From the IMG/VR virus record IMGVR_UViG_3300043446_001906, positions 1-36,780 of that record: a stretch of 36,780 bases of DNA; one strand, written 5' to 3'. Source of the DNA: a virus. How positions within the stretch are numbered: the first letter of the stretch is position 1; every line of letters begins with the position of its first letter. Of the stretch, positions 1-36,780 are shown in pieces. The notes under the pieces were generated by a model, which searched no databases, was not told where the DNA came from, and saw only the letters and a list, made by a program, of their open reading frames with translations. Both the position numbers and the translations under genes were made by a program.

Positions 1-150
1 TGCCACTGCCCGGACCAGGCGGTGGGCCGCCGGGCCTCTCAGCTGTCTGGGTCCCATCGAGGACACGCGTTGGCACCGGGGAGTCGTCCTGCATTGGGCG
101 CGTGCAAGCGGGAGCAGCTCCACCTACTCACCACACCACAAACACCGGGC
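1..150. other. Window edge, non-coding or end of an upstream gene
   Basis: Two frames are open through this short stretch, but none shows recognisable protein motifs. The last 30 bases before the first gene form an A/C-rich leader (CACCACACCACAAACACC) of the kind seen before several other unit-leading genes here. I see no convincing gene and no clear promoter hexamers. Confidence 0.4.
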
Positions 151-672
151 ATGGAGGCAACTTGCACGATTGAGGGCTGCTGCAAGCCGATTGACTCACA
201 CGGCATGTGCGCCATGCACGCTCAACGCGTCCGGCGCTATGGCGATCCGCACTACGTCACTCCAGAGCACCAGCGCAGGGCCGCCAACCGCGCCGCTCAG
301 CTTGCTCGGTTTGAGTCAATCAAGGAAACCACTTACCGAAAGCGCCACGGGCGCCATGAGCACCGCATCGTTGCCGAGCAGATGCTCGGTCGGCCGCTTC
401 GACCCGGCGAGATCGTCCACCACATCGACGGCAACAAGCACAACAACAATCCCTCCAACCTGCAGGTGATGACTCAGGGACTGCACGTCTTTGAGCACAT
501 TCAGGCTGAGCCAGTGACCCTTGAGTGGGAGGGCAGGCCGTGGTCGCCCAGAGAGCTGGCGGAAGCTCTTGGTTTGAGGGTCGACACCATTTACGGGCGC
601 CTGAGGGCCGGTTGGTCTGTTGAGCGGATCGCCACCACGCCGGTCCGCGAGTGGCAGAGGCGGCATGCCTGA
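151..672 (+). CDS. HNH endonuclease with N-terminal zinc-binding motif
   Basis: 173 aa. The N-terminus has a Cys/His cluster (CTIEGCCKP...GMCAMH followed by RVRRYGDP), a small zinc-finger pattern common in phage HNH proteins. The central HNH core reads HEHRIVAEQMLGRPL then IVHHIDGNKHNNNPSNLQVM, giving the expected His, His-His and Asn residues. The C-terminus (about residues 130-165) has WSPRELAEALGLRVDTIYGRLRAGWS, a DNA-binding helix-turn-helix of the type found behind homing-type nucleases. ATG 151 is preferred over an upstream start because it follows the A/C-rich leader and opens directly into the zinc motif. It overlaps the helicase by 8 bases. It may be a free-standing homing nuclease or a packaging-related HNH; no terminase is adjacent in the window to support the latter. 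Confidence 0.85.
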   Translation: MEATCTIEGCCKPIDSHGMCAMHAQRVRRYGDPHYVTPEHQRRAANRAAQLARFESIKETTYRKRHGRHEHRIVAEQMLGRPLRPGEIVHHIDGNKHNNNPSNLQVMTQGLHVFEHIQAEPVTLEWEGRPWSPRELAEALGLRVDTIYGRLRAGWSVERIATTPVREWQRRHA

Positions 673-2068
673 ACTTCGCCCCTACCAGCACCAGCTCTTA
701 GCCGACATGCGGGCGGCGGTCCGCCAGGGCCACCGCCGCATTGTTGCCGTGATGCCCACGGGTGCCGGCAAAGGTACGACGATCGGCGCAATGGTGGCCA
801 GCGCTGCCGCCAAGGGCAACCGGACGCTGGTACTGGCCCACCGAGCTGAGCTGATCCACCAGTTGAGCGCTACGGCTGCCGGCTGGGGTGTGCCGCATGG
901 CTTGATTGCTGCCGGCCGGAGCATGGACAACAGCAAGTTGCTGCAGGTAGGCAGCGTGCAGACGGTGATCCGACGGCTGGATCGGATGTTCCCGCCTGAC
1001 ATCATCATCGTGGACGAGGCCCATCACCTCTGCTGCGGCAACACCTGGGGCCGGGTGATCGACCGCTGGCCCGGTGCGTTGCTGATTGGCAAAACGGCGA
1101 CACCATGCCGCACCAATGGCGTGGGCTTAGGCGATGGCCATGGCGGCTACTTCACTGCGATGGTGATGGGTCCGACTGCTGCATGGTTGACGGAACATGG
1201 GTTCCTCGCGCCTGCCCGGATCCTTGCCCCACCTGGCATCAACCTGCAGGGCCTGCGGCGCCGCATGGGTGACTACGACATGCGGCAGGCGGCAGAGATG
1301 CTCAGCAGCGGCCAGGCGATGGGCAGCCCGCTGGCCCATTACCGGCAGCACCTGGAGGGCCAGACGGCGATCGCGTTCTGCTGCTCCGTAGCACATGCCG
1401 AAGCGGTGGCCGCGATGTTCAACGACAACGGCGTGCCGGCCGCCAGCATTGACGGGACGATGGATGCGGGCACCAGGCGCCGGCTGCTCGAGGAGCTGGG
1501 CACCGGTGCGTTGAAGGTGCTGACCAGCTGCTCGCTCATAGGCGAGGGCGTGGACGTGCCCTCGGTCAGCGGCTGCATCCTGCTGCGTCCCACGCAGTCG
1601 CTGGCGCTGCACCTGCAGATGATTGGCCGCTGCCTGCGGCCTGCACCGGGGAAGCGTCATGCGGTGGTGCTCGATCACGTCGGCAACTGCCACCGCCACG
1701 GCTTGCCGACGGACGACAGGGAGTGGTCGCTGGAGGGCGTCACCCGTCGCCAGCGTGAGGCTGCCCCGAGCGTGCGCGTGTGCCCGTCGTGTTTCTGCGC
1801 CATGCGCTCAGGCACCCAGCAGTGCTCGGAGTGCGGCCATCAGTTCCAGCCCGAGCGCCGGGAGCTGCAGCACGTGGAAGGCGAGCTGCAGGAGGTGATC
1901 GCCCGCCAGGCTCGCCGCGATGAGCAGAGCTCAGCCCAGAGCTTTGATGATCTGGTGCGCATCGGTCACCGCCGGGGCATGGCCAACCCCCACGGCTGGG
2001 CCCGGCACGTCATGGCCGCCCGTGAAGCGAAACGAGCACGCAGCGGACCCGCGCGGGTGGTGGCATGA
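665..2068 (+). CDS. DEAH-box superfamily 2 helicase
   Basis: 467 aa. Starts PELRPYQHQL, the usual Q-motif-like opening of phage SF2 helicases. Walker A is PTGAGKGTT (residues 31-39), motif II is DEAH (117-120), motif III is the KTATP region, and motif VI is QMIGRCLRP (about 318-326). A C-terminal four-cysteine zinc ribbon (CPSC...CSEC, about 372-392) follows. Such helicases unwind or remodel DNA during phage replication or recombination, using ATP. The start at 665 sits inside the end of the HNH gene, so the two are probably translationally coupled. The stop overlaps the methyltransferase start as ATGA. The family call is secure; the exact role is inferred. Confidence 0.92.
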   Translation: MPELRPYQHQLLADMRAAVRQGHRRIVAVMPTGAGKGTTIGAMVASAAAKGNRTLVLAHRAELIHQLSATAAGWGVPHGLIAAGRSMDNSKLLQVGSVQTVIRRLDRMFPPDIIIVDEAHHLCCGNTWGRVIDRWPGALLIGKTATPCRTNGVGLGDGHGGYFTAMVMGPTAAWLTEHGFLAPARILAPPGINLQGLRRRMGDYDMRQAAEMLSSGQAMGSPLAHYRQHLEGQTAIAFCCSVAHAEAVAAMFNDNGVPAASIDGTMDAGTRRRLLEELGTGALKVLTSCSLIGEGVDVPSVSGCILLRPTQSLALHLQMIGRCLRPAPGKRHAVVLDHVGNCHRHGLPTDDREWSLEGVTRRQREAAPSVRVCPSCFCAMRSGTQQCSECGHQFQPERRELQHVEGELQEVIARQARRDEQSSAQSFDDLVRIGHRRGMANPHGWARHVMAAREAKRARSGPARVVA

Positions 2069-2907
2069 CACTCCGCCTCCTCGACACCTTTTCAGGTATT
2101 GGCGGCTTCAGCCTTGCCGCCCGCTGGCTCGGAGGGTTCCAGACCGTGCAGTTCGTGGAACGGGATCCTTACTGCCAGCGCATCCTCAGAAAACACTGGC
2201 CCACTGTCCCCATTCACGATGACATCTGCACCTTTAACCCAGAGCCCGGATCAGCTGACGTTGTTTGCGGAGGCTTTCCCTGCCAAGACATCAGCAGCGC
2301 CGGCAAGCAAGCCGGCATCAAGGAAGGCACCCGCTCCGGCCTGTTCTACGAACTCATGCGAGTCGTTCGCCTGGTGGAGCCCCGCTACATCGTCCTGGAA
2401 AACGTCGCAGCGATCCTTGGTCGAGGACTGGACGACGTTCTCGGGGCGTTGGCCGAGGCAGGGCTTGATGCGGAGTGGGCGTGCATACCGGCAGCGGCTG
2501 TGGGCGCCTGCCATCGGCGCGACCGGTGGTGGGCAGTTGCCTACGCCTCGGACCTGTTCAGCGATGGCGGCGCGGCTGGACACAGCAGGCAATACGGACC
2601 CGGAGCGGTTTCCGAATCTGGAAACGGTGATTGCTCAGTTGCTACCGACACCATCAGCCACCGACCACAAGGGACGATCAGGCTCAGGCCACATTCAGCG
2701 GCATGGCCACAAGCGAACCTCAGACGCCTTGATCCCGACTGGGGGGGGCATGTATCTGAACCCGTCCTTTGTCGAGGAGATGATGGGCTTTCCGGTCGGG
2801 TGGACCGTCTGCGAGCCCTAGGTAATGCCGTGGTTCCGCAGGTGGCGGCGATCCCGCTGGCGCGTGTGCTGGAGCTGCACAACGGCAACCTGACCACAAC
2901 GCCTTGA
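2065..2907 (+). CDS. dcm: DNA (cytosine-5) methyltransferase
   Basis: 280 aa, compact for the family but with all key motifs in one frame: motif I FSGIGG (residues 9-14), the catalytic PCQ in GGFPCQDIS (about 70-76), ENV in IVLENVAAIL (about 110-118), motif VIII as CHRRDRWW (about 149-156), and motif X as RALGNAVVPQ (about 249-258). It transfers a methyl group from S-adenosylmethionine to carbon 5 of cytosine and may protect phage DNA from host restriction or mark it for regulation. No partner restriction enzyme is visible. The region between motifs VIII and X, which normally carries target recognition, is short, and the same DNA is also open in the +1 frame. A run of eight G at 2751-2758 lies in this part. 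Confidence 0.92.
   Translation: MTLRLLDTFSGIGGFSLAARWLGGFQTVQFVERDPYCQRILRKHWPTVPIHDDICTFNPEPGSADVVCGGFPCQDISSAGKQAGIKEGTRSGLFYELMRVVRLVEPRYIVLENVAAILGRGLDDVLGALAEAGLDAEWACIPAAAVGACHRRDRWWAVAYASDLFSDGGAAGHSRQYGPGAVSESGNGDCSVATDTISHRPQGTIRLRPHSAAWPQANLRRLDPDWGGHVSEPVLCRGDDGLSGRVDRLRALGNAVVPQVAAIPLARVLELHNGNLTTTP
2219..2821 (+). CDS. Candidate overprinted ORF nested in the methyltransferase (+1 frame)
   Basis: 200 aa from ATG 2219; the frame is open from at least 2099. It lies wholly inside the methyltransferase gene in the +1 frame. It is not random-looking: it contains AFPAKTSAAP, SWKTSQRSL, RWPRQGLMRSGRAY, FPNLETVIAQLLPTPSATD and YLNPSFVEEMMGFPVGWT. I recall this motif series from recurrent phage and bacterial proteins that occur with or are annotated as DNA methyltransferases. 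It ends at a TAG just before motif X of the main frame. It could be a real second product, a product made by frameshifting, or a relic of a frameshifted ancestor. Reported as a candidate only. Confidence 0.35.
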   Translation: MTSAPLTQSPDQLTLFAEAFPAKTSAAPASKPASRKAPAPACSTNSCESFAWWSPATSSWKTSQRSLVEDWTTFSGRWPRQGLMRSGRAYRQRLWAPAIGATGGGQLPTPRTCSAMAARLDTAGNTDPERFPNLETVIAQLLPTPSATDHKGRSGSGHIQRHGHKRTSDALIPTGGGMYLNPSFVEEMMGFPVGWTVCEP

Positions 2908-2911
2908 TGCG

Positions 2912-3121
2912 ATGGCCTGGGGAGCATGGATGTGCCCAACACGCGGGCCTGAGCACGACATGGAGCTAGAGCGCCAACGCCGCAGCATCGCTGCCTACGA
3001 TCTGCCGCATGCGCAGGACATGTGCTGGCGGCTGGCGCAGCTCTGCATGCATCAGGAACTGATCCTCCGCAATGCCACGCGCAGGATTGCCGAGCTGGAA
3101 TGCCGGGAAGCGGTCAGATAA
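2912..3121 (+). CDS. Small hypothetical protein
   Basis: 69 aa if started at ATG 2912, four bases after the methyltransferase stop; an internal ATG at 2960 (MELERQRRS) is an equally plausible start giving 53 aa. The C-terminal two thirds are strongly helical and charged (DLPHAQDMCWRLAQLCMHQ, RNATRRIAELECREAVR), with a coiled-coil look. No family recognised. It ends immediately before a GC hairpin, so it is probably the last gene of the first early unit. Confidence 0.5.
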   Translation: MAWGAWMCPTRGPEHDMELERQRRSIAAYDLPHAQDMCWRLAQLCMHQELILRNATRRIAELECREAVR

Positions 3122-3122
3122 A

Positions 3123-3138
3123 CCCCGCTTGCGCGGGG
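3123..3138 (+). terminator. GC hairpin after the first early unit
   Basis: CCCCGC-TTGC-GCGGGG forms a 6-bp perfect stem with a 4-base loop directly after the stop of the preceding gene. There is no T-run, so it is a weak or factor-dependent terminator, or an mRNA-stabilising hairpin. Confidence 0.4.
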
Positions 3139-3191
3139 CGATCTGCCAATCGCCCTCTGGGTCTCAACCAGGGGACGGTGCCACCCTAGGC

Positions 3192-3210
3192 GCTGTGGTT
3201 GCGCAGTCGC
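3192..3210 (+). promoter_or_regulatory. Early repeated element, diverged copy
   Basis: GCTGTGGTTGCGCAGTCGC matches the exact 19-bp element found at 4582 and 9292 at 16 of 19 positions. It ends one base before the VRR-NUC start codon, so there is no room for a Shine-Dalgarno site. It lacks the TATGAT/TAGCAT-like hexamer present downstream of the two exact copies, which favours an operator or RNA-level role here. Confidence 0.4.
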
Positions 3211-3211
3211 A

Positions 3212-3610
3212 ATGAGCGAGCAGCAAATCCAGCAAGCCATCCGCCTGGCCTGCAGCCGTGGGCCAACAAGGCTCTGGAGGAACAACGTCGGCCGCCTGCT
3301 GGACCAGCACGGCAGACCCGTCACCTTTGGCCTGTGCCCCGGCAGTGCCGACCTGATCGGCTACACGACGGTCACGGTCACACCCGACATGGTGGGGACC
3401 ACCGTCGCCGTGTTCGCTGCGGTGGAGGTCAAGGCTGAGCGGGGCCGGCCCACACCAGAGCAGACCGCATGGCTGCAGCACGTCCAGGCGGCAGGCGGCA
3501 GGGCGGGAATCGCCCGCAGCGTGGCTGATGCACAGCGCATCCTTTGGGGCAGTATCGAAACAGCACCGTTACGCTGTAGCAATGACGCAAGCCAGTCCCA
3601 GCCGGATTGA
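3212..3610 (+). CDS. VRR-NUC domain nuclease
   Basis: 132 aa, the usual size for a stand-alone phage VRR-NUC protein. The PD-(D/E)XK-type core is visible: an N-terminal helix (QQAIRLACS), then GLCPGSADLIGY (the catalytic Asp), FAAVEVKAERGRPTPEQTAW (the E-x-K pair) and GRAGIARSVADA. Members are structure-specific or Holliday-junction-type nucleases, often next to phage helicases and recombination genes, as here. The start codon lies directly behind the repeated regulatory element. The 3' end overlaps the next gene by 29 bases. Confidence 0.88.
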   Translation: MSEQQIQQAIRLACSRGPTRLWRNNVGRLLDQHGRPVTFGLCPGSADLIGYTTVTVTPDMVGTTVAVFAAVEVKAERGRPTPEQTAWLQHVQAAGGRAGIARSVADAQRILWGSIETAPLRCSNDASQSQPD

Positions 3611-4343
3611 TACGCAGCTACAGCGCGGTGTGTCCGCCATTGGTGCCGTGCTCACCTACTGGATGGGCCGTAGCGGGCACGACGGCGGTCAGCTCGTACG
3701 GCTCGCCAGCTGGGCACTAGGTGAGGACGGCTGCCTCGATACCGGGCAGATCAGCCGCATCCGCAATGCCCGCCTAGCTCGCGGCTGCAACCTGAAGAAC
3801 TTGCTGGCGTTCGACGCGGTGAACGTCGCGCTCTGGACGTGGCAGACCAAGGGCCAGCAGGCAGCGTGGGACCGCTACGGGCCGCATACCCCCCACGGGA
3901 TCCGTGACATCTGGCTGGATGATGGCCACTGGTTGCCGGTGCCAGAGGAGCCCGATCAGCCCCCCCAGTTCCCGGACTTTGCAGACATCCTCGCCGGCCG
4001 GCTGGAGCTGCCGTACATCGGCGGCGTGGCTCTGGTCAGCGGTGACGCTCAGGTCGTGAGCGAGGCGCTGAGCGACCTGCTGAATGCGGACCTGCAGGCC
4101 ACCGGGCTGCCGCCACGGGAGGGCCTGCGGAAGCTGCTGGAGGCGTACCCGATCCAGGATGCGGACCGCCGCAGCCGGTTGATGGCACTGGTGGTCGGCA
4201 CCGGGATCATGACCCGCGACGAGCTGGAGACCGAGCTGCATGCGCTGTCGGAAGCGATCAGGGCAGTCCGTGGCCTGAAGCCGGGGAGCTATGGGCCGGG
4301 TCATCTGTCAGAAGAGTTGTCACGACGCCTGCCTGCCTCGTAG
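3582..4343 (+). CDS. Hypothetical protein, possible DNA-binding N-terminus
   Basis: 253 aa from ATG 3582, inside the end of the nuclease gene. The N-terminal 85 residues (DGGQLVRLASWALGED, LDTGQISRIRNAR, LKNLLAFDAVNVALW) look like an all-helical domain with a possible helix-turn-helix. The C-terminus is also helical, with leucine-rich stretches. I recall similar uncharacterised proteins in picocyanobacteria, but cannot name a function. A longer upstream start exists but would deepen the overlap with the nuclease without adding recognisable sequence. Confidence 0.75.
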   Translation: MTQASPSRIDTQLQRGVSAIGAVLTYWMGRSGHDGGQLVRLASWALGEDGCLDTGQISRIRNARLARGCNLKNLLAFDAVNVALWTWQTKGQQAAWDRYGPHTPHGIRDIWLDDGHWLPVPEEPDQPPQFPDFADILAGRLELPYIGGVALVSGDAQVVSEALSDLLNADLQATGLPPREGLRKLLEAYPIQDADRRSRLMALVVGTGIMTRDELETELHALSEAIRAVRGLKPGSYGPGHLSEELSRRLPAS

Positions 4344-4467
4344 CCGTCCACCAGCGTTCACCAGCCAGCCACAGCTCGACCGGGAACAGGTCGTCTGAGG
4401 CGTGCTGAAGGAGCTGCCAGACGGCATCGGCCTGATCGTGGTTGGCGACGTGGATACGGATCGGCAT
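4258..4467 (-). CDS. Small minus-strand hypothetical protein
   Basis: 69 aa. The sequence has a protein-like pattern (HVANHDQADAVWQLLQHASDDLFPVELWLAGERWWTATRQ is the gist; residues 6-45), with helix-strand alternation and a Trp-Trp pair, unlike the Arg/Ala-rich antisense shadows elsewhere. Its last 86 bases overlap the end of the converging plus-strand gene. Its start faces the RecT-like gene across 170 bases containing the exact 19-bp regulatory element. Product unknown; a small regulator is one possibility. Confidence 0.45.
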   Translation of the reverse strand: MPIRIHVANHDQADAVWQLLQHASDDLFPVELWLAGERWWTATRQAGVVTTLLTDDPAHSSPASGHGLP

Positions 4468-4581
4468 TTACGCAGCGCGCTCAACGGACTGTTCTAGTAC
4501 GGATGTTCTGCTGCCGCTCAAAATGCAGAAACTGCATACGGGCAGCAGTCACCCCGGACCGCTTGCATCATGCCCCATTGC

Positions 4582-4611
4582 GCTGCGGTTTCACAGTCGC
4601 TGCGCTAGCAT
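4582..4611 (+). promoter_or_regulatory. Early repeated element with -10-like hexamer
   Basis: GCTGCGGTTTCACAGTCGC (4582-4600) is identical to the copy at 9292-9310. TAGCAT begins 24 bases after the element start, exactly where TATGAT begins in the 9292 copy. Inferred transcription would start near 4618 and give a short A/C-rich leader (CCACCACACCACACCAC) into ATG 4638. No good -35 hexamer is seen, so the element may bind an activator or repressor. Confidence 0.55.
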
Positions 4612-4637
4612 TTCAGCAAGCCACCACACCACACCAC

Positions 4638-5525
4638 ATGGCCCAAAGCATCCCGCCAGGCTCTGCCCTGGCCACTACCAACGGCACCAGCCTCAGCCTG
4701 CAGGTGCAGTCCGTTGATGACTTGACCCGTCTGGCGCGGCTGTTTCAGGCATCCGGCCTGTTTGCCCGTAGCGCTAACCCTGATGCCAGCCTTGCGCAAT
4801 GCGCCGTGCAGCTGCTGGCAGGCATGGAAGCCGGCTTCACGCCCTTTGCCAGCATCACCGGCATCTACGTAGTCAACGGCAAGCCTGGCTTCAGTGCACA
4901 GCTGTTGGCGCAAGCGATCAAGCGGCACCCCAGCTACGACTACCGGGTGCTGGAGAAGACCGACAAGCAGTGCCGCATCCGGTTTCTGTCGGGCACCGAA
5001 GAGCTTGGAGTTGAGACGTTCACCATTGAGATGGCAGAACGTGCCGGGCTGGCTAAGGCTGCCGGCCCATGGAAGCAGTACCCCGAAGCGATGCTGTTTG
5101 CCCGGTGCCTTACTGCCGGCATGCGCACCCACTGCCCTGATGCCCTCGGTGGCCACACTCCCTACACGCCTGAGGAGCTCGGCGCTCAGGGCCGCATTGA
5201 TGAAGACGGCATGGTGCATGTGGAGGTGATCGAGCAGCCGAGCAAGCCTGCGCCCCGCACGTTGAGCACCGTGGAAGATCTGGCACCTGCTGCACAGGCG
5301 GCAGCCTTCTCCCGTGGCCTCACGCCCGAGGGCCTCACCGCCCTCGTGGCGGAGCTCAGCAAAGGCGAGGCCACGGAGCTGACCCAGCTGCCCCGCAACA
5401 TCCTCGCCCGCCTGGCCAAGAGCGGCGTCAGCCCCGAGACCGTCGCCCGCTGCAACGCTGCCGCTGAGGCAGAGCCTGCGGACGATGCCGACGATCTACC
5501 CGCAACCTGGGCTGCTACGGCATGA
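4638..5525 (+). CDS. RecT-like single-strand annealing protein
   Basis: 295 aa. The region of about residues 55-185 has the RecT-superfamily pattern of phage recombinases: GMEAGFTPFASITGIYVVNG, PGFSAQLLAQAIKRHPSYDYRV, FTIEMAERAGLAK, PWKQYPEAMLFARCLTAGMR, and the closing YTPEELG. Such proteins pair complementary single strands during phage recombination and replication. The C-terminal 100 residues are Ala/Glu-rich and end in an acidic tail. SSB follows 45 bases downstream, a classic pairing. ATG 4638 is chosen because it follows the A/C-rich leader; an upstream in-frame ATG at 4503 would place the regulatory element inside the gene. Confidence 0.8.
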   Translation: MAQSIPPGSALATTNGTSLSLQVQSVDDLTRLARLFQASGLFARSANPDASLAQCAVQLLAGMEAGFTPFASITGIYVVNGKPGFSAQLLAQAIKRHPSYDYRVLEKTDKQCRIRFLSGTEELGVETFTIEMAERAGLAKAAGPWKQYPEAMLFARCLTAGMRTHCPDALGGHTPYTPEELGAQGRIDEDGMVHVEVIEQPSKPAPRTLSTVEDLAPAAQAAAFSRGLTPEGLTALVAELSKGEATELTQLPRNILARLAKSGVSPETVARCNAAAEAEPADDADDLPATWAATA

Positions 5526-5570
5526 CCCAGACTGCTGTGACTGCACAACCTCAGCCCTACACATCACACC

Positions 5571-6011
5571 ATGTCTGAACTTGTCGCCGCTGTCCTCCGC
5601 GCTTCTCAACACCGTTTCATCGGTCGCCTTACCCGTGACCCCGAACTCCGCACCCTCGACAGTGGCAAGTCTGTCTGCAACGTCCGCATCCTGATCAACC
5701 GTCCCGGCGCCAAACGTGACGACGGGCAGGAGCCTGATGGTTTCAAGCTGGAGCTGTGGAACGATCTGGCACTGAGCTTTGTTGACGCCCACCAGAAGGG
5801 CGCACTCTGCGACGTGACCGGCCGGGTCAAGTCTGAGAGCTGGCAGGACCGCAACACCGGCGAAACCCGCACCGGCCTGGTGGTGATGGTTGAAAGCTGG
5901 CAGCCCGTGGGCCAAGCCCAGCCGGCAGCACCACAGGCCCGCCCTGCAGCAAAGGCTGCTCCTGCTGCATGGGACAGCAGCGCTGACGACGACGGCTCCG
6001 TGCCTTTCTGA
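5571..6011 (+). CDS. ssb: Single-stranded DNA-binding protein
   Basis: 146 aa. OB-fold pattern in residues 12-110: FIGRLTRDPELRTLDSGKSV, RILINRPGAK, FKLELWNDLALSFVDAHQKG, CDVTGRVKSESWQD, GLVVMVESWQP. An Ala/Pro/Gln-rich linker follows, ending in the acidic tip DDDGSVPF, close to the DDDIPF tip of bacterial SSB that recruits partner enzymes. It protects single strands for the RecT-like protein and helicase. The start follows an A/C-rich leader (TACACATCACACC) without a Shine-Dalgarno site. Confidence 0.95.
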   Translation: MSELVAAVLRASQHRFIGRLTRDPELRTLDSGKSVCNVRILINRPGAKRDDGQEPDGFKLELWNDLALSFVDAHQKGALCDVTGRVKSESWQDRNTGETRTGLVVMVESWQPVGQAQPAAPQARPAAKAAPAAWDSSADDDGSVPF

Positions 6012-6013
6012 GC

Positions 6014-6298
6014 ATGGACAGCCTCAATCAGATCAAAAAGACGCTGGAACGCATCGTTGCCGACACCACGGCCGATCGTCAGCGCCAGCTGGACATGCGC
6101 GAGCAGGAACTCGCTGCCGCGATGGAGCTGCTCTCAATCGACAGCCGCGCCGTGAGTGCCTATGAGCAGGGCCAGTCGGATGCGTACCGCAGGGTTCAGC
6201 AACTGATCCAGCTGCAACTGCAGCACTTGCCCCGCACCAGCGGGGCACGGACTGTGCTGCACACCCTTAGCCGGATGGTGGAGGAACGGCGTGACTAG
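6014..6298 (+). CDS. Small helical hypothetical protein
   Basis: 94 aa, two bases after the ssb stop. Almost entirely helical and Gln/Arg/Glu-rich (LERIVADTTADRQRQLDMREQ, RVQQLIQLQLQHLP), suggesting a coiled-coil or helical bundle. No family recognised. The end overlaps the next start by 8 bases (GTGACTAG), so the two are coupled. Confidence 0.7.
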   Translation: MDSLNQIKKTLERIVADTTADRQRQLDMREQELAAAMELLSIDSRAVSAYEQGQSDAYRRVQQLIQLQLQHLPRTSGARTVLHTLSRMVEERRD

Positions 6299-6551
6299 CC
6301 ACATCACTGCGTTGCTAGAGCTGCGTCATCGCGTGCCAGATGGTGTGCTTCTGGATTGGGTTGACTTGACCCAACTGATTGAACCACCGGCCTCAATCAC
6401 CACCAAGGCACTGCGTGCGCATTGGAACTGCAGCCAACCTGCGGTGAGCCGACGCCTTGCGGCGGTGCATCGTGCCGGATTGGCGCAGATCACTACGGGT
6501 TACAACCGTTACCGAGTGTGGGCGGTGAAGCGGCTGGAGGTGCCCGCATGA
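6291..6551 (+). CDS. Winged-helix DNA-binding protein
   Basis: 86 aa from a GTG start. Residues 35-80 read ITTKALRAHWNCSQPAVSRRLAAVHRAGLAQITTGYNRYRVW (given here as position and gist): a turn-helix with SQPAVSRRL as recognition helix, then a basic wing. A small phage transcription regulator or replication accessory factor is likely. It overlaps genes on both sides (8 bases upstream, ATGA downstream). Confidence 0.65.
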   Translation: MTSHITALLELRHRVPDGVLLDWVDLTQLIEPPASITTKALRAHWNCSQPAVSRRLAAVHRAGLAQITTGYNRYRVWAVKRLEVPA

Positions 6552-6724
6552 CCCGCCCGCACCTTGACCATGCCGAGCACCAGGGCAACGCCTGGCACTG
6601 GATCTACGGCGTCTGGCACCGATGGAACAACACCCGCGCCGAATGGGAGCCGTCAGAACCACCACCACCGGAAGCGGAGTTTTTCAACTACCGAGAGCGC
6701 ATCCTGGAGGTGCCCCATGGCTGA
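6548..6724 (+). CDS. Small hypothetical protein
   Basis: 58 aa, start overlapping the previous stop as ATGA. Trp/His-rich N-terminus (HAEHQGNAWHWIYGVWHRWNN) and a Pro/Glu-rich end. No family recognised. Part of the coupled chain of small early genes. Confidence 0.6.
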   Translation: MTRPHLDHAEHQGNAWHWIYGVWHRWNNTRAEWEPSEPPPPEAEFFNYRERILEVPHG

Positions 6725-6950
6725 CAACACACTGGTAGGCCGCTGCGTGCAGGTCTGGGCTGATGAGCATTCATTGGTTCCGATGACAATGGAACGCCGC
6801 CAGCTGTGCGCCCGTGGCGTGCGTGCGGTGATTGAACACCTCGCCGCAGAGCTCACCCTGCTGGGTCACACCGACGCCGCCCGCAGCCTGCTGGCCCAGC
6901 TGCAGGCAACGGTGGTGCCGTTCAGGCGTGGGCCGGAGGATGCCGCATGA
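6717..6950 (+). CDS. Small hypothetical protein
   Basis: 77 aa. A GGAGG Shine-Dalgarno site at 6706-6710 fixes the start at ATG 6717, which overlaps the previous gene by 8 bases. Mostly helical (RRQLCARGVRAVIEHLAAEL, AARSLLAQLQATV). No known family. Confidence 0.65.
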   Translation: MADNTLVGRCVQVWADEHSLVPMTMERRQLCARGVRAVIEHLAAELTLLGHTDAARSLLAQLQATVVPFRRGPEDAA

Positions 6951-7165
6951 TCGACGGTCCTACCCTCGCGCAGCTCTGGAACGCTGCGCACGTCTGCGAC
7001 CCATGCGGCTGCGCCTGGGGCCGGCCGCTGAGCGCCCCTGAGCGCATGAGCCGACATGAGGCCACATGCCACCTATGCGGCACCGTGGGGCCCGTGGCGC
7101 ACGTCCGCTGGTACGGCTACCTGCGCCGTGGGCTGGCCATCGTGGAGGGCAGGCGGCGTGGCTGA
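6947..7165 (+). CDS. Small zinc-ribbon protein
   Basis: 72 aa, ATGA-coupled to the previous gene. Two cysteine pairs (CDPCGC at residues 17-22 and CHLC at about 41-44) make a likely zinc ribbon, followed by a basic end (YLRRGLAIVEGRRRG). Probably binds nucleic acid or a protein partner; specific role unknown. Confidence 0.65.
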   Translation: MIDGPTLAQLWNAAHVCDPCGCAWGRPLSAPERMSRHEATCHLCGTVGPVAHVRWYGYLRRGLAIVEGRRRG

Positions 7166-7355
7166 TCACCTGGTCATTGATGCCAGCCGCCAGCCGTCCC
7201 AGATTCGATGCCTCCATTGCGGAGCCGCCCAGGACTTGGCGCTGCCCATGCGGATTAGCGAGCTGGTGATCCTGGAAGAGACCTGGCGCAAGAAACACAA
7301 CCGCTGCCGCCAATCGCGGCACGATGTGCCCACCAATGAACCATTCCCTCGCTGA
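7158..7355 (+). CDS. Small Cys-pair protein
   Basis: 65 aa from GTG 7158, behind GGAGG at 7145-7149 and overlapping the previous stop by 8 bases. Contains CLHC (residues 20-23) and a later His/Cys (HNRC), so a small metal-binding fold is possible. No family recognised. The frame is open further upstream, but the Shine-Dalgarno site supports this start. Confidence 0.55.
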   Translation: MADHLVIDASRQPSQIRCLHCGAAQDLALPMRISELVILEETWRKKHNRCRQSRHDVPTNEPFPR

Positions 7356-7361
7356 CACGCC

Positions 7362-7973
7362 ATGACAACATCTCAAGCCGCCGAGCACGCCGAGCTCATC
7401 CCAGGTCGCTGGTATTGGGTCAGCGAGGCCGATGGCAGTTGGCACCCCGCCCTGCACAATCCGATGAGCGCCGGCGGTTGGACGAATGAAGACACGTGGG
7501 AAGACTTTGATGGGGCCATCATCCAGTGGCGCCTGATCCCGTTGCCGTCCGACCATGACGCCCGCGCCGCCCTGGCCCAGCCGGAGCCGCTGGGGGTGAC
7601 GCATGAGGCATTGACCCAGTTTGCAGTTGAGTGGTGGGCATCATTTACTTATGCTGAAAGTGATCCAGACACGGCAACACCGATCAGTGAAATCATCCAC
7701 AGCTGGCATTTCGTTGACTTCCTAGAAGATGCCCTCGCCCGCTGGGGCCGCGTCGCCATCGCACCCATCCCGGTGAGCGAGCGGCTGCCGGGGGCGGAGG
7801 ACTGCGATGCGGAGGGGAGGTGCTGGTTCTGGGAGCCAGACTGCTCCTACAACGGTCTCAAATGGGCGCTAGTCGATCGCACCTACGGCTGCAATGCACA
7901 GGAGTCAGCCTTCACCCACTGGCTCCCCTTCCACGCCCTGCCACTCCCTGGGCAACCTGCCCCAGACGCATGA
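7362..7973 (+). CDS. DUF551-like domain protein (long paralogue)
   Basis: 203 aa. The first 65 residues are unique (IPGRWYWVSEADGSWHPAL). The rest is a module: LAQPEPLGVTHEAL, then RWGRVAIAPIPVSERLPGAEDCD, then THWLPFHALPLP. The ending resembles DUF551 phage proteins (a SVSERLP opening and an HWMPLPEPP close). The module is shared with the protein at 11501 and, more loosely, the one at 9501. Function unknown; such proteins are common small phage accessory proteins. Confidence 0.75.
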   Translation: MTTSQAAEHAELIPGRWYWVSEADGSWHPALHNPMSAGGWTNEDTWEDFDGAIIQWRLIPLPSDHDARAALAQPEPLGVTHEALTQFAVEWWASFTYAESDPDTATPISEIIHSWHFVDFLEDALARWGRVAIAPIPVSERLPGAEDCDAEGRCWFWEPDCSYNGLKWALVDRTYGCNAQESAFTHWLPFHALPLPGQPAPDA

Positions 7974-8113
7974 CCACAGCCGTAGCCCGGACCATCGCGA
8001 TCGTCATTGCGGTTGCCCTGCTGGGCGCCGTGATGTTCAGCGCTCATCAGTGCACGGCATCTGGTGGCATCGTCGTTCGTGGCCTGTGGTGGCTGGAGTG
8101 CATCCGACCATGA
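7970..8113 (+). CDS. Small single-pass membrane protein
   Basis: 47 aa, ATGA-coupled. One hydrophobic helix (IAIVIAVALLGAVMF, residues 9-23) followed by a short Cys-containing tail. No family recognised. Confidence 0.55.
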   Translation: MTTAVARTIAIVIAVALLGAVMFSAHQCTASGGIVVRGLWWLECIRP

Positions 8114-8256
8114 CGCCCTGGTGGGTCACGGTCCGCATCGACGCGACCCGCACGCGCGATGACCTGATCCAGGCCCGCAGCCAGTGGTCTGCCGGCTGGC
8201 TCTACCGCACCCTGCATCCCACTGCAGACGTGCTTCTAGTCCGGCCGGCGCGGTGA
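8110..8256 (+). CDS. Small hypothetical protein
   Basis: 48 aa, ATGA-coupled to the membrane protein. Trp- and Arg-rich (TPWWVTVRIDATRTRDDL, WSAGWLYRTLHP), with a strand-helix-strand pattern. Function unknown. Last gene before a GC hairpin. Confidence 0.5.
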   Translation: MTPWWVTVRIDATRTRDDLIQARSQWSAGWLYRTLHPTADVLLVRPAR

Positions 8257-8258
8257 GT

Positions 8259-8276
8259 GGGGCCCCGAGAGGCCCC
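8259..8276 (+). terminator. GC hairpin at the end of the second early unit
   Basis: GGGGCC-CCGAGA-GGCCCC, a 6-bp stem three bases after the preceding stop, without a T-run. The GAGAGGCCC within it recurs once about 120 bases downstream. A weak terminator or processing hairpin. Confidence 0.45.
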
Positions 8277-8313
8277 TACCACCACACCGCGACGCGGGGT
8301 CACGGCGTCAGCT

Positions 8314-8366
8314 GCAGAGGCACCACTACCTCTGCGCTGGCAGCACCCTACTGTCTGATGTAATAT
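8314..8366 (+). promoter_or_regulatory. Promoter with upstream inverted repeat
   Basis: A -10-like TAATAT (8361-8366) lies 17 bases after CTGGCA (8338-8343, 4 of 6 matches to TTGACA). Just upstream is a perfect 7-bp inverted repeat, GCAGAGG-8-CCTCTGC (8314-8335), well placed as an operator. It would drive the small membrane-HTH gene at 8427 with a leader of about 55 bases. Confidence 0.5.
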
Positions 8367-8426
8367 GTGGTGAGTCACCCGGAGAGCCCTGAGAGGCCCG
8401 GCTGACACCCACCAGCATTTACACCA

Positions 8427-8612
8427 ATGTCCGTCACCTGCCTTCTGGCATGGGCTGTTGCCCTGCTGCTCCTGCCCGCACTCATCATCGCGTGGGCCCT
8501 TGAAACCAAGCCTGAGCGTGCCCGTCGCTGGCGCCGCGATGGCTGGACCCAGCAACGCATCGCCGATCGGCTCGGCTGCTCCCGCACCACTGTTCGCCGG
8601 ATGCTTGCCTGA
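8427..8612 (+). CDS. Membrane-anchored helix-turn-helix mini-protein
   Basis: 61 aa. Residues 5-25 are a hydrophobic helix (CLLAWAVALLLLPALIIAWA). Residues 30-61 form a basic helix-turn-helix of resolvase/transposase type: ARRWRRDGWTQQRIADRL then GCSRTTVRRML. So a DNA-binding motif sits on a membrane anchor with almost no linker. The start follows an A/C-rich leader (TTTACACCA) and a promoter with its own inverted repeat. I recall similar small proteins in picocyanobacteria, but no function. It could be a membrane-tethered regulator or DNA-membrane anchor. Confidence 0.65.
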   Translation: MSVTCLLAWAVALLLLPALIIAWALETKPERARRWRRDGWTQQRIADRLGCSRTTVRRMLA

Positions 8613-8617
8613 CCGCA

Positions 8618-8647
8618 GAAAAGCCCCTCCAGCGCTGCCTGGAGGGG
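8618..8647 (-). terminator. Intrinsic terminator between convergent genes
   Basis: CCCCTCCA-8-TGGAGGGG is a perfect 8-bp stem (8624-8647). Read on the minus strand it is followed by CTTTTCT, a T-rich tract, so it should terminate the regulator gene ending at 8661. It also lies 11 bases after the plus-strand mini-protein and may serve both directions. Confidence 0.75.
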
Positions 8648-8660
8648 TGGCACCCACCTT

Positions 8661-9290
8661 CTAAGGCTGCCGGAACCGCCAGCCGCATACCGGCCGATTC
8701 AATAGCACGCCCCTACGGATCGCCTTTGGGCAGACGAATGCTGCACGACCTGCTGCCGCATAGCTGGGGAACACCAGCCCGCGTTCCACCCACAGCACCC
8801 GCCGACCATTGATGCTGCTCTGATGCCGCTTTGGGCATTGCTCCAGCACTGCATCCACCAGGGTCTCGTCCTCCAGCAGCTGCACCAGTGCCGTGCGCTC
8901 ACAGCCGCCGAACAGCTGGGGCTTCTGACGGGCTAGCCGCCGCAGGTCAACCCGTGGCACTGCTGAGGCATGTCCGGCGCCGTGCTGGCTCACCAGCCCA
9001 TCGGCAATCCACTTGTGGATGGTGCTGCGGTGCTTCCCCAGCAGCAGCGCGATCTCCCCGACCCGCACCCAGGCCCCATAGCTCTTGACGGTCTCGCCCA
9101 TGCCCTGCGCCTTCTTTCGCAGGCTCTGCTGGCTGCGTGGCTCGATGCCCTGCTTGCTGCCCCAGCGGTTCCACTCCCGTACCACTGCCTCAAACGGCAT
9201 GTCGCCCACTAGCTGCAGGAGCTTGTCGGTCTCCTCCGTGGTCCAGTACCGATAGGCGACTTGCGCGCCCCTAGGTTTCTGCTGCTGCAT
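8661..9290 (-). CDS. DNA-binding regulator with Myb-like and HTH motifs (candidate repressor)
   Basis: 209 aa. Residues 13-60 (YRYWTTEETDKLLQLVGDM, AVVREWNRWG) look like a Myb/SANT-type helical domain. Residues 74-100 (VRVGEIALLLGKHRSTIHKWIADGLV) form a clear helix-turn-helix. The C-terminus is mixed. It is isolated on the minus strand amid plus-strand early genes, has its own terminator, and its start is 2 bases from an exact 19-bp element repeated upstream of other early genes. This is the layout of an autoregulating phage repressor or early-gene switch; that role is inferred. Confidence 0.7.
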   Translation of the reverse strand: MQQQKPRGAQVAYRYWTTEETDKLLQLVGDMPFEAVVREWNRWGSKQGIEPRSQQSLRKKAQGMGETVKSYGAWVRVGEIALLLGKHRSTIHKWIADGLVSQHGAGHASAVPRVDLRRLARQKPQLFGGCERTALVQLLEDETLVDAVLEQCPKRHQSSINGRRVLWVERGLVFPSYAAAGRAAFVCPKAIRRGVLLNRPVCGWRFRQP

Positions 9291-9291
9291 T

Positions 9292-9321
9292 GCTGCGGTT
9301 TCACAGTCGCAGCGCTATGAT
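9292..9321 (+). promoter_or_regulatory. Early repeated element with TATGAT, between divergent genes
   Basis: GCTGCGGTTTCACAGTCGC (9292-9310) is exact with the 4582 copy. Here GCTGCG and CGCAGC (9308-9313) form a perfect 6-bp inverted repeat 10 bases apart, a typical operator geometry. TATGAT (9316-9321) is 5 of 6 to the -10 consensus, at the same offset (24 bases) as TAGCAT in the other copy. It lies between the regulator start and the plus-strand gene at 9364. Confidence 0.6.
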
Positions 9322-9363
9322 CGTCGCAAGCGGGGCGATCCCGCAACCACCACACCACCCACC

Positions 9364-9501
9364 ATGTACCTCTCGCCAGTGGATGACTGGGAGCCAAACG
9401 ACGACCCCCAGCCCGATCCCGACTCCGACAGCGACGCCGCCGACTGGGATGACCACGAGTCGCTGTCGCCCGCTGACCGCAACCCTTCGCTCTGCCGCTG
9501 A
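9364..9501 (+). CDS. Very small acidic protein
   Basis: 45 aa, about 14 Asp/Glu and only a few basic residues, with DPQPDPDSDSD and WDDHE runs. It follows an A/C-rich leader (CAACCACCACACCACCCACC) and its stop overlaps the next start as TGATG, which supports translation. The composition is that of a small acidic decoy or anti-host peptide, but no function is demonstrated by sequence. Confidence 0.5.
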   Translation: MYLSPVDDWEPNDDPQPDPDSDSDAADWDDHESLSPADRNPSLCR

Positions 9502-9734
9502 TGACCTCCATCTCCATTGCTGACCGCATGCCCAGCCCCGAAGATCGCGACCAACAGGGCCGCGTCTGGTGGGGCCTGCCGGGCCGCAACGACCCCGAGA
9601 CCGGCGAGCGCTACAACGCCAGCTGGGACCTTCGGGAGACGCCTTACGACGGCACTACCGAGTGGATGCCGGCCAATGCCCTGCAGGCTGCTCACTGGGC
9701 CGATGAACTCGACACCTACCACGAGGCCGCATGA
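9501..9734 (+). CDS. DUF551-like domain protein (short paralogue)
   Basis: 77 aa. SIADRMPSPEDRDQQGRVWWG at residues 4-24 and TEWMPANALQAAHW near the end follow the DUF551-like layout (opening S-x-x-x-R-x-P, aromatic middle, closing W-M/L-P). Diverged relative of the proteins at 7362 and 11501. TGATG-coupled to the acidic peptide and ATGA-coupled to the next gene. Confidence 0.65.
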   Translation: MTSISIADRMPSPEDRDQQGRVWWGLPGRNDPETGERYNASWDLRETPYDGTTEWMPANALQAAHWADELDTYHEAA

Positions 9735-10285
9735 CTGCCACATCCCTCTACGCCCTCACCTCTGACGCGGTGCTGCTCCAGGCCCGCATTGACACCCTTG
9801 CCGAGGATCTGTTCTCTGAGGATTCTGCGGCCGTTGCTGCTGCGACTGAACAGCTGGAGCGGCTCATCACCGCAGAAGCCGACAACCGCCATGCCGTTGA
9901 GGTCAAGGCTGATGCCTGGTGCTGGGTAATCGACCACCTGCGCAGTCAGGCCACCACCCGCCGCGAGCATGCCCGCCGCTTGGCAGAGCTTGCTGACGAG
10001 GCCGAGCATCGCGCCGCAGCACTGCAGGACCAGCTGGTAGCCGCCCTGTCCCGCGTGGACCCTGACGCGACCCGCTGGGAGCTGCCTGAGCACCGCCTCA
10101 GCAGCCGTCGCAGCACTGCCGTTGAACTGGACCCTGACGTAGCACCCGAGGACCTGCCCGAGCAGTTCCGTCGCGTCAGGACCGTCACCAGCGCCGACCG
10201 CACTGCCCTCGCCGCTGCCCTCAAGGCCGGCGCCACCGTGCCCGGTGCGCACCTTGTCGAGCACCGGTCCTGGCGCATCGGCTGA
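9731..10285 (+). CDS. Siphovirus Gp157-like protein
   Basis: 184 aa. Follows the Gp157 layout: helical N-terminus, KADAWCWVIDHLRSQATTRREHARRLAEL (about 57-85), a coiled coil, then LPEHRLSSRRSTAVEL, LPEQFRRV and ALKAGATVPGAHLVEHRSWRI at the end. Members of this family are reported to be linked to phage-resistance or replication-associated roles in streptococcal phages, but the biochemical function is unsettled. Family assignment is strong. Confidence 0.85.
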   Translation: MTATSLYALTSDAVLLQARIDTLAEDLFSEDSAAVAAATEQLERLITAEADNRHAVEVKADAWCWVIDHLRSQATTRREHARRLAELADEAEHRAAALQDQLVAALSRVDPDATRWELPEHRLSSRRSTAVELDPDVAPEDLPEQFRRVRTVTSADRTALAAALKAGATVPGAHLVEHRSWRIG

Positions 10286-10302
10286 TCGTTGCAGTTTGCG
10301 TC

Positions 10303-10318
10303 GCTGCGGTTTCACAGC
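10303..10318 (+). promoter_or_regulatory. Early repeated element, partial copy
   Basis: GCTGCGGTTTCACAG matches the first 15 bases of the 4582/9292 element, then diverges; no -10-like hexamer lies at the usual offset. It lies in the gap between the Gp157-like gene and the next gene, followed by an A/C-rich leader. Confidence 0.45.
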
Positions 10319-10372
10319 CACAGTGGCGCAGAGCCGCAGCCCACAATGAACCACGGCCACCACACCACCACC

Positions 10373-10729
10373 ATGACCACCACCATCAAATGCGACGGCG
10401 CTCTCTCTGATGCCGTCCTGCAGGCAGCACGGGCTGCTATCCCGTCTGACCCGAGCATCTGGTACGCAGACCGCCAGGTCTGGCGGCATGCGGGTCCTAA
10501 AAACGAGCCGCTGTTGCCTCTCTTTGATGCGCTGATTGATGCAGCGTTTGCCGTAGCCAAGGCCATCGGCGACAACGCATGGGACGACAGCCTCCCGCTG
10601 GATCGCCGTGCTGCTGAAGGGCTGGCGAATGCCTGCTATCGGCTCGGCGCTGAGATCACCCATGCCGCGCAGTGTCCAGACGCTGCGTCATGGAGCCTGC
10701 CGTCGATGAGCGGCAAAGAACTCGTCTGA
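10373..10729 (+). CDS. Hypothetical protein
   Basis: 118 aa from ATG 10373, chosen because it follows the leader CCACCACACCACCACC as at 4638 and 9364; an ATG at 10346 is also in frame and would turn that leader into HGHHTTT. Helical protein (LSDAVLQAARAAIP, LFDALIDAAFAVAKAIGD, AAEGLANACYRLGAEI). No family recognised. Confidence 0.65.
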   Translation: MTTTIKCDGALSDAVLQAARAAIPSDPSIWYADRQVWRHAGPKNEPLLPLFDALIDAAFAVAKAIGDNAWDDSLPLDRRAAEGLANACYRLGAEITHAAQCPDAASWSLPSMSGKELV

Positions 10730-10914
10730 TGACCTATCGCGTTCTCTACACCTCCAGCTACCAGGACCATGCCATCATCCACACCACAGAATGGATCTGT
10801 CCCGCCGATTACAACCGCGATCGGGCACGGCAATCCTTCGAGCAACAATTCCCCTCGGCTACCGTTATTCAGCTCTGCCTGTGGCAGTTTTCGGAACGTT
10901 GCTTTGGGCATTGA
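10729..10914 (+). CDS. Small hypothetical protein
   Basis: 61 aa, TGATG-coupled to the previous gene. YRVLYTSSYQDHAIIHTTEW, then ARQSFEQQFPSATVIQLCLW: a strand-helix-strand pattern. No family recognised. Confidence 0.6.
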   Translation: MTYRVLYTSSYQDHAIIHTTEWICPADYNRDRARQSFEQQFPSATVIQLCLWQFSERCFGH

Positions 10915-11116
10915 CGCGCAGCACACAGCACGGCGTCACCGCGAGCTGGGGGCGCAGTACCGCATCCAGCAGCACGCTAAAGCTGCTGCCGAGGCCGAGA
11001 CCCGTCGCCGAGCCATAGGCAACCTGCTGATCACGTTGGTGGTGATTGCTGCCATCGGGCTCGGCACCTACACCCTCCACCGTGAGGCCGAGATGCTGCG
11101 GCAGGAGATCCACTGA
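10904..11116 (+). CDS. Small coiled-coil membrane protein
   Basis: 70 aa from a TTG start that overlaps the previous gene by 11 bases; no ATG or GTG is well placed. Residues 8-35 are basic and helical (RRHRELGAQYRIQQHAKAAA), then a membrane helix (NLLITLVVIAAIGLGTYTL), then a short helix. Could be a membrane-associated accessory protein. Start uncertain. Confidence 0.5.
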   Translation: MGIDAQHTARRHRELGAQYRIQQHAKAAAEAETRRRAIGNLLITLVVIAAIGLGTYTLHREAEMLRQEIH

Positions 11117-11346
11117 TGGCCACTCGTTACAGCACCCCGCAGGAAGAGCCGATCCACTGCGGGGAAGGCATCACGCGCACCTCTGATCCTGCAGCGGGCC
11201 TGTGGCCCTGCACAGTGACTTTCACCACCGGCAGCCGGCCGCTAGTCACGACGATCCGAGCACTGAGCGCGAACCAAGCGGAAGAATTTGCCCGCGCCCG
11301 TCACCCCTATGCCCGCACCGTTGCAGTCGGGAGGAAACAGCAATGA
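11116..11346 (+). CDS. Small hypothetical protein
   Basis: 76 aa, TGATG-coupled upstream and ATGA-coupled downstream. Beta-strand-rich middle (WPCTVTFTTGSRPLVTTIRA) and a helical end (SANQAEEFARARHP), a common small-phage-protein layout. No family recognised. Confidence 0.6.
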   Translation: MATRYSTPQEEPIHCGEGITRTSDPAAGLWPCTVTFTTGSRPLVTTIRALSANQAEEFARARHPYARTVAVGRKQQ

Positions 11347-11504
11347 ACCCCACTGATAGCGAGCTGGAGGTTCTGTTCCGCAGCTGGTGGTCTCTGAGCT
11401 ACGGCACCCCACCAGGTCCACATGCGTTGATGACGCATCTGGGCTGGGCCCGGTTCTTGCTGGAGCAGGTGCAGGATCAGCAGCGCCGGGAGGTGCAGCG
11501 ATGA
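11343..11504 (+). CDS. Small hypothetical protein
   Basis: 53 aa with GGAGGA (11331-11336) upstream of ATG 11343. Helical (DSELEVLFRSWWSLSYG, HLGWARFLLEQVQDQQRREV). ATGA overlaps on both sides. The short LxxxWWxxSYG...WARFxLE pattern loosely resembles the middle of the DUF551-like module that follows. Confidence 0.55.
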   Translation: MNPTDSELEVLFRSWWSLSYGTPPGPHALMTHLGWARFLLEQVQDQQRREVQR

Positions 11505-11863
11505 CGAATCCCCTGCACATCGCCCTGGCCCAGCCGGAGCCGGTGGGGCCGACGGATGAGGAGCTGCGGGACTTGCTCTACCACGGGTTCACCACGTCAA
11601 CCGGTCACGGCGAGAGAACTGACGAAATCGGCTTTGCCCGCGCCGTCCTCGCCCGCTGGGGCCGCCCCGCCATCAGCCCCATCCCTGTCTTGGAACGGCT
11701 GCCAAGCCTTGAGGATTGCGATAAGGAAGGGAGATGTTGGTTCCACTCAATCAATCGCACATGGTGTGACTGGTATTTGTTGAAAGCGTCCTGCATCACC
11801 AGTACAGAGACCCACTGGCTCCCCGCCCACGCCCTGCCGCTTCCCGAGGGAGGTGCGGCATGA
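11501..11863 (+). CDS. DUF551-like domain protein (module-only paralogue)
   Basis: 120 aa. Nearly the whole protein is the module seen at the end of the 7362 protein: LAQPEPVGPTDEELRDLLYHG, LARWGRPAISPIPVLERLPSLEDCD, ETHWLPAHALPLP. At DNA level a 21-base stretch (GCCCTGGCCCAGCCGGAGCCG) is identical between the two, indicating fairly recent duplication or exchange. Function unknown. Confidence 0.7.
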   Translation: MTNPLHIALAQPEPVGPTDEELRDLLYHGFTTSTGHGERTDEIGFARAVLARWGRPAISPIPVLERLPSLEDCDKEGRCWFHSINRTWCDWYLLKASCITSTETHWLPAHALPLPEGGAA

Positions 11864-12117
11864 CAATGCCACAGATCACACCGGAGCAGGTCGAAGCATT
11901 TCAGGAGACGCATTCCATCATCTGCAACGCAGCAAATGCTTTGCGTTCCATGGCTGGTGCGCTTGAAACACGCATCAACGAAGGCCATGACTATGACGTT
12001 TATCGGTTTGAAGATCTCTCAGGAGACATCTATGCCATACGTCATGCGCTGCAGGCGTTTGAGCGTGTCGTGATCAGTTGCGGCATCAAAGCCGACCCTA
12101 TTCAGTGGAGGATTTAA
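11860..12117 (+). CDS. Hypothetical protein
   Basis: 85 aa, ATGA-coupled. Helical (PEQVEAFQETHSIICNAANAL, IYAIRHALQAFERVV). The DNA here is visibly less GC-rich than its neighbours, hinting at separate acquisition. No family recognised. Confidence 0.65.
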   Translation: MTMPQITPEQVEAFQETHSIICNAANALRSMAGALETRINEGHDYDVYRFEDLSGDIYAIRHALQAFERVVISCGIKADPIQWRI

Positions 12118-12119
12118 CC

Positions 12120-12707
12120 ATGATTGAACGCGACAAAGCATGGGCAGAGTATTGCGAGGCCAGCGCGGACTTAGCGGGCATACAGCATCGGGCAACGCCG
12201 GATCAGTGGCAAACCATTGAGAACTACGCAAAACTCGGCATAGTTCTTAATTCCTGCATCGTCGAACTCCGCGACCGCATCGCCGCCCTGGAGGAGCCAC
12301 CACAGCCCGAGCCGACCATCTGGAGCGCGATCAACGCCTTGGCTGACCGCCTTGCAGCTTTAGAGGCTGCCGCCAACCTCCAGCAGCAGGACGAAGATGC
12401 CGATCGAGCCTGTCCCCACATCGTCACCAGCGACGAGGGCACCAGTTACTGCGAGCTGGCGGAGAGCAACGCCAAAGCAACGTCAAATCAGCGCCAAGTT
12501 AGAAGTTCCGCCGAAGGCGCCCCGTCCGGTGGGCTGGTGGAGCGGGTGGCGCACACCATTCACGACGCCCCGGCTGGCTACGGCTACGAGAATGAAGCCT
12601 ACGCCGCGATCCTGGCCGTGGCGGAGTGGCTGGGAGATAGGGATGGCTTCATGAACGCTGGCTGCATCGCCGCCCACTGGCTGCGGGAGGAGGTGGAGCG
12701 TGGCTGA
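12120..12707 (+). CDS. Hypothetical two-part protein
   Basis: 195 aa; GGAGGA directly before TTTAACC and ATG 12120 fixes the start. N-terminal half is coiled coil (ELRDRIAALEEPP, ALADRLAALEAAANLQQQ). After a Ser/Gly-rich linker, the C-terminal 55 residues (LVERVAHTIHDAP, AAILAVAEWLGDRDG, CIAAHWLREEVERG) are a module I recall from other picocyanobacterial phage proteins. Function unknown. Confidence 0.65.
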   Translation: MIERDKAWAEYCEASADLAGIQHRATPDQWQTIENYAKLGIVLNSCIVELRDRIAALEEPPQPEPTIWSAINALADRLAALEAAANLQQQDEDADRACPHIVTSDEGTSYCELAESNAKATSNQRQVRSSAEGAPSGGLVERVAHTIHDAPAGYGYENEAYAAILAVAEWLGDRDGFMNAGCIAAHWLREEVERG

Positions 12708-12921
12708 ACCTCTGAGCCCTGCGGCACAGGCGGTGTTCTACGCATGGTCAGAAATAACAGGATGGGGAGGAGATCCGCCACCCGTTGAGCGTCGTGCTCT
12801 AGCCGCCGCCCTCCGCGCTGCGGTTGCCCACACCCAGCAGCATCGCGGCCTGGGTGTGTGGGAATGCGAGGCCGACGAACTCCTCGCCATCGCCGCCGAG
12901 CTGGAGGGGAGCGATGGGTAA
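12700..12921 (+). CDS. Small hypothetical protein
   Basis: 73 aa from GTG 12700, overlapping the previous gene by 8 bases with GGAGG upstream. LSPAAQAVFYAWSEI, RRALAAALRAAVAH and ELLAIAAELEG form a helical protein of a kind common in picocyanobacterial phages. Function unknown. Confidence 0.65.
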   Translation: MAEPLSPAAQAVFYAWSEITGWGGDPPPVERRALAAALRAAVAHTQQHRGLGVWECEADELLAIAAELEGSDG

Positions 12922-13201
12922 GCCCACCATCCCCGAGTCCACCATCCGCGAGATTCTCACCAGCACGGAATCGCACGGCGTCCTAGCCCGCAGACACAGC
13001 ATTCACCGCTCAGCCGTCAGTCGCATCAGGCTGGGTGAGATCCACCGTCAGATAGCGCCAGAGCTGCCTCGCTGGCAGCCCGAGCACGTCTGCGGCCATT
13101 GCATCCACTGGGAAGGTGAATGCTGCGGACTGGATTTCCCGGACCCGTTGGTTGAAGGGCAGCGGTTTGCTGCCTCCTGTTCAGTGTTCACGAGGCGGTG
13201 A
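12914..13201 (+). CDS. Small HTH and Cys-rich protein
   Basis: 95 aa. Residues 8-42 (TIREILTSTESHGVLARRH then SIHRSAVSRIRLGEIHRQI) form a helix-turn-helix. Residues 55-75 carry CGHCIHWEGECCG, a likely metal site, with a further Cys near the end. A small DNA-binding regulator is likely. It overlaps the previous stop and the excisionase-like start. Confidence 0.65.
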   Translation: MGKPTIPESTIREILTSTESHGVLARRHSIHRSAVSRIRLGEIHRQIAPELPRWQPEHVCGHCIHWEGECCGLDFPDPLVEGQRFAASCSVFTRR

Positions 13202-13494
13202 TGGCGCGATACCTCCTCACCGTTGCCGAAGCTGCCGAGGCCCTCGGGGTGTCGGATCGGCACATCAAGCGGTTGATCCATGAAGCCGACGCCAACCGCA
13301 AGTCACGCTGGCGATGGGGCCGTGAGCTGATCGACCTGGCGCCGCTGGGCTCCAGCCGCCGCACCGTCAGGGTCAACCTGGCAGCGGTGGTGCCGGATCT
13401 CCCAGCAGCGCCCGCTCCGCAGCCTCAGCCACCGCATGCGGCTGAATATGCGCCCGGTACGTCCGGGCATGCTGTTGCGGGCTGTGCCCCATAA
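13201..13494 (+). CDS. Excisionase-like HTH protein
   Basis: 97 aa. The N-terminus is a MerR/excisionase-type winged helix: YLLTVAEAAEALGVSDRHIKRLIHEA (residues 4-29), then a basic wing. The C-terminal 30 residues are Pro/Ala-rich. Its last 122 bases overlap the converging end of the integrase gene, a typical xis-int proximity. It probably sets recombination direction. ATG 13201 is preferred to GTG 13198 for spacing from GAGG. Confidence 0.7.
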   Translation: MARYLLTVAEAAEALGVSDRHIKRLIHEADANRKSRWRWGRELIDLAPLGSSRRTVRVNLAAVVPDLPAAPAPQPQPPHAAEYAPGTSGHAVAGCAP

Positions 13495-14401
13495 GCCTGC
13501 TGGCGGTGTAGATGTCCAGCCGGCTGCCACCCTGCTTCCACAGCCGCCCGGCGTAAGCGTGCCGCAGGGCGTAGGGCCGCCACGGCAGGCCCAGCCGCTT
13601 GAGCTCTTTGCTAAGCCACTTGGCCACCTGATCGGGCCGTTCATGGCCGCCGCGACTTTCCATGGTGGGACGGATACGGCGGTCGTGCAGCCGGAACCGC
13701 TCGACCCATTCGCGATGCAGCGGCACCACCGTGCGGAATCCGGTCTTGCTCTGCTCTTGGACTTGGCAGTAGTCCTTGTCGATCAGCACCGCGCTTTCGA
13801 TTTCATGGGGCCGCAAGCCGTAGGTGGCCATCATCCCGAAATACCAGCTGGCTGGCCCAGCGCCCTCCACCCATTCCACGATCTCGTCATCGGTTGGCAC
13901 CGCCACCGGCGCCGCTTCTCGGTAGGTCGGTTGCGGCACCTCCGGGAACGGCACCGCCACCAGCTTGGCCAAGTGCTTGAGCAGATAGAAGAGCTCCTTG
14001 TAGCTACATGTGCCCCGGTCATACCGCTGCAGGGCTGCCGCCATGCTTGCCGTATCGCACCGACTACCGGCCGGCAGCTGGCGAAGTCGGCCCATGTAGT
14101 TGATCTGCCAGGTCGACTCTGACGTGCGGCCCAGCACGACTCGCGCACGGTGGAGCTTGGCGATGGCCTCCCGCCAGGTGATGCCCTCCGTCTCGCCGTC
14201 GGACCAGTAGGCCCAGCTGAACGACCCATCCGTCAGTTGTCGCTCAAGCGTGGCCAGCTGCTTGGCAGCCACCCGCCGATTGACCGGTGAGTCGTCCATC
14301 CGCAGGGCAATGCGGCACTGCTGCAGGCCTGACTGGCCGTCCCGACGCGGCACCTTGGCAAGCAGGTACAGCCTGCCCCGATGGACATTGACGGAAGGCA
14401 T
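13373..14401 (-). CDS. int: Tyrosine integrase
   Basis: 342 aa. The catalytic domain is about residues 165-325: Arg in YGLRPHE (R197), Lys in SKTGFR (K219), YALRHAYAGR (R280 and following His), LMGHS (His306), and the Tyr nucleophile in ARTYRAH (Y315). The first His of the usual H-x-x-R box is Tyr here (Y277). N-terminal core-binding region about 75-155. It should integrate and, with the excisionase-like protein, excise the phage. ATG start at 14401; no close Shine-Dalgarno site. Confidence 0.93.
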   Translation of the reverse strand: MPSVNVHRGRLYLLAKVPRRDGQSGLQQCRIALRMDDSPVNRRVAAKQLATLERQLTDGSFSWAYWSDGETEGITWREAIAKLHRARVVLGRTSESTWQINYMGRLRQLPAGSRCDTASMAAALQRYDRGTCSYKELFYLLKHLAKLVAVPFPEVPQPTYREAAPVAVPTDDEIVEWVEGAGPASWYFGMMATYGLRPHEIESAVLIDKDYCQVQEQSKTGFRTVVPLHREWVERFRLHDRRIRPTMESRGGHERPDQVAKWLSKELKRLGLPWRPYALRHAYAGRLWKQGGSRLDIYTASRLMGHSPQQHARTYRAHIQPHAVAEAAERALLGDPAPPLPG

Positions 14402-14682
14402 GAGCGAATACGACTTTGACGGGCGGTGCAGTGGTGGCCGATGGACGGCCGGTACATAACTAGCCCATTTCCAGGCCCAGACGGTCCCTCCCAGTCCCTC
14501 GGCCCTTCTTGCCCTCGTCGCTCAGACCCGCTGCAGCGCAACCACTCTCGGCTCTACGACTGGCCAGCACTGCCAAATACAAGTCTTCTGGAATTTCCCG
14601 GATGTCGTAGTTCCAGCCCAGTCACCGCAGGCACTCTCGGCGGACGTACATAGAGCGTCCATCAGCAAGGCCTGCCGGCACT
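14402..14682. other. Intergenic stretch beside integrase, possible attP region
   Basis: About 280 bases with no convincing gene on either strand. It holds a short GGCCG-5-CGGCC inverted repeat near 14433-14447 and a locally AT-richer spot (TACATAACTAG). Position next to int makes it the obvious place for the phage attachment site, but I see no tRNA-like segment or core sequence that proves it. Confidence 0.35.
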
Positions 14683-14693
14683 GGAAACCTAGG
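14683..14693 (+). repeat. Late junction motif, half-site
   Basis: GGAAACCTAGG lies two bases before the start ATG at 14696. It is the first (leftmost) sense copy of the motif that recurs at gene junctions throughout the late half of the window. Confidence 0.55.
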
Positions 14694-14695
14694 GG

Positions 14696-14908
14696 ATGAG
14701 CGACCTGCCGACCTGGGAAGTAGTGGCCCGTGGTGACCAGCTGCTGTGGCGCGTGTGCGGCGGTGGCTTGTGCGTAGAAGAGACCTGCGGCCACCGGGCA
14801 TTGGCCGAGTTTGAGGCCCTGTGTCGCACCCATGGCATCGAGCCGCCTCGCGGGGGACCATCGCTTCCGGAGCGTGGACCCAGCGAGGTGGACGAACCCG
14901 GCGTCTGA
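14696..14908 (+). CDS. Small hypothetical protein
   Basis: 70 aa directly behind the junction motif. WEVVARGDQLLWRVCGGGLC then HRALAEFEALCRTHGI: strand-rich start and one helix. No family recognised. Five bases before the dCTP-deaminase-family gene, so probably co-transcribed. Confidence 0.6.
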   Translation: MSDLPTWEVVARGDQLLWRVCGGGLCVEETCGHRALAEFEALCRTHGIEPPRGGPSLPERGPSEVDEPGV

Positions 14909-14913
14909 CCCCT

Positions 14914-15423
14914 GTGATCCTTCCTGACCACCAGATCCATGCCCTCTGCGAGCAGGGCATGGTGAGCCCGTATGACCGCGACCTCTGCAACCCCTGCAGC
15001 CTTGACGTGCGGCTGGGCTCCACGTTGCTGATTGAGTCCGCTCAGAGCCCCGAGCTGGTCCGCTACCCACTGGAGGGCCACACCCAGGACCGCCCTTACT
15101 GGATGTCACCGGGTCAGTTCGTGCTGAGTGGAACTCTGGAGTACGTGCGGATCCCGGAGACGATCTGCGCTCAGTTCGCCCTTAAGTCATCCCGCGCCCG
15201 CGAGGGGATCGAGCATCTGCTGGCCGGATGGATCGACAGCGGATTCTGGGGCGTGATCACCCTTGAGTTGCACAACTCCCGCCAGCTGCATCCGGTCGCT
15301 CTGTGGCCCGGCATGCGGATCGGGCAGCTTGTCTTCTCAAGGCTGGCCAGCACCCCGGAGCGCAGCTATGCCGTCACTGGCCGCTACCACCAAGCGCAGA
15401 CAGTGGAGGCCAGCAAGGGCTAG
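14914..15423 (+). CDS. dcd: dCTP deaminase / dUTPase family protein
   Basis: 169 aa from a GTG start (MILPDHQIHALC). Signature segments: NPCSLDVRLG (about 27-36), LKSSRAREGIEHLLAGWIDSGF (about 89-110), GVITLELHN, and PGMRIGQLVFSRL. The family converts dCTP to dUTP and/or removes dUTP, supplying dTTP precursors or keeping uracil out of DNA. Its stop overlaps the converging peptidase gene by 4 bases. Whether it is a deaminase, a dUTPase or bifunctional cannot be settled here. Confidence 0.88.
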   Translation: MILPDHQIHALCEQGMVSPYDRDLCNPCSLDVRLGSTLLIESAQSPELVRYPLEGHTQDRPYWMSPGQFVLSGTLEYVRIPETICAQFALKSSRAREGIEHLLAGWIDSGFWGVITLELHNSRQLHPVALWPGMRIGQLVFSRLASTPERSYAVTGRYHQAQTVEASKG

Positions 15424-16118
15424 GAGAAGCACCACCCCCAGCCGCTGCCGGAGCCCTCGGGCATCCAGCGTGGGTTCATGTTGCGGAAGCTGTAGCGCTG
15501 CGACTGGCCCGACAGCCCGCCCTGCTGGACCCACGTGCCGCTCACAAGGTCCAGCTCTCCGTAGGGGTCGTGAACGATCCAAGCGTCAGCCTCGTAACCG
15601 ATGGCCGTGATGTAGTGCCCCCCAGTGGAGGCTGATACCGGGCCGTGATGCAGGATCCCAATGGCACAGGGCAATCCGGCCTTCAGCTCTGCCATCAGGT
15701 CACCGGCCGTCATGTTCTGCCGGAACCGTGCCCGCACTCCCAGATGGGCCAGAGCCTGCCGATGGGCGTCCTGGCTGGTGGTATCGCCGTACTGCTGCAC
15801 CACCCGCAGATAGTCCACGTCATCGCGGATGCCCTTGACGCCGAGGAACGCCAGGCACATGGCGATCGAGGAGGTCTGGCACTGCCGCCACCCGGTCGGG
15901 CCGTTGTCCAGCTGCGGGAAGTACGGCACCTTGAGCGGGTTGGTGACGCGCCTCGGGCTGGGGCTGGGCTCCTTGGCCGGCGGATCCGCCCGCCACATCT
16001 CCGCAAACTGAGCCAGCGTTGCAGATGGCACCTGCTCATTGAGCCAATTCAGAGCCGCCGTCTGATGGCTCAAGCCCTTGTACGCCTTGGCCACGTCCAC
16101 CAGCCGGATGTCAGCCAC
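15420..16118 (-). CDS. C39-like peptidase domain protein (candidate lysis enzyme)
   Basis: 232 aa from GTG 16118. Papain-like C39 pattern: VPYFPQLDNGP then RQCQTSSIAMCLAFLG with the catalytic Cys80, GGHYITAIGY with His168, and VHDPYG with Asp184. Residues 1-57 (VAKAYKGLSHQTAALNWLNEQV) form a separate helical segment I recall from picocyanobacterial phage proteins. Next to two small membrane proteins it could act as the lysin that opens the cell wall, or process a virion protein. Peptidase family is fairly secure; substrate is inferred. Confidence 0.8.
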   Translation of the reverse strand: MADIRLVDVAKAYKGLSHQTAALNWLNEQVPSATLAQFAEMWRADPPAKEPSPSPRRVTNPLKVPYFPQLDNGPTGWRQCQTSSIAMCLAFLGVKGIRDDVDYLRVVQQYGDTTSQDAHRQALAHLGVRARFRQNMTAGDLMAELKAGLPCAIGILHHGPVSASTGGHYITAIGYEADAWIVHDPYGELDLVSGTWVQQGGLSGQSQRYSFRNMNPRWMPEGSGSGWGWCFS

Positions 16119-16141
16119 TGCGCCCGCACGATGCTTTGCTT

Positions 16142-16158
16142 AGGTTTCCCGGCAACCT
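16142..16158. repeat. Late junction palindrome, divergent site
   Basis: AGGTTTCCCGGCAACCT, arms AGGTT/AACCT with a 7-base centre. It lies between the peptidase start (16118, minus) and the plus-strand gene at 16179. It is the exact reverse complement of the 17-bp element at 28368-28384. Confidence 0.65.
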
Positions 16159-16178
16159 GAGGCAGCTGCAGGCCTGCC

Positions 16179-16481
16179 GTGGCTGCTCCGACGCTGGCCT
16201 GGGGCAAAGCGCATCTGTTCCAGCTGCCGGATGACTCACACCTCTACGGCAGGGAATTTGAGCTGCTGCCGGCCGGCACGATGTTTGCCGCTGCGGTGAT
16301 CCTCCACGGCCTCGTAGGTGTCCCGGCCAGCATTGGCAGCGATAGCCTCGCCCGTGTTGCTGCTGATGCCATGCCGGAGGTGTATCCCACCCGAGGCACA
16401 GACTCCGACGAGCTGGAGTTGTACGTCAGAGACGTGTTAGAGGGCTTCCGGTTGCAGCAGCTGCAGGACGTTCAGGACTGA
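16179..16481 (+). CDS. Hypothetical plus-strand protein in the late region
   Basis: 100 aa from GTG 16179. LFQLPDDSHLYGREFELLPAG, AAAVILHGLVGVPASIG and LYVRDVLEGFRLQQLQDV suggest a mixed alpha/beta fold. No family recognised. It runs against the direction of the surrounding late genes, and its end overlaps the converging membrane-protein gene by 10 bases. Upstream is the divergent junction palindrome. Confidence 0.6.
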   Translation: MAAPTLAWGKAHLFQLPDDSHLYGREFELLPAGTMFAAAVILHGLVGVPASIGSDSLARVAADAMPEVYPTRGTDSDELELYVRDVLEGFRLQQLQDVQD

Positions 16482-16768
16482 CGGCGCTTGAACCGCCCGG
16501 ACTCGTCGCGTTCGGTGCCGGGTTGATCCTCGGGCCGAAGAGCGGGATTCAACGACCAATACCCGAGGGCGTACCCACCCCGACCCATGGCGCCGAGGCC
16601 CATGAAAGATCCGGCTTGGAGGTAGCAACGGTCACGGGCACCGGGAGTGTGATCGGTCATGCGACAGTCCGCCAGATAGACCGCGCCAAAGATCACAGCA
16701 GCAGTGCTGGCGCCTTTAAGGAGCGAAGCGCCGCTGCCGATGGCACCGAGGACGGTGGTCAGCTTCAT
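16472..16768 (-). CDS. Small membrane protein, candidate holin
   Basis: 98 aa. ATG 16768 overlaps the upstream stop as ATGA; longer in-frame readings lack such support. TTVLGAIGSGASLLKGASTAAVIFGAVYLADC (residues 4-35) can form one or two membrane helices, and another Gly-rich hydrophobic stretch follows (LQAGSFMGLGAMGRGGYALGYW). The tail is charged. Size, topology and place beside the peptidase fit a holin or holin partner; there is no diagnostic motif. Confidence 0.55.
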   Translation of the reverse strand: MKLTTVLGAIGSGASLLKGASTAAVIFGAVYLADCRMTDHTPGARDRCYLQAGSFMGLGAMGRGGYALGYWSLNPALRPEDQPGTERDESGRFKRRQS

Positions 16769-17166
16769 GATCGCTGCTCCAGTTGCTGGCGGTTCTGATG
16801 AATGCCATCGCGGTTGATCCCGACGCCCACCAAGGCCAGCAAAGCGATGATCACGGCAGCCCAGGATGCAGCGGTGCCAAACGACCACGTAGCCATTGCG
16901 GTCCCGCCTTTGCGTGAGGCATCGGAGGAAACCAACTGATCCACCTTTGCTGTTAGGCCGGCAATATCGGCACTGGTGACCATGTGGCGTTCCAGCTCCA
17001 CCTGCCGCTGCTCCAGCCGCTCAATACGGGACAGAAATGCCGCAGTGCTGGCCTGTGACTGCGAGATGCTGGCCTGCAGGCCGGTGATGAGCCCCTCCAG
17101 CCGACCCAACCGGTCCACGATGGCGAGCAGGTTGGATTCGCTCTCGGTCACGATGCTTGAGGCCAC
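16765..17166 (-). CDS. Coiled-coil protein with C-terminal membrane anchor (lysis-region)
   Basis: 133 aa from GTG 17166. Long coiled coil (NLLAIVDRLGRLEGLITGLQ, LSRIERLEQRQVELERHM), then a membrane helix (WAAVIIALLALVGVGI, about 104-119) and a short charged tail. This resembles small phage haemolysin-XhlA-like proteins that work with holins, though that is similarity of layout only. The start lies directly behind a junction motif copy, and the gene is ATGA-coupled to the next membrane protein. Confidence 0.6.
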   Translation of the reverse strand: MASSIVTESESNLLAIVDRLGRLEGLITGLQASISQSQASTAAFLSRIERLEQRQVELERHMVTSADIAGLTAKVDQLVSSDASRKGGTAMATWSFGTAASWAAVIIALLALVGVGINRDGIHQNRQQLEQRS

Positions 17167-17169
17167 GGT

Positions 17170-18915
17170 CTAGGTTTCCGGCAGGGCCAGAGCTCCCTCC
17201 ACGATGTCCCCCACTTCCTGGGTGGTGGCGGCATTGGCCACACGGTCCAGCTCTGGGGTGAGCTCGGTACGCACAGCCTCCGCGATCTCGGTGGCATCGA
17301 CGGGCGTGGAGTTGGTCACGTTGTCCACGGTGCCGCCGGTCACCTCACGGACAGTGGTGCTCCACACCTCAACGGCGATCTCCTCAACCGTGGGAACGTC
17401 AACGGTCGGAGAGTTCGTGAGGTTGTCCACCCGGTTCAGGGTGCCACCAGGCGCCAGCCTGCTGCTCACCGCCGCGTCCAGGTTGTCGAGGCCCGTCGCC
17501 CTGGTGCTGGTGAGCCGGCTGAGCAGGGTCGTCACGCCTGACGAGTCAGCAACAGCGTTGCTGATCGCGGCGTTGATGTTGTCGGCCAGCAACTTGCCGA
17601 TGGTGCCGGCGCCGGTCAGGACACTGGTTGCCACGCCCCACACGGCGCTAGCCACATCCGACGCGCTGGGAATGGTGGTTGTCAGCGTGCGGGTCGCAGC
17701 GGCCCAAACCGTGGAGGCGATCGTTGCGGCAGAGGGCGCTGCGGTGGTCGGAATCGCCGCCAGCTGCGTGTCAAGGTTGGCGCTGGCCAGGCCAATGGCG
17801 GCCCTGATCGATGCGGCTGAGATCGTTGCCGTGCCGGTGGTGTTGTCAACCGCCACACCGCTAAGCACGCTGCTGGCACCAGGCACAGCGCAGGTGCCGG
17901 TCAGCTCGTTAGCCGGCCCGTAAACGGTGCCGCTGCGGACGTCGCCCACGGCCGGGTTGCCGCCCACAGAGTCGGCGGTGTAGAGGGGACGGATCACTGA
18001 CAGGTTGGCGCTGCGGATCTGGTAGTAGGTGGCGGGCGGGGTGGTGTTCTGCCAGAACCAGCGGCCAGCATTGACCGGATTGATTCCAGATGAAGTTGTT
18101 AAAAATGGGCCGGTAAGTGTTGTTACGCCGGTATAAGATCCGGTCAGCCCGGAAACACTTCCAGCCTGAACCGATCCCACATGGTTGAGAACTCCTGTAC
18201 TTAAGTTGTTCACGCCCTCGGCAGACGCGCTCCCGATTGCTGTGCCGGCAATGGTCATGAGACCAGTCGAGCTATTCCGTGCACCATTGGCACTTGCCTG
18301 GGTTCCGCCCGTGCAGTTGCCGGTGATGTTCATGGTTCCAGAGCTGCCATTCAAAGCCCCTATAGTTCCACTATTTGCCCCTCCTACACAGTTTCCCGTG
18401 ATATTGACCGCGCCGGTTCCTGTATTAAGCGCACCGCAGTTATTATTCGCGCCGACGCCAATGCAATTGCCAATGATGTTCATGGTGCCCGCGCCTGTAT
18501 TGTTTGCGCCGGCGTTAGAGCAGGTTCCCACAATAGAAAGCGTACCCGCGCCGCTGTGTACGACGGAGTAAACGCCGTTTCCTCCAAATACGGCGCCAGT
18601 GCAGTTAGCATTTAGCCGGCAGGACTGGCCGCTTGTTAGAGTTGACAAAAAGCAGTTTGTCCCCGTTGAGTTAGACTGAACCACTCCATTTGTTGCAGTG
18701 CAAGTTAGCGTGATCCCGGTTGTAGGCGCAAACTGACCGCCAGCCGTCACCCCAGTCGCCGACGCATTACTGATGCTCAACACCGTCGGCGACGTATCAA
18801 TCGTCACCGTGAACGTGTTGCTGTAGACATCATCCGCCGACGTCGGCAGCGCCCCGGTGTTCCACACCGTCGTGTCGCTCCAGTTGCCTGTCTTGACTGC
18901 GCGGACGATCGCCAT
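17170..18915 (-). CDS. Tail fibre-like protein with beta-solenoid repeats
   Basis: 581 aa. The N-terminus (VRAVKTGNWSDTTVWNTGALPTSADDV) is an opening seen on many phage fibre or adhesin proteins. Residues about 120-260 are repeats of roughly 25-27 residues with the kernel TMNITGNCTGG / AVNITGNCVGG, predicted to stack as a beta-solenoid with Cys ladders. The C-terminal half is helical and repetitive (SAATIASTVWAAATRTLT, VASAVWGVATSVL). The DNA of the repeat part (about 18085-18665) is clearly AT-richer. A receptor-binding role is inferred from position at the end of the tail genes. Confidence 0.75.
   Translation of the reverse strand: MAIVRAVKTGNWSDTTVWNTGALPTSADDVYSNTFTVTIDTSPTVLSISNASATGVTAGGQFAPTTGITLTCTATNGVVQSNSTGTNCFLSTLTSGQSCRLNANCTGAVFGGNGVYSVVHSGAGTLSIVGTCSNAGANNTGAGTMNIIGNCIGVGANNNCGALNTGTGAVNITGNCVGGANSGTIGALNGSSGTMNITGNCTGGTQASANGARNSSTGLMTIAGTAIGSASAEGVNNLSTGVLNHVGSVQAGSVSGLTGSYTGVTTLTGPFLTTSSGINPVNAGRWFWQNTTPPATYYQIRSANLSVIRPLYTADSVGGNPAVGDVRSGTVYGPANELTGTCAVPGASSVLSGVAVDNTTGTATISAASIRAAIGLASANLDTQLAAIPTTAAPSAATIASTVWAAATRTLTTTIPSASDVASAVWGVATSVLTGAGTIGKLLADNINAAISNAVADSSGVTTLLSRLTSTRATGLDNLDAAVSSRLAPGGTLNRVDNLTNSPTVDVPTVEEIAVEVWSTTVREVTGGTVDNVTNSTPVDATEIAEAVRTELTPELDRVANAATTQEVGDIVEGALALPET
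17171..17181 (-). repeat. Late junction motif, half-site
   Basis: Read on the minus strand: CCGGAAACCTA, followed by GACC and the GTG start at 17166. It also forms the last codons and stop of the upstream tail-fibre gene (Glu-Thr-stop). Confidence 0.55.
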
Positions 18916-18917
18916 GA

Positions 18918-19211
18918 TCAGAGCCCCTTCGCGTCAATGAACGCCTGAGCCGCTGCTTCCAGCGCTGTCAGGAACTGAGCCACTACCGGGTCACTGGCAG
19001 CGTCCACCGTGGCGTCGCCGTAGACCACAGCACGTGCCTCGGCATCCAGCCGTTCCGGCCCATCAGGCCCCACCAGGTACGGCGTCAAGCGCACCGCGAT
19101 CGAGGCCCCGAACCCATCGGGATGCTCCATCGGACTGAGGGCCAGGTTGGCCGCCAGCTTGTCGTACGTCTTGCCGTCGCGGGTGATCGGTTGGGTGCTG
19201 ATCAGGGCCAT
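18918..19211 (-). CDS. Hypothetical tail-region protein
   Basis: 97 aa. ISTQPITRDGKTYDKLAANLAL, ASIAVRLTPYLVGPDG and a helical C-terminus (FLTALEAAAQAFIDAKG). Three bases after the upstream gene and two before the fibre gene, so co-transcribed. A small tail accessory or fibre-associated protein is likely from context only. Confidence 0.65.
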   Translation of the reverse strand: MALISTQPITRDGKTYDKLAANLALSPMEHPDGFGASIAVRLTPYLVGPDGPERLDAEARAVVYGDATVDAASDPVVAQFLTALEAAAQAFIDAKGL

Positions 19212-19214
19212 GGC

Positions 19215-19835
19215 TCAGGAATAGGTGTGGGAAGCACGGCCGGTCCAGGTGACGCCAGCCGCTGTGCCTTTGCTGGTGCGGATGCCGGCTGCGTCGTAGA
19301 TGCTGCGGGTGACAGTCCACCTCGCTGCCGATTCCGCTACGCCTTGCGGTGCCTTGCCGACGTAGATCGTTCCAGCAGTGTCGGCATCCACCAGCACCTG
19401 ATACTTCACCGACTCCTGCGGGTAGTTCGTGTCTACGTCAAAGGTTGCCGCGTTCGGCCTTGTCTGCAGGTCCACTCGCATTTGCGCACCAGGCCCCACA
19501 CCACGCGGCACATTGATCAACACCGCATTGCTGCCGGGGTAGGCCCAGATCAGCCGTCCCGCCACCGTCTGCAACGGTGTATCTCCGGCCCAATCCACCA
19601 GATACAGGGTCCAGCGGTCGCCAGCGGTTTCCTGCCGGTACTGCACCACCGGCACTGGTTCAGGATCCCGCACGATCACCACCTCCAGCCCCTCGACCGT
19701 CGTCCCCGGCGGCAGGCTCTCACCCGCAGCCCGCACCGCAATGGCTGGTGTGGTGGCACCGTTTGCCAGCCGGTACGTGCCGAGCACATCCGTTAGCACG
19801 GTTTCCAGTTGAACCCTGATGTCGCGGATGTTCAT
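19215..19835 (-). CDS. Hypothetical tail protein
   Basis: 206 aa, with its ATG overlapping the upstream stop as ATGA and a junction motif copy just before it. N-terminal helix (RDIRVQLETVLTDVLGTYR) then beta-rich segments (GLEVVIVRDPEPVPVVQYRQ, WTLYLVDWAGD). Helix-then-beta layout resembles tail-terminator or minor tail proteins, but no specific family is recognised. Confidence 0.65.
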   Translation of the reverse strand: MNIRDIRVQLETVLTDVLGTYRLANGATTPAIAVRAAGESLPPGTTVEGLEVVIVRDPEPVPVVQYRQETAGDRWTLYLVDWAGDTPLQTVAGRLIWAYPGSNAVLINVPRGVGPGAQMRVDLQTRPNAATFDVDTNYPQESVKYQVLVDADTAGTIYVGKAPQGVAESAARWTVTRSIYDAAGIRTSKGTAAGVTWTGRASHTYS

Positions 19836-21003
19836 GGCGTAGGTTCCCCGGCCAGCAAGAGGTCAGCTTCCAACCATCCAAAGCCATCCCGCTTGGGAAG
19901 CCGTACCTCATGCCGGCATAACGGCCGGTCCAGCTCCCGCACCGTGACCGGTCCACTGATCTGTCCCCGCACGACCACCAGTCCACCTCGTACGTTCCGG
20001 CCTTCCCATCGTGGGGCCAGCACCCACACTGCGTCGTCATCGCTGCGCAGGGCCCGCACAGCCGGCACTGTGGCGCCTGGCTTGCTGGCGGCCAGCACGT
20101 CTGGCCAGATGCTGATCACCAAGGGCGGGCAGCGGTCCTCGTGCCGTAGGGCGAGGGCCACAGCAGCCACCTCAGCGCTGAGCCCATCGGGCTGCTCCTG
20201 CTCGCGGAAGAAGCAGAACTGCTCGGTGGTGAACGCTGCCGACTTCGCCGGGTCGCGGTTCACGTTGGCCATCAGCGCCGTGAGCTGCGCCACCGGCAGC
20301 TCCATGATGCTGGCCTGCTGCCGCTGGATCTGCTGCAGCTCCTCGTATGCCGCCAGCACCACTGCCCTTAGCTCGCGGCCGAAACTGCCTCGCTGGAAAG
20401 CGCCGGGATAGGCATGGCACAGGCGCCAGAAGATCCGCCCCCAGTCGGTCGTCTGCCTCTCCCATTGGCCGGCCGCTGCTTTTTTAGCTCCTCCTCGCTG
20501 GGGCGGTTATCCGGCAGATTCTCGGCTGCCTGCTCGTCCTGGATCAGCTGCCAGATGTCCGTCAGCAGCACTCGCGCCAGCGTGCCTGTGTCGGCCATGG
20601 ACCAGCTAGGGCGGTTCAGCCGGTGGCGGATGATCGCCGTGATGCTGGCCTCCATCGTGCGCTGACCCGCGACCGAGTAGCAGCGAACGACCTGTTCAAT
20701 GCGGCTGGCATGACGCAGGCGGATCTTCTCGGCTGCTTTCTCCAGCGTGGTGCCATTGATGGCCTGCTCCACGATGGCGAACGCTTCAGAGATGGAGATG
20801 CTTTCCTCAGTGGCGATAGCGTCCGCCAGCTGCGCACCTTTGACGAAAGCAGACTGATCGTTGGCCAACAGCTCCGAGATGGTGTCCGACTCGTTGACCG
20901 TCAGGCCCCCCAGTACGGGGATTTCAAGGATGCCGGAGTCAAGCGTTCCGACACGTCGGGGTGGATGCTGCCGTGGTGCGACAACAAAGGGCAGGCTGGA
21001 CAT
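19832..21003 (-). CDS. Predicted -1 frameshift fusion product (tail protein)
   Basis: If ribosomes slip -1 at A AAA AAG (20485-20479), 175 residues of the upstream frame are fused to 215 residues of the downstream frame, giving 390 aa. The downstream frame opens at 20506 (after a TAA) without a good start, and its first residues look like real protein (AAAGQWERQTTDWGRIFW then LCHAYPGAFQRGSFGRELRA), followed by long helices. A GTG at 20362 exists, but starting there would drop this conserved-looking part. The arrangement resembles the G/GT proteins of lambda-like tails, but it lies after the tape measure gene, not before it. Confidence 0.6.
19840..19853 (-). repeat. Late junction motif, variant half-site
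   Basis: Minus-strand reading GGCCGGGGAACCTA, then CGCC and the ATG at 19835. One base shorter in the A-run than other copies but in the same place relative to the start codon. Confidence 0.45.
20368..21003 (-). CDS. Tail-region protein, zero-frame product
   Basis: 211 aa without frameshifting. Helical core: NESDTISELLANDQSAFVKG, TTLEKAAEKIRLRHASRIEQ, RTMEASITAIIRHRLN, LARVLLTDIWQLIQDEQAAE. After the slippery site the frame continues only 36 low-complexity residues (GRGRRPTGGGSSG...), as expected for the short form of a frameshift pair. I do not recognise a named family. Confidence 0.7.
   Translation of the reverse strand: MSSLPFVVAPRQHPPRRVGTLDSGILEIPVLGGLTVNESDTISELLANDQSAFVKGAQLADAIATEESISISEAFAIVEQAINGTTLEKAAEKIRLRHASRIEQVVRCYSVAGQRTMEASITAIIRHRLNRPSWSMADTGTLARVLLTDIWQLIQDEQAAENLPDNRPSEEELKKQRPANGRGRRPTGGGSSGACAMPIPALSSEAVSAAS
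20479..20485 (-). promoter_or_regulatory. Programmed -1 frameshift slippery heptamer
   Basis: Minus-strand A AAA AAG in the zero frame, the same heptamer as in E. coli dnaX. AGGAGG lies four bases upstream on the mRNA, and a GGCCGGCC self-complementary stretch lies just downstream. The next codon after slipping (GCA) opens the long second frame. Confidence 0.65.
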
Positions 21004-21013
21004 GGTGGGTGGG

Positions 21014-21139
21014 TCAGGCGGTTGCCTGTTGCTTGAGCTTTCCCAGTTGCATTTGCTTGAGGTACAGGTAGCGGTTGACTTGGGTTTGCTGCTGAGCGGC
21101 CAGGAGCAGTGCGGCAGGGTTGGGCGGTGGTTTGTTCAT
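21014..21139 (-). CDS. Short hypothetical protein between tail genes
   Basis: 41 aa. It starts with ATG 21139 only three bases after the upstream TAA and ends ten bases before the next ATG, filling an otherwise empty gap. Sequence is Pro-rich then Gln/Leu-rich and helical (PAALLLAAQQQTQVNRYLYL). No family; position and tight spacing are the main evidence. Confidence 0.5.
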   Translation of the reverse strand: MNKPPPNPAALLLAAQQQTQVNRYLYLKQMQLGKLKQQATA

Positions 21140-21142
21140 GGC

Positions 21143-22012
21143 TTATGTGAGCGTGAGCCGCCCGGTCTGAAGGCTAATGGTCACAGTCTTCATTAGCGTT
21201 ACCTTGACCGGACTATTGTAGTTGGTGACGATCTCATTAAATGGCACCGGCGGAATATCGCCAGGGCCCCATGGCGACGTAGATGACGGCCATTCGCTTG
21301 GCACGTCACCAAAGACGCTGGAAACAACCTGCGAGAATTGTTGAGTGCTGACCGGTGTCCCACTGGAGGACATGAGCTCTAAGTCTACCGTGATGGGTTC
21401 GGTGCCCACGATGCCTGTAGTGAACCAGCCGCCCCATAGTTCAACGGTGACCTGCTGCGCAGCTGGATAGGCAAGCCTCAAGGCAGCCAGGTCAAGGTCG
21501 GTGCGACCTTGTGCATACCATGGTTCATATGGCTCAATCGGTGGGTAGTACGCCTGCGAGACGTACCTAAGCTCTGCCGGTCGATCATTGATCTCAGGAT
21601 CTGGATAGCCAAAGTCTCCAGGGTCATAACCACCAAGAAACTCAGGCGGGTTACCAAAATCCGCAGGGTCAATGATCGGATGTCCCCAGCCATAGCCGCA
21701 CACCTCCGAGACATATGGCACGGTGATGCGCAGATAATGCATGAAGTCTTCGCCATCAGCAAGCGTAAAGCGAGTGATCAGCTTGCCGAGCTTGGTTGAG
21801 ATAAATGAGGCCGCTGGCTCTTCCCTTTGCAACCGACCCAGCCGTCGAGTTGATGGCTCCTCTGGCTTGGCAGTTTGTACCTTGCGAATCTCTGCTGCCG
21901 TGTGGCGTTGCTCGTCGCCCTCCACCTTCTGCAACCGGTTGCCCTGCACTTGGTCACGGTTGCGGCGCAGTAGTTCCGCTTCAGCAGATGAGACTTTGAT
22001 AAAGGTGGCCAT
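21143..22012 (-). CDS. Hypothetical tail/baseplate-region protein
   Basis: 289 aa. A charged helical N-terminus (AEAELLRRNRDQVQGNRLQK), then a Pro/Tyr/Asp-rich middle (PADFGNPPEFLGGYDPGDFG) and a beta-rich C-terminus. TGATG-coupled to the upstream gene. DNA is somewhat AT-richer than neighbours. Probably a virion tail-tip component from context; no family recognised. Confidence 0.65.
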   Translation of the reverse strand: MATFIKVSSAEAELLRRNRDQVQGNRLQKVEGDEQRHTAAEIRKVQTAKPEEPSTRRLGRLQREEPAASFISTKLGKLITRFTLADGEDFMHYLRITVPYVSEVCGYGWGHPIIDPADFGNPPEFLGGYDPGDFGYPDPEINDRPAELRYVSQAYYPPIEPYEPWYAQGRTDLDLAALRLAYPAAQQVTVELWGGWFTTGIVGTEPITVDLELMSSSGTPVSTQQFSQVVSSVFGDVPSEWPSSTSPWGPGDIPPVPFNEIVTNYNSPVKVTLMKTVTISLQTGRLTLT

Positions 22013-22419
22013 CAGTCATCCGTGTTGAGGCTGATGCGGTACGTCTGCGATTGGCTTGCCACTAGGACAATGTTGGGCGACTCCGTGATCACGCTATGGG
22101 GATATGTGGCGCCGTTAATGTAGACCACTACCGTGTCGTAGGTGAAACCGCTGCCGCTGGCAGTAAACACTGCGTCATAGCTTGGGAGTTCATAGCGTGC
22201 CGTGGTGCCGTTGTAGCTGCCGGTGCCGATGGTCGTCGAGGCCCTGGCGTAGCCATTACTGGAGGCAAGCTCCACGCTCTGCCAGTTGCTGACGGTACTG
22301 CTGCTGGTGTAGCCAGTGCTGCCAACATTGCACAGCATCACCTTAAGGGTTTCGCCCTCATAAGCCAGTGCTGCCACCCGCTCCAGCTCTTTTACGCTCA
22401 GCGATACGGTGAGAGCCAC
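22012..22419 (-). CDS. Hypothetical virion protein
   Basis: 135 aa from GTG 22419. LSVKELERVAALAYEGETLK then Ser/Thr/Tyr-rich beta strands (STVSNWQSVELASSNGYARA, YDTVVVYINGATYP). Such small beta-rich proteins occur among cyanophage tail genes. The start is preceded by CCTACGCCTA, a weak echo of the junction motif. Function unknown. Confidence 0.65.
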   Translation of the reverse strand: MALTVSLSVKELERVAALAYEGETLKVMLCNVGSTGYTSSSTVSNWQSVELASSNGYARASTTIGTGSYNGTTARYELPSYDAVFTASGSGFTYDTVVVYINGATYPHSVITESPNIVLVASQSQTYRISLNTDD

Positions 22420-22439
22420 TAGGCGTAGGGATCAGTGCC

Positions 22440-25109
22440 TTAGCTTTCCACATGCGACGTGGCATAGACGGTCCATGTGGTGCCGGTGCTGTTGCCCTCA
22501 AATACCCATGATTCGTTTGCTGCGAATGTATCAGAAGCCAGTGAGGTTGATGCAGTCGCCAGCATCAATGGGCCGCTAGTGCTGCCGCTGATGTTCCCGG
22601 ACCGTACCTCCAGCAGCTGAGTGCCGCTGCCTAGCGGTGCATAGAAAGTCACCTCAGCAAAGCGATTGCTATTGCCGGCAGCTGCTGAGTAACTGCTGTT
22701 GCCTTCCCAGCGGATCCGATAAAGTCCAGTCTCGGCCTTGGTATAGACGCGCTGGTAGCTGAAGTCTCCAGAGCCAAAGAGTAGTTTGGGGGCGGATGGT
22801 GTACCTGCTGCAAAACCGCTATAGACGATGCTGTCAGTGCCAAAGGTGATGTATTGATTGGAGACGACATAGCAGTCTGTATAGGCAGTTCCGTCAAGGG
22901 TAAAGCTGAAACCGAACGAGTCAGTAAGCGTCGATGCTTCGTCGTCTGTGCTGTCGTAGGCAAGCGTCCATCCGTCTCCGGTGGCAGTGCTGGTGGGTGT
23001 GACTTGCCCCGCGCCAAGGACCGGAGCAGCAGTGCCTGAGACGCGAGCGAATCCGTTGCTGACCCTGACCTTGGTCTTGACCGTCAGGCTGACCGTCGTC
23101 AGCAGCTCCAGCGGGTAGCTGTAGCCCGTCACTGCAATGCCAAGCCGTAGCCGGCCGGATGCCAGCACCGTCTCATTGGCCACCGGCACCACGTTGGTGA
23201 CCGTCATCTGGCCATCCACCACAGCCGGCGTGGTCGGCAGGCTGGTGATGCCAGGCGCTACCGGGAACCACCTGGAGGCAAACGTGCCGCCGACACCTCC
23301 CCAAAAGAGTGCGTCCGTGGACACCACCATTCCTGACGCATCAAATGCCCAGCTTGTCCCATTGGTCCTGTACTGCGCCGTTGCACCCTTGGCGGTGATC
23401 GTGAACGGCGCGAAGGGTGCCGTTGGCATCAGCTCCGGCGCCAGCTGGATGTTCATACCGTTGCGGTTGCCAAGCAGCAGCCGGTTCTGCACTCGTCCGT
23501 AGAGCTGAGCCCTTTGCGGCGCATCGCTTGCCGTGCTGCCGTAGCTAGCACCGACCTTGTAGAACCGATCATCCGGCGCATGAGGCAGGCTGAACTCAAT
23601 GCGCCGTTGGGCCGTGGCACTGCCGACCGCGAGGGCCAGCTGTGATGTGCTCTCGGCCCTATAACCGCTGTTGGGATTGCCGCCCTTGGCAGCGGCCTGG
23701 TTGTTGACTTCGGCAGTGGTCGGAGCGGAGACGGGCTTGACGGTGGCGACGGTCTCGACGCGAGTATCCAACAAGTACAGGCCCGCATTAGCCACTTTGT
23801 CGATGTAAGCAGAAACGGCAGCGGAGCTGGTCAATGACACGCGACCGGCAGCAATCGCCTGCTGACCGGTGATTGACTTAAACCACGATCCGTAGGTGCT
23901 GGTAGTGACCTGTTGCACCTGCCCGACAGTGATGGTTTCCCTGACTTCGCGCTCTAGGTTGACTTGTGAATTAAAATCAACAGAAACATAGGAGCCATCA
24001 TCAAAAGTGATTGGCACCGACATGGAGCCGACAAGATACCCTAGGCCACCATTGACAATTTTTTCGACGCGGGTTTCGTTTCCTTCCTCGTCGTATTCGT
24101 AGGTTTCTACGGTTGTTTTTGTGATGTTCTGGTAGGAGACGCTAATGCCTTTGGTCAGGTATTCGCTGTAGAGGTTCCCAACCTGCGCTGGCGCCCCGCT
24201 GGTAATGGTGCGGATGCGTTGAGATGGCAGCCGCAGCACCTCACCATCTGGTTTGGTCAGGTTGGTGTAGGTAGTTAGTGTCTCATCGTTTTCCAGAATG
24301 TTGTACGTTCTGGTGGCACCCGTCGTGGTTGCTGGCGGTGTGTAATTGATGTTGGCTTCATACGTGGCCGTTCTGACCTGCCGGTCCCACTTCTCCGGCC
24401 GCGTCTGCTGTACCTCTCCCTTGAGCTTCAGGGTGCTGTAGCTGACGGTGACAGCTTCGCCAGGCAGCTGGCCCACGCCGATCTTGCTGATGTCCACCAG
24501 CTGGGTGGCATCAAAGGCCGGGCCGGTGCCGCCGCTAGGATTGAGCGAGAAGACCTGCAGCTCTTCGTCCTCGTCCAGATAGCCGCACTTGCACTCGGAC
24601 ACCAGAAGATCGCTGAGCACGCTGACGTAGCCGGCGCTCAGGTCAAACCGTGGGATGCTGAACTGATTGGATAGGGTCAAACTGCTGGTTATGTCCAGCT
24701 CATAAAGGCACTTATTTGCGACTGACTGCGCCGTGATCGGAATGGTGATGATCTCGGCATCGCTTTCCGTCAGCGTGTTGCTGGGATCATCGAAGGCCGT
24801 CCAGTTGATCCGGTCACGCTTGTCCTGCAGATACGTCAGTTTGCAGCCCAGCTCCACGCTGGTCGTTGCTCTGAACGGATCAGCGAAGCTGCTCAATACC
24901 CGCAGCTTGCGCGGAATCGTGCGCGTCGTGCCGCCCTTGGTGTAGCTGATGGTGACGGCCGTTCCGATTGCAGGGGTGATCACGTCTGCAATGATCACGC
25001 TGCCGGTACATTTGACCAGCCCCGTGCCCTGCACATATTCATCAGAAACGCTGCCGCTGATGACGGTGCCAAGCGAGCAAGAGACGGTGCAGCGGATATC
25101 AACAGCCAT
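22440..25109 (-). CDS. Large tail-tip / hub-like structural protein
   Basis: 889 aa, the largest virion gene here. N-terminal 330 residues alternate short strands and loops with a Cys pair (SECKCGYLDEDEELQVFSL), as in tail hub proteins. The C-terminal 300 residues are Ser/Thr/Gly-rich beta structure (FGFSFTLDGTAYTDCYVVS, GTQLLEVRSGNISGS), likely fibre-like or carbohydrate-facing. It follows the tape measure and a distal-tail-like gene in transcription order, which fits a central tail-tip protein. No named family recognised with certainty. Confidence 0.6.
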   Translation of the reverse strand: MAVDIRCTVSCSLGTVISGSVSDEYVQGTGLVKCTGSVIIADVITPAIGTAVTISYTKGGTTRTIPRKLRVLSSFADPFRATTSVELGCKLTYLQDKRDRINWTAFDDPSNTLTESDAEIITIPITAQSVANKCLYELDITSSLTLSNQFSIPRFDLSAGYVSVLSDLLVSECKCGYLDEDEELQVFSLNPSGGTGPAFDATQLVDISKIGVGQLPGEAVTVSYSTLKLKGEVQQTRPEKWDRQVRTATYEANINYTPPATTTGATRTYNILENDETLTTYTNLTKPDGEVLRLPSQRIRTITSGAPAQVGNLYSEYLTKGISVSYQNITKTTVETYEYDEEGNETRVEKIVNGGLGYLVGSMSVPITFDDGSYVSVDFNSQVNLEREVRETITVGQVQQVTTSTYGSWFKSITGQQAIAAGRVSLTSSAAVSAYIDKVANAGLYLLDTRVETVATVKPVSAPTTAEVNNQAAAKGGNPNSGYRAESTSQLALAVGSATAQRRIEFSLPHAPDDRFYKVGASYGSTASDAPQRAQLYGRVQNRLLLGNRNGMNIQLAPELMPTAPFAPFTITAKGATAQYRTNGTSWAFDASGMVVSTDALFWGGVGGTFASRWFPVAPGITSLPTTPAVVDGQMTVTNVVPVANETVLASGRLRLGIAVTGYSYPLELLTTVSLTVKTKVRVSNGFARVSGTAAPVLGAGQVTPTSTATGDGWTLAYDSTDDEASTLTDSFGFSFTLDGTAYTDCYVVSNQYITFGTDSIVYSGFAAGTPSAPKLLFGSGDFSYQRVYTKAETGLYRIRWEGNSSYSAAAGNSNRFAEVTFYAPLGSGTQLLEVRSGNISGSTSGPLMLATASTSLASDTFAANESWVFEGNSTGTTWTVYATSHVES

Positions 25110-25855
25110 CAGATGATCTGCAGCGCCGTGATCTGGACGTTGTAGCGAGTGGCCTTGACACCACCGGAGACACTGATCTCTGCTGATGCCGTGGGCTCAG
25201 ACACCGGGAACCAGCTGGAGGAAGCAGGCGTGCTGGCAATGGTGGTGTCGTACCAGCTCAGGAGGCCTGCATAGGTTCCCGAGCTGATGTAGCCCTCGAT
25301 GCTGCGGATCTTGTGCGCTGCCAGCGGGCCGGTGATGTAGGACGTGCCGGCTGCTGTCAGTGCCACGCTGGGCCCATCGCGGCGGGTCTCCATCGGCTTG
25401 GTCAGGGTGACCGTGCAGCTGCCGAGGGTGACGGTGCCGAGGGATGGCTTGTCCCGGTCCTGTTCCTTCTCCTTTCCCCTGAGCAGCACCGCCAGCGCTT
25501 GTGCGGCATCGACCAGGGTCGTGGTGACGTTGACGTAGGCGCCGACCTGCTCACCGCTGGGAGGATCAGCAAACCAGCAGGCCAGGCTGGTGACCGTAAG
25601 GCCGTTGCAGCTGGCAAGCGTGAGGCTGACGGTGGTGCCGACTGCTGCCGACTGCAGAGTGTCGGCATCGGTGATCCGTGTTGCCCGCCAGGTGTCGTAC
25701 ACACCCACCAGGGTTGCCCACTGGGTTGGGGTGAGCAGACCGGTGATGCGGAACGTGCGGGCCGTGAGACCACTGCGGGCCTCGCCCTCGTAACCGAACG
25801 GCTGAGCGGTGAGGGTGCTGCAGGAGAAGCTGCCGATAGTGACGGTGGCAGTCAT
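25109..25855 (-). CDS. Tail protein, distal-tail-like position
   Basis: 248 aa, two bases after the tape measure stop and TGATG-coupled to the hub-like gene. It has two similar halves, each opening with VTIGSFSC / VTLGSCTVTLTKP-type strands, and contains RTFRITGLLTPTQWATLVGV. Beta-rich throughout. Position between tape measure and hub gene fits a distal tail (Dit-like) role; sequence alone does not prove it. Confidence 0.6.
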   Translation of the reverse strand: MTATVTIGSFSCSTLTAQPFGYEGEARSGLTARTFRITGLLTPTQWATLVGVYDTWRATRITDADTLQSAAVGTTVSLTLASCNGLTVTSLACWFADPPSGEQVGAYVNVTTTLVDAAQALAVLLRGKEKEQDRDKPSLGTVTLGSCTVTLTKPMETRRDGPSVALTAAGTSYITGPLAAHKIRSIEGYISSGTYAGLLSWYDTTIASTPASSSWFPVSEPTASAEISVSGGVKATRYNVQITALQII

Positions 25856-25857
25856 GG

Positions 25858-28347
25858 TCAGACGACGGGGAGGGGAATGGGCGTGGCCTGGCCGGGAGCG
25901 CTGACGTAGACGTTCCAGTCCTTGCCGGCTAGCCCTTGGATGGCGCCGGTGTTGAGCTCTAGCGCCTTGCGGTAGTTCTCCTGCGCTGGGCCCAGCTGCT
26001 CCGCGATGCCAGCGAGCCGGAACAGCTTGTCCGGTGTGCTGATGTCAAGGCCGGCGCGGATGGTGCCGTTGTCCACCAGGGGCTGCAGGGATGCCCTTGC
26101 GCGCGTCAGCTGCTCCTGCTGCAGCCGTGGTGTCAGCACGTCGTAATTACCGCGTAGCAGGCCCTGAAGGGTTGCCTTGGCCGTATTGAGGTTGTCAACC
26201 AGCTTCTGCCCGGCCTCTGCATAGGCTTGCCGCACATCGGCATTGGCCTTGTAGACGTTGCGGAATAGGGTCTCAAGCTGCATCCGGTCCTGCTGTCCAG
26301 CCGGCTTGCGTGTCTCGGCCTGCAGGGCCTGCTGAGCCGCTGCTTGCTGGCGTAGTGCAGCGGCGATCTGCTGGCGGAGCTGCAGCTCCAGCTGGGCAGA
26401 TGCTGAGACCTGCCCGCCACGCTCCCCGGCCTGCTGCTCTAGGCGGGTCTGCTCTTGAGTGATGGCCAGCTTGTCGGCAGCGGCTGCATTCTCCAGTTGG
26501 TAGCCCCGGTAGCGGTCCTGCTGGGTGCGGAGTGCATTGGCCTCGGTGGTTGCCTGCTGAACGCGGAGGAGGGCGGTTTCGGCCTCGCCTTTGCGGATCT
26601 GGTTCTGCAGGTCCGTCAGGCGTGCGGTGCTTTGCGTGCCGTTCTTGCCGTCGCCTATGCCTTTGGGCTTGGCCTCCTCGCGGGCAAGGTCAAGCCGCAG
26701 GGCTTCCGTAGCGCGCAGCTTTTCGCTGAGTGCCAGGCGGTTCTCTTGCTTTGCCCGAGCCAGATCATCCAGCGCTGCCAGCTTGCGGGCACCATCAAGG
26801 CGATCCTGCAGGCTGCGCAGCTCTAGGTCAGCTTTGTTCTGCGTCAGGCTGATGTCCAGCTGCTTGTTGCGGATCTCGGCTGCTGCTATCTCAGCTTGCT
26901 TGCGCTTCTGCTCTGCTGCTGCTGCCGCCTGCACAGCGGCTTGCTGATCTGGGTTTCGTTCTCTGAACCTGCGAGCATTGTCAAACAAAGCAGACTGGAA
27001 CCGTGCATATTGCTTGTCATCAAAGCCAAGTTCACCAAACAGGTTTTTCTTTGCGCCGCTGTTGGCAATGGATTGGCTGACAATGTTGCGGACTTGCTGC
27101 GCGGTAAGGTTGTATTCCTTTCGGATGTTGCGCAGCGTGCCGACAAGCTGAGTTGAATCAACCTGATTGAAGCCAAAGTTGTCACGTAAACCGCTGGCTT
27201 CAGTGGCAACGCCAAACCCTTCCAGCGCTTGCGTAAGCAGCTTGACCGATGCAGTCACAGCAGGCAGCAGGTTGGTCCCAAAGCTGACCTGCAACTCTTG
27301 CCAAGCATTGCTGAACTTCTGGAATGTCTGCTGCGCTGTTTCAATTCCGCCAGACCCAGAGGTCAGTTCATTAAGGCCCTTGGTCAGTGCAGGGAAGAAT
27401 TGATCAGCGGTCAGTTTGCCAGATTCCACCAGCTTGATCAGCTCTTGCTGGGTCAGCCCTAGGCCCTTGGCGGTTGCCGTCAGGGCAATCGGCAGCCGTT
27501 CCCCCAGCTGACCGCGCAGTTCCTCCATCTGCACGGTGCCCTTAGATGCCACCTGCTGCAGTGCCAGGAATGAGCCGTTGATTTCATCGTTGCTCAGGCC
27601 CAGCGACTGGCCGGCCTTGGAAACGGCAGCAAACAGGCCCTTCTGCGTCTCAAGCGGCACGTTGGCCGCTGTTGCCGCAGCGGTGAAGCTGCTGAACGAC
27701 TCCGCCAGTGTCTTGAAGTTCAGGCCCAGATCCTTAGCCAAACCACCGGTGAAGCTGAGCGCACCGCCGGCACCCTGCGCACCGAGGGTGTTTTGCAGCT
27801 TGCGGGTGATGGTTTCAAGCTGCGTGGCCTGGTCAATGGACTCCTTGATGAAACCACCAATGGCCGCACCGGCACCAATGCCTAAGCCAATGCCAAGCGC
27901 TCCGAGCAAGCCAGAGCCAAACCCGCTGGCACGTTCCCTAAACGTGTTGCCTAGTGTCTTGTCAACGTTGGCAAGCTCTTTCTCGGTGCGTTGAATTTCG
28001 GCCTGCAGCTTGCGAAATTCTTTGCTGCCGATCTCCACTGAGCTGTAGGACTCTCGCAGGCCTTGCAACTTTGATTGCAGTGCCTGAATGCTGCGGGTTG
28101 CAGCAGGCGGTGCCTGACTATTGAGAGCTTGCTCGACTGATTTCCCAGTCTGCTGCGCCTGCTCCTCAACCTTGCGCAACCCGACATTGATGGCGGTTGT
28201 ATCAACCAAGCGGCCTGGCTTTGAGAATGACGCATCAATCGCCCGCCCTGCTTGCTCTGCCTCTCGTTGCGTTTGCTGCAGCCCTGCAGTCAGTGCTGTG
28301 GCGTCATACGAAATCTTGAGTACGGCTTCCGCAAGCTGTTCCGCCAC
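25858..28347 (-). CDS. Tail tape measure protein
   Basis: 829 aa from GTG 28347, with GAGGAT upstream. Tape-measure-domain signature around residues 175-325: ATQLETITRKLQNTLG, AKDLGLNFKTLAESFSSFTAA, SNDEINGSFLALQQVASKG, VQMEELRGQLGERLPIALTA, LVESGKLTADQFFPALTKG. A Gly-rich hydrophobic stretch (GLLGALGIGLGIGAGAAIGG) precedes it. The second half is long coiled coil rich in Gln, Ala and Arg. It sets tail length and is ejected with DNA; about 830 residues would predict a tail of roughly 120 nm if the usual 1.5 angstrom per residue applies. Confidence 0.93.
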   Translation of the reverse strand: MAEQLAEAVLKISYDATALTAGLQQTQREAEQAGRAIDASFSKPGRLVDTTAINVGLRKVEEQAQQTGKSVEQALNSQAPPAATRSIQALQSKLQGLRESYSSVEIGSKEFRKLQAEIQRTEKELANVDKTLGNTFRERASGFGSGLLGALGIGLGIGAGAAIGGFIKESIDQATQLETITRKLQNTLGAQGAGGALSFTGGLAKDLGLNFKTLAESFSSFTAAATAANVPLETQKGLFAAVSKAGQSLGLSNDEINGSFLALQQVASKGTVQMEELRGQLGERLPIALTATAKGLGLTQQELIKLVESGKLTADQFFPALTKGLNELTSGSGGIETAQQTFQKFSNAWQELQVSFGTNLLPAVTASVKLLTQALEGFGVATEASGLRDNFGFNQVDSTQLVGTLRNIRKEYNLTAQQVRNIVSQSIANSGAKKNLFGELGFDDKQYARFQSALFDNARRFRERNPDQQAAVQAAAAAEQKRKQAEIAAAEIRNKQLDISLTQNKADLELRSLQDRLDGARKLAALDDLARAKQENRLALSEKLRATEALRLDLAREEAKPKGIGDGKNGTQSTARLTDLQNQIRKGEAETALLRVQQATTEANALRTQQDRYRGYQLENAAAADKLAITQEQTRLEQQAGERGGQVSASAQLELQLRQQIAAALRQQAAAQQALQAETRKPAGQQDRMQLETLFRNVYKANADVRQAYAEAGQKLVDNLNTAKATLQGLLRGNYDVLTPRLQQEQLTRARASLQPLVDNGTIRAGLDISTPDKLFRLAGIAEQLGPAQENYRKALELNTGAIQGLAGKDWNVYVSAPGQATPIPLPVV

Positions 28348-28364
28348 TGCTACATCCTCAGTGG

Positions 28365-28387
28365 CCTAGGTTGCCGGGAAACCTAGG
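28365..28387. repeat. Late junction palindrome, divergent site
   Basis: CCTAGGTT-GCCGGGA-AACCTAGG, perfect 8-bp arms. Lies between the tape measure start (28347, minus) and ATG 28390 (plus), ending two bases before that ATG. Its 17-bp core matches the reverse complement of 16142-16158 exactly. Confidence 0.7.
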
Positions 28388-28389
28388 GC

Positions 28390-28782
28390 ATGACTTCAGC
28401 CCTTGCTGCACTGGCCAATGCGACGGCCGTGTTCACCCTGCCGACCGTTGGCACCACCACGGATGCCGTGACAGGAAACGTCCTGCCGGCAGAAGAGACG
28501 GCCACGGTCACGCTATACCTGCGCCAAGGCTCGCCCCAGTCGGCCGGCCTGGAGGGCGTGGATGCGGACACCATCGTCTGCGAGGGGTATGCGGTGGAGC
28601 CGCAGGCCCTTGATGCCCGCATCAGGCCCGGCACCCGTGGCACCGTGACGATGAGCGGCCGGGAGATGACCTGCGAGGTGCTGCAGGAACGGTTCCCCTA
28701 CGGCAACACTGGCCTGCTGGGGACCACTCTGCAGAACATCCTGGGCGATCGGATCCGGCTGGCGGCGTACCTCCATGGCTGA
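28390..28782 (+). CDS. Head-tail connector-like protein, plus strand
   Basis: 130 aa. Beta-rich: TVTLYLRQGSPQSAGLEGVD, IVCEGYAVEPQALDARIRPG, GTVTMSGREMTCEVLQERFP. The size and strand pattern fit head-closure/stopper proteins, and it precedes a tail-completion-like gene, which supports the guess. It is on the opposite strand from other head-tail genes and starts directly at the junction palindrome. Confidence 0.6.
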   Translation: MTSALAALANATAVFTLPTVGTTTDAVTGNVLPAEETATVTLYLRQGSPQSAGLEGVDADTIVCEGYAVEPQALDARIRPGTRGTVTMSGREMTCEVLQERFPYGNTGLLGTTLQNILGDRIRLAAYLHG

Positions 28783-29221
28783 GATCAGCGCCAGCCTCAG
28801 CCTCAAGGGCTGGAATGCCCAACAACTGGCCCTGCGGATCCCCACCATCATCCGCCGCTATGGCGATGTGATGGACAAGCAGCTCAAAGAAGAAATCAAG
28901 ACCGTCCAGTTCCCGTGGCCGCGCGAGACCAAGCGCCGGAATGGCACCACTGTGGGCAGCCCTCGGGACATTGTGGACCTTGGCACCTTCCTGCGGTCCC
29001 AGCGGCGGGACTACCCATCGGCGACCCAGCTGGTATTCACATGGAATGCCAAGAGCAAGAAAGGCGGCTTCATGTATGCCGGCCTCATCCTGACCGGCTA
29101 CACCACCAAGCGGGGCACTGTCGTGCCGGGCCGGAACTGGATCAAGCCGGCCCTTGACAAGCACCCCCTCGATGGCTTCTTCGTCCGTGAGTGGAAGAAG
29201 CTAGCCCGTAATGAGCTCTGA
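28775..29221 (+). CDS. Tail-completion / gp10-like protein, plus strand
   Basis: 148 aa, overlapping the previous gene by 8 bases. Helical start (NAQQLALRIPTIIRRYGDVM), then a basic middle (FPWPRETKRRNG, DLGTFLRSQRR) and VPGRNWIKPALDKHP near the end; the last segment is typical of HK97 gp10-type or neck proteins. It ends on the last base before the converging tail tube gene. Function inferred from pattern and neighbour. Confidence 0.65.
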   Translation: MAEISASLSLKGWNAQQLALRIPTIIRRYGDVMDKQLKEEIKTVQFPWPRETKRRNGTTVGSPRDIVDLGTFLRSQRRDYPSATQLVFTWNAKSKKGGFMYAGLILTGYTTKRGTVVPGRNWIKPALDKHPLDGFFVREWKKLARNEL

Positions 29222-29692
29222 TCAGGAGTCAGTCTCGGCGGTCCAGGTGTAGGCGCCGTAGCCGTTGAGGGTAAAGCTCACCTTCGCCACGTTGCCGGCC
29301 TGAATGTCCTCCTGGAAGTTGGTCACGAAGGCCACGCCAGCGCATTTCTCAGGATTGCCGGTGCTGGTCATCTCAGGAGACTCCCGGTACCACTGCACAG
29401 TCACGCCAGAAGGCGCATCAATGCTGGCCTGACGCAGGGCCTTATATCCGGCATCGCGCAGGTCAAGATTCATGCTCATCGGGATGCTGTAGCTCTGCTG
29501 CGTCACCAGCGAGGTCTTAAACCCGAAGCTGCTGCCGTAGTCCAGCACATCCTGCGTGTCGCTCTGGGCTTGGATGCCAGCGTTGGACAGGTTGAGCACC
29601 TCATCCATCCCGGTGCTGCTGCTCGGCGTGGAGCTGCTGGTAGTACCAGCCTTGACGTAGAACTTGTAGCCAAGGGCGTTGAAGTAACCCAC
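29222..29692 (-). CDS. Major tail (tube) protein
   Basis: 156 aa from GTG 29692 (MGYFNALGYKFYVKAGTT). VLNLSNAGIQAQSDTQDVLDY, YSIPMSMNLDLRDAGYKAL, VQWYRESPEM and VAKVSFTLNGYG are typical tube-protein elements. Start is uncertain: the frame is open upstream to 29761 through the junction motif, but that would overlap the sigma-like gene by 49 bases and no good Shine-Dalgarno site is seen in either place. The conserved-looking part begins near residue 1 used here. Confidence 0.7.
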   Translation of the reverse strand: MGYFNALGYKFYVKAGTTSSSTPSSSTGMDEVLNLSNAGIQAQSDTQDVLDYGSSFGFKTSLVTQQSYSIPMSMNLDLRDAGYKALRQASIDAPSGVTVQWYRESPEMTSTGNPEKCAGVAFVTNFQEDIQAGNVAKVSFTLNGYGAYTWTAETDS

Positions 29693-29712
29693 AACCTGAG
29701 GCGCGATGTGCC

Positions 29713-30261
29713 CTAGGTTTCCGCAGCTTCCAGCACCTCCCACGGCGTCGCCCGTGGGCACACATGCAGATCAAAGCCCATCGTGTCGTGACTCATGCCA
29801 CTGGTGGCCACCAGGCAGTCCCGCAGGTCATCAGCGCTGATGCTCAGCTCTTGGCACACCGCTTCTGCTGCCCAGCCCAGATCCATCAGCTTGCGTGCCC
29901 GCAGGCCCAGCTCTCGCGCGCGATGCGTGGCACCGATCGCCCAGTTGTGGGACCGCAGGTAGTGCAGCACCTCGCCCTGGGCAAACCGCCAGTAGATGGT
30001 TGAAAGCTTCCCTTTTTCCGGGTCCCAGGCACGGCAGGCCTTCAGGAACGCGAAGTCGCAGCACGAGTTGATGTCCTCCCGCGCTAGGCAGTGCCCGTAT
30101 TGCTGGCTTAGCCGGTGGGCGAACTTGCGCACCAGGCCGATGTTCTGCGCATACATCCGCCCGAACCGGCGCCGCTCCTCACGGCTTAGCGGGTCCGCAA
30201 GGTGCGGCTTGGGCTTCGCTGCCTCGTACTCACCAAAGAGAAGGAGTTGCAGCGCTGTCAC
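29713..30261 (-). CDS. Sigma-70 region 2-like protein in the late cluster
   Basis: 182 aa from GTG 30261 with GAGG seven bases upstream. Residues 38-108 match the layout of sigma region 2: AQNIGLVRKFAHRLSQQYG, then EDINSCCDFAFLKACRAWDPEKG, then KLSTIYWRFAQGEVLHYLRSHNW. In bacterial sigma factors this part contacts core polymerase and opens the -10 element. Residues 126-152 (DLGWAAEAVCQELSISADDLRDCL) could be the region-4-like HTH. It sits between tail tube and head-tail adaptor genes, an unusual place. It may direct late transcription of this phage; alternatives are a host-derived relic or a structural protein with chance resemblance, which I consider less likely. Confidence 0.72.
   Translation of the reverse strand: MTALQLLLFGEYEAAKPKPHLADPLSREERRRFGRMYAQNIGLVRKFAHRLSQQYGHCLAREDINSCCDFAFLKACRAWDPEKGKLSTIYWRFAQGEVLHYLRSHNWAIGATHRARELGLRARKLMDLGWAAEAVCQELSISADDLRDCLVATSGMSHDTMGFDLHVCPRATPWEVLEAAET
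29714..29724 (-). repeat. Late junction motif, half-site
   Basis: Minus-strand reading GCGGAAACCTA, continuing GGGC; again it forms the Glu-Thr-stop end of the upstream gene (sigma-like), 20 bases before the tail tube start. Confidence 0.5.
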
Positions 30262-30270
30262 TGTGGAACC

Positions 30271-30828
30271 TCAGCAGCGCATAACGCGAACAGATCCCGT
30301 TGAGCCTACTGCCCGTGACAAGCACAAGCAGCCGAGCACCTGCCGCAGATGCGGCACCACGTTGAGGGCGTTCTGGCTCTGGGGCACACCACCATCCTTG
30401 AAGTCCACCGCGATCACGTCCACGCGAGCACTCTTGAGGCTGGCGTTAGGGATGCCGGGGATCAGCTCCGCATTGCCGGGGCCGCTGCCCCCCAGCAGGG
30501 TCGCATCCCCGAGCAAGGCCTCGGCAAGGTCAAAGCAGGCCTGCTTGATCGGCTGCGGAATCACCGCACTGGTGAAGCTCCAGTCGCCGCATTCGGCATC
30601 GGTGCGAGGCCAGGCAAGCGCCTGCGTCGTTGAGGCCCGATCTCCGATCCAGCTGAGCTCGTCCAGATACCGGGTCGCCATGATCAGCGCCCGGCCCTTG
30701 TTGTCGGTGCTGGCCGATGCCCAGGCCAGGGTACCGAGGTAGACGTTGGCCAGATCATCCGCCTGCGCCACCGTCAGGTAGCTATTGGCGCTGCTGGACC
30801 CTGCGGTAGCGGTGACGGTAACAGTCAT
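30271..30828 (-). CDS. Head-tail adaptor (connector) protein
   Basis: 185 aa. SANSYLTVAQADDLANVYLG, KGRALIMATRYLDELSWIGD and QALAWPRTDAE form the familiar start of phage head-tail connector (DnaT-like-annotated) proteins, and IPQPIKQACFDLAEALL fits the next helix. It would bind below the portal. ATGA-coupled to the morphogenesis gene, with a junction motif copy at its start. The C-terminus contains several Cys (LGCLCLS, VMRC). Confidence 0.8.
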   Translation of the reverse strand: MTVTVTATAGSSSANSYLTVAQADDLANVYLGTLAWASASTDNKGRALIMATRYLDELSWIGDRASTTQALAWPRTDAECGDWSFTSAVIPQPIKQACFDLAEALLGDATLLGGSGPGNAELIPGIPNASLKSARVDVIAVDFKDGGVPQSQNALNVVPHLRQVLGCLCLSRAVGSTGSVRVMRC

Positions 30829-31841
30829 GATTTAGGTTGCCGCCAGCGCTTGACGGCCTGGTCGAAGCTGACCTTGCCGTCGATCAGGTCCTGCCCCAGC
30901 TTCTTGCCAAAGATGGCCTGAGCCGTCTCGGGGTTGTCCTTGACCCACGTCTTGGCAGCCACCTTGAAGCTCAGCGCTTCCTCTGCACCGTCGCCATTAG
31001 CGGGACGTTTGGGCGGCACCTTCTCCCCGGCCGGGTTGGTCATGTCTTGGTTGCGCCATTTCCACGGGACCAGGTAGCAGCGGCACTGGGCGTGAGGCGA
31101 GACCTTCTGATAGTCCGGCGGGAACCGCTTGCCATCCAGCCGCAGGCACACCGGGCACGTCCGGCTATCCAGCACCGCCGTCCACACCAGGCCCTCCTGC
31201 CCCAGCCATGCCGGGTCGGTCTCGAACTGGTAGATCAGCTGCTGTGCCGCGCTGCCGGCTTCATGCGTGCCGGTACGGATGATGGCTTCTACGTTGTTCT
31301 CCGTAATCCGCACCACGGCGTCCTGATAGGTGGCGAACGTCTCACCGCCCACGTCACTGAGCCCCAGGCGAATGAAGCGCTCAACCCGATCGGCCACCGC
31401 CGCAGGTAGCACCGTGGTCAGCTGGGCCTCCAGCGTTTTGCCGGCCACGACCTGCTGATTGACCAGCCGCGATGCCTGCATGGGGGTCAGCTGCACCGCA
31501 CCTTCGGCCGTCAGGCTGCCACCGGCCCGCTGCACCATCTGCCGAGCAAAGTCCAGTTGCTGCTGCACAAAGGGCGTCAAGGCTTCCTCCAGTGCTGCCA
31601 GCTGCGGCACGCTGAAACTCTCCTGCACGCTGCGGGACACCGCTGCCACCAGCCTGCGGATGTTCTCCTCCCTGGCAGGGCCTACCGCCAGCACACCCGA
31701 GCCACCTACAACCCGCTCGATGCCGGCCAACGTCAGCCGCAGATCCCGCAGCGCCTGCCGCACCAGCCGATCTTCCAGCTTGCGTTGCCGGAGGGCGTTC
31801 CGTAGGAACTCCTCCACCTGCAATGACAGGTCTGGCTCCAC
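30825..31841 (-). CDS. Head morphogenesis protein (Mu F / SPP1 gp7 family)
   Basis: 338 aa from GTG 31841; a TTG at 31862 is also in frame but overlaps the upstream gene. The family core lies near residues 170-265: ETFATYQDAVVRITENNVEA, RTGTHEAGSAAQQLIYQFE, then the Cys signature WTAVLDSRTCPVCLRLDGKRF and SPHAQCRCYLVPW. These proteins enter the procapsid with the portal and aid assembly or genome ejection. The C-terminal tail (about 60 residues) is charged. Confidence 0.9.
   Translation of the reverse strand: MEPDLSLQVEEFLRNALRQRKLEDRLVRQALRDLRLTLAGIERVVGGSGVLAVGPAREENIRRLVAAVSRSVQESFSVPQLAALEEALTPFVQQQLDFARQMVQRAGGSLTAEGAVQLTPMQASRLVNQQVVAGKTLEAQLTTVLPAAVADRVERFIRLGLSDVGGETFATYQDAVVRITENNVEAIIRTGTHEAGSAAQQLIYQFETDPAWLGQEGLVWTAVLDSRTCPVCLRLDGKRFPPDYQKVSPHAQCRCYLVPWKWRNQDMTNPAGEKVPPKRPANGDGAEEALSFKVAAKTWVKDNPETAQAIFGKKLGQDLIDGKVSFDQAVKRWRQPKS
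30833..30844 (-). repeat. Late junction motif, half-site
   Basis: Minus-strand reading GGCGGCAACCTA, then AATC and ATG 30828. It overlaps the last codons of the morphogenesis gene. Confidence 0.5.
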
Positions 31842-31842
31842 G

Positions 31843-32079
31843 TCAGCTGATGTAGGCGACAACTTTGCCGCTGGTCAATTTGATGGTGGTAAACAGGCCC
31901 GAGATAGTGGCACCTGCCGGGATCGGCATGCTCGCCAGGCTGTCGGGACTGCTGCGGCACACGGTTTCAGTGGCCAGCACCGTGGCTTCCAAGGCGCGGA
32001 TAGCAACGAAGCGACCATCTACCGCTGTCGTGCCGCTGATGTAGCGGAAATTGCTGTATTCGGGGAAGTAGTCGCTCAT
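31843..32079 (-). CDS. Small hypothetical head-region protein
   Basis: 78 aa. FRYISGTTAVDGRFVAIRAL, IPAGATISGLFTTIKLTSGK: beta-rich, with the look of a small capsid accessory or spike-like protein. ATGA-coupled to the gene upstream. No named family. Confidence 0.65.
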   Translation of the reverse strand: MSDYFPEYSNFRYISGTTAVDGRFVAIRALEATVLATETVCRSSPDSLASMPIPAGATISGLFTTIKLTSGKVVAYIS

Positions 32080-32234
32080 CCCTGCTGCATCACGATTTGC
32101 CGTAGCTTGCCGGTCCGCCTTGTTGGCACCGGCTCAGGCTCCTGCACCTGCTCTGGCTGCTGCACATGCAAAGAGGCCACCTCCGTAGAGGCAGCCTCCC
32201 GCAGTGCTCGCCAGCGATTGGCGAACAGACCCAT
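32076..32234 (-). CDS. Very small hypothetical protein in head cluster
   Basis: 52 aa. TGATG overlap with the upstream stop and ATGA overlap with the downstream start fill an otherwise empty 150-base gap exactly, which is the main evidence. GLFANRWRALREAASTEVAS then a Gln/Glu/Pro/Val run and a basic end (TRRTGKLRQIVMQQG). Confidence 0.6.
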   Translation of the reverse strand: MGLFANRWRALREAASTEVASLHVQQPEQVQEPEPVPTRRTGKLRQIVMQQG

Positions 32235-32632
32235 CAGCCGCCCTTGCGGTAGTAGGTGACCGCCGGGGTGCCGATTGCCGTGACTCGACCCACGTAGGTG
32301 GCCGAGGTGGCAGCGGCGATGGTGGCCGAAGCAGTGGCACCACCGAGGGTGACGCCAGAACCGGCCGCCAGGGTCAGCGCACGGGTGGCGCTGGCCACGT
32401 TGACGATGGTCAGCTCGAAGCAGGATCCGACCTGAACACCATCACCCAGCAGCGACACGATGGCCGAGGCAGAGGCGGTGGTGATGGTCTTGTCGGTGGA
32501 GGCCGGCGTCATGGTGACGATGGCCTCTGCCGACTGGGCAGCCGTCAGGGTGGTGTCGGCGTTGCTGGCGTCCAGCACAGTGCGGACGCGGGTGGTGCGT
32601 CCGAAGTTGGGCGCATCAAGATGGAACTTCAT
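32234..32632 (-). CDS. Capsid decoration-like or minor head protein
   Basis: 132 aa, nine bases after the major capsid gene. Thr/Ala/Ser/Val-rich beta structure (EAIVTMTPASTDKTITTASA, FELTIVNVASATRALTLAAG, ATSATYVGRVTAIGTPAV). Position right after the capsid gene and this composition are typical of head decoration or fibre proteins. Role inferred. Confidence 0.65.
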   Translation of the reverse strand: MKFHLDAPNFGRTTRVRTVLDASNADTTLTAAQSAEAIVTMTPASTDKTITTASASAIVSLLGDGVQVGSCFELTIVNVASATRALTLAAGSGVTLGGATASATIAAATSATYVGRVTAIGTPAVTYYRKGG

Positions 32633-32641
32633 GGCTCAACC

Positions 32642-33718
32642 TCAGACGTAGTAGGGGCAGGTGCAGGTGACGCGGGCGACGCCAATGTTCTTCTTGTCGA
32701 AGACCTTGGACCAGTTGCCGGCCGTCGCCAGATCAGCTGCGGTGGGGTTGGTGCTGCCGCCCCAGCTGGCGCCGAGGGGGTGATAGCACATGTCCCACTG
32801 CACCTTCAGCACATCTTCACCACCGGAGGTGAGGATGTCGCGGTCGGACTCGGTACGCACCGGAGCCTGGAACGCTTGGCCCAGTGCGCCGGTCTTGAAC
32901 AGATACACGCCGTACTTGTAGGAGCCGGCGCTGCCGGTACGGGGTGCAGCATCGGAGACGATGACGGCCTTGCTGCCGAACATCGGGACCATGCCGCTGG
33001 AGCCGAAGGCACCGGAGAAGTCACCACCGATGGCGTTGCTAGCAGTGATGCTGCCGGCCGCGATGGTGCTGGCGGTGATGCCAGGCAGCTCCTTGGCGTT
33101 GACGTAGTTCACCATCTCCCGGACGCGCAGGTAGGCGTACAGGTCGGGGTGAATGACGATGCTGCCGAACTGGTCAGCGTCTTCACCGAGGATCGCGTCA
33201 GCCAGGACCAGATGACGGGGCGAGAGGTCGGTTTCACCCGAGCCGGTCGCATCCACGCACATGGTCTCAAACGCAGCGCCAGAGTTGGAGCTGCCCAGAG
33301 CACCGAACACACCGGACAGGACCGCCAGGAGGTCGGTCTGCTGGGCATTCAGCACGTAGTCAGTGACGCGGCGACCGATGGCAGCCATCGGATCGTTCTC
33401 AGCACCCACTGCCAGCTTGGCCAGCTCGGAGCTGCCCCAGACGTTGGCGCGGTGGAAGATCACACCCACCTGCTCGGCGGAGGTGAGCTTGTTGACCGAC
33501 AGAGGCACACCCTCGGCCGGCACCTGGATGGAGCCGCTGAGGTTTGGAGCCCAGTTGGGGATCTTGAACTTGTCACCCTTGGTGACGTTCTGGGCAATCA
33601 CCGGGTTGGCGGTGACGATGCCGGTGGCCAAGAACTTGGAGCGGAGCGTGCTCTGCTCGTCGATGTAGGACGAAAACGGATCGTAGATCTTCGTGTCCGC
33701 CCGGTACAGGAAAGACAT
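32642..33718 (-). CDS. Major capsid protein
   Basis: 358 aa. MSFLYRADTKIYDPFSSYID, QNVTKGDKFKIPNWAPNLSG, GVIFHRANVWGSSELAKLAVG and IVIHPDLYAYLRVREMVNYVN (cut) follow the pattern of DUF4043-like/N4-gp5-like phage coat proteins, and the C-terminus has WDMCYHPLGASW. Scaffold gene directly upstream, decoration-like gene directly downstream, so the classic head order. HK97 fold is expected but not visible as such. Confidence 0.85.
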   Translation of the reverse strand: MSFLYRADTKIYDPFSSYIDEQSTLRSKFLATGIVTANPVIAQNVTKGDKFKIPNWAPNLSGSIQVPAEGVPLSVNKLTSAEQVGVIFHRANVWGSSELAKLAVGAENDPMAAIGRRVTDYVLNAQQTDLLAVLSGVFGALGSSNSGAAFETMCVDATGSGETDLSPRHLVLADAILGEDADQFGSIVIHPDLYAYLRVREMVNYVNAKELPGITASTIAAGSITASNAIGGDFSGAFGSSGMVPMFGSKAVIVSDAAPRTGSAGSYKYGVYLFKTGALGQAFQAPVRTESDRDILTSGGEDVLKVQWDMCYHPLGASWGGSTNPTAADLATAGNWSKVFDKKNIGVARVTCTCPYYV

Positions 33719-33765
33719 TTCCGTATGGGGTCAGGTTGACGGTGCGGCCACAGGCCAGCGGGTCG

Positions 33766-33783
33766 GCACAGCTTCCCCTGTGC
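33766..33783 (-). terminator. Short hairpin between scaffold and capsid genes
   Basis: GCACAG-6-CTGTGC, a 6-bp perfect stem in the 83-base gap between scaffold and capsid genes, without T-run. Could be a partial terminator or RNA-processing site that sets scaffold/capsid ratio; evidence is weak. Confidence 0.3.
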
Positions 33784-33801
33784 TGTCAGTTTGCCACAGG
33801 A

Positions 33802-34497
33802 TTAGCGCACTGCTGCTTTGAGCTTTTGATAGAGCTCTGGATCGGTGCGGAACAGACGAGCCTGTTCGGTGAGGTTGAAGGATTCCGGCGCGAAGGGGTT
33901 GGTCACGCCAGCCGGAATGTCACCACCAGCGGAGCGGCCAACGGGAGCACCGGAGCCGGAGGGCTTGGGAGCCTTGAGCCGGTACTGGGGCAGCGCTTGC
34001 CGAGCCCAGTCGAGAATGGGGGTGCGGGCATAGCCGTCAATCACCACGACGGTGCCATCGGGCTCGCGGTCGATCTGCTCAGGCTTCAGCTTGAGCTTCA
34101 CGACCTCATCGGGGTCATGGACGGCATCGGCTAGGGCAGCCACTGCAGGGCCGATGATGCGGAGCTCCTTGACTTCAGCCTCCAGGGTGTCGATGCGGGC
34201 CTGCAGGGTGGCTTCACGGTCGCGGAACTGTGCTTCCAGCTGCTGGCGAGCTTGCTGGTAGTTGCCTTCAGCTTCGAGCTTCTGCTGCTCGGTCTGCTGC
34301 TTGAAGCTCAGCAGCTCGCGCACATCGGTGCCCTCCGGCAGTTCCGCCAGGGTGCGCTCCGCCTTGGCAAGGCGTTTCTTCTCGGTGAGTAGCTCGGCAT
34401 TCTTGCGCCGCAGCGCTTCGATCTCAGCGGTCAGCGCCGACGGATCAGGGGTGGTGGGGGTGAGTGCCTCATCCACCGGAGTGAGGTCGTCAGACAT
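33802..34497 (-). CDS. Scaffolding protein
   Basis: 231 aa. Acidic Pro/Thr start, then a long coiled coil (ALTAEIEALRRKNAELLTEK, QQTEQQKLEAEGNYQQARQQ, LQARIDTLEAEVKELRI), a middle helix and a Gly/Ser/Pro linker with a short basic C-terminus (KLKAAVR) that would dock on the capsid protein. Position between portal-side genes and the capsid gene fits. Confidence 0.85.
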   Translation of the reverse strand: MSDDLTPVDEALTPTTPDPSALTAEIEALRRKNAELLTEKKRLAKAERTLAELPEGTDVRELLSFKQQTEQQKLEAEGNYQQARQQLEAQFRDREATLQARIDTLEAEVKELRIIGPAVAALADAVHDPDEVVKLKLKPEQIDREPDGTVVVIDGYARTPILDWARQALPQYRLKAPKPSGSGAPVGRSAGGDIPAGVTNPFAPESFNLTEQARLFRTDPELYQKLKAAVR

Positions 34498-34523
34498 GGA
34501 GCCACAGGCTCAGGGTGCTCTGG

Positions 34524-34540
34524 AGGTTGCCGGGTAAGCT
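34524..34540. repeat. Late junction palindrome, diverged copy
   Basis: AGGTTGCCGGGTAAGCT matches the 28368 core at 15 of 17 bases. It lies between the scaffold start (34497, minus) and ATG 34563 (plus), the third divergent junction of the late region. Confidence 0.55.
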
Positions 34541-34562
34541 ATGGCTCCCCACCACACAAGCC

Positions 34563-34739
34563 ATGTCCGCTGAAGCCGTCTACGAGGCCATCCGCACCGC
34601 CATTGCCGAGCAGACCGAACAGGACGACGAGCTGTCGATGTTTGAGCTGATCGGTGTGGTGGAACTGATCAAGGCAGAGCTCACCGCCGCCGCAATGGAT
34701 AGCGACGACGATGAGGAGGAGGAGGAAGGCGAGGGCTGA
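34563..34739 (+). CDS. Small acidic plus-strand protein
   Basis: 58 aa after the leader CCCCACCACACAAGCC. Helical (AEAVYEAIRTAIAEQTEQDD, MFELIGVVELIKAELTAA) ending in a purely acidic tail (DSDDDEEEEEGEG). It abuts, tail to tail, the gene for an extremely basic protein. It may neutralise or chaperone a basic partner; that is inference. Confidence 0.6.
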   Translation: MSAEAVYEAIRTAIAEQTEQDDELSMFELIGVVELIKAELTAAAMDSDDDEEEEEGEG

Positions 34740-35252
34740 TCAGGCCTTGCGCTTGCGGGGCTTGCTAACGCCTCGCGACTTCTCCATCCGCTTCACCTTG
34801 GCAGCAGCAGCTTTCACGGTTGCGTCGGTCCTGCCGCCTCGGTACATCTTCAGCTCCCGAACAGCCGAGGTGGCGGCCTTGTATGCCTGCTTCGCCTTGC
34901 TGACGGGAGCCTTGCTCATCTTGGCGGGTTTGGCTGCAGCCTTTGCCGGCTTGCTACCACCGCTGGCCTTGGCTGTGCTGCGCTTGGTGCCGGTGCCACT
35001 GCGGCGGTAGAACTCGCGGGCCTTTTGGGCCACCAGCATTGATTTCGCTTCTTTGCGGCCCACCTGGCCGGCTTTGGTTGCTGCCTTGACGGCCTTAGTG
35101 GCCTTGCGCTCATTGGCCTGAGCACGGCCACGTGCGGTGGTGGTCTTGGGTCCACTGCTCTTACCGCTGCCCTTGCCGCCGCCCCTGCTTCCGCCTCCCC
35201 CGCCGCTACCAGAGAAGCGACCATGAGAGTCGCGCTTGTACGATCTAGCCAT
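34740..35252 (-). CDS. Highly basic histone-H1-like protein
   Basis: 170 aa. N-terminus ARSYKRDSHGRFSGSGGGGG, then almost only Lys, Ala, Arg, Gly, Ser (KATKAVKAATKAGQVGRKEA, KASGGSKPAKAAAKPAKMSK) and a basic end (KSRGVSKPRKRKA). Composition is like bacterial histone-H1 homologues. It lies between portal and scaffold genes, so it may be a virion-internal DNA-binding protein. The RDxxGRFSGSGG opening is common near phage portal genes. Confidence 0.7.
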   Translation of the reverse strand: MARSYKRDSHGRFSGSGGGGGSRGGGKGSGKSSGPKTTTARGRAQANERKATKAVKAATKAGQVGRKEAKSMLVAQKAREFYRRSGTGTKRSTAKASGGSKPAKAAAKPAKMSKAPVSKAKQAYKAATSAVRELKMYRGGRTDATVKAAAAKVKRMEKSRGVSKPRKRKA

Positions 35253-35270
35253 GGCCTGAGGATTGCGGGC

Positions 35271-36722
35271 TTATGCCGTAGGTTGCCCCGGCAGCTGCGC
35301 GACGCTTGCCGCCAGCTGATCCTGCTGCGCCTGCAAGCCGTCAGCTTGTGCCTGCATGGTCTGTTCCAGCTCGGCGTCAATGTCAAAGTCAGAGCCAAGC
35401 CATTCACCCTCAGCCAATCGGGTGAGGAGGGTCTCCTGGCTGATTTCATTGTTGAGGCGCAGCTGCAGCAGCTGTTGCACGTCGCCGGCATCGAGGCGGG
35501 CCGACACGAAGTCCCGGTTTACTGCGGAGCTACCGCCATCGGGCAGGCCCAGGTAGGCAGCGTGAAAGCTGAGGCATTGATCCACCAGGTCCTGCAGGCC
35601 GATCGCGACGGCTTGCAGGGCAGCGTCACCCTGCGACCGGTCAATGGCTTTGGCCTCGGCCGCTTGGTTGGTCATGTTCTGCCCCAGCACGGCAGCCAGG
35701 CCAAGCTCTGCGATCTGGTCTTTGATCCGGTCCAACTGCCTGAACCGGGCGTCGTAGGACGTGCCGGTGGGTTCCGCAAACTCCGCTCGTGCATCGGACG
35801 GGAATGCTGTGGCGCTATTGGGCCCGGCCTGCAGTTCCTCCACCTCGGCAGGCACCCCGAACAAGTTGTATCTCGGGACGGCAGCGACGTGCAGCAGGTT
35901 CCCTTGATCGCTCTCGCACTGGTAGGCCTGGAGATTGAGCCAGGCGACCTCCTCCAGCGGCGGGGTGGACTCCAGAGTGGCGCTGCGGTTGGAGTAGGCG
36001 ACGGCGAAGGGGATGTCTTCCATCGTCGTGGTGCCCTCTGAGATGAGCTCCCAGTCGCGTGACTTGCTGGCCTGCAGGCGGTAGACGCGGAACCGTCCGG
36101 GCTCCAGCACTCGCACCTGCTCGACCATCTCCTCGCCCCATTCGCCATAGGGCACCGTGAGCGTCTCGCGCAGGCGCAGCATGGTCAGCTTCTGCGTGCC
36201 GCCCACTACGTCGGTGCGCCAGCCGAGGATGTCCCGTGGGGCATAGGGCAGCCAGTACGGGCGGCTGAAATCCGTCACCGGGCTGGCATCACCCTCATCA
36301 CCGCGTGGATAGTCCACCAGCACGCCGACGTGCCCGTAGCGGATGCACAGGCGGGCCAGGTGTTGCAGGAACACGTCCAGCCCGCTGCCGGTCAGGTCCA
36401 CGTCATAGAGCTGCTCGACCATCGGATCGGGCACGTTGTCGAGTCTGATCGGCTTGCGGGTCAACATGCCGGCCAGCATCTGTTCCAGGCGCAAGTAATA
36501 CGGCGGGCAGATACTGCGGCGGAGGCGGCTGGCGTAGGCGTCGTCGTCTTCGGCGGGCTCCTGCGGCAGGAAGGTACGGCCTGCCTGCTGCATGCCAAGC
36601 GTGCCAAGGCACAGCTGTTCAATCAATCGCCAGCGTGGTTCCTGCTGGCTCCAACTGATGCCAGGTTCGAAGACCTTGAGGGTGCGGAAGTTAGCGCCAC
36701 CACCAGCGCCGCCCATCGTCAC
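35271..36722 (-). CDS. Portal protein (DUF4055-like), possibly 5'-incomplete
   Basis: 483 aa if started at GTG 36722. DUF4055-type portal features: DAYASRLRRSICPPYYLRLE with LAGMLTRKPIRL, SGLDVFLQHLARLCIRYGHV then GVLVDYPRGD, and the closing helices (FDIDAELEQTMQAQADGLQA). The portal is the dodecameric DNA channel at the head vertex. The frame stays open beyond 36722 to the window edge with protein-like sequence (TLITAGNGDTRYARFQPV), so the true start may lie outside. Terminase genes would be expected next in that direction. Confidence 0.88.
   Translation of the reverse strand: MTMGGAGGGANFRTLKVFEPGISWSQQEPRWRLIEQLCLGTLGMQQAGRTFLPQEPAEDDDAYASRLRRSICPPYYLRLEQMLAGMLTRKPIRLDNVPDPMVEQLYDVDLTGSGLDVFLQHLARLCIRYGHVGVLVDYPRGDEGDASPVTDFSRPYWLPYAPRDILGWRTDVVGGTQKLTMLRLRETLTVPYGEWGEEMVEQVRVLEPGRFRVYRLQASKSRDWELISEGTTTMEDIPFAVAYSNRSATLESTPPLEEVAWLNLQAYQCESDQGNLLHVAAVPRYNLFGVPAEVEELQAGPNSATAFPSDARAEFAEPTGTSYDARFRQLDRIKDQIAELGLAAVLGQNMTNQAAEAKAIDRSQGDAALQAVAIGLQDLVDQCLSFHAAYLGLPDGGSSAVNRDFVSARLDAGDVQQLLQLRLNNEISQETLLTRLAEGEWLGSDFDIDAELEQTMQAQADGLQAQQDQLAASVAQLPGQPTA
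35279..35291 (-). repeat. Late junction motif, variant half-site
   Basis: Minus-strand reading CCGGGGCAACCTA, then CGGCATAA at the end of the portal gene, about 27 bases before the basic-protein start. CGGC takes the place of the usual spacer before a start codon. Confidence 0.45.
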
Positions 36723-36780
36723 CGGCTGAAAGCGTGCGTAACGGGTATCACCGTTGCCGGCAGTGATCAGGGTTTCGCCA

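Follow-up and report, generated by a model that had tools for sequence, protein, structure and literature searches.

Two-polypeptide C5-cytosine DNA methyltransferases have been described in M.EcoHK31I and M.AquI. M.EcoHK31I (YGGCCR) is an active enzyme whose small subunit holds only motif IX and whose large subunit carries the predicted target recognition domain (PMC3404938); the small subunit is also reported to be read from an alternative frame within the large-subunit gene (1995, Lee et al.). M.AquI (CYCGRG) is a split C5-methyltransferase whose small subunit holds motifs IX and X (PMC3404938). A C5-methyltransferase of two polypeptides with motif IX in the small subunit is therefore already known from M.EcoHK31I (PMC3404938). 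In ShiLan, a phage DNA methylase contains an insertion with a hidden out-of-frame HNH endonuclease (PMC11855218). A Paracoccus YGGCCR enzyme proved to be of the m4C type and has no bearing here.

The gene described here lies in IMG/VR virus record IMGVR_UViG_3300043446_001906 (positions 1 to 36,780), and the window is that whole analysed stretch of 36,780 nucleotides, in which tape measure, helicase, RecT and SSB genes were also found. Frame 0 of the gene encodes a C5-cytosine DNA methyltransferase, here called alpha, that matches PHROG_363 (E=1.1e-74) and, over residues 4-164 only, PF00145 (E=1.9e-33). Motifs I, IV (PCQ), VI (ENV), VIII and X were identified from the sequence and alignment A2, and overall motifs I-VIII and X are present. 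The AlphaFold model of alpha superimposes on the large domain of M.HhaI, motif X helices included (Z 22.8, 214 residues, rmsd 2.9), and an HhaI-like catalytic fold is predicted on this basis. Residues 168-216 and 229-238, the expected place of the small domain, were modelled with pLDDT below 50. A sequence-only reading of the window had credited this frame with all of the C5-methyltransferase motifs, which did not hold. A pattern search found no motif IX-like string in alpha in any of 102 homologues and the Pfam match stops at residue 164; that reading overlooked both the absence of motif IX from the main frame and its apparent supply by the +1 frame. The features of both frames are collected in Table 1.

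Table 1. Features of the two overlapping frames; positions are those of the window
Feature	Position	Strand	Basis
Alpha, C5-cytosine DNA methyltransferase, 280 aa	2065..2907	+	PF00145, PHROG_363, AlphaFold model against M.HhaI
Alpha motif I, FSGIGG	2089..2106	+	Sequence; near-invariant in alignment A2
Alpha motif IV, PCQ, catalytic Cys	2278..2286	+	Sequence; P72, C73 invariant
Alpha motif VI, ENV	2398..2406	+	Sequence; E112, N113 invariant
Alpha motif VIII, HRRDR	2512..2526	+	Sequence; H150, R152, R154 invariant
Alpha motif X, LGNAVVPQ, at and just past the beta stop	2818..2841	+	N254 invariant, G253 near-invariant
Beta, +1-frame protein, 200 aa from inferred ATG	2219..2821	+	PHROG_1008; stop depletion, conservation, synonymous constraint; start codon conservation
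Inferred beta start codon ATG, in alpha codon 52	2219..2221	+	Conservation and covariation
Beta FPAKTS, overprints alpha motif IV PCQ	2276-2293	+	
Beta SWKTSQ, overprints alpha motif VI ENV	2393-2410	+	
Beta motif WPRQGLMRSGRAY, opposite alpha LAEAGLDAEWACI	2450..2488	+	Sequence; P79, G82, G87 near-invariant
Beta LPTP...LPTPSATD, candidate target-recognition region (inferred)	2537..2665	+	P108, T109, P110 near-invariant
Beta motif-IX-like segment LNPSFVEEMMGFPVGWT	2756..2806	+	Profile match to B22 gp50; pattern counts

From 2069 to 2821 the +1 frame within the alpha gene is an open frame of 250 codons, counted stop to stop, and its product is here called beta. The claim of a stop-free +1 frame of about 720 bases thus held, as did the peptides quoted from it: FPAKTSAAPASKPAS lies opposite FPCQDISSAGKQAG and SWKTSQRSL opposite VLENVAAIL, and WPRQGLMRSGRAY, LPTPSATDHKG and LNPSFVEEMMGFPVGWT are also present. 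The profile search proposed for the +1 product gave no match in Pfam or NCBIfam and a clear one to PHROG_1008, which is labelled DNA methyltransferase (E=1.6e-24 and, in a further comparison, E=5.7e-25; 51 of 51 members). Three origins had been offered for this frame, namely genuine overprinting, a frameshift-made alternative C-terminus, or a database family arising from frameshifted methyltransferase genes. Such a family does exist, in PHROG_1008 and PHROG_16143, each of which carries the label DNA methyltransferase; its members are, as far as tested, +1 products of methyltransferase genes and not catalytic domains. They are nevertheless real coding sequences and not debris, and an annotation artefact is not supported.

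The evidence that the +1 frame is coding comes from homologous loci. Taken alone, this gene has 0 stops in the +1 frame against 2.5 expected (P ~0.03), which is only mildly unusual for a GC-rich gene. When synonymous codons were shuffled within each gene, the +1 frame of 72 distinct full-length homologous loci contained 41 stops versus 304 expected, whereas the +2 frame of the same loci matched chance (694 versus 704). Many of the 41 are inferred, without an itemised tally, to be the stop codon that ends beta, where this lies within the region counted. Part of the 72-locus set was found with the +1 product itself; loci picked via the methyltransferase protein only had 4 stops in the +1 frame versus 37.7 expected. 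The depletion extends to 63 distinct streptococcal phage genes, a low-GC set that was likewise chosen by the methyltransferase protein only and in which motif IX is in frame: codons 51-175 have 0 stops in the +1 frame versus 413 expected. The +1 product is also conserved above the synonymous-shuffle null (mean z 8.7, +2 baseline mean z 5.8). The +2 value reflects shared ancestry, which the shuffle nulls, having no model of phylogeny, leave out of account, and it serves as the fair baseline for the +1 value. More distant loci separate the two frames better (z 6.0 versus 2.1 in L005 and 5.3 versus 1.5 in L130).

Synonymous change in alpha follows the extent of beta. Identity at fourfold sites is 0.37-0.41 over alpha codons 1-60, 0.48 over codons 61-80, 0.58-0.82 over codons 81-260 and 0.38 beyond; the upstream helicase of the same phages gives 0.34-0.52. 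At a finer scale, synonymous identity falls from 0.95 (codons 229-246) to 0.34 (codons 247-252) at about the end of beta. In the streptococcal genes the corresponding values are 0.62-0.79 over codons 51-175 and 0.34-0.54 elsewhere. Two loci (L105 and L110) appear unconstrained in pairwise counts, yet both have a beta with motif IX. Stops in the +1 frame of homologues together with free synonymous change had been named as the outcome that would refute overprinting; instead, stops are depleted and synonymous change is suppressed, which supports genuine overprinting.

A search of IMG/VR with the +1 product alone returned 442 relatives, and in nearly all fetched loci with a +1 match the match stood in the +1 phase of a methyltransferase gene. 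The beta protein alone led to 103 loci; in every one of them it overlaps a methyltransferase in +1 phase, and none contains a free-standing beta gene. The existence of free-standing beta genes had been supposed and is rejected on these 103 loci. A scan of a genome collection with beta alone found only 8 loci, mostly via motif IX. One alignment (A8, lactobacillus and paenibacillus betas) was left out since its lactobacillus rows are probably in the wrong frame. These computational results, for which there are no expression or activity data, show that both frames are conserved coding sequence, that alpha lacks motif IX, and that beta has a IX-like segment and always lies in +1 phase on alpha.

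Beta is likely the product of internal initiation at the ATG near 2219, although this is inferred. An ATG in frame and inside the beta open reading frame is found within one codon of that position in 57 of 71 loci. Alpha codon 51 (His) is mostly followed by xAT if its third base is C and usually by GAC or GGC if its third base is T; this covariation keeps one ATG (Fisher P=1.3e-8, related sequences counted separately). No Shine-Dalgarno sequence was seen before the ATG at 2219 in this gene. The His codon at the equivalent place in 64 streptococcal genes is CAT without exception, which gives an ATG, and 61 of the 64 have a Shine-Dalgarno-like sequence upstream. Paenibacillus larvae phages have GGGAGG upstream of the inferred beta start.

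It could be argued that the +1 frame is open merely as a consequence of high GC content in a gene whose methyltransferase is conserved, and that no second protein is made. The stretch is indeed GC-rich with many long overlapping open reading frames, and the openness of this one gene is weak evidence. However, the +1 frame is almost stop-free also in loci of 41-47% GC (L059, L066, L058) and wholly so over the counted codons of the streptococcal genes, synonymous constraint has a sharp end near the beta stop, the start codon covaries with its neighbor, and the streptococcal loci carry Shine-Dalgarno sequences. This explanation is all but excluded.

A second alternative is that a programmed ribosomal frameshift joins the N-terminus of alpha to the +1 C-terminus, producing a single-chain enzyme with motifs I-IX. 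In its favor, the related single-chain enzymes gp64 of Mycobacterium phage DotProduct and gp50 of Propionibacterium phage B22 have the LPTP/motif-IX region fused in the methyltransferase frame, and strings similar to the LPTP segment of beta occur in that frame of DotProduct gp64. The +1 frame, however, comes under constraint at about alpha codon 52-61, where there is a conserved ATG and before the catalytic PCQ motif is reached, and such a frameshift would leave motif X behind in the alpha frame. No systematic search for slippery sites was made, but the frameshift is very unlikely, and with it the alternative C-terminus that had been offered. Since constraint starts before PCQ at a conserved ATG, the best reading of beta is as a protein with an internal start.

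The assignment of LNPSFVEEMMGFPVGWT as motif IX is likely but inferred from sequence alone, and rests on pattern matching, a profile match to just one single-chain enzyme and a weak match to plant DRM. The beta profile at LNPSFVEEMMGFPVGWT aligns with the matching segment of B22 gp50 (hhalign E=3.4e-7), and that segment sits inside a PF00145 match that runs to the model end. The IX-like pattern is present in 99 of 101 betas and the remaining two show one by eye. In a structural database, a profile of such C-termini sets the motif-IX segment on LEPDEVEMLLGFPKNHT of plant DRM, weakly (E=1.0). AlphaFold modelled beta alone poorly (mean pLDDT 56.7), with only a small sheet at about residues 47-92 and the motif IX helix more confident. 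Foldseek and VIA-align found no convincing structural match for the model, its N-terminal part included, and a PDB sequence search with the beta profile gave no meaningful match.

The division of motifs between alpha and beta (I-VIII and X in one, IX in the other) resembles that between the large and small subunits of M.EcoHK31I and meets the criterion for an enzyme of that type, as does the nesting of the small-subunit gene in another frame of the large-subunit gene. The resemblance is by analogy. In contrast to M.EcoHK31I, target recognition is here inferred to lie in beta and not in the large subunit, beta includes LPTP segments as well as a long N-terminal domain, and the system is phage-borne and widespread. 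M.AquI also forms one C5-methyltransferase from two polypeptides, but motif X (LGNAVVPQ) is in the alpha frame here and the M.AquI-type criterion is thus not met. As in ShiLan, a second protein is concealed in another frame of a phage methylase gene; the ShiLan endonuclease, however, belongs to a mobile insertion whereas beta overlaps the conserved methyltransferase core.

The nested form is found in Acinetobacter phage ABMM1, Leptospira plasmid p2, a Nostoc plasmid, Mycobacterium phage Nitzel, a Bacteroides plasmid, Lactobacillus phage Lc-Nu, Paenibacillus phages and Bacteroidota genomes. Members of the Lc-Nu group have 0 stops in the +1 frame of codons 76-225 versus ~86 expected. Annotated phage and plasmid records of this form show no separate beta gene, with the exception of the Bacteroides finegoldii plasmid (L141), where only a C-terminal fragment (1985-2365) is annotated, as a hypothetical protein, within a methyltransferase frame of 1475-2365. 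In the actinophages Lymara (Arthrobacter phage, L003), Cintron (L136) and JangDynasty (L002), alpha reaches only past motif VIII, and the beta-like part/recognition region is encoded together with motifs IX and X by a +1 gene that overlaps alpha, an arrangement that resembles M.AquI except that the overlap is long. Not every methyltransferase gene has the +1 overlap, as the enzyme of an Enterobacter phage (L151) has stops in that frame. Three loci (L047, L084, L114) contain single-base indels that seem to swap the frames part-way, such that an open reading frame begins as beta and ends as alpha; these may be assembly errors or may be real. Among the single-chain enzymes, B22 gp50 (L134) has an intein-like insertion with a LAGLIDADG homing endonuclease directly before the catalytic motif, and the DotProduct gp64 gene (L135) contains an out-of-frame open reading frame (985-1497) with a LAGLIDADG-like stretch, AYVAGLIDGEGCIHL, which recalls the hidden HNH endonuclease of PMC11855218.

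The streptococcal genes, among them that of Streptococcus phage IPP53 (L149, 1352-1774) and loci L155-L234, encode complete methyltransferases that overprint a conserved +1 protein with a Shine-Dalgarno sequence. Their +1 product has a match in PHROG_16143 (E=1.5e-56) and a weak one in PHROG_1008 (E=0.0069). The profile of this product aligns collinearly with the beta profile of the present gene's type over 106 columns (A3 vs A7, hhalign E=4.2e-9), although the conserved alpha codons underneath may impose part of this similarity. The +1 N-terminal domain is thus retained also in enzymes that do not need a motif IX from it. Since the streptococcal enzymes with an in-frame motif IX keep a +1 relative, supplying motif IX cannot be the whole role of the +1 protein. 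This leaves the possibility that beta is a real overprinted protein with a role of its own, for instance in the control or retargeting of the methyltransferase or against host defence, without being a subunit that the enzyme needs. The homologous protein kept in the 63 streptococcal genes and the lack of any known match for the N-terminal part of beta favor this reading. Against it, in genes of the present type motif IX is found only in beta and alpha is otherwise without it, and the absence of free-standing beta among the 103 beta-selected loci fits an obligate partner. This reading is judged unlikely.

An alpha without motif IX, together with a beta that has a IX-like segment and a candidate recognition stretch, makes a two-subunit enzyme most likely, i.e., a C5-cytosine methyltransferase of alpha and beta resembling M.EcoHK31I. 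The complex, its activity, target recognition by beta and internal initiation are all inferred. In the proposed mechanism, alpha would provide S-adenosylmethionine binding and the catalytic core (motifs I-VIII) plus motif X. Beta, translated from the internal ATG in the +1 frame, would provide an N-terminal domain of unknown fold, the LPTP-rich candidate target-recognition stretch and motif IX. The two would assemble as a heterodimer into one active enzyme that methylates DNA at a short target whose identity is unknown, probably for protection from host restriction or for control of host or phage DNA. Each protein would combine one ancestral part with one part invented by overprinting, the invented parts being the N-terminus of beta over the catalytic motifs and the VIII-X stretch of alpha over the motif IX region of beta. 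A bolder reading, for which the case is evenly balanced, is that a single ancient gene was born by overprinting in a C5-methyltransferase gene and became locked in +1 phase across phages of cyanobacteria, actinobacteria, firmicutes, proteobacteria and others, complete enzymes included. Its N-terminal domain would have a DNA-modification function of its own, and in one branch the +1 protein would also hold the target-recognition and motif IX part.

The breadth of this overprinting is provisionally new, as only open-licence literature was consulted. Hundreds of phage C5-methyltransferase genes, and some bacterial ones, that are apparently annotated as one gene encode two conserved proteins. Recoding such a gene to express alpha would destroy beta, which could explain, by inference, why some recombinant phage methyltransferases are inactive. 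These loci provide a large natural dataset on the evolution of two proteins from the same DNA, as well as a set of split methyltransferases in which a hidden subunit may determine the target.

Follow-up and report, generated by a model that had tools for sequence, protein, structure and literature searches.

In phage lambda, the tail-assembly chaperones gpG and gpGT come from two reading frames that are linked when ribosomes slip by −1 close to the end of G, at the slippery heptamer G GGA AAG. The heptamer of Escherichia coli dnaX, an unrelated gene, is A AAA AAG, and slipping there relies on an upstream Shine-Dalgarno-like element and a downstream stem-loop. Both lambda proteins leave the tail (PMC5009743), and tail genes are usually ordered major tail protein, chaperones, tape measure, minor tail proteins (PMC3706429). 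The cyanophages P-SS2, S-CBS2 and S-CRES1/2/3 carry homologues of the frame pair analysed here, annotated as two genes (hypothetical, or 'tail assembly protein') with no frameshift noted.

The window, that is, the whole stretch of DNA analysed (36,780 nucleotides; positions 1 to 36,780 of IMG/VR virus record IMGVR_UViG_3300043446_001906), contains portal, major head protein, tail tube, tape measure, endolysin-like C39 and integrase genes. An earlier note on this DNA had proposed that a dnaX-type slippery site joins two tail-region reading frames. The features concerned were as follows.

21003-20368, minus strand: gpG-like upstream reading frame (G); zero-frame product of 211 aa, the first 175 aa common to the fusion
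20485-20479, minus strand: slippery heptamer A AAA AAG, in zero-frame register, with codons CTA AAA AAG at 20487-20479
19832-20479, minus strand: gpT-like −1 frame extension (T) of 215 aa, accessible only after a slip
20490-20495, minus strand: Shine-Dalgarno-like AGGAGG, four bases upstream of the heptamer in a Glu-rich stretch, probably incidental

The codons of the upstream frame confirmed the register that had been assigned to the heptamer. The frame coordinates likewise agreed with the proposed products of 211 and 390 aa, the longer being the sum of the upstream part (175 aa) and the −1 part (215 aa), and with a −1 frame open from 20506 to its stop at 19832. AAAAAAG occurs once in the whole 36.8 kb, both strands counted, and in 200 dinucleotide Markov shuffles neither AAAAAAG nor GGGAAAG ever arose flanked on both sides by 150 or more open codons. 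Just upstream of G lies a 41-codon ORF (21014-21139, minus strand) that is conserved in position in many relatives, at 93% in one of them (L012) and about 50% in others.

The earlier note had suggested looking for the heptamer in relatives. Scanning IMG/VR for the pair yielded 147 contigs, the best 80 of which were retained for counts, and an in-register slippery heptamer was present at the same place in all 80 (52 G GGA AAG, 28 A AAA AAG, no other form). By tblastn the pair was also matched in P-SS2, S-CRES1/2/3 and S-CBS2. We read the junctions of P-SS2, S-CRES1, S-CRES3 and S-CBS2, leaving S-CRES2 out of this separate reading, and again found the heptamer in register at the same place in each, as G GGA AAG in P-SS2 and S-CRES3 and as A AAA AAG in S-CRES1 and S-CBS2. 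Conservation of the site was therefore complete in the 80 contigs and the four cultured phages inspected. In S-CRES1 and S-CBS2 the zero frame stops with TAA right after the heptamer (A AAA AAG TAA; L003 12001-13184, L005 9251-10413), and slipping and termination of G may compete in these two phages. Searches of bacterial genomes for the pair gave just weak, short matches in planctomycete MAGs, and KBS-S-2A, which has a capsid protein in common with the window, showed a conventional gene order and no tblastn homologue of the pair.

The two forms of the heptamer have been exchanged repeatedly. A maximum-likelihood tree built from 67 distinct T proteins requires at least seven changes of type, five of which follow inevitably from well supported branches. 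Three substitutions separate AAA from GGG, and no form in between was seen among the 80 contigs and the four inspected phages. Elsewhere in G, GGA is rare (34 of 679 Gly codons), yet it is the codon used at all 42 distinct G GGA AAG sites. The six consecutive A residues in the window would in principle allow the −1 product to come from transcriptional slippage on the A run rather than from ribosomal slipping, but most relatives have GGGAAAG at the same site, with no long homopolymer, which makes such an origin highly improbable.

We then compared variation at each codon position in 18 aligned members of the family. Before the heptamer it was 0.25/0.24/0.49, highest at the zero-frame wobble position, and after it 0.29/0.40/0.25, highest at the −1-frame wobble position, so the wobble phase of synonymous variation switches at the heptamer. 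This switch and the exchange of heptamer types show that both frames are under selection. If a formerly continuous gene had been broken by mutation, or by an error of sequencing or assembly, a two-frame layout in a single contig would be explained, and nothing beyond that layout speaks for it; the recurrence of layout and heptamer in 80 contigs and in cultured phages that were sequenced independently, together with selection on both frames, refutes this reading and leaves it a vanishing probability.

Conservation of the T protein begins at the first codon after the slip (AAxG...TDW), and the window's own T frame has no start codon for 39 codons beyond it, in line with the proposal that the −1 frame reads as plausible protein from that codon without a good start. 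In most of the 80 contigs the first possible T-frame start lies at least 33 codons past the slip, so that translation of T there has to come by way of G. That T is instead made separately, by reinitiation or from an internal start, could be argued from the annotations of P-SS2, S-CBS2 and S-CRES, which gave the second gene its own start, and from the 4 of 80 contigs with a T-frame start codon before the slip. We consider it very unlikely, since T is conserved right after the heptamer, ahead of the first start in most contigs, and conservation of the heptamer would then have no reason. Together these observations point to a conserved programmed −1 frameshift, whose occurrence and efficiency in vivo are inferred. 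For programmed ribosomal slipping into the −1 frame after the manner of lambda G/GT, we put the probability at roughly 0.9.

Likeness to dnaX is confined to the heptamer. The window shares A AAA AAG with dnaX, and for the heptamer the dnaX-type label stood; AGGAGG lies four bases upstream (20495-20490), but relatives carry A AAA AAG or G GGA AAG interchangeably, and neither the Shine-Dalgarno-like element nor a stem-loop is conserved. AGGAGG was found in just 25 of 66 distinct loci, and its stimulation of the slip was rejected on that ground. A spacing of four bases is also short for a −1 stimulator. Stimulators, whether Shine-Dalgarno-like or structural, accompany many programmed −1 sites, though some sites lack them. 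Downstream, the stem-loop search returned a z-score of +1.2 for the window, and no helix with convincing covariation emerged. The base after the heptamer is C in 66 of 66 loci and the dinucleotide CC in 51 of 66; a 3' CC is the most shift-prone dinucleotide reported in E. coli (PMC5009743). This C or CC may be incidental, as the same bases also form part of an Ala codon conserved in T.

The T part matched known families. Pfam Phage_tail_T (lambda gpT) was matched by 12 of 16 T members (best E 1.6e-5) and phrog_34388 by 16 of 16; the window's own T scored 19.0 bits against Phage_tail_T (E 0.002), below the curated cut-off of 25.9 bits. T is longer than one Phage_tail_T domain (73 profile positions), and its predicted model is partly confident, including a confident C-terminal beta-rich part. 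The presence of a Phage_tail_T-like domain in the −1 part, with conservation of the heptamer, supports a functional slip joining two tail-region frames, as had been proposed. G is kept in the lineage (57-97% identity to the window) and is 22-29% identical in P-SS2, S-CBS2 and S-CRES. Sequence searches with G gave no family match, and outside the family of G itself they found no similarity to known tail chaperones. Its predicted structure, a beta hairpin plus helices (pLDDT 78), gave no trustworthy PDB match and no convincing known chaperone in a fold search; matches of middling Z to ion-channel helices were dismissed as a common helical arrangement, and the best BFVD match of the model was F4YCJ6.

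The locus resembles lambda gpG/gpGT in having a −1 slip late in G that links its two frames, in the G GGA AAG carried by many relatives and in the Phage_tail_T match of the −1 part. It differs in the heptamer of the window itself, in a G without detectable similarity, in a T part of 215 aa and in its place after the tape measure and tail-tip genes. We conclude that the pair is most likely a tail-assembly chaperone pair of the gpG/gpGT type, with the chaperone role assigned by analogy. By this account, most ribosomes would make the 211-residue G-like protein, and a minority would slip from CTA AAA AAG into the −1 frame at A AAA AAG to make the 390-residue G-T fusion. As in lambda, the tape measure protein would be coated by G, and the fusion would use its T part to bring in the major tail protein, which would then polymerise as a tube around the coated tape measure; G and G-T would both depart after assembly. 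Several points count against this account: the window T falls under the Pfam cut-off, G has no chaperone match, the position is atypical and no stimulatory structure is conserved.

Published virion data from a relative bear on this role. Mass spectrometry of P-SS2 virions detected ORFs 061-063 and 066 onward, and the G and T homologues (34537-35211 and 35232-35765) are missing from the published virion protein table (PMC2784084). In S-CBS2, the genes beside the pair are entered as structural proteins and the pair itself as hypothetical. Both observations agree with chaperones that leave the tail, absence from a proteome being weak evidence by itself. The frameshift might be programmed and the fusion still be a minor tail or tail-tip component rather than a chaperone, as could be suggested by the place of the pair after the tape measure among tail genes, the lack of recognisable chaperone similarity in G, and a T that exceeds a single Phage_tail_T domain and ends in a confident beta-rich part. 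We regard a tail component as unlikely, because T contains a Phage_tail_T-like domain, the S-CBS2 and S-CRES pair lies before the tail tube gene and not among tail-tip genes, and the P-SS2 homologues are absent from virions in which their neighbours were detected.

For the chaperone reading, the surrounding gene order is the unusual part. The neighbouring features were as follows.

29222-29761, minus strand: major tail (tube) protein gene (phrog_38654 E 7e-14, phrog_1407 E 7e-11)
28390-28782 and 28775-29221, plus strand: two overlapping, inverted neck/head-completion-like genes, called by position and sequence reading
25858-28347, minus strand: tape measure protein gene (Pfam TMP_3 E 1.7e-26 and several PHROG tape measure families)
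19215-19835, minus strand: gene directly after T (g19215), homologous to S-CBS2 gp018 (tblastn 31%, E 3e-8)

The identified late structural genes lie on the minus strand, bar the two between tube and tape measure, for which no functional family match was found. The usual chaperone place, between the major tail protein and tape measure genes, is not where the window pair sits. As the earlier note had stated, the pair comes after the tape measure gene, which lies upstream of it on the minus strand; in the window it follows the tape measure gene, g25109, g22440 and g22012, and across the 80 contigs it comes after whichever of these was detected. A second chaperone pair in the usual place was excluded, the interval 28348-29221 being occupied by the two plus-strand genes, and wherever these neck-like genes were detected in a contig of the lineage, they stood between tube and tape measure in inverted orientation. 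With the T-like domain and this position, the suggestion of a displaced tail assembly chaperone appears essentially right.

In the cultured cyanophages (22-29% identity to the window), the pair lies instead before the tail tube and tape measure genes. In S-CBS2 and S-CRES it does so together with the g19215 homologue, which comes after the pair as in the window; in P-SS2 it lies about 18 kb before the tape measure. These differing positions in the window lineage, S-CBS2/S-CRES and P-SS2 indicate a loosely placed family. The pair would have moved, in this uncultured lineage, to after the tape measure and tail-tip genes. The chances are about even that the lineage (phages, probably of cyanobacteria) broke the tube-chaperone-tape measure order in full, with the pair at the far end of the tail operon beside a possible tail terminator gene and the neck genes flipped into the vacated place; a link between displacement of the pair and inversion of the neck genes is a guess. 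The recoding is of a known kind and the displacement is the novel part. In the open-access papers searched, no pair of this sort was described downstream of a tape measure gene.

If this account is true, chaperone dosage would depend on late operon position as well as on frameshifting. The gpG/gpGT frameshift would have been kept though its genes left their usual place, which argues that the recoding itself, not synteny, is held by selection. The heptamer combined with phrog_34388 could serve as a marker for naming chaperones in uncultured phages where position-based annotation fails, and the result bears on the P-SS2, S-CBS2 and S-CRES records, in which each half of the pair was entered as a gene of its own. 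That A AAA AAG and G GGA AAG have replaced each other several times at a single site also offers a natural comparison of both heptamers.

The gene after the pair was itself well conserved in place, a g19215 homologue adjoining the pair in 78 of the 80 contigs. A PHROG search with g19215 gave nothing useful, and by position it is possibly tail-terminator-like. Its N-terminal ~125 aa are conserved, and the C-terminal part varies among relatives, in ORFs of 132 to 1280 aa, suggesting different tails fused to one domain. At the other end of the tail genes, a gene for a sigma-70 region 2-like protein (29713-30261, minus strand) lies within the structural operon, between the head-tail adaptor and tail tube genes, and overlaps the start of the tube ORF.
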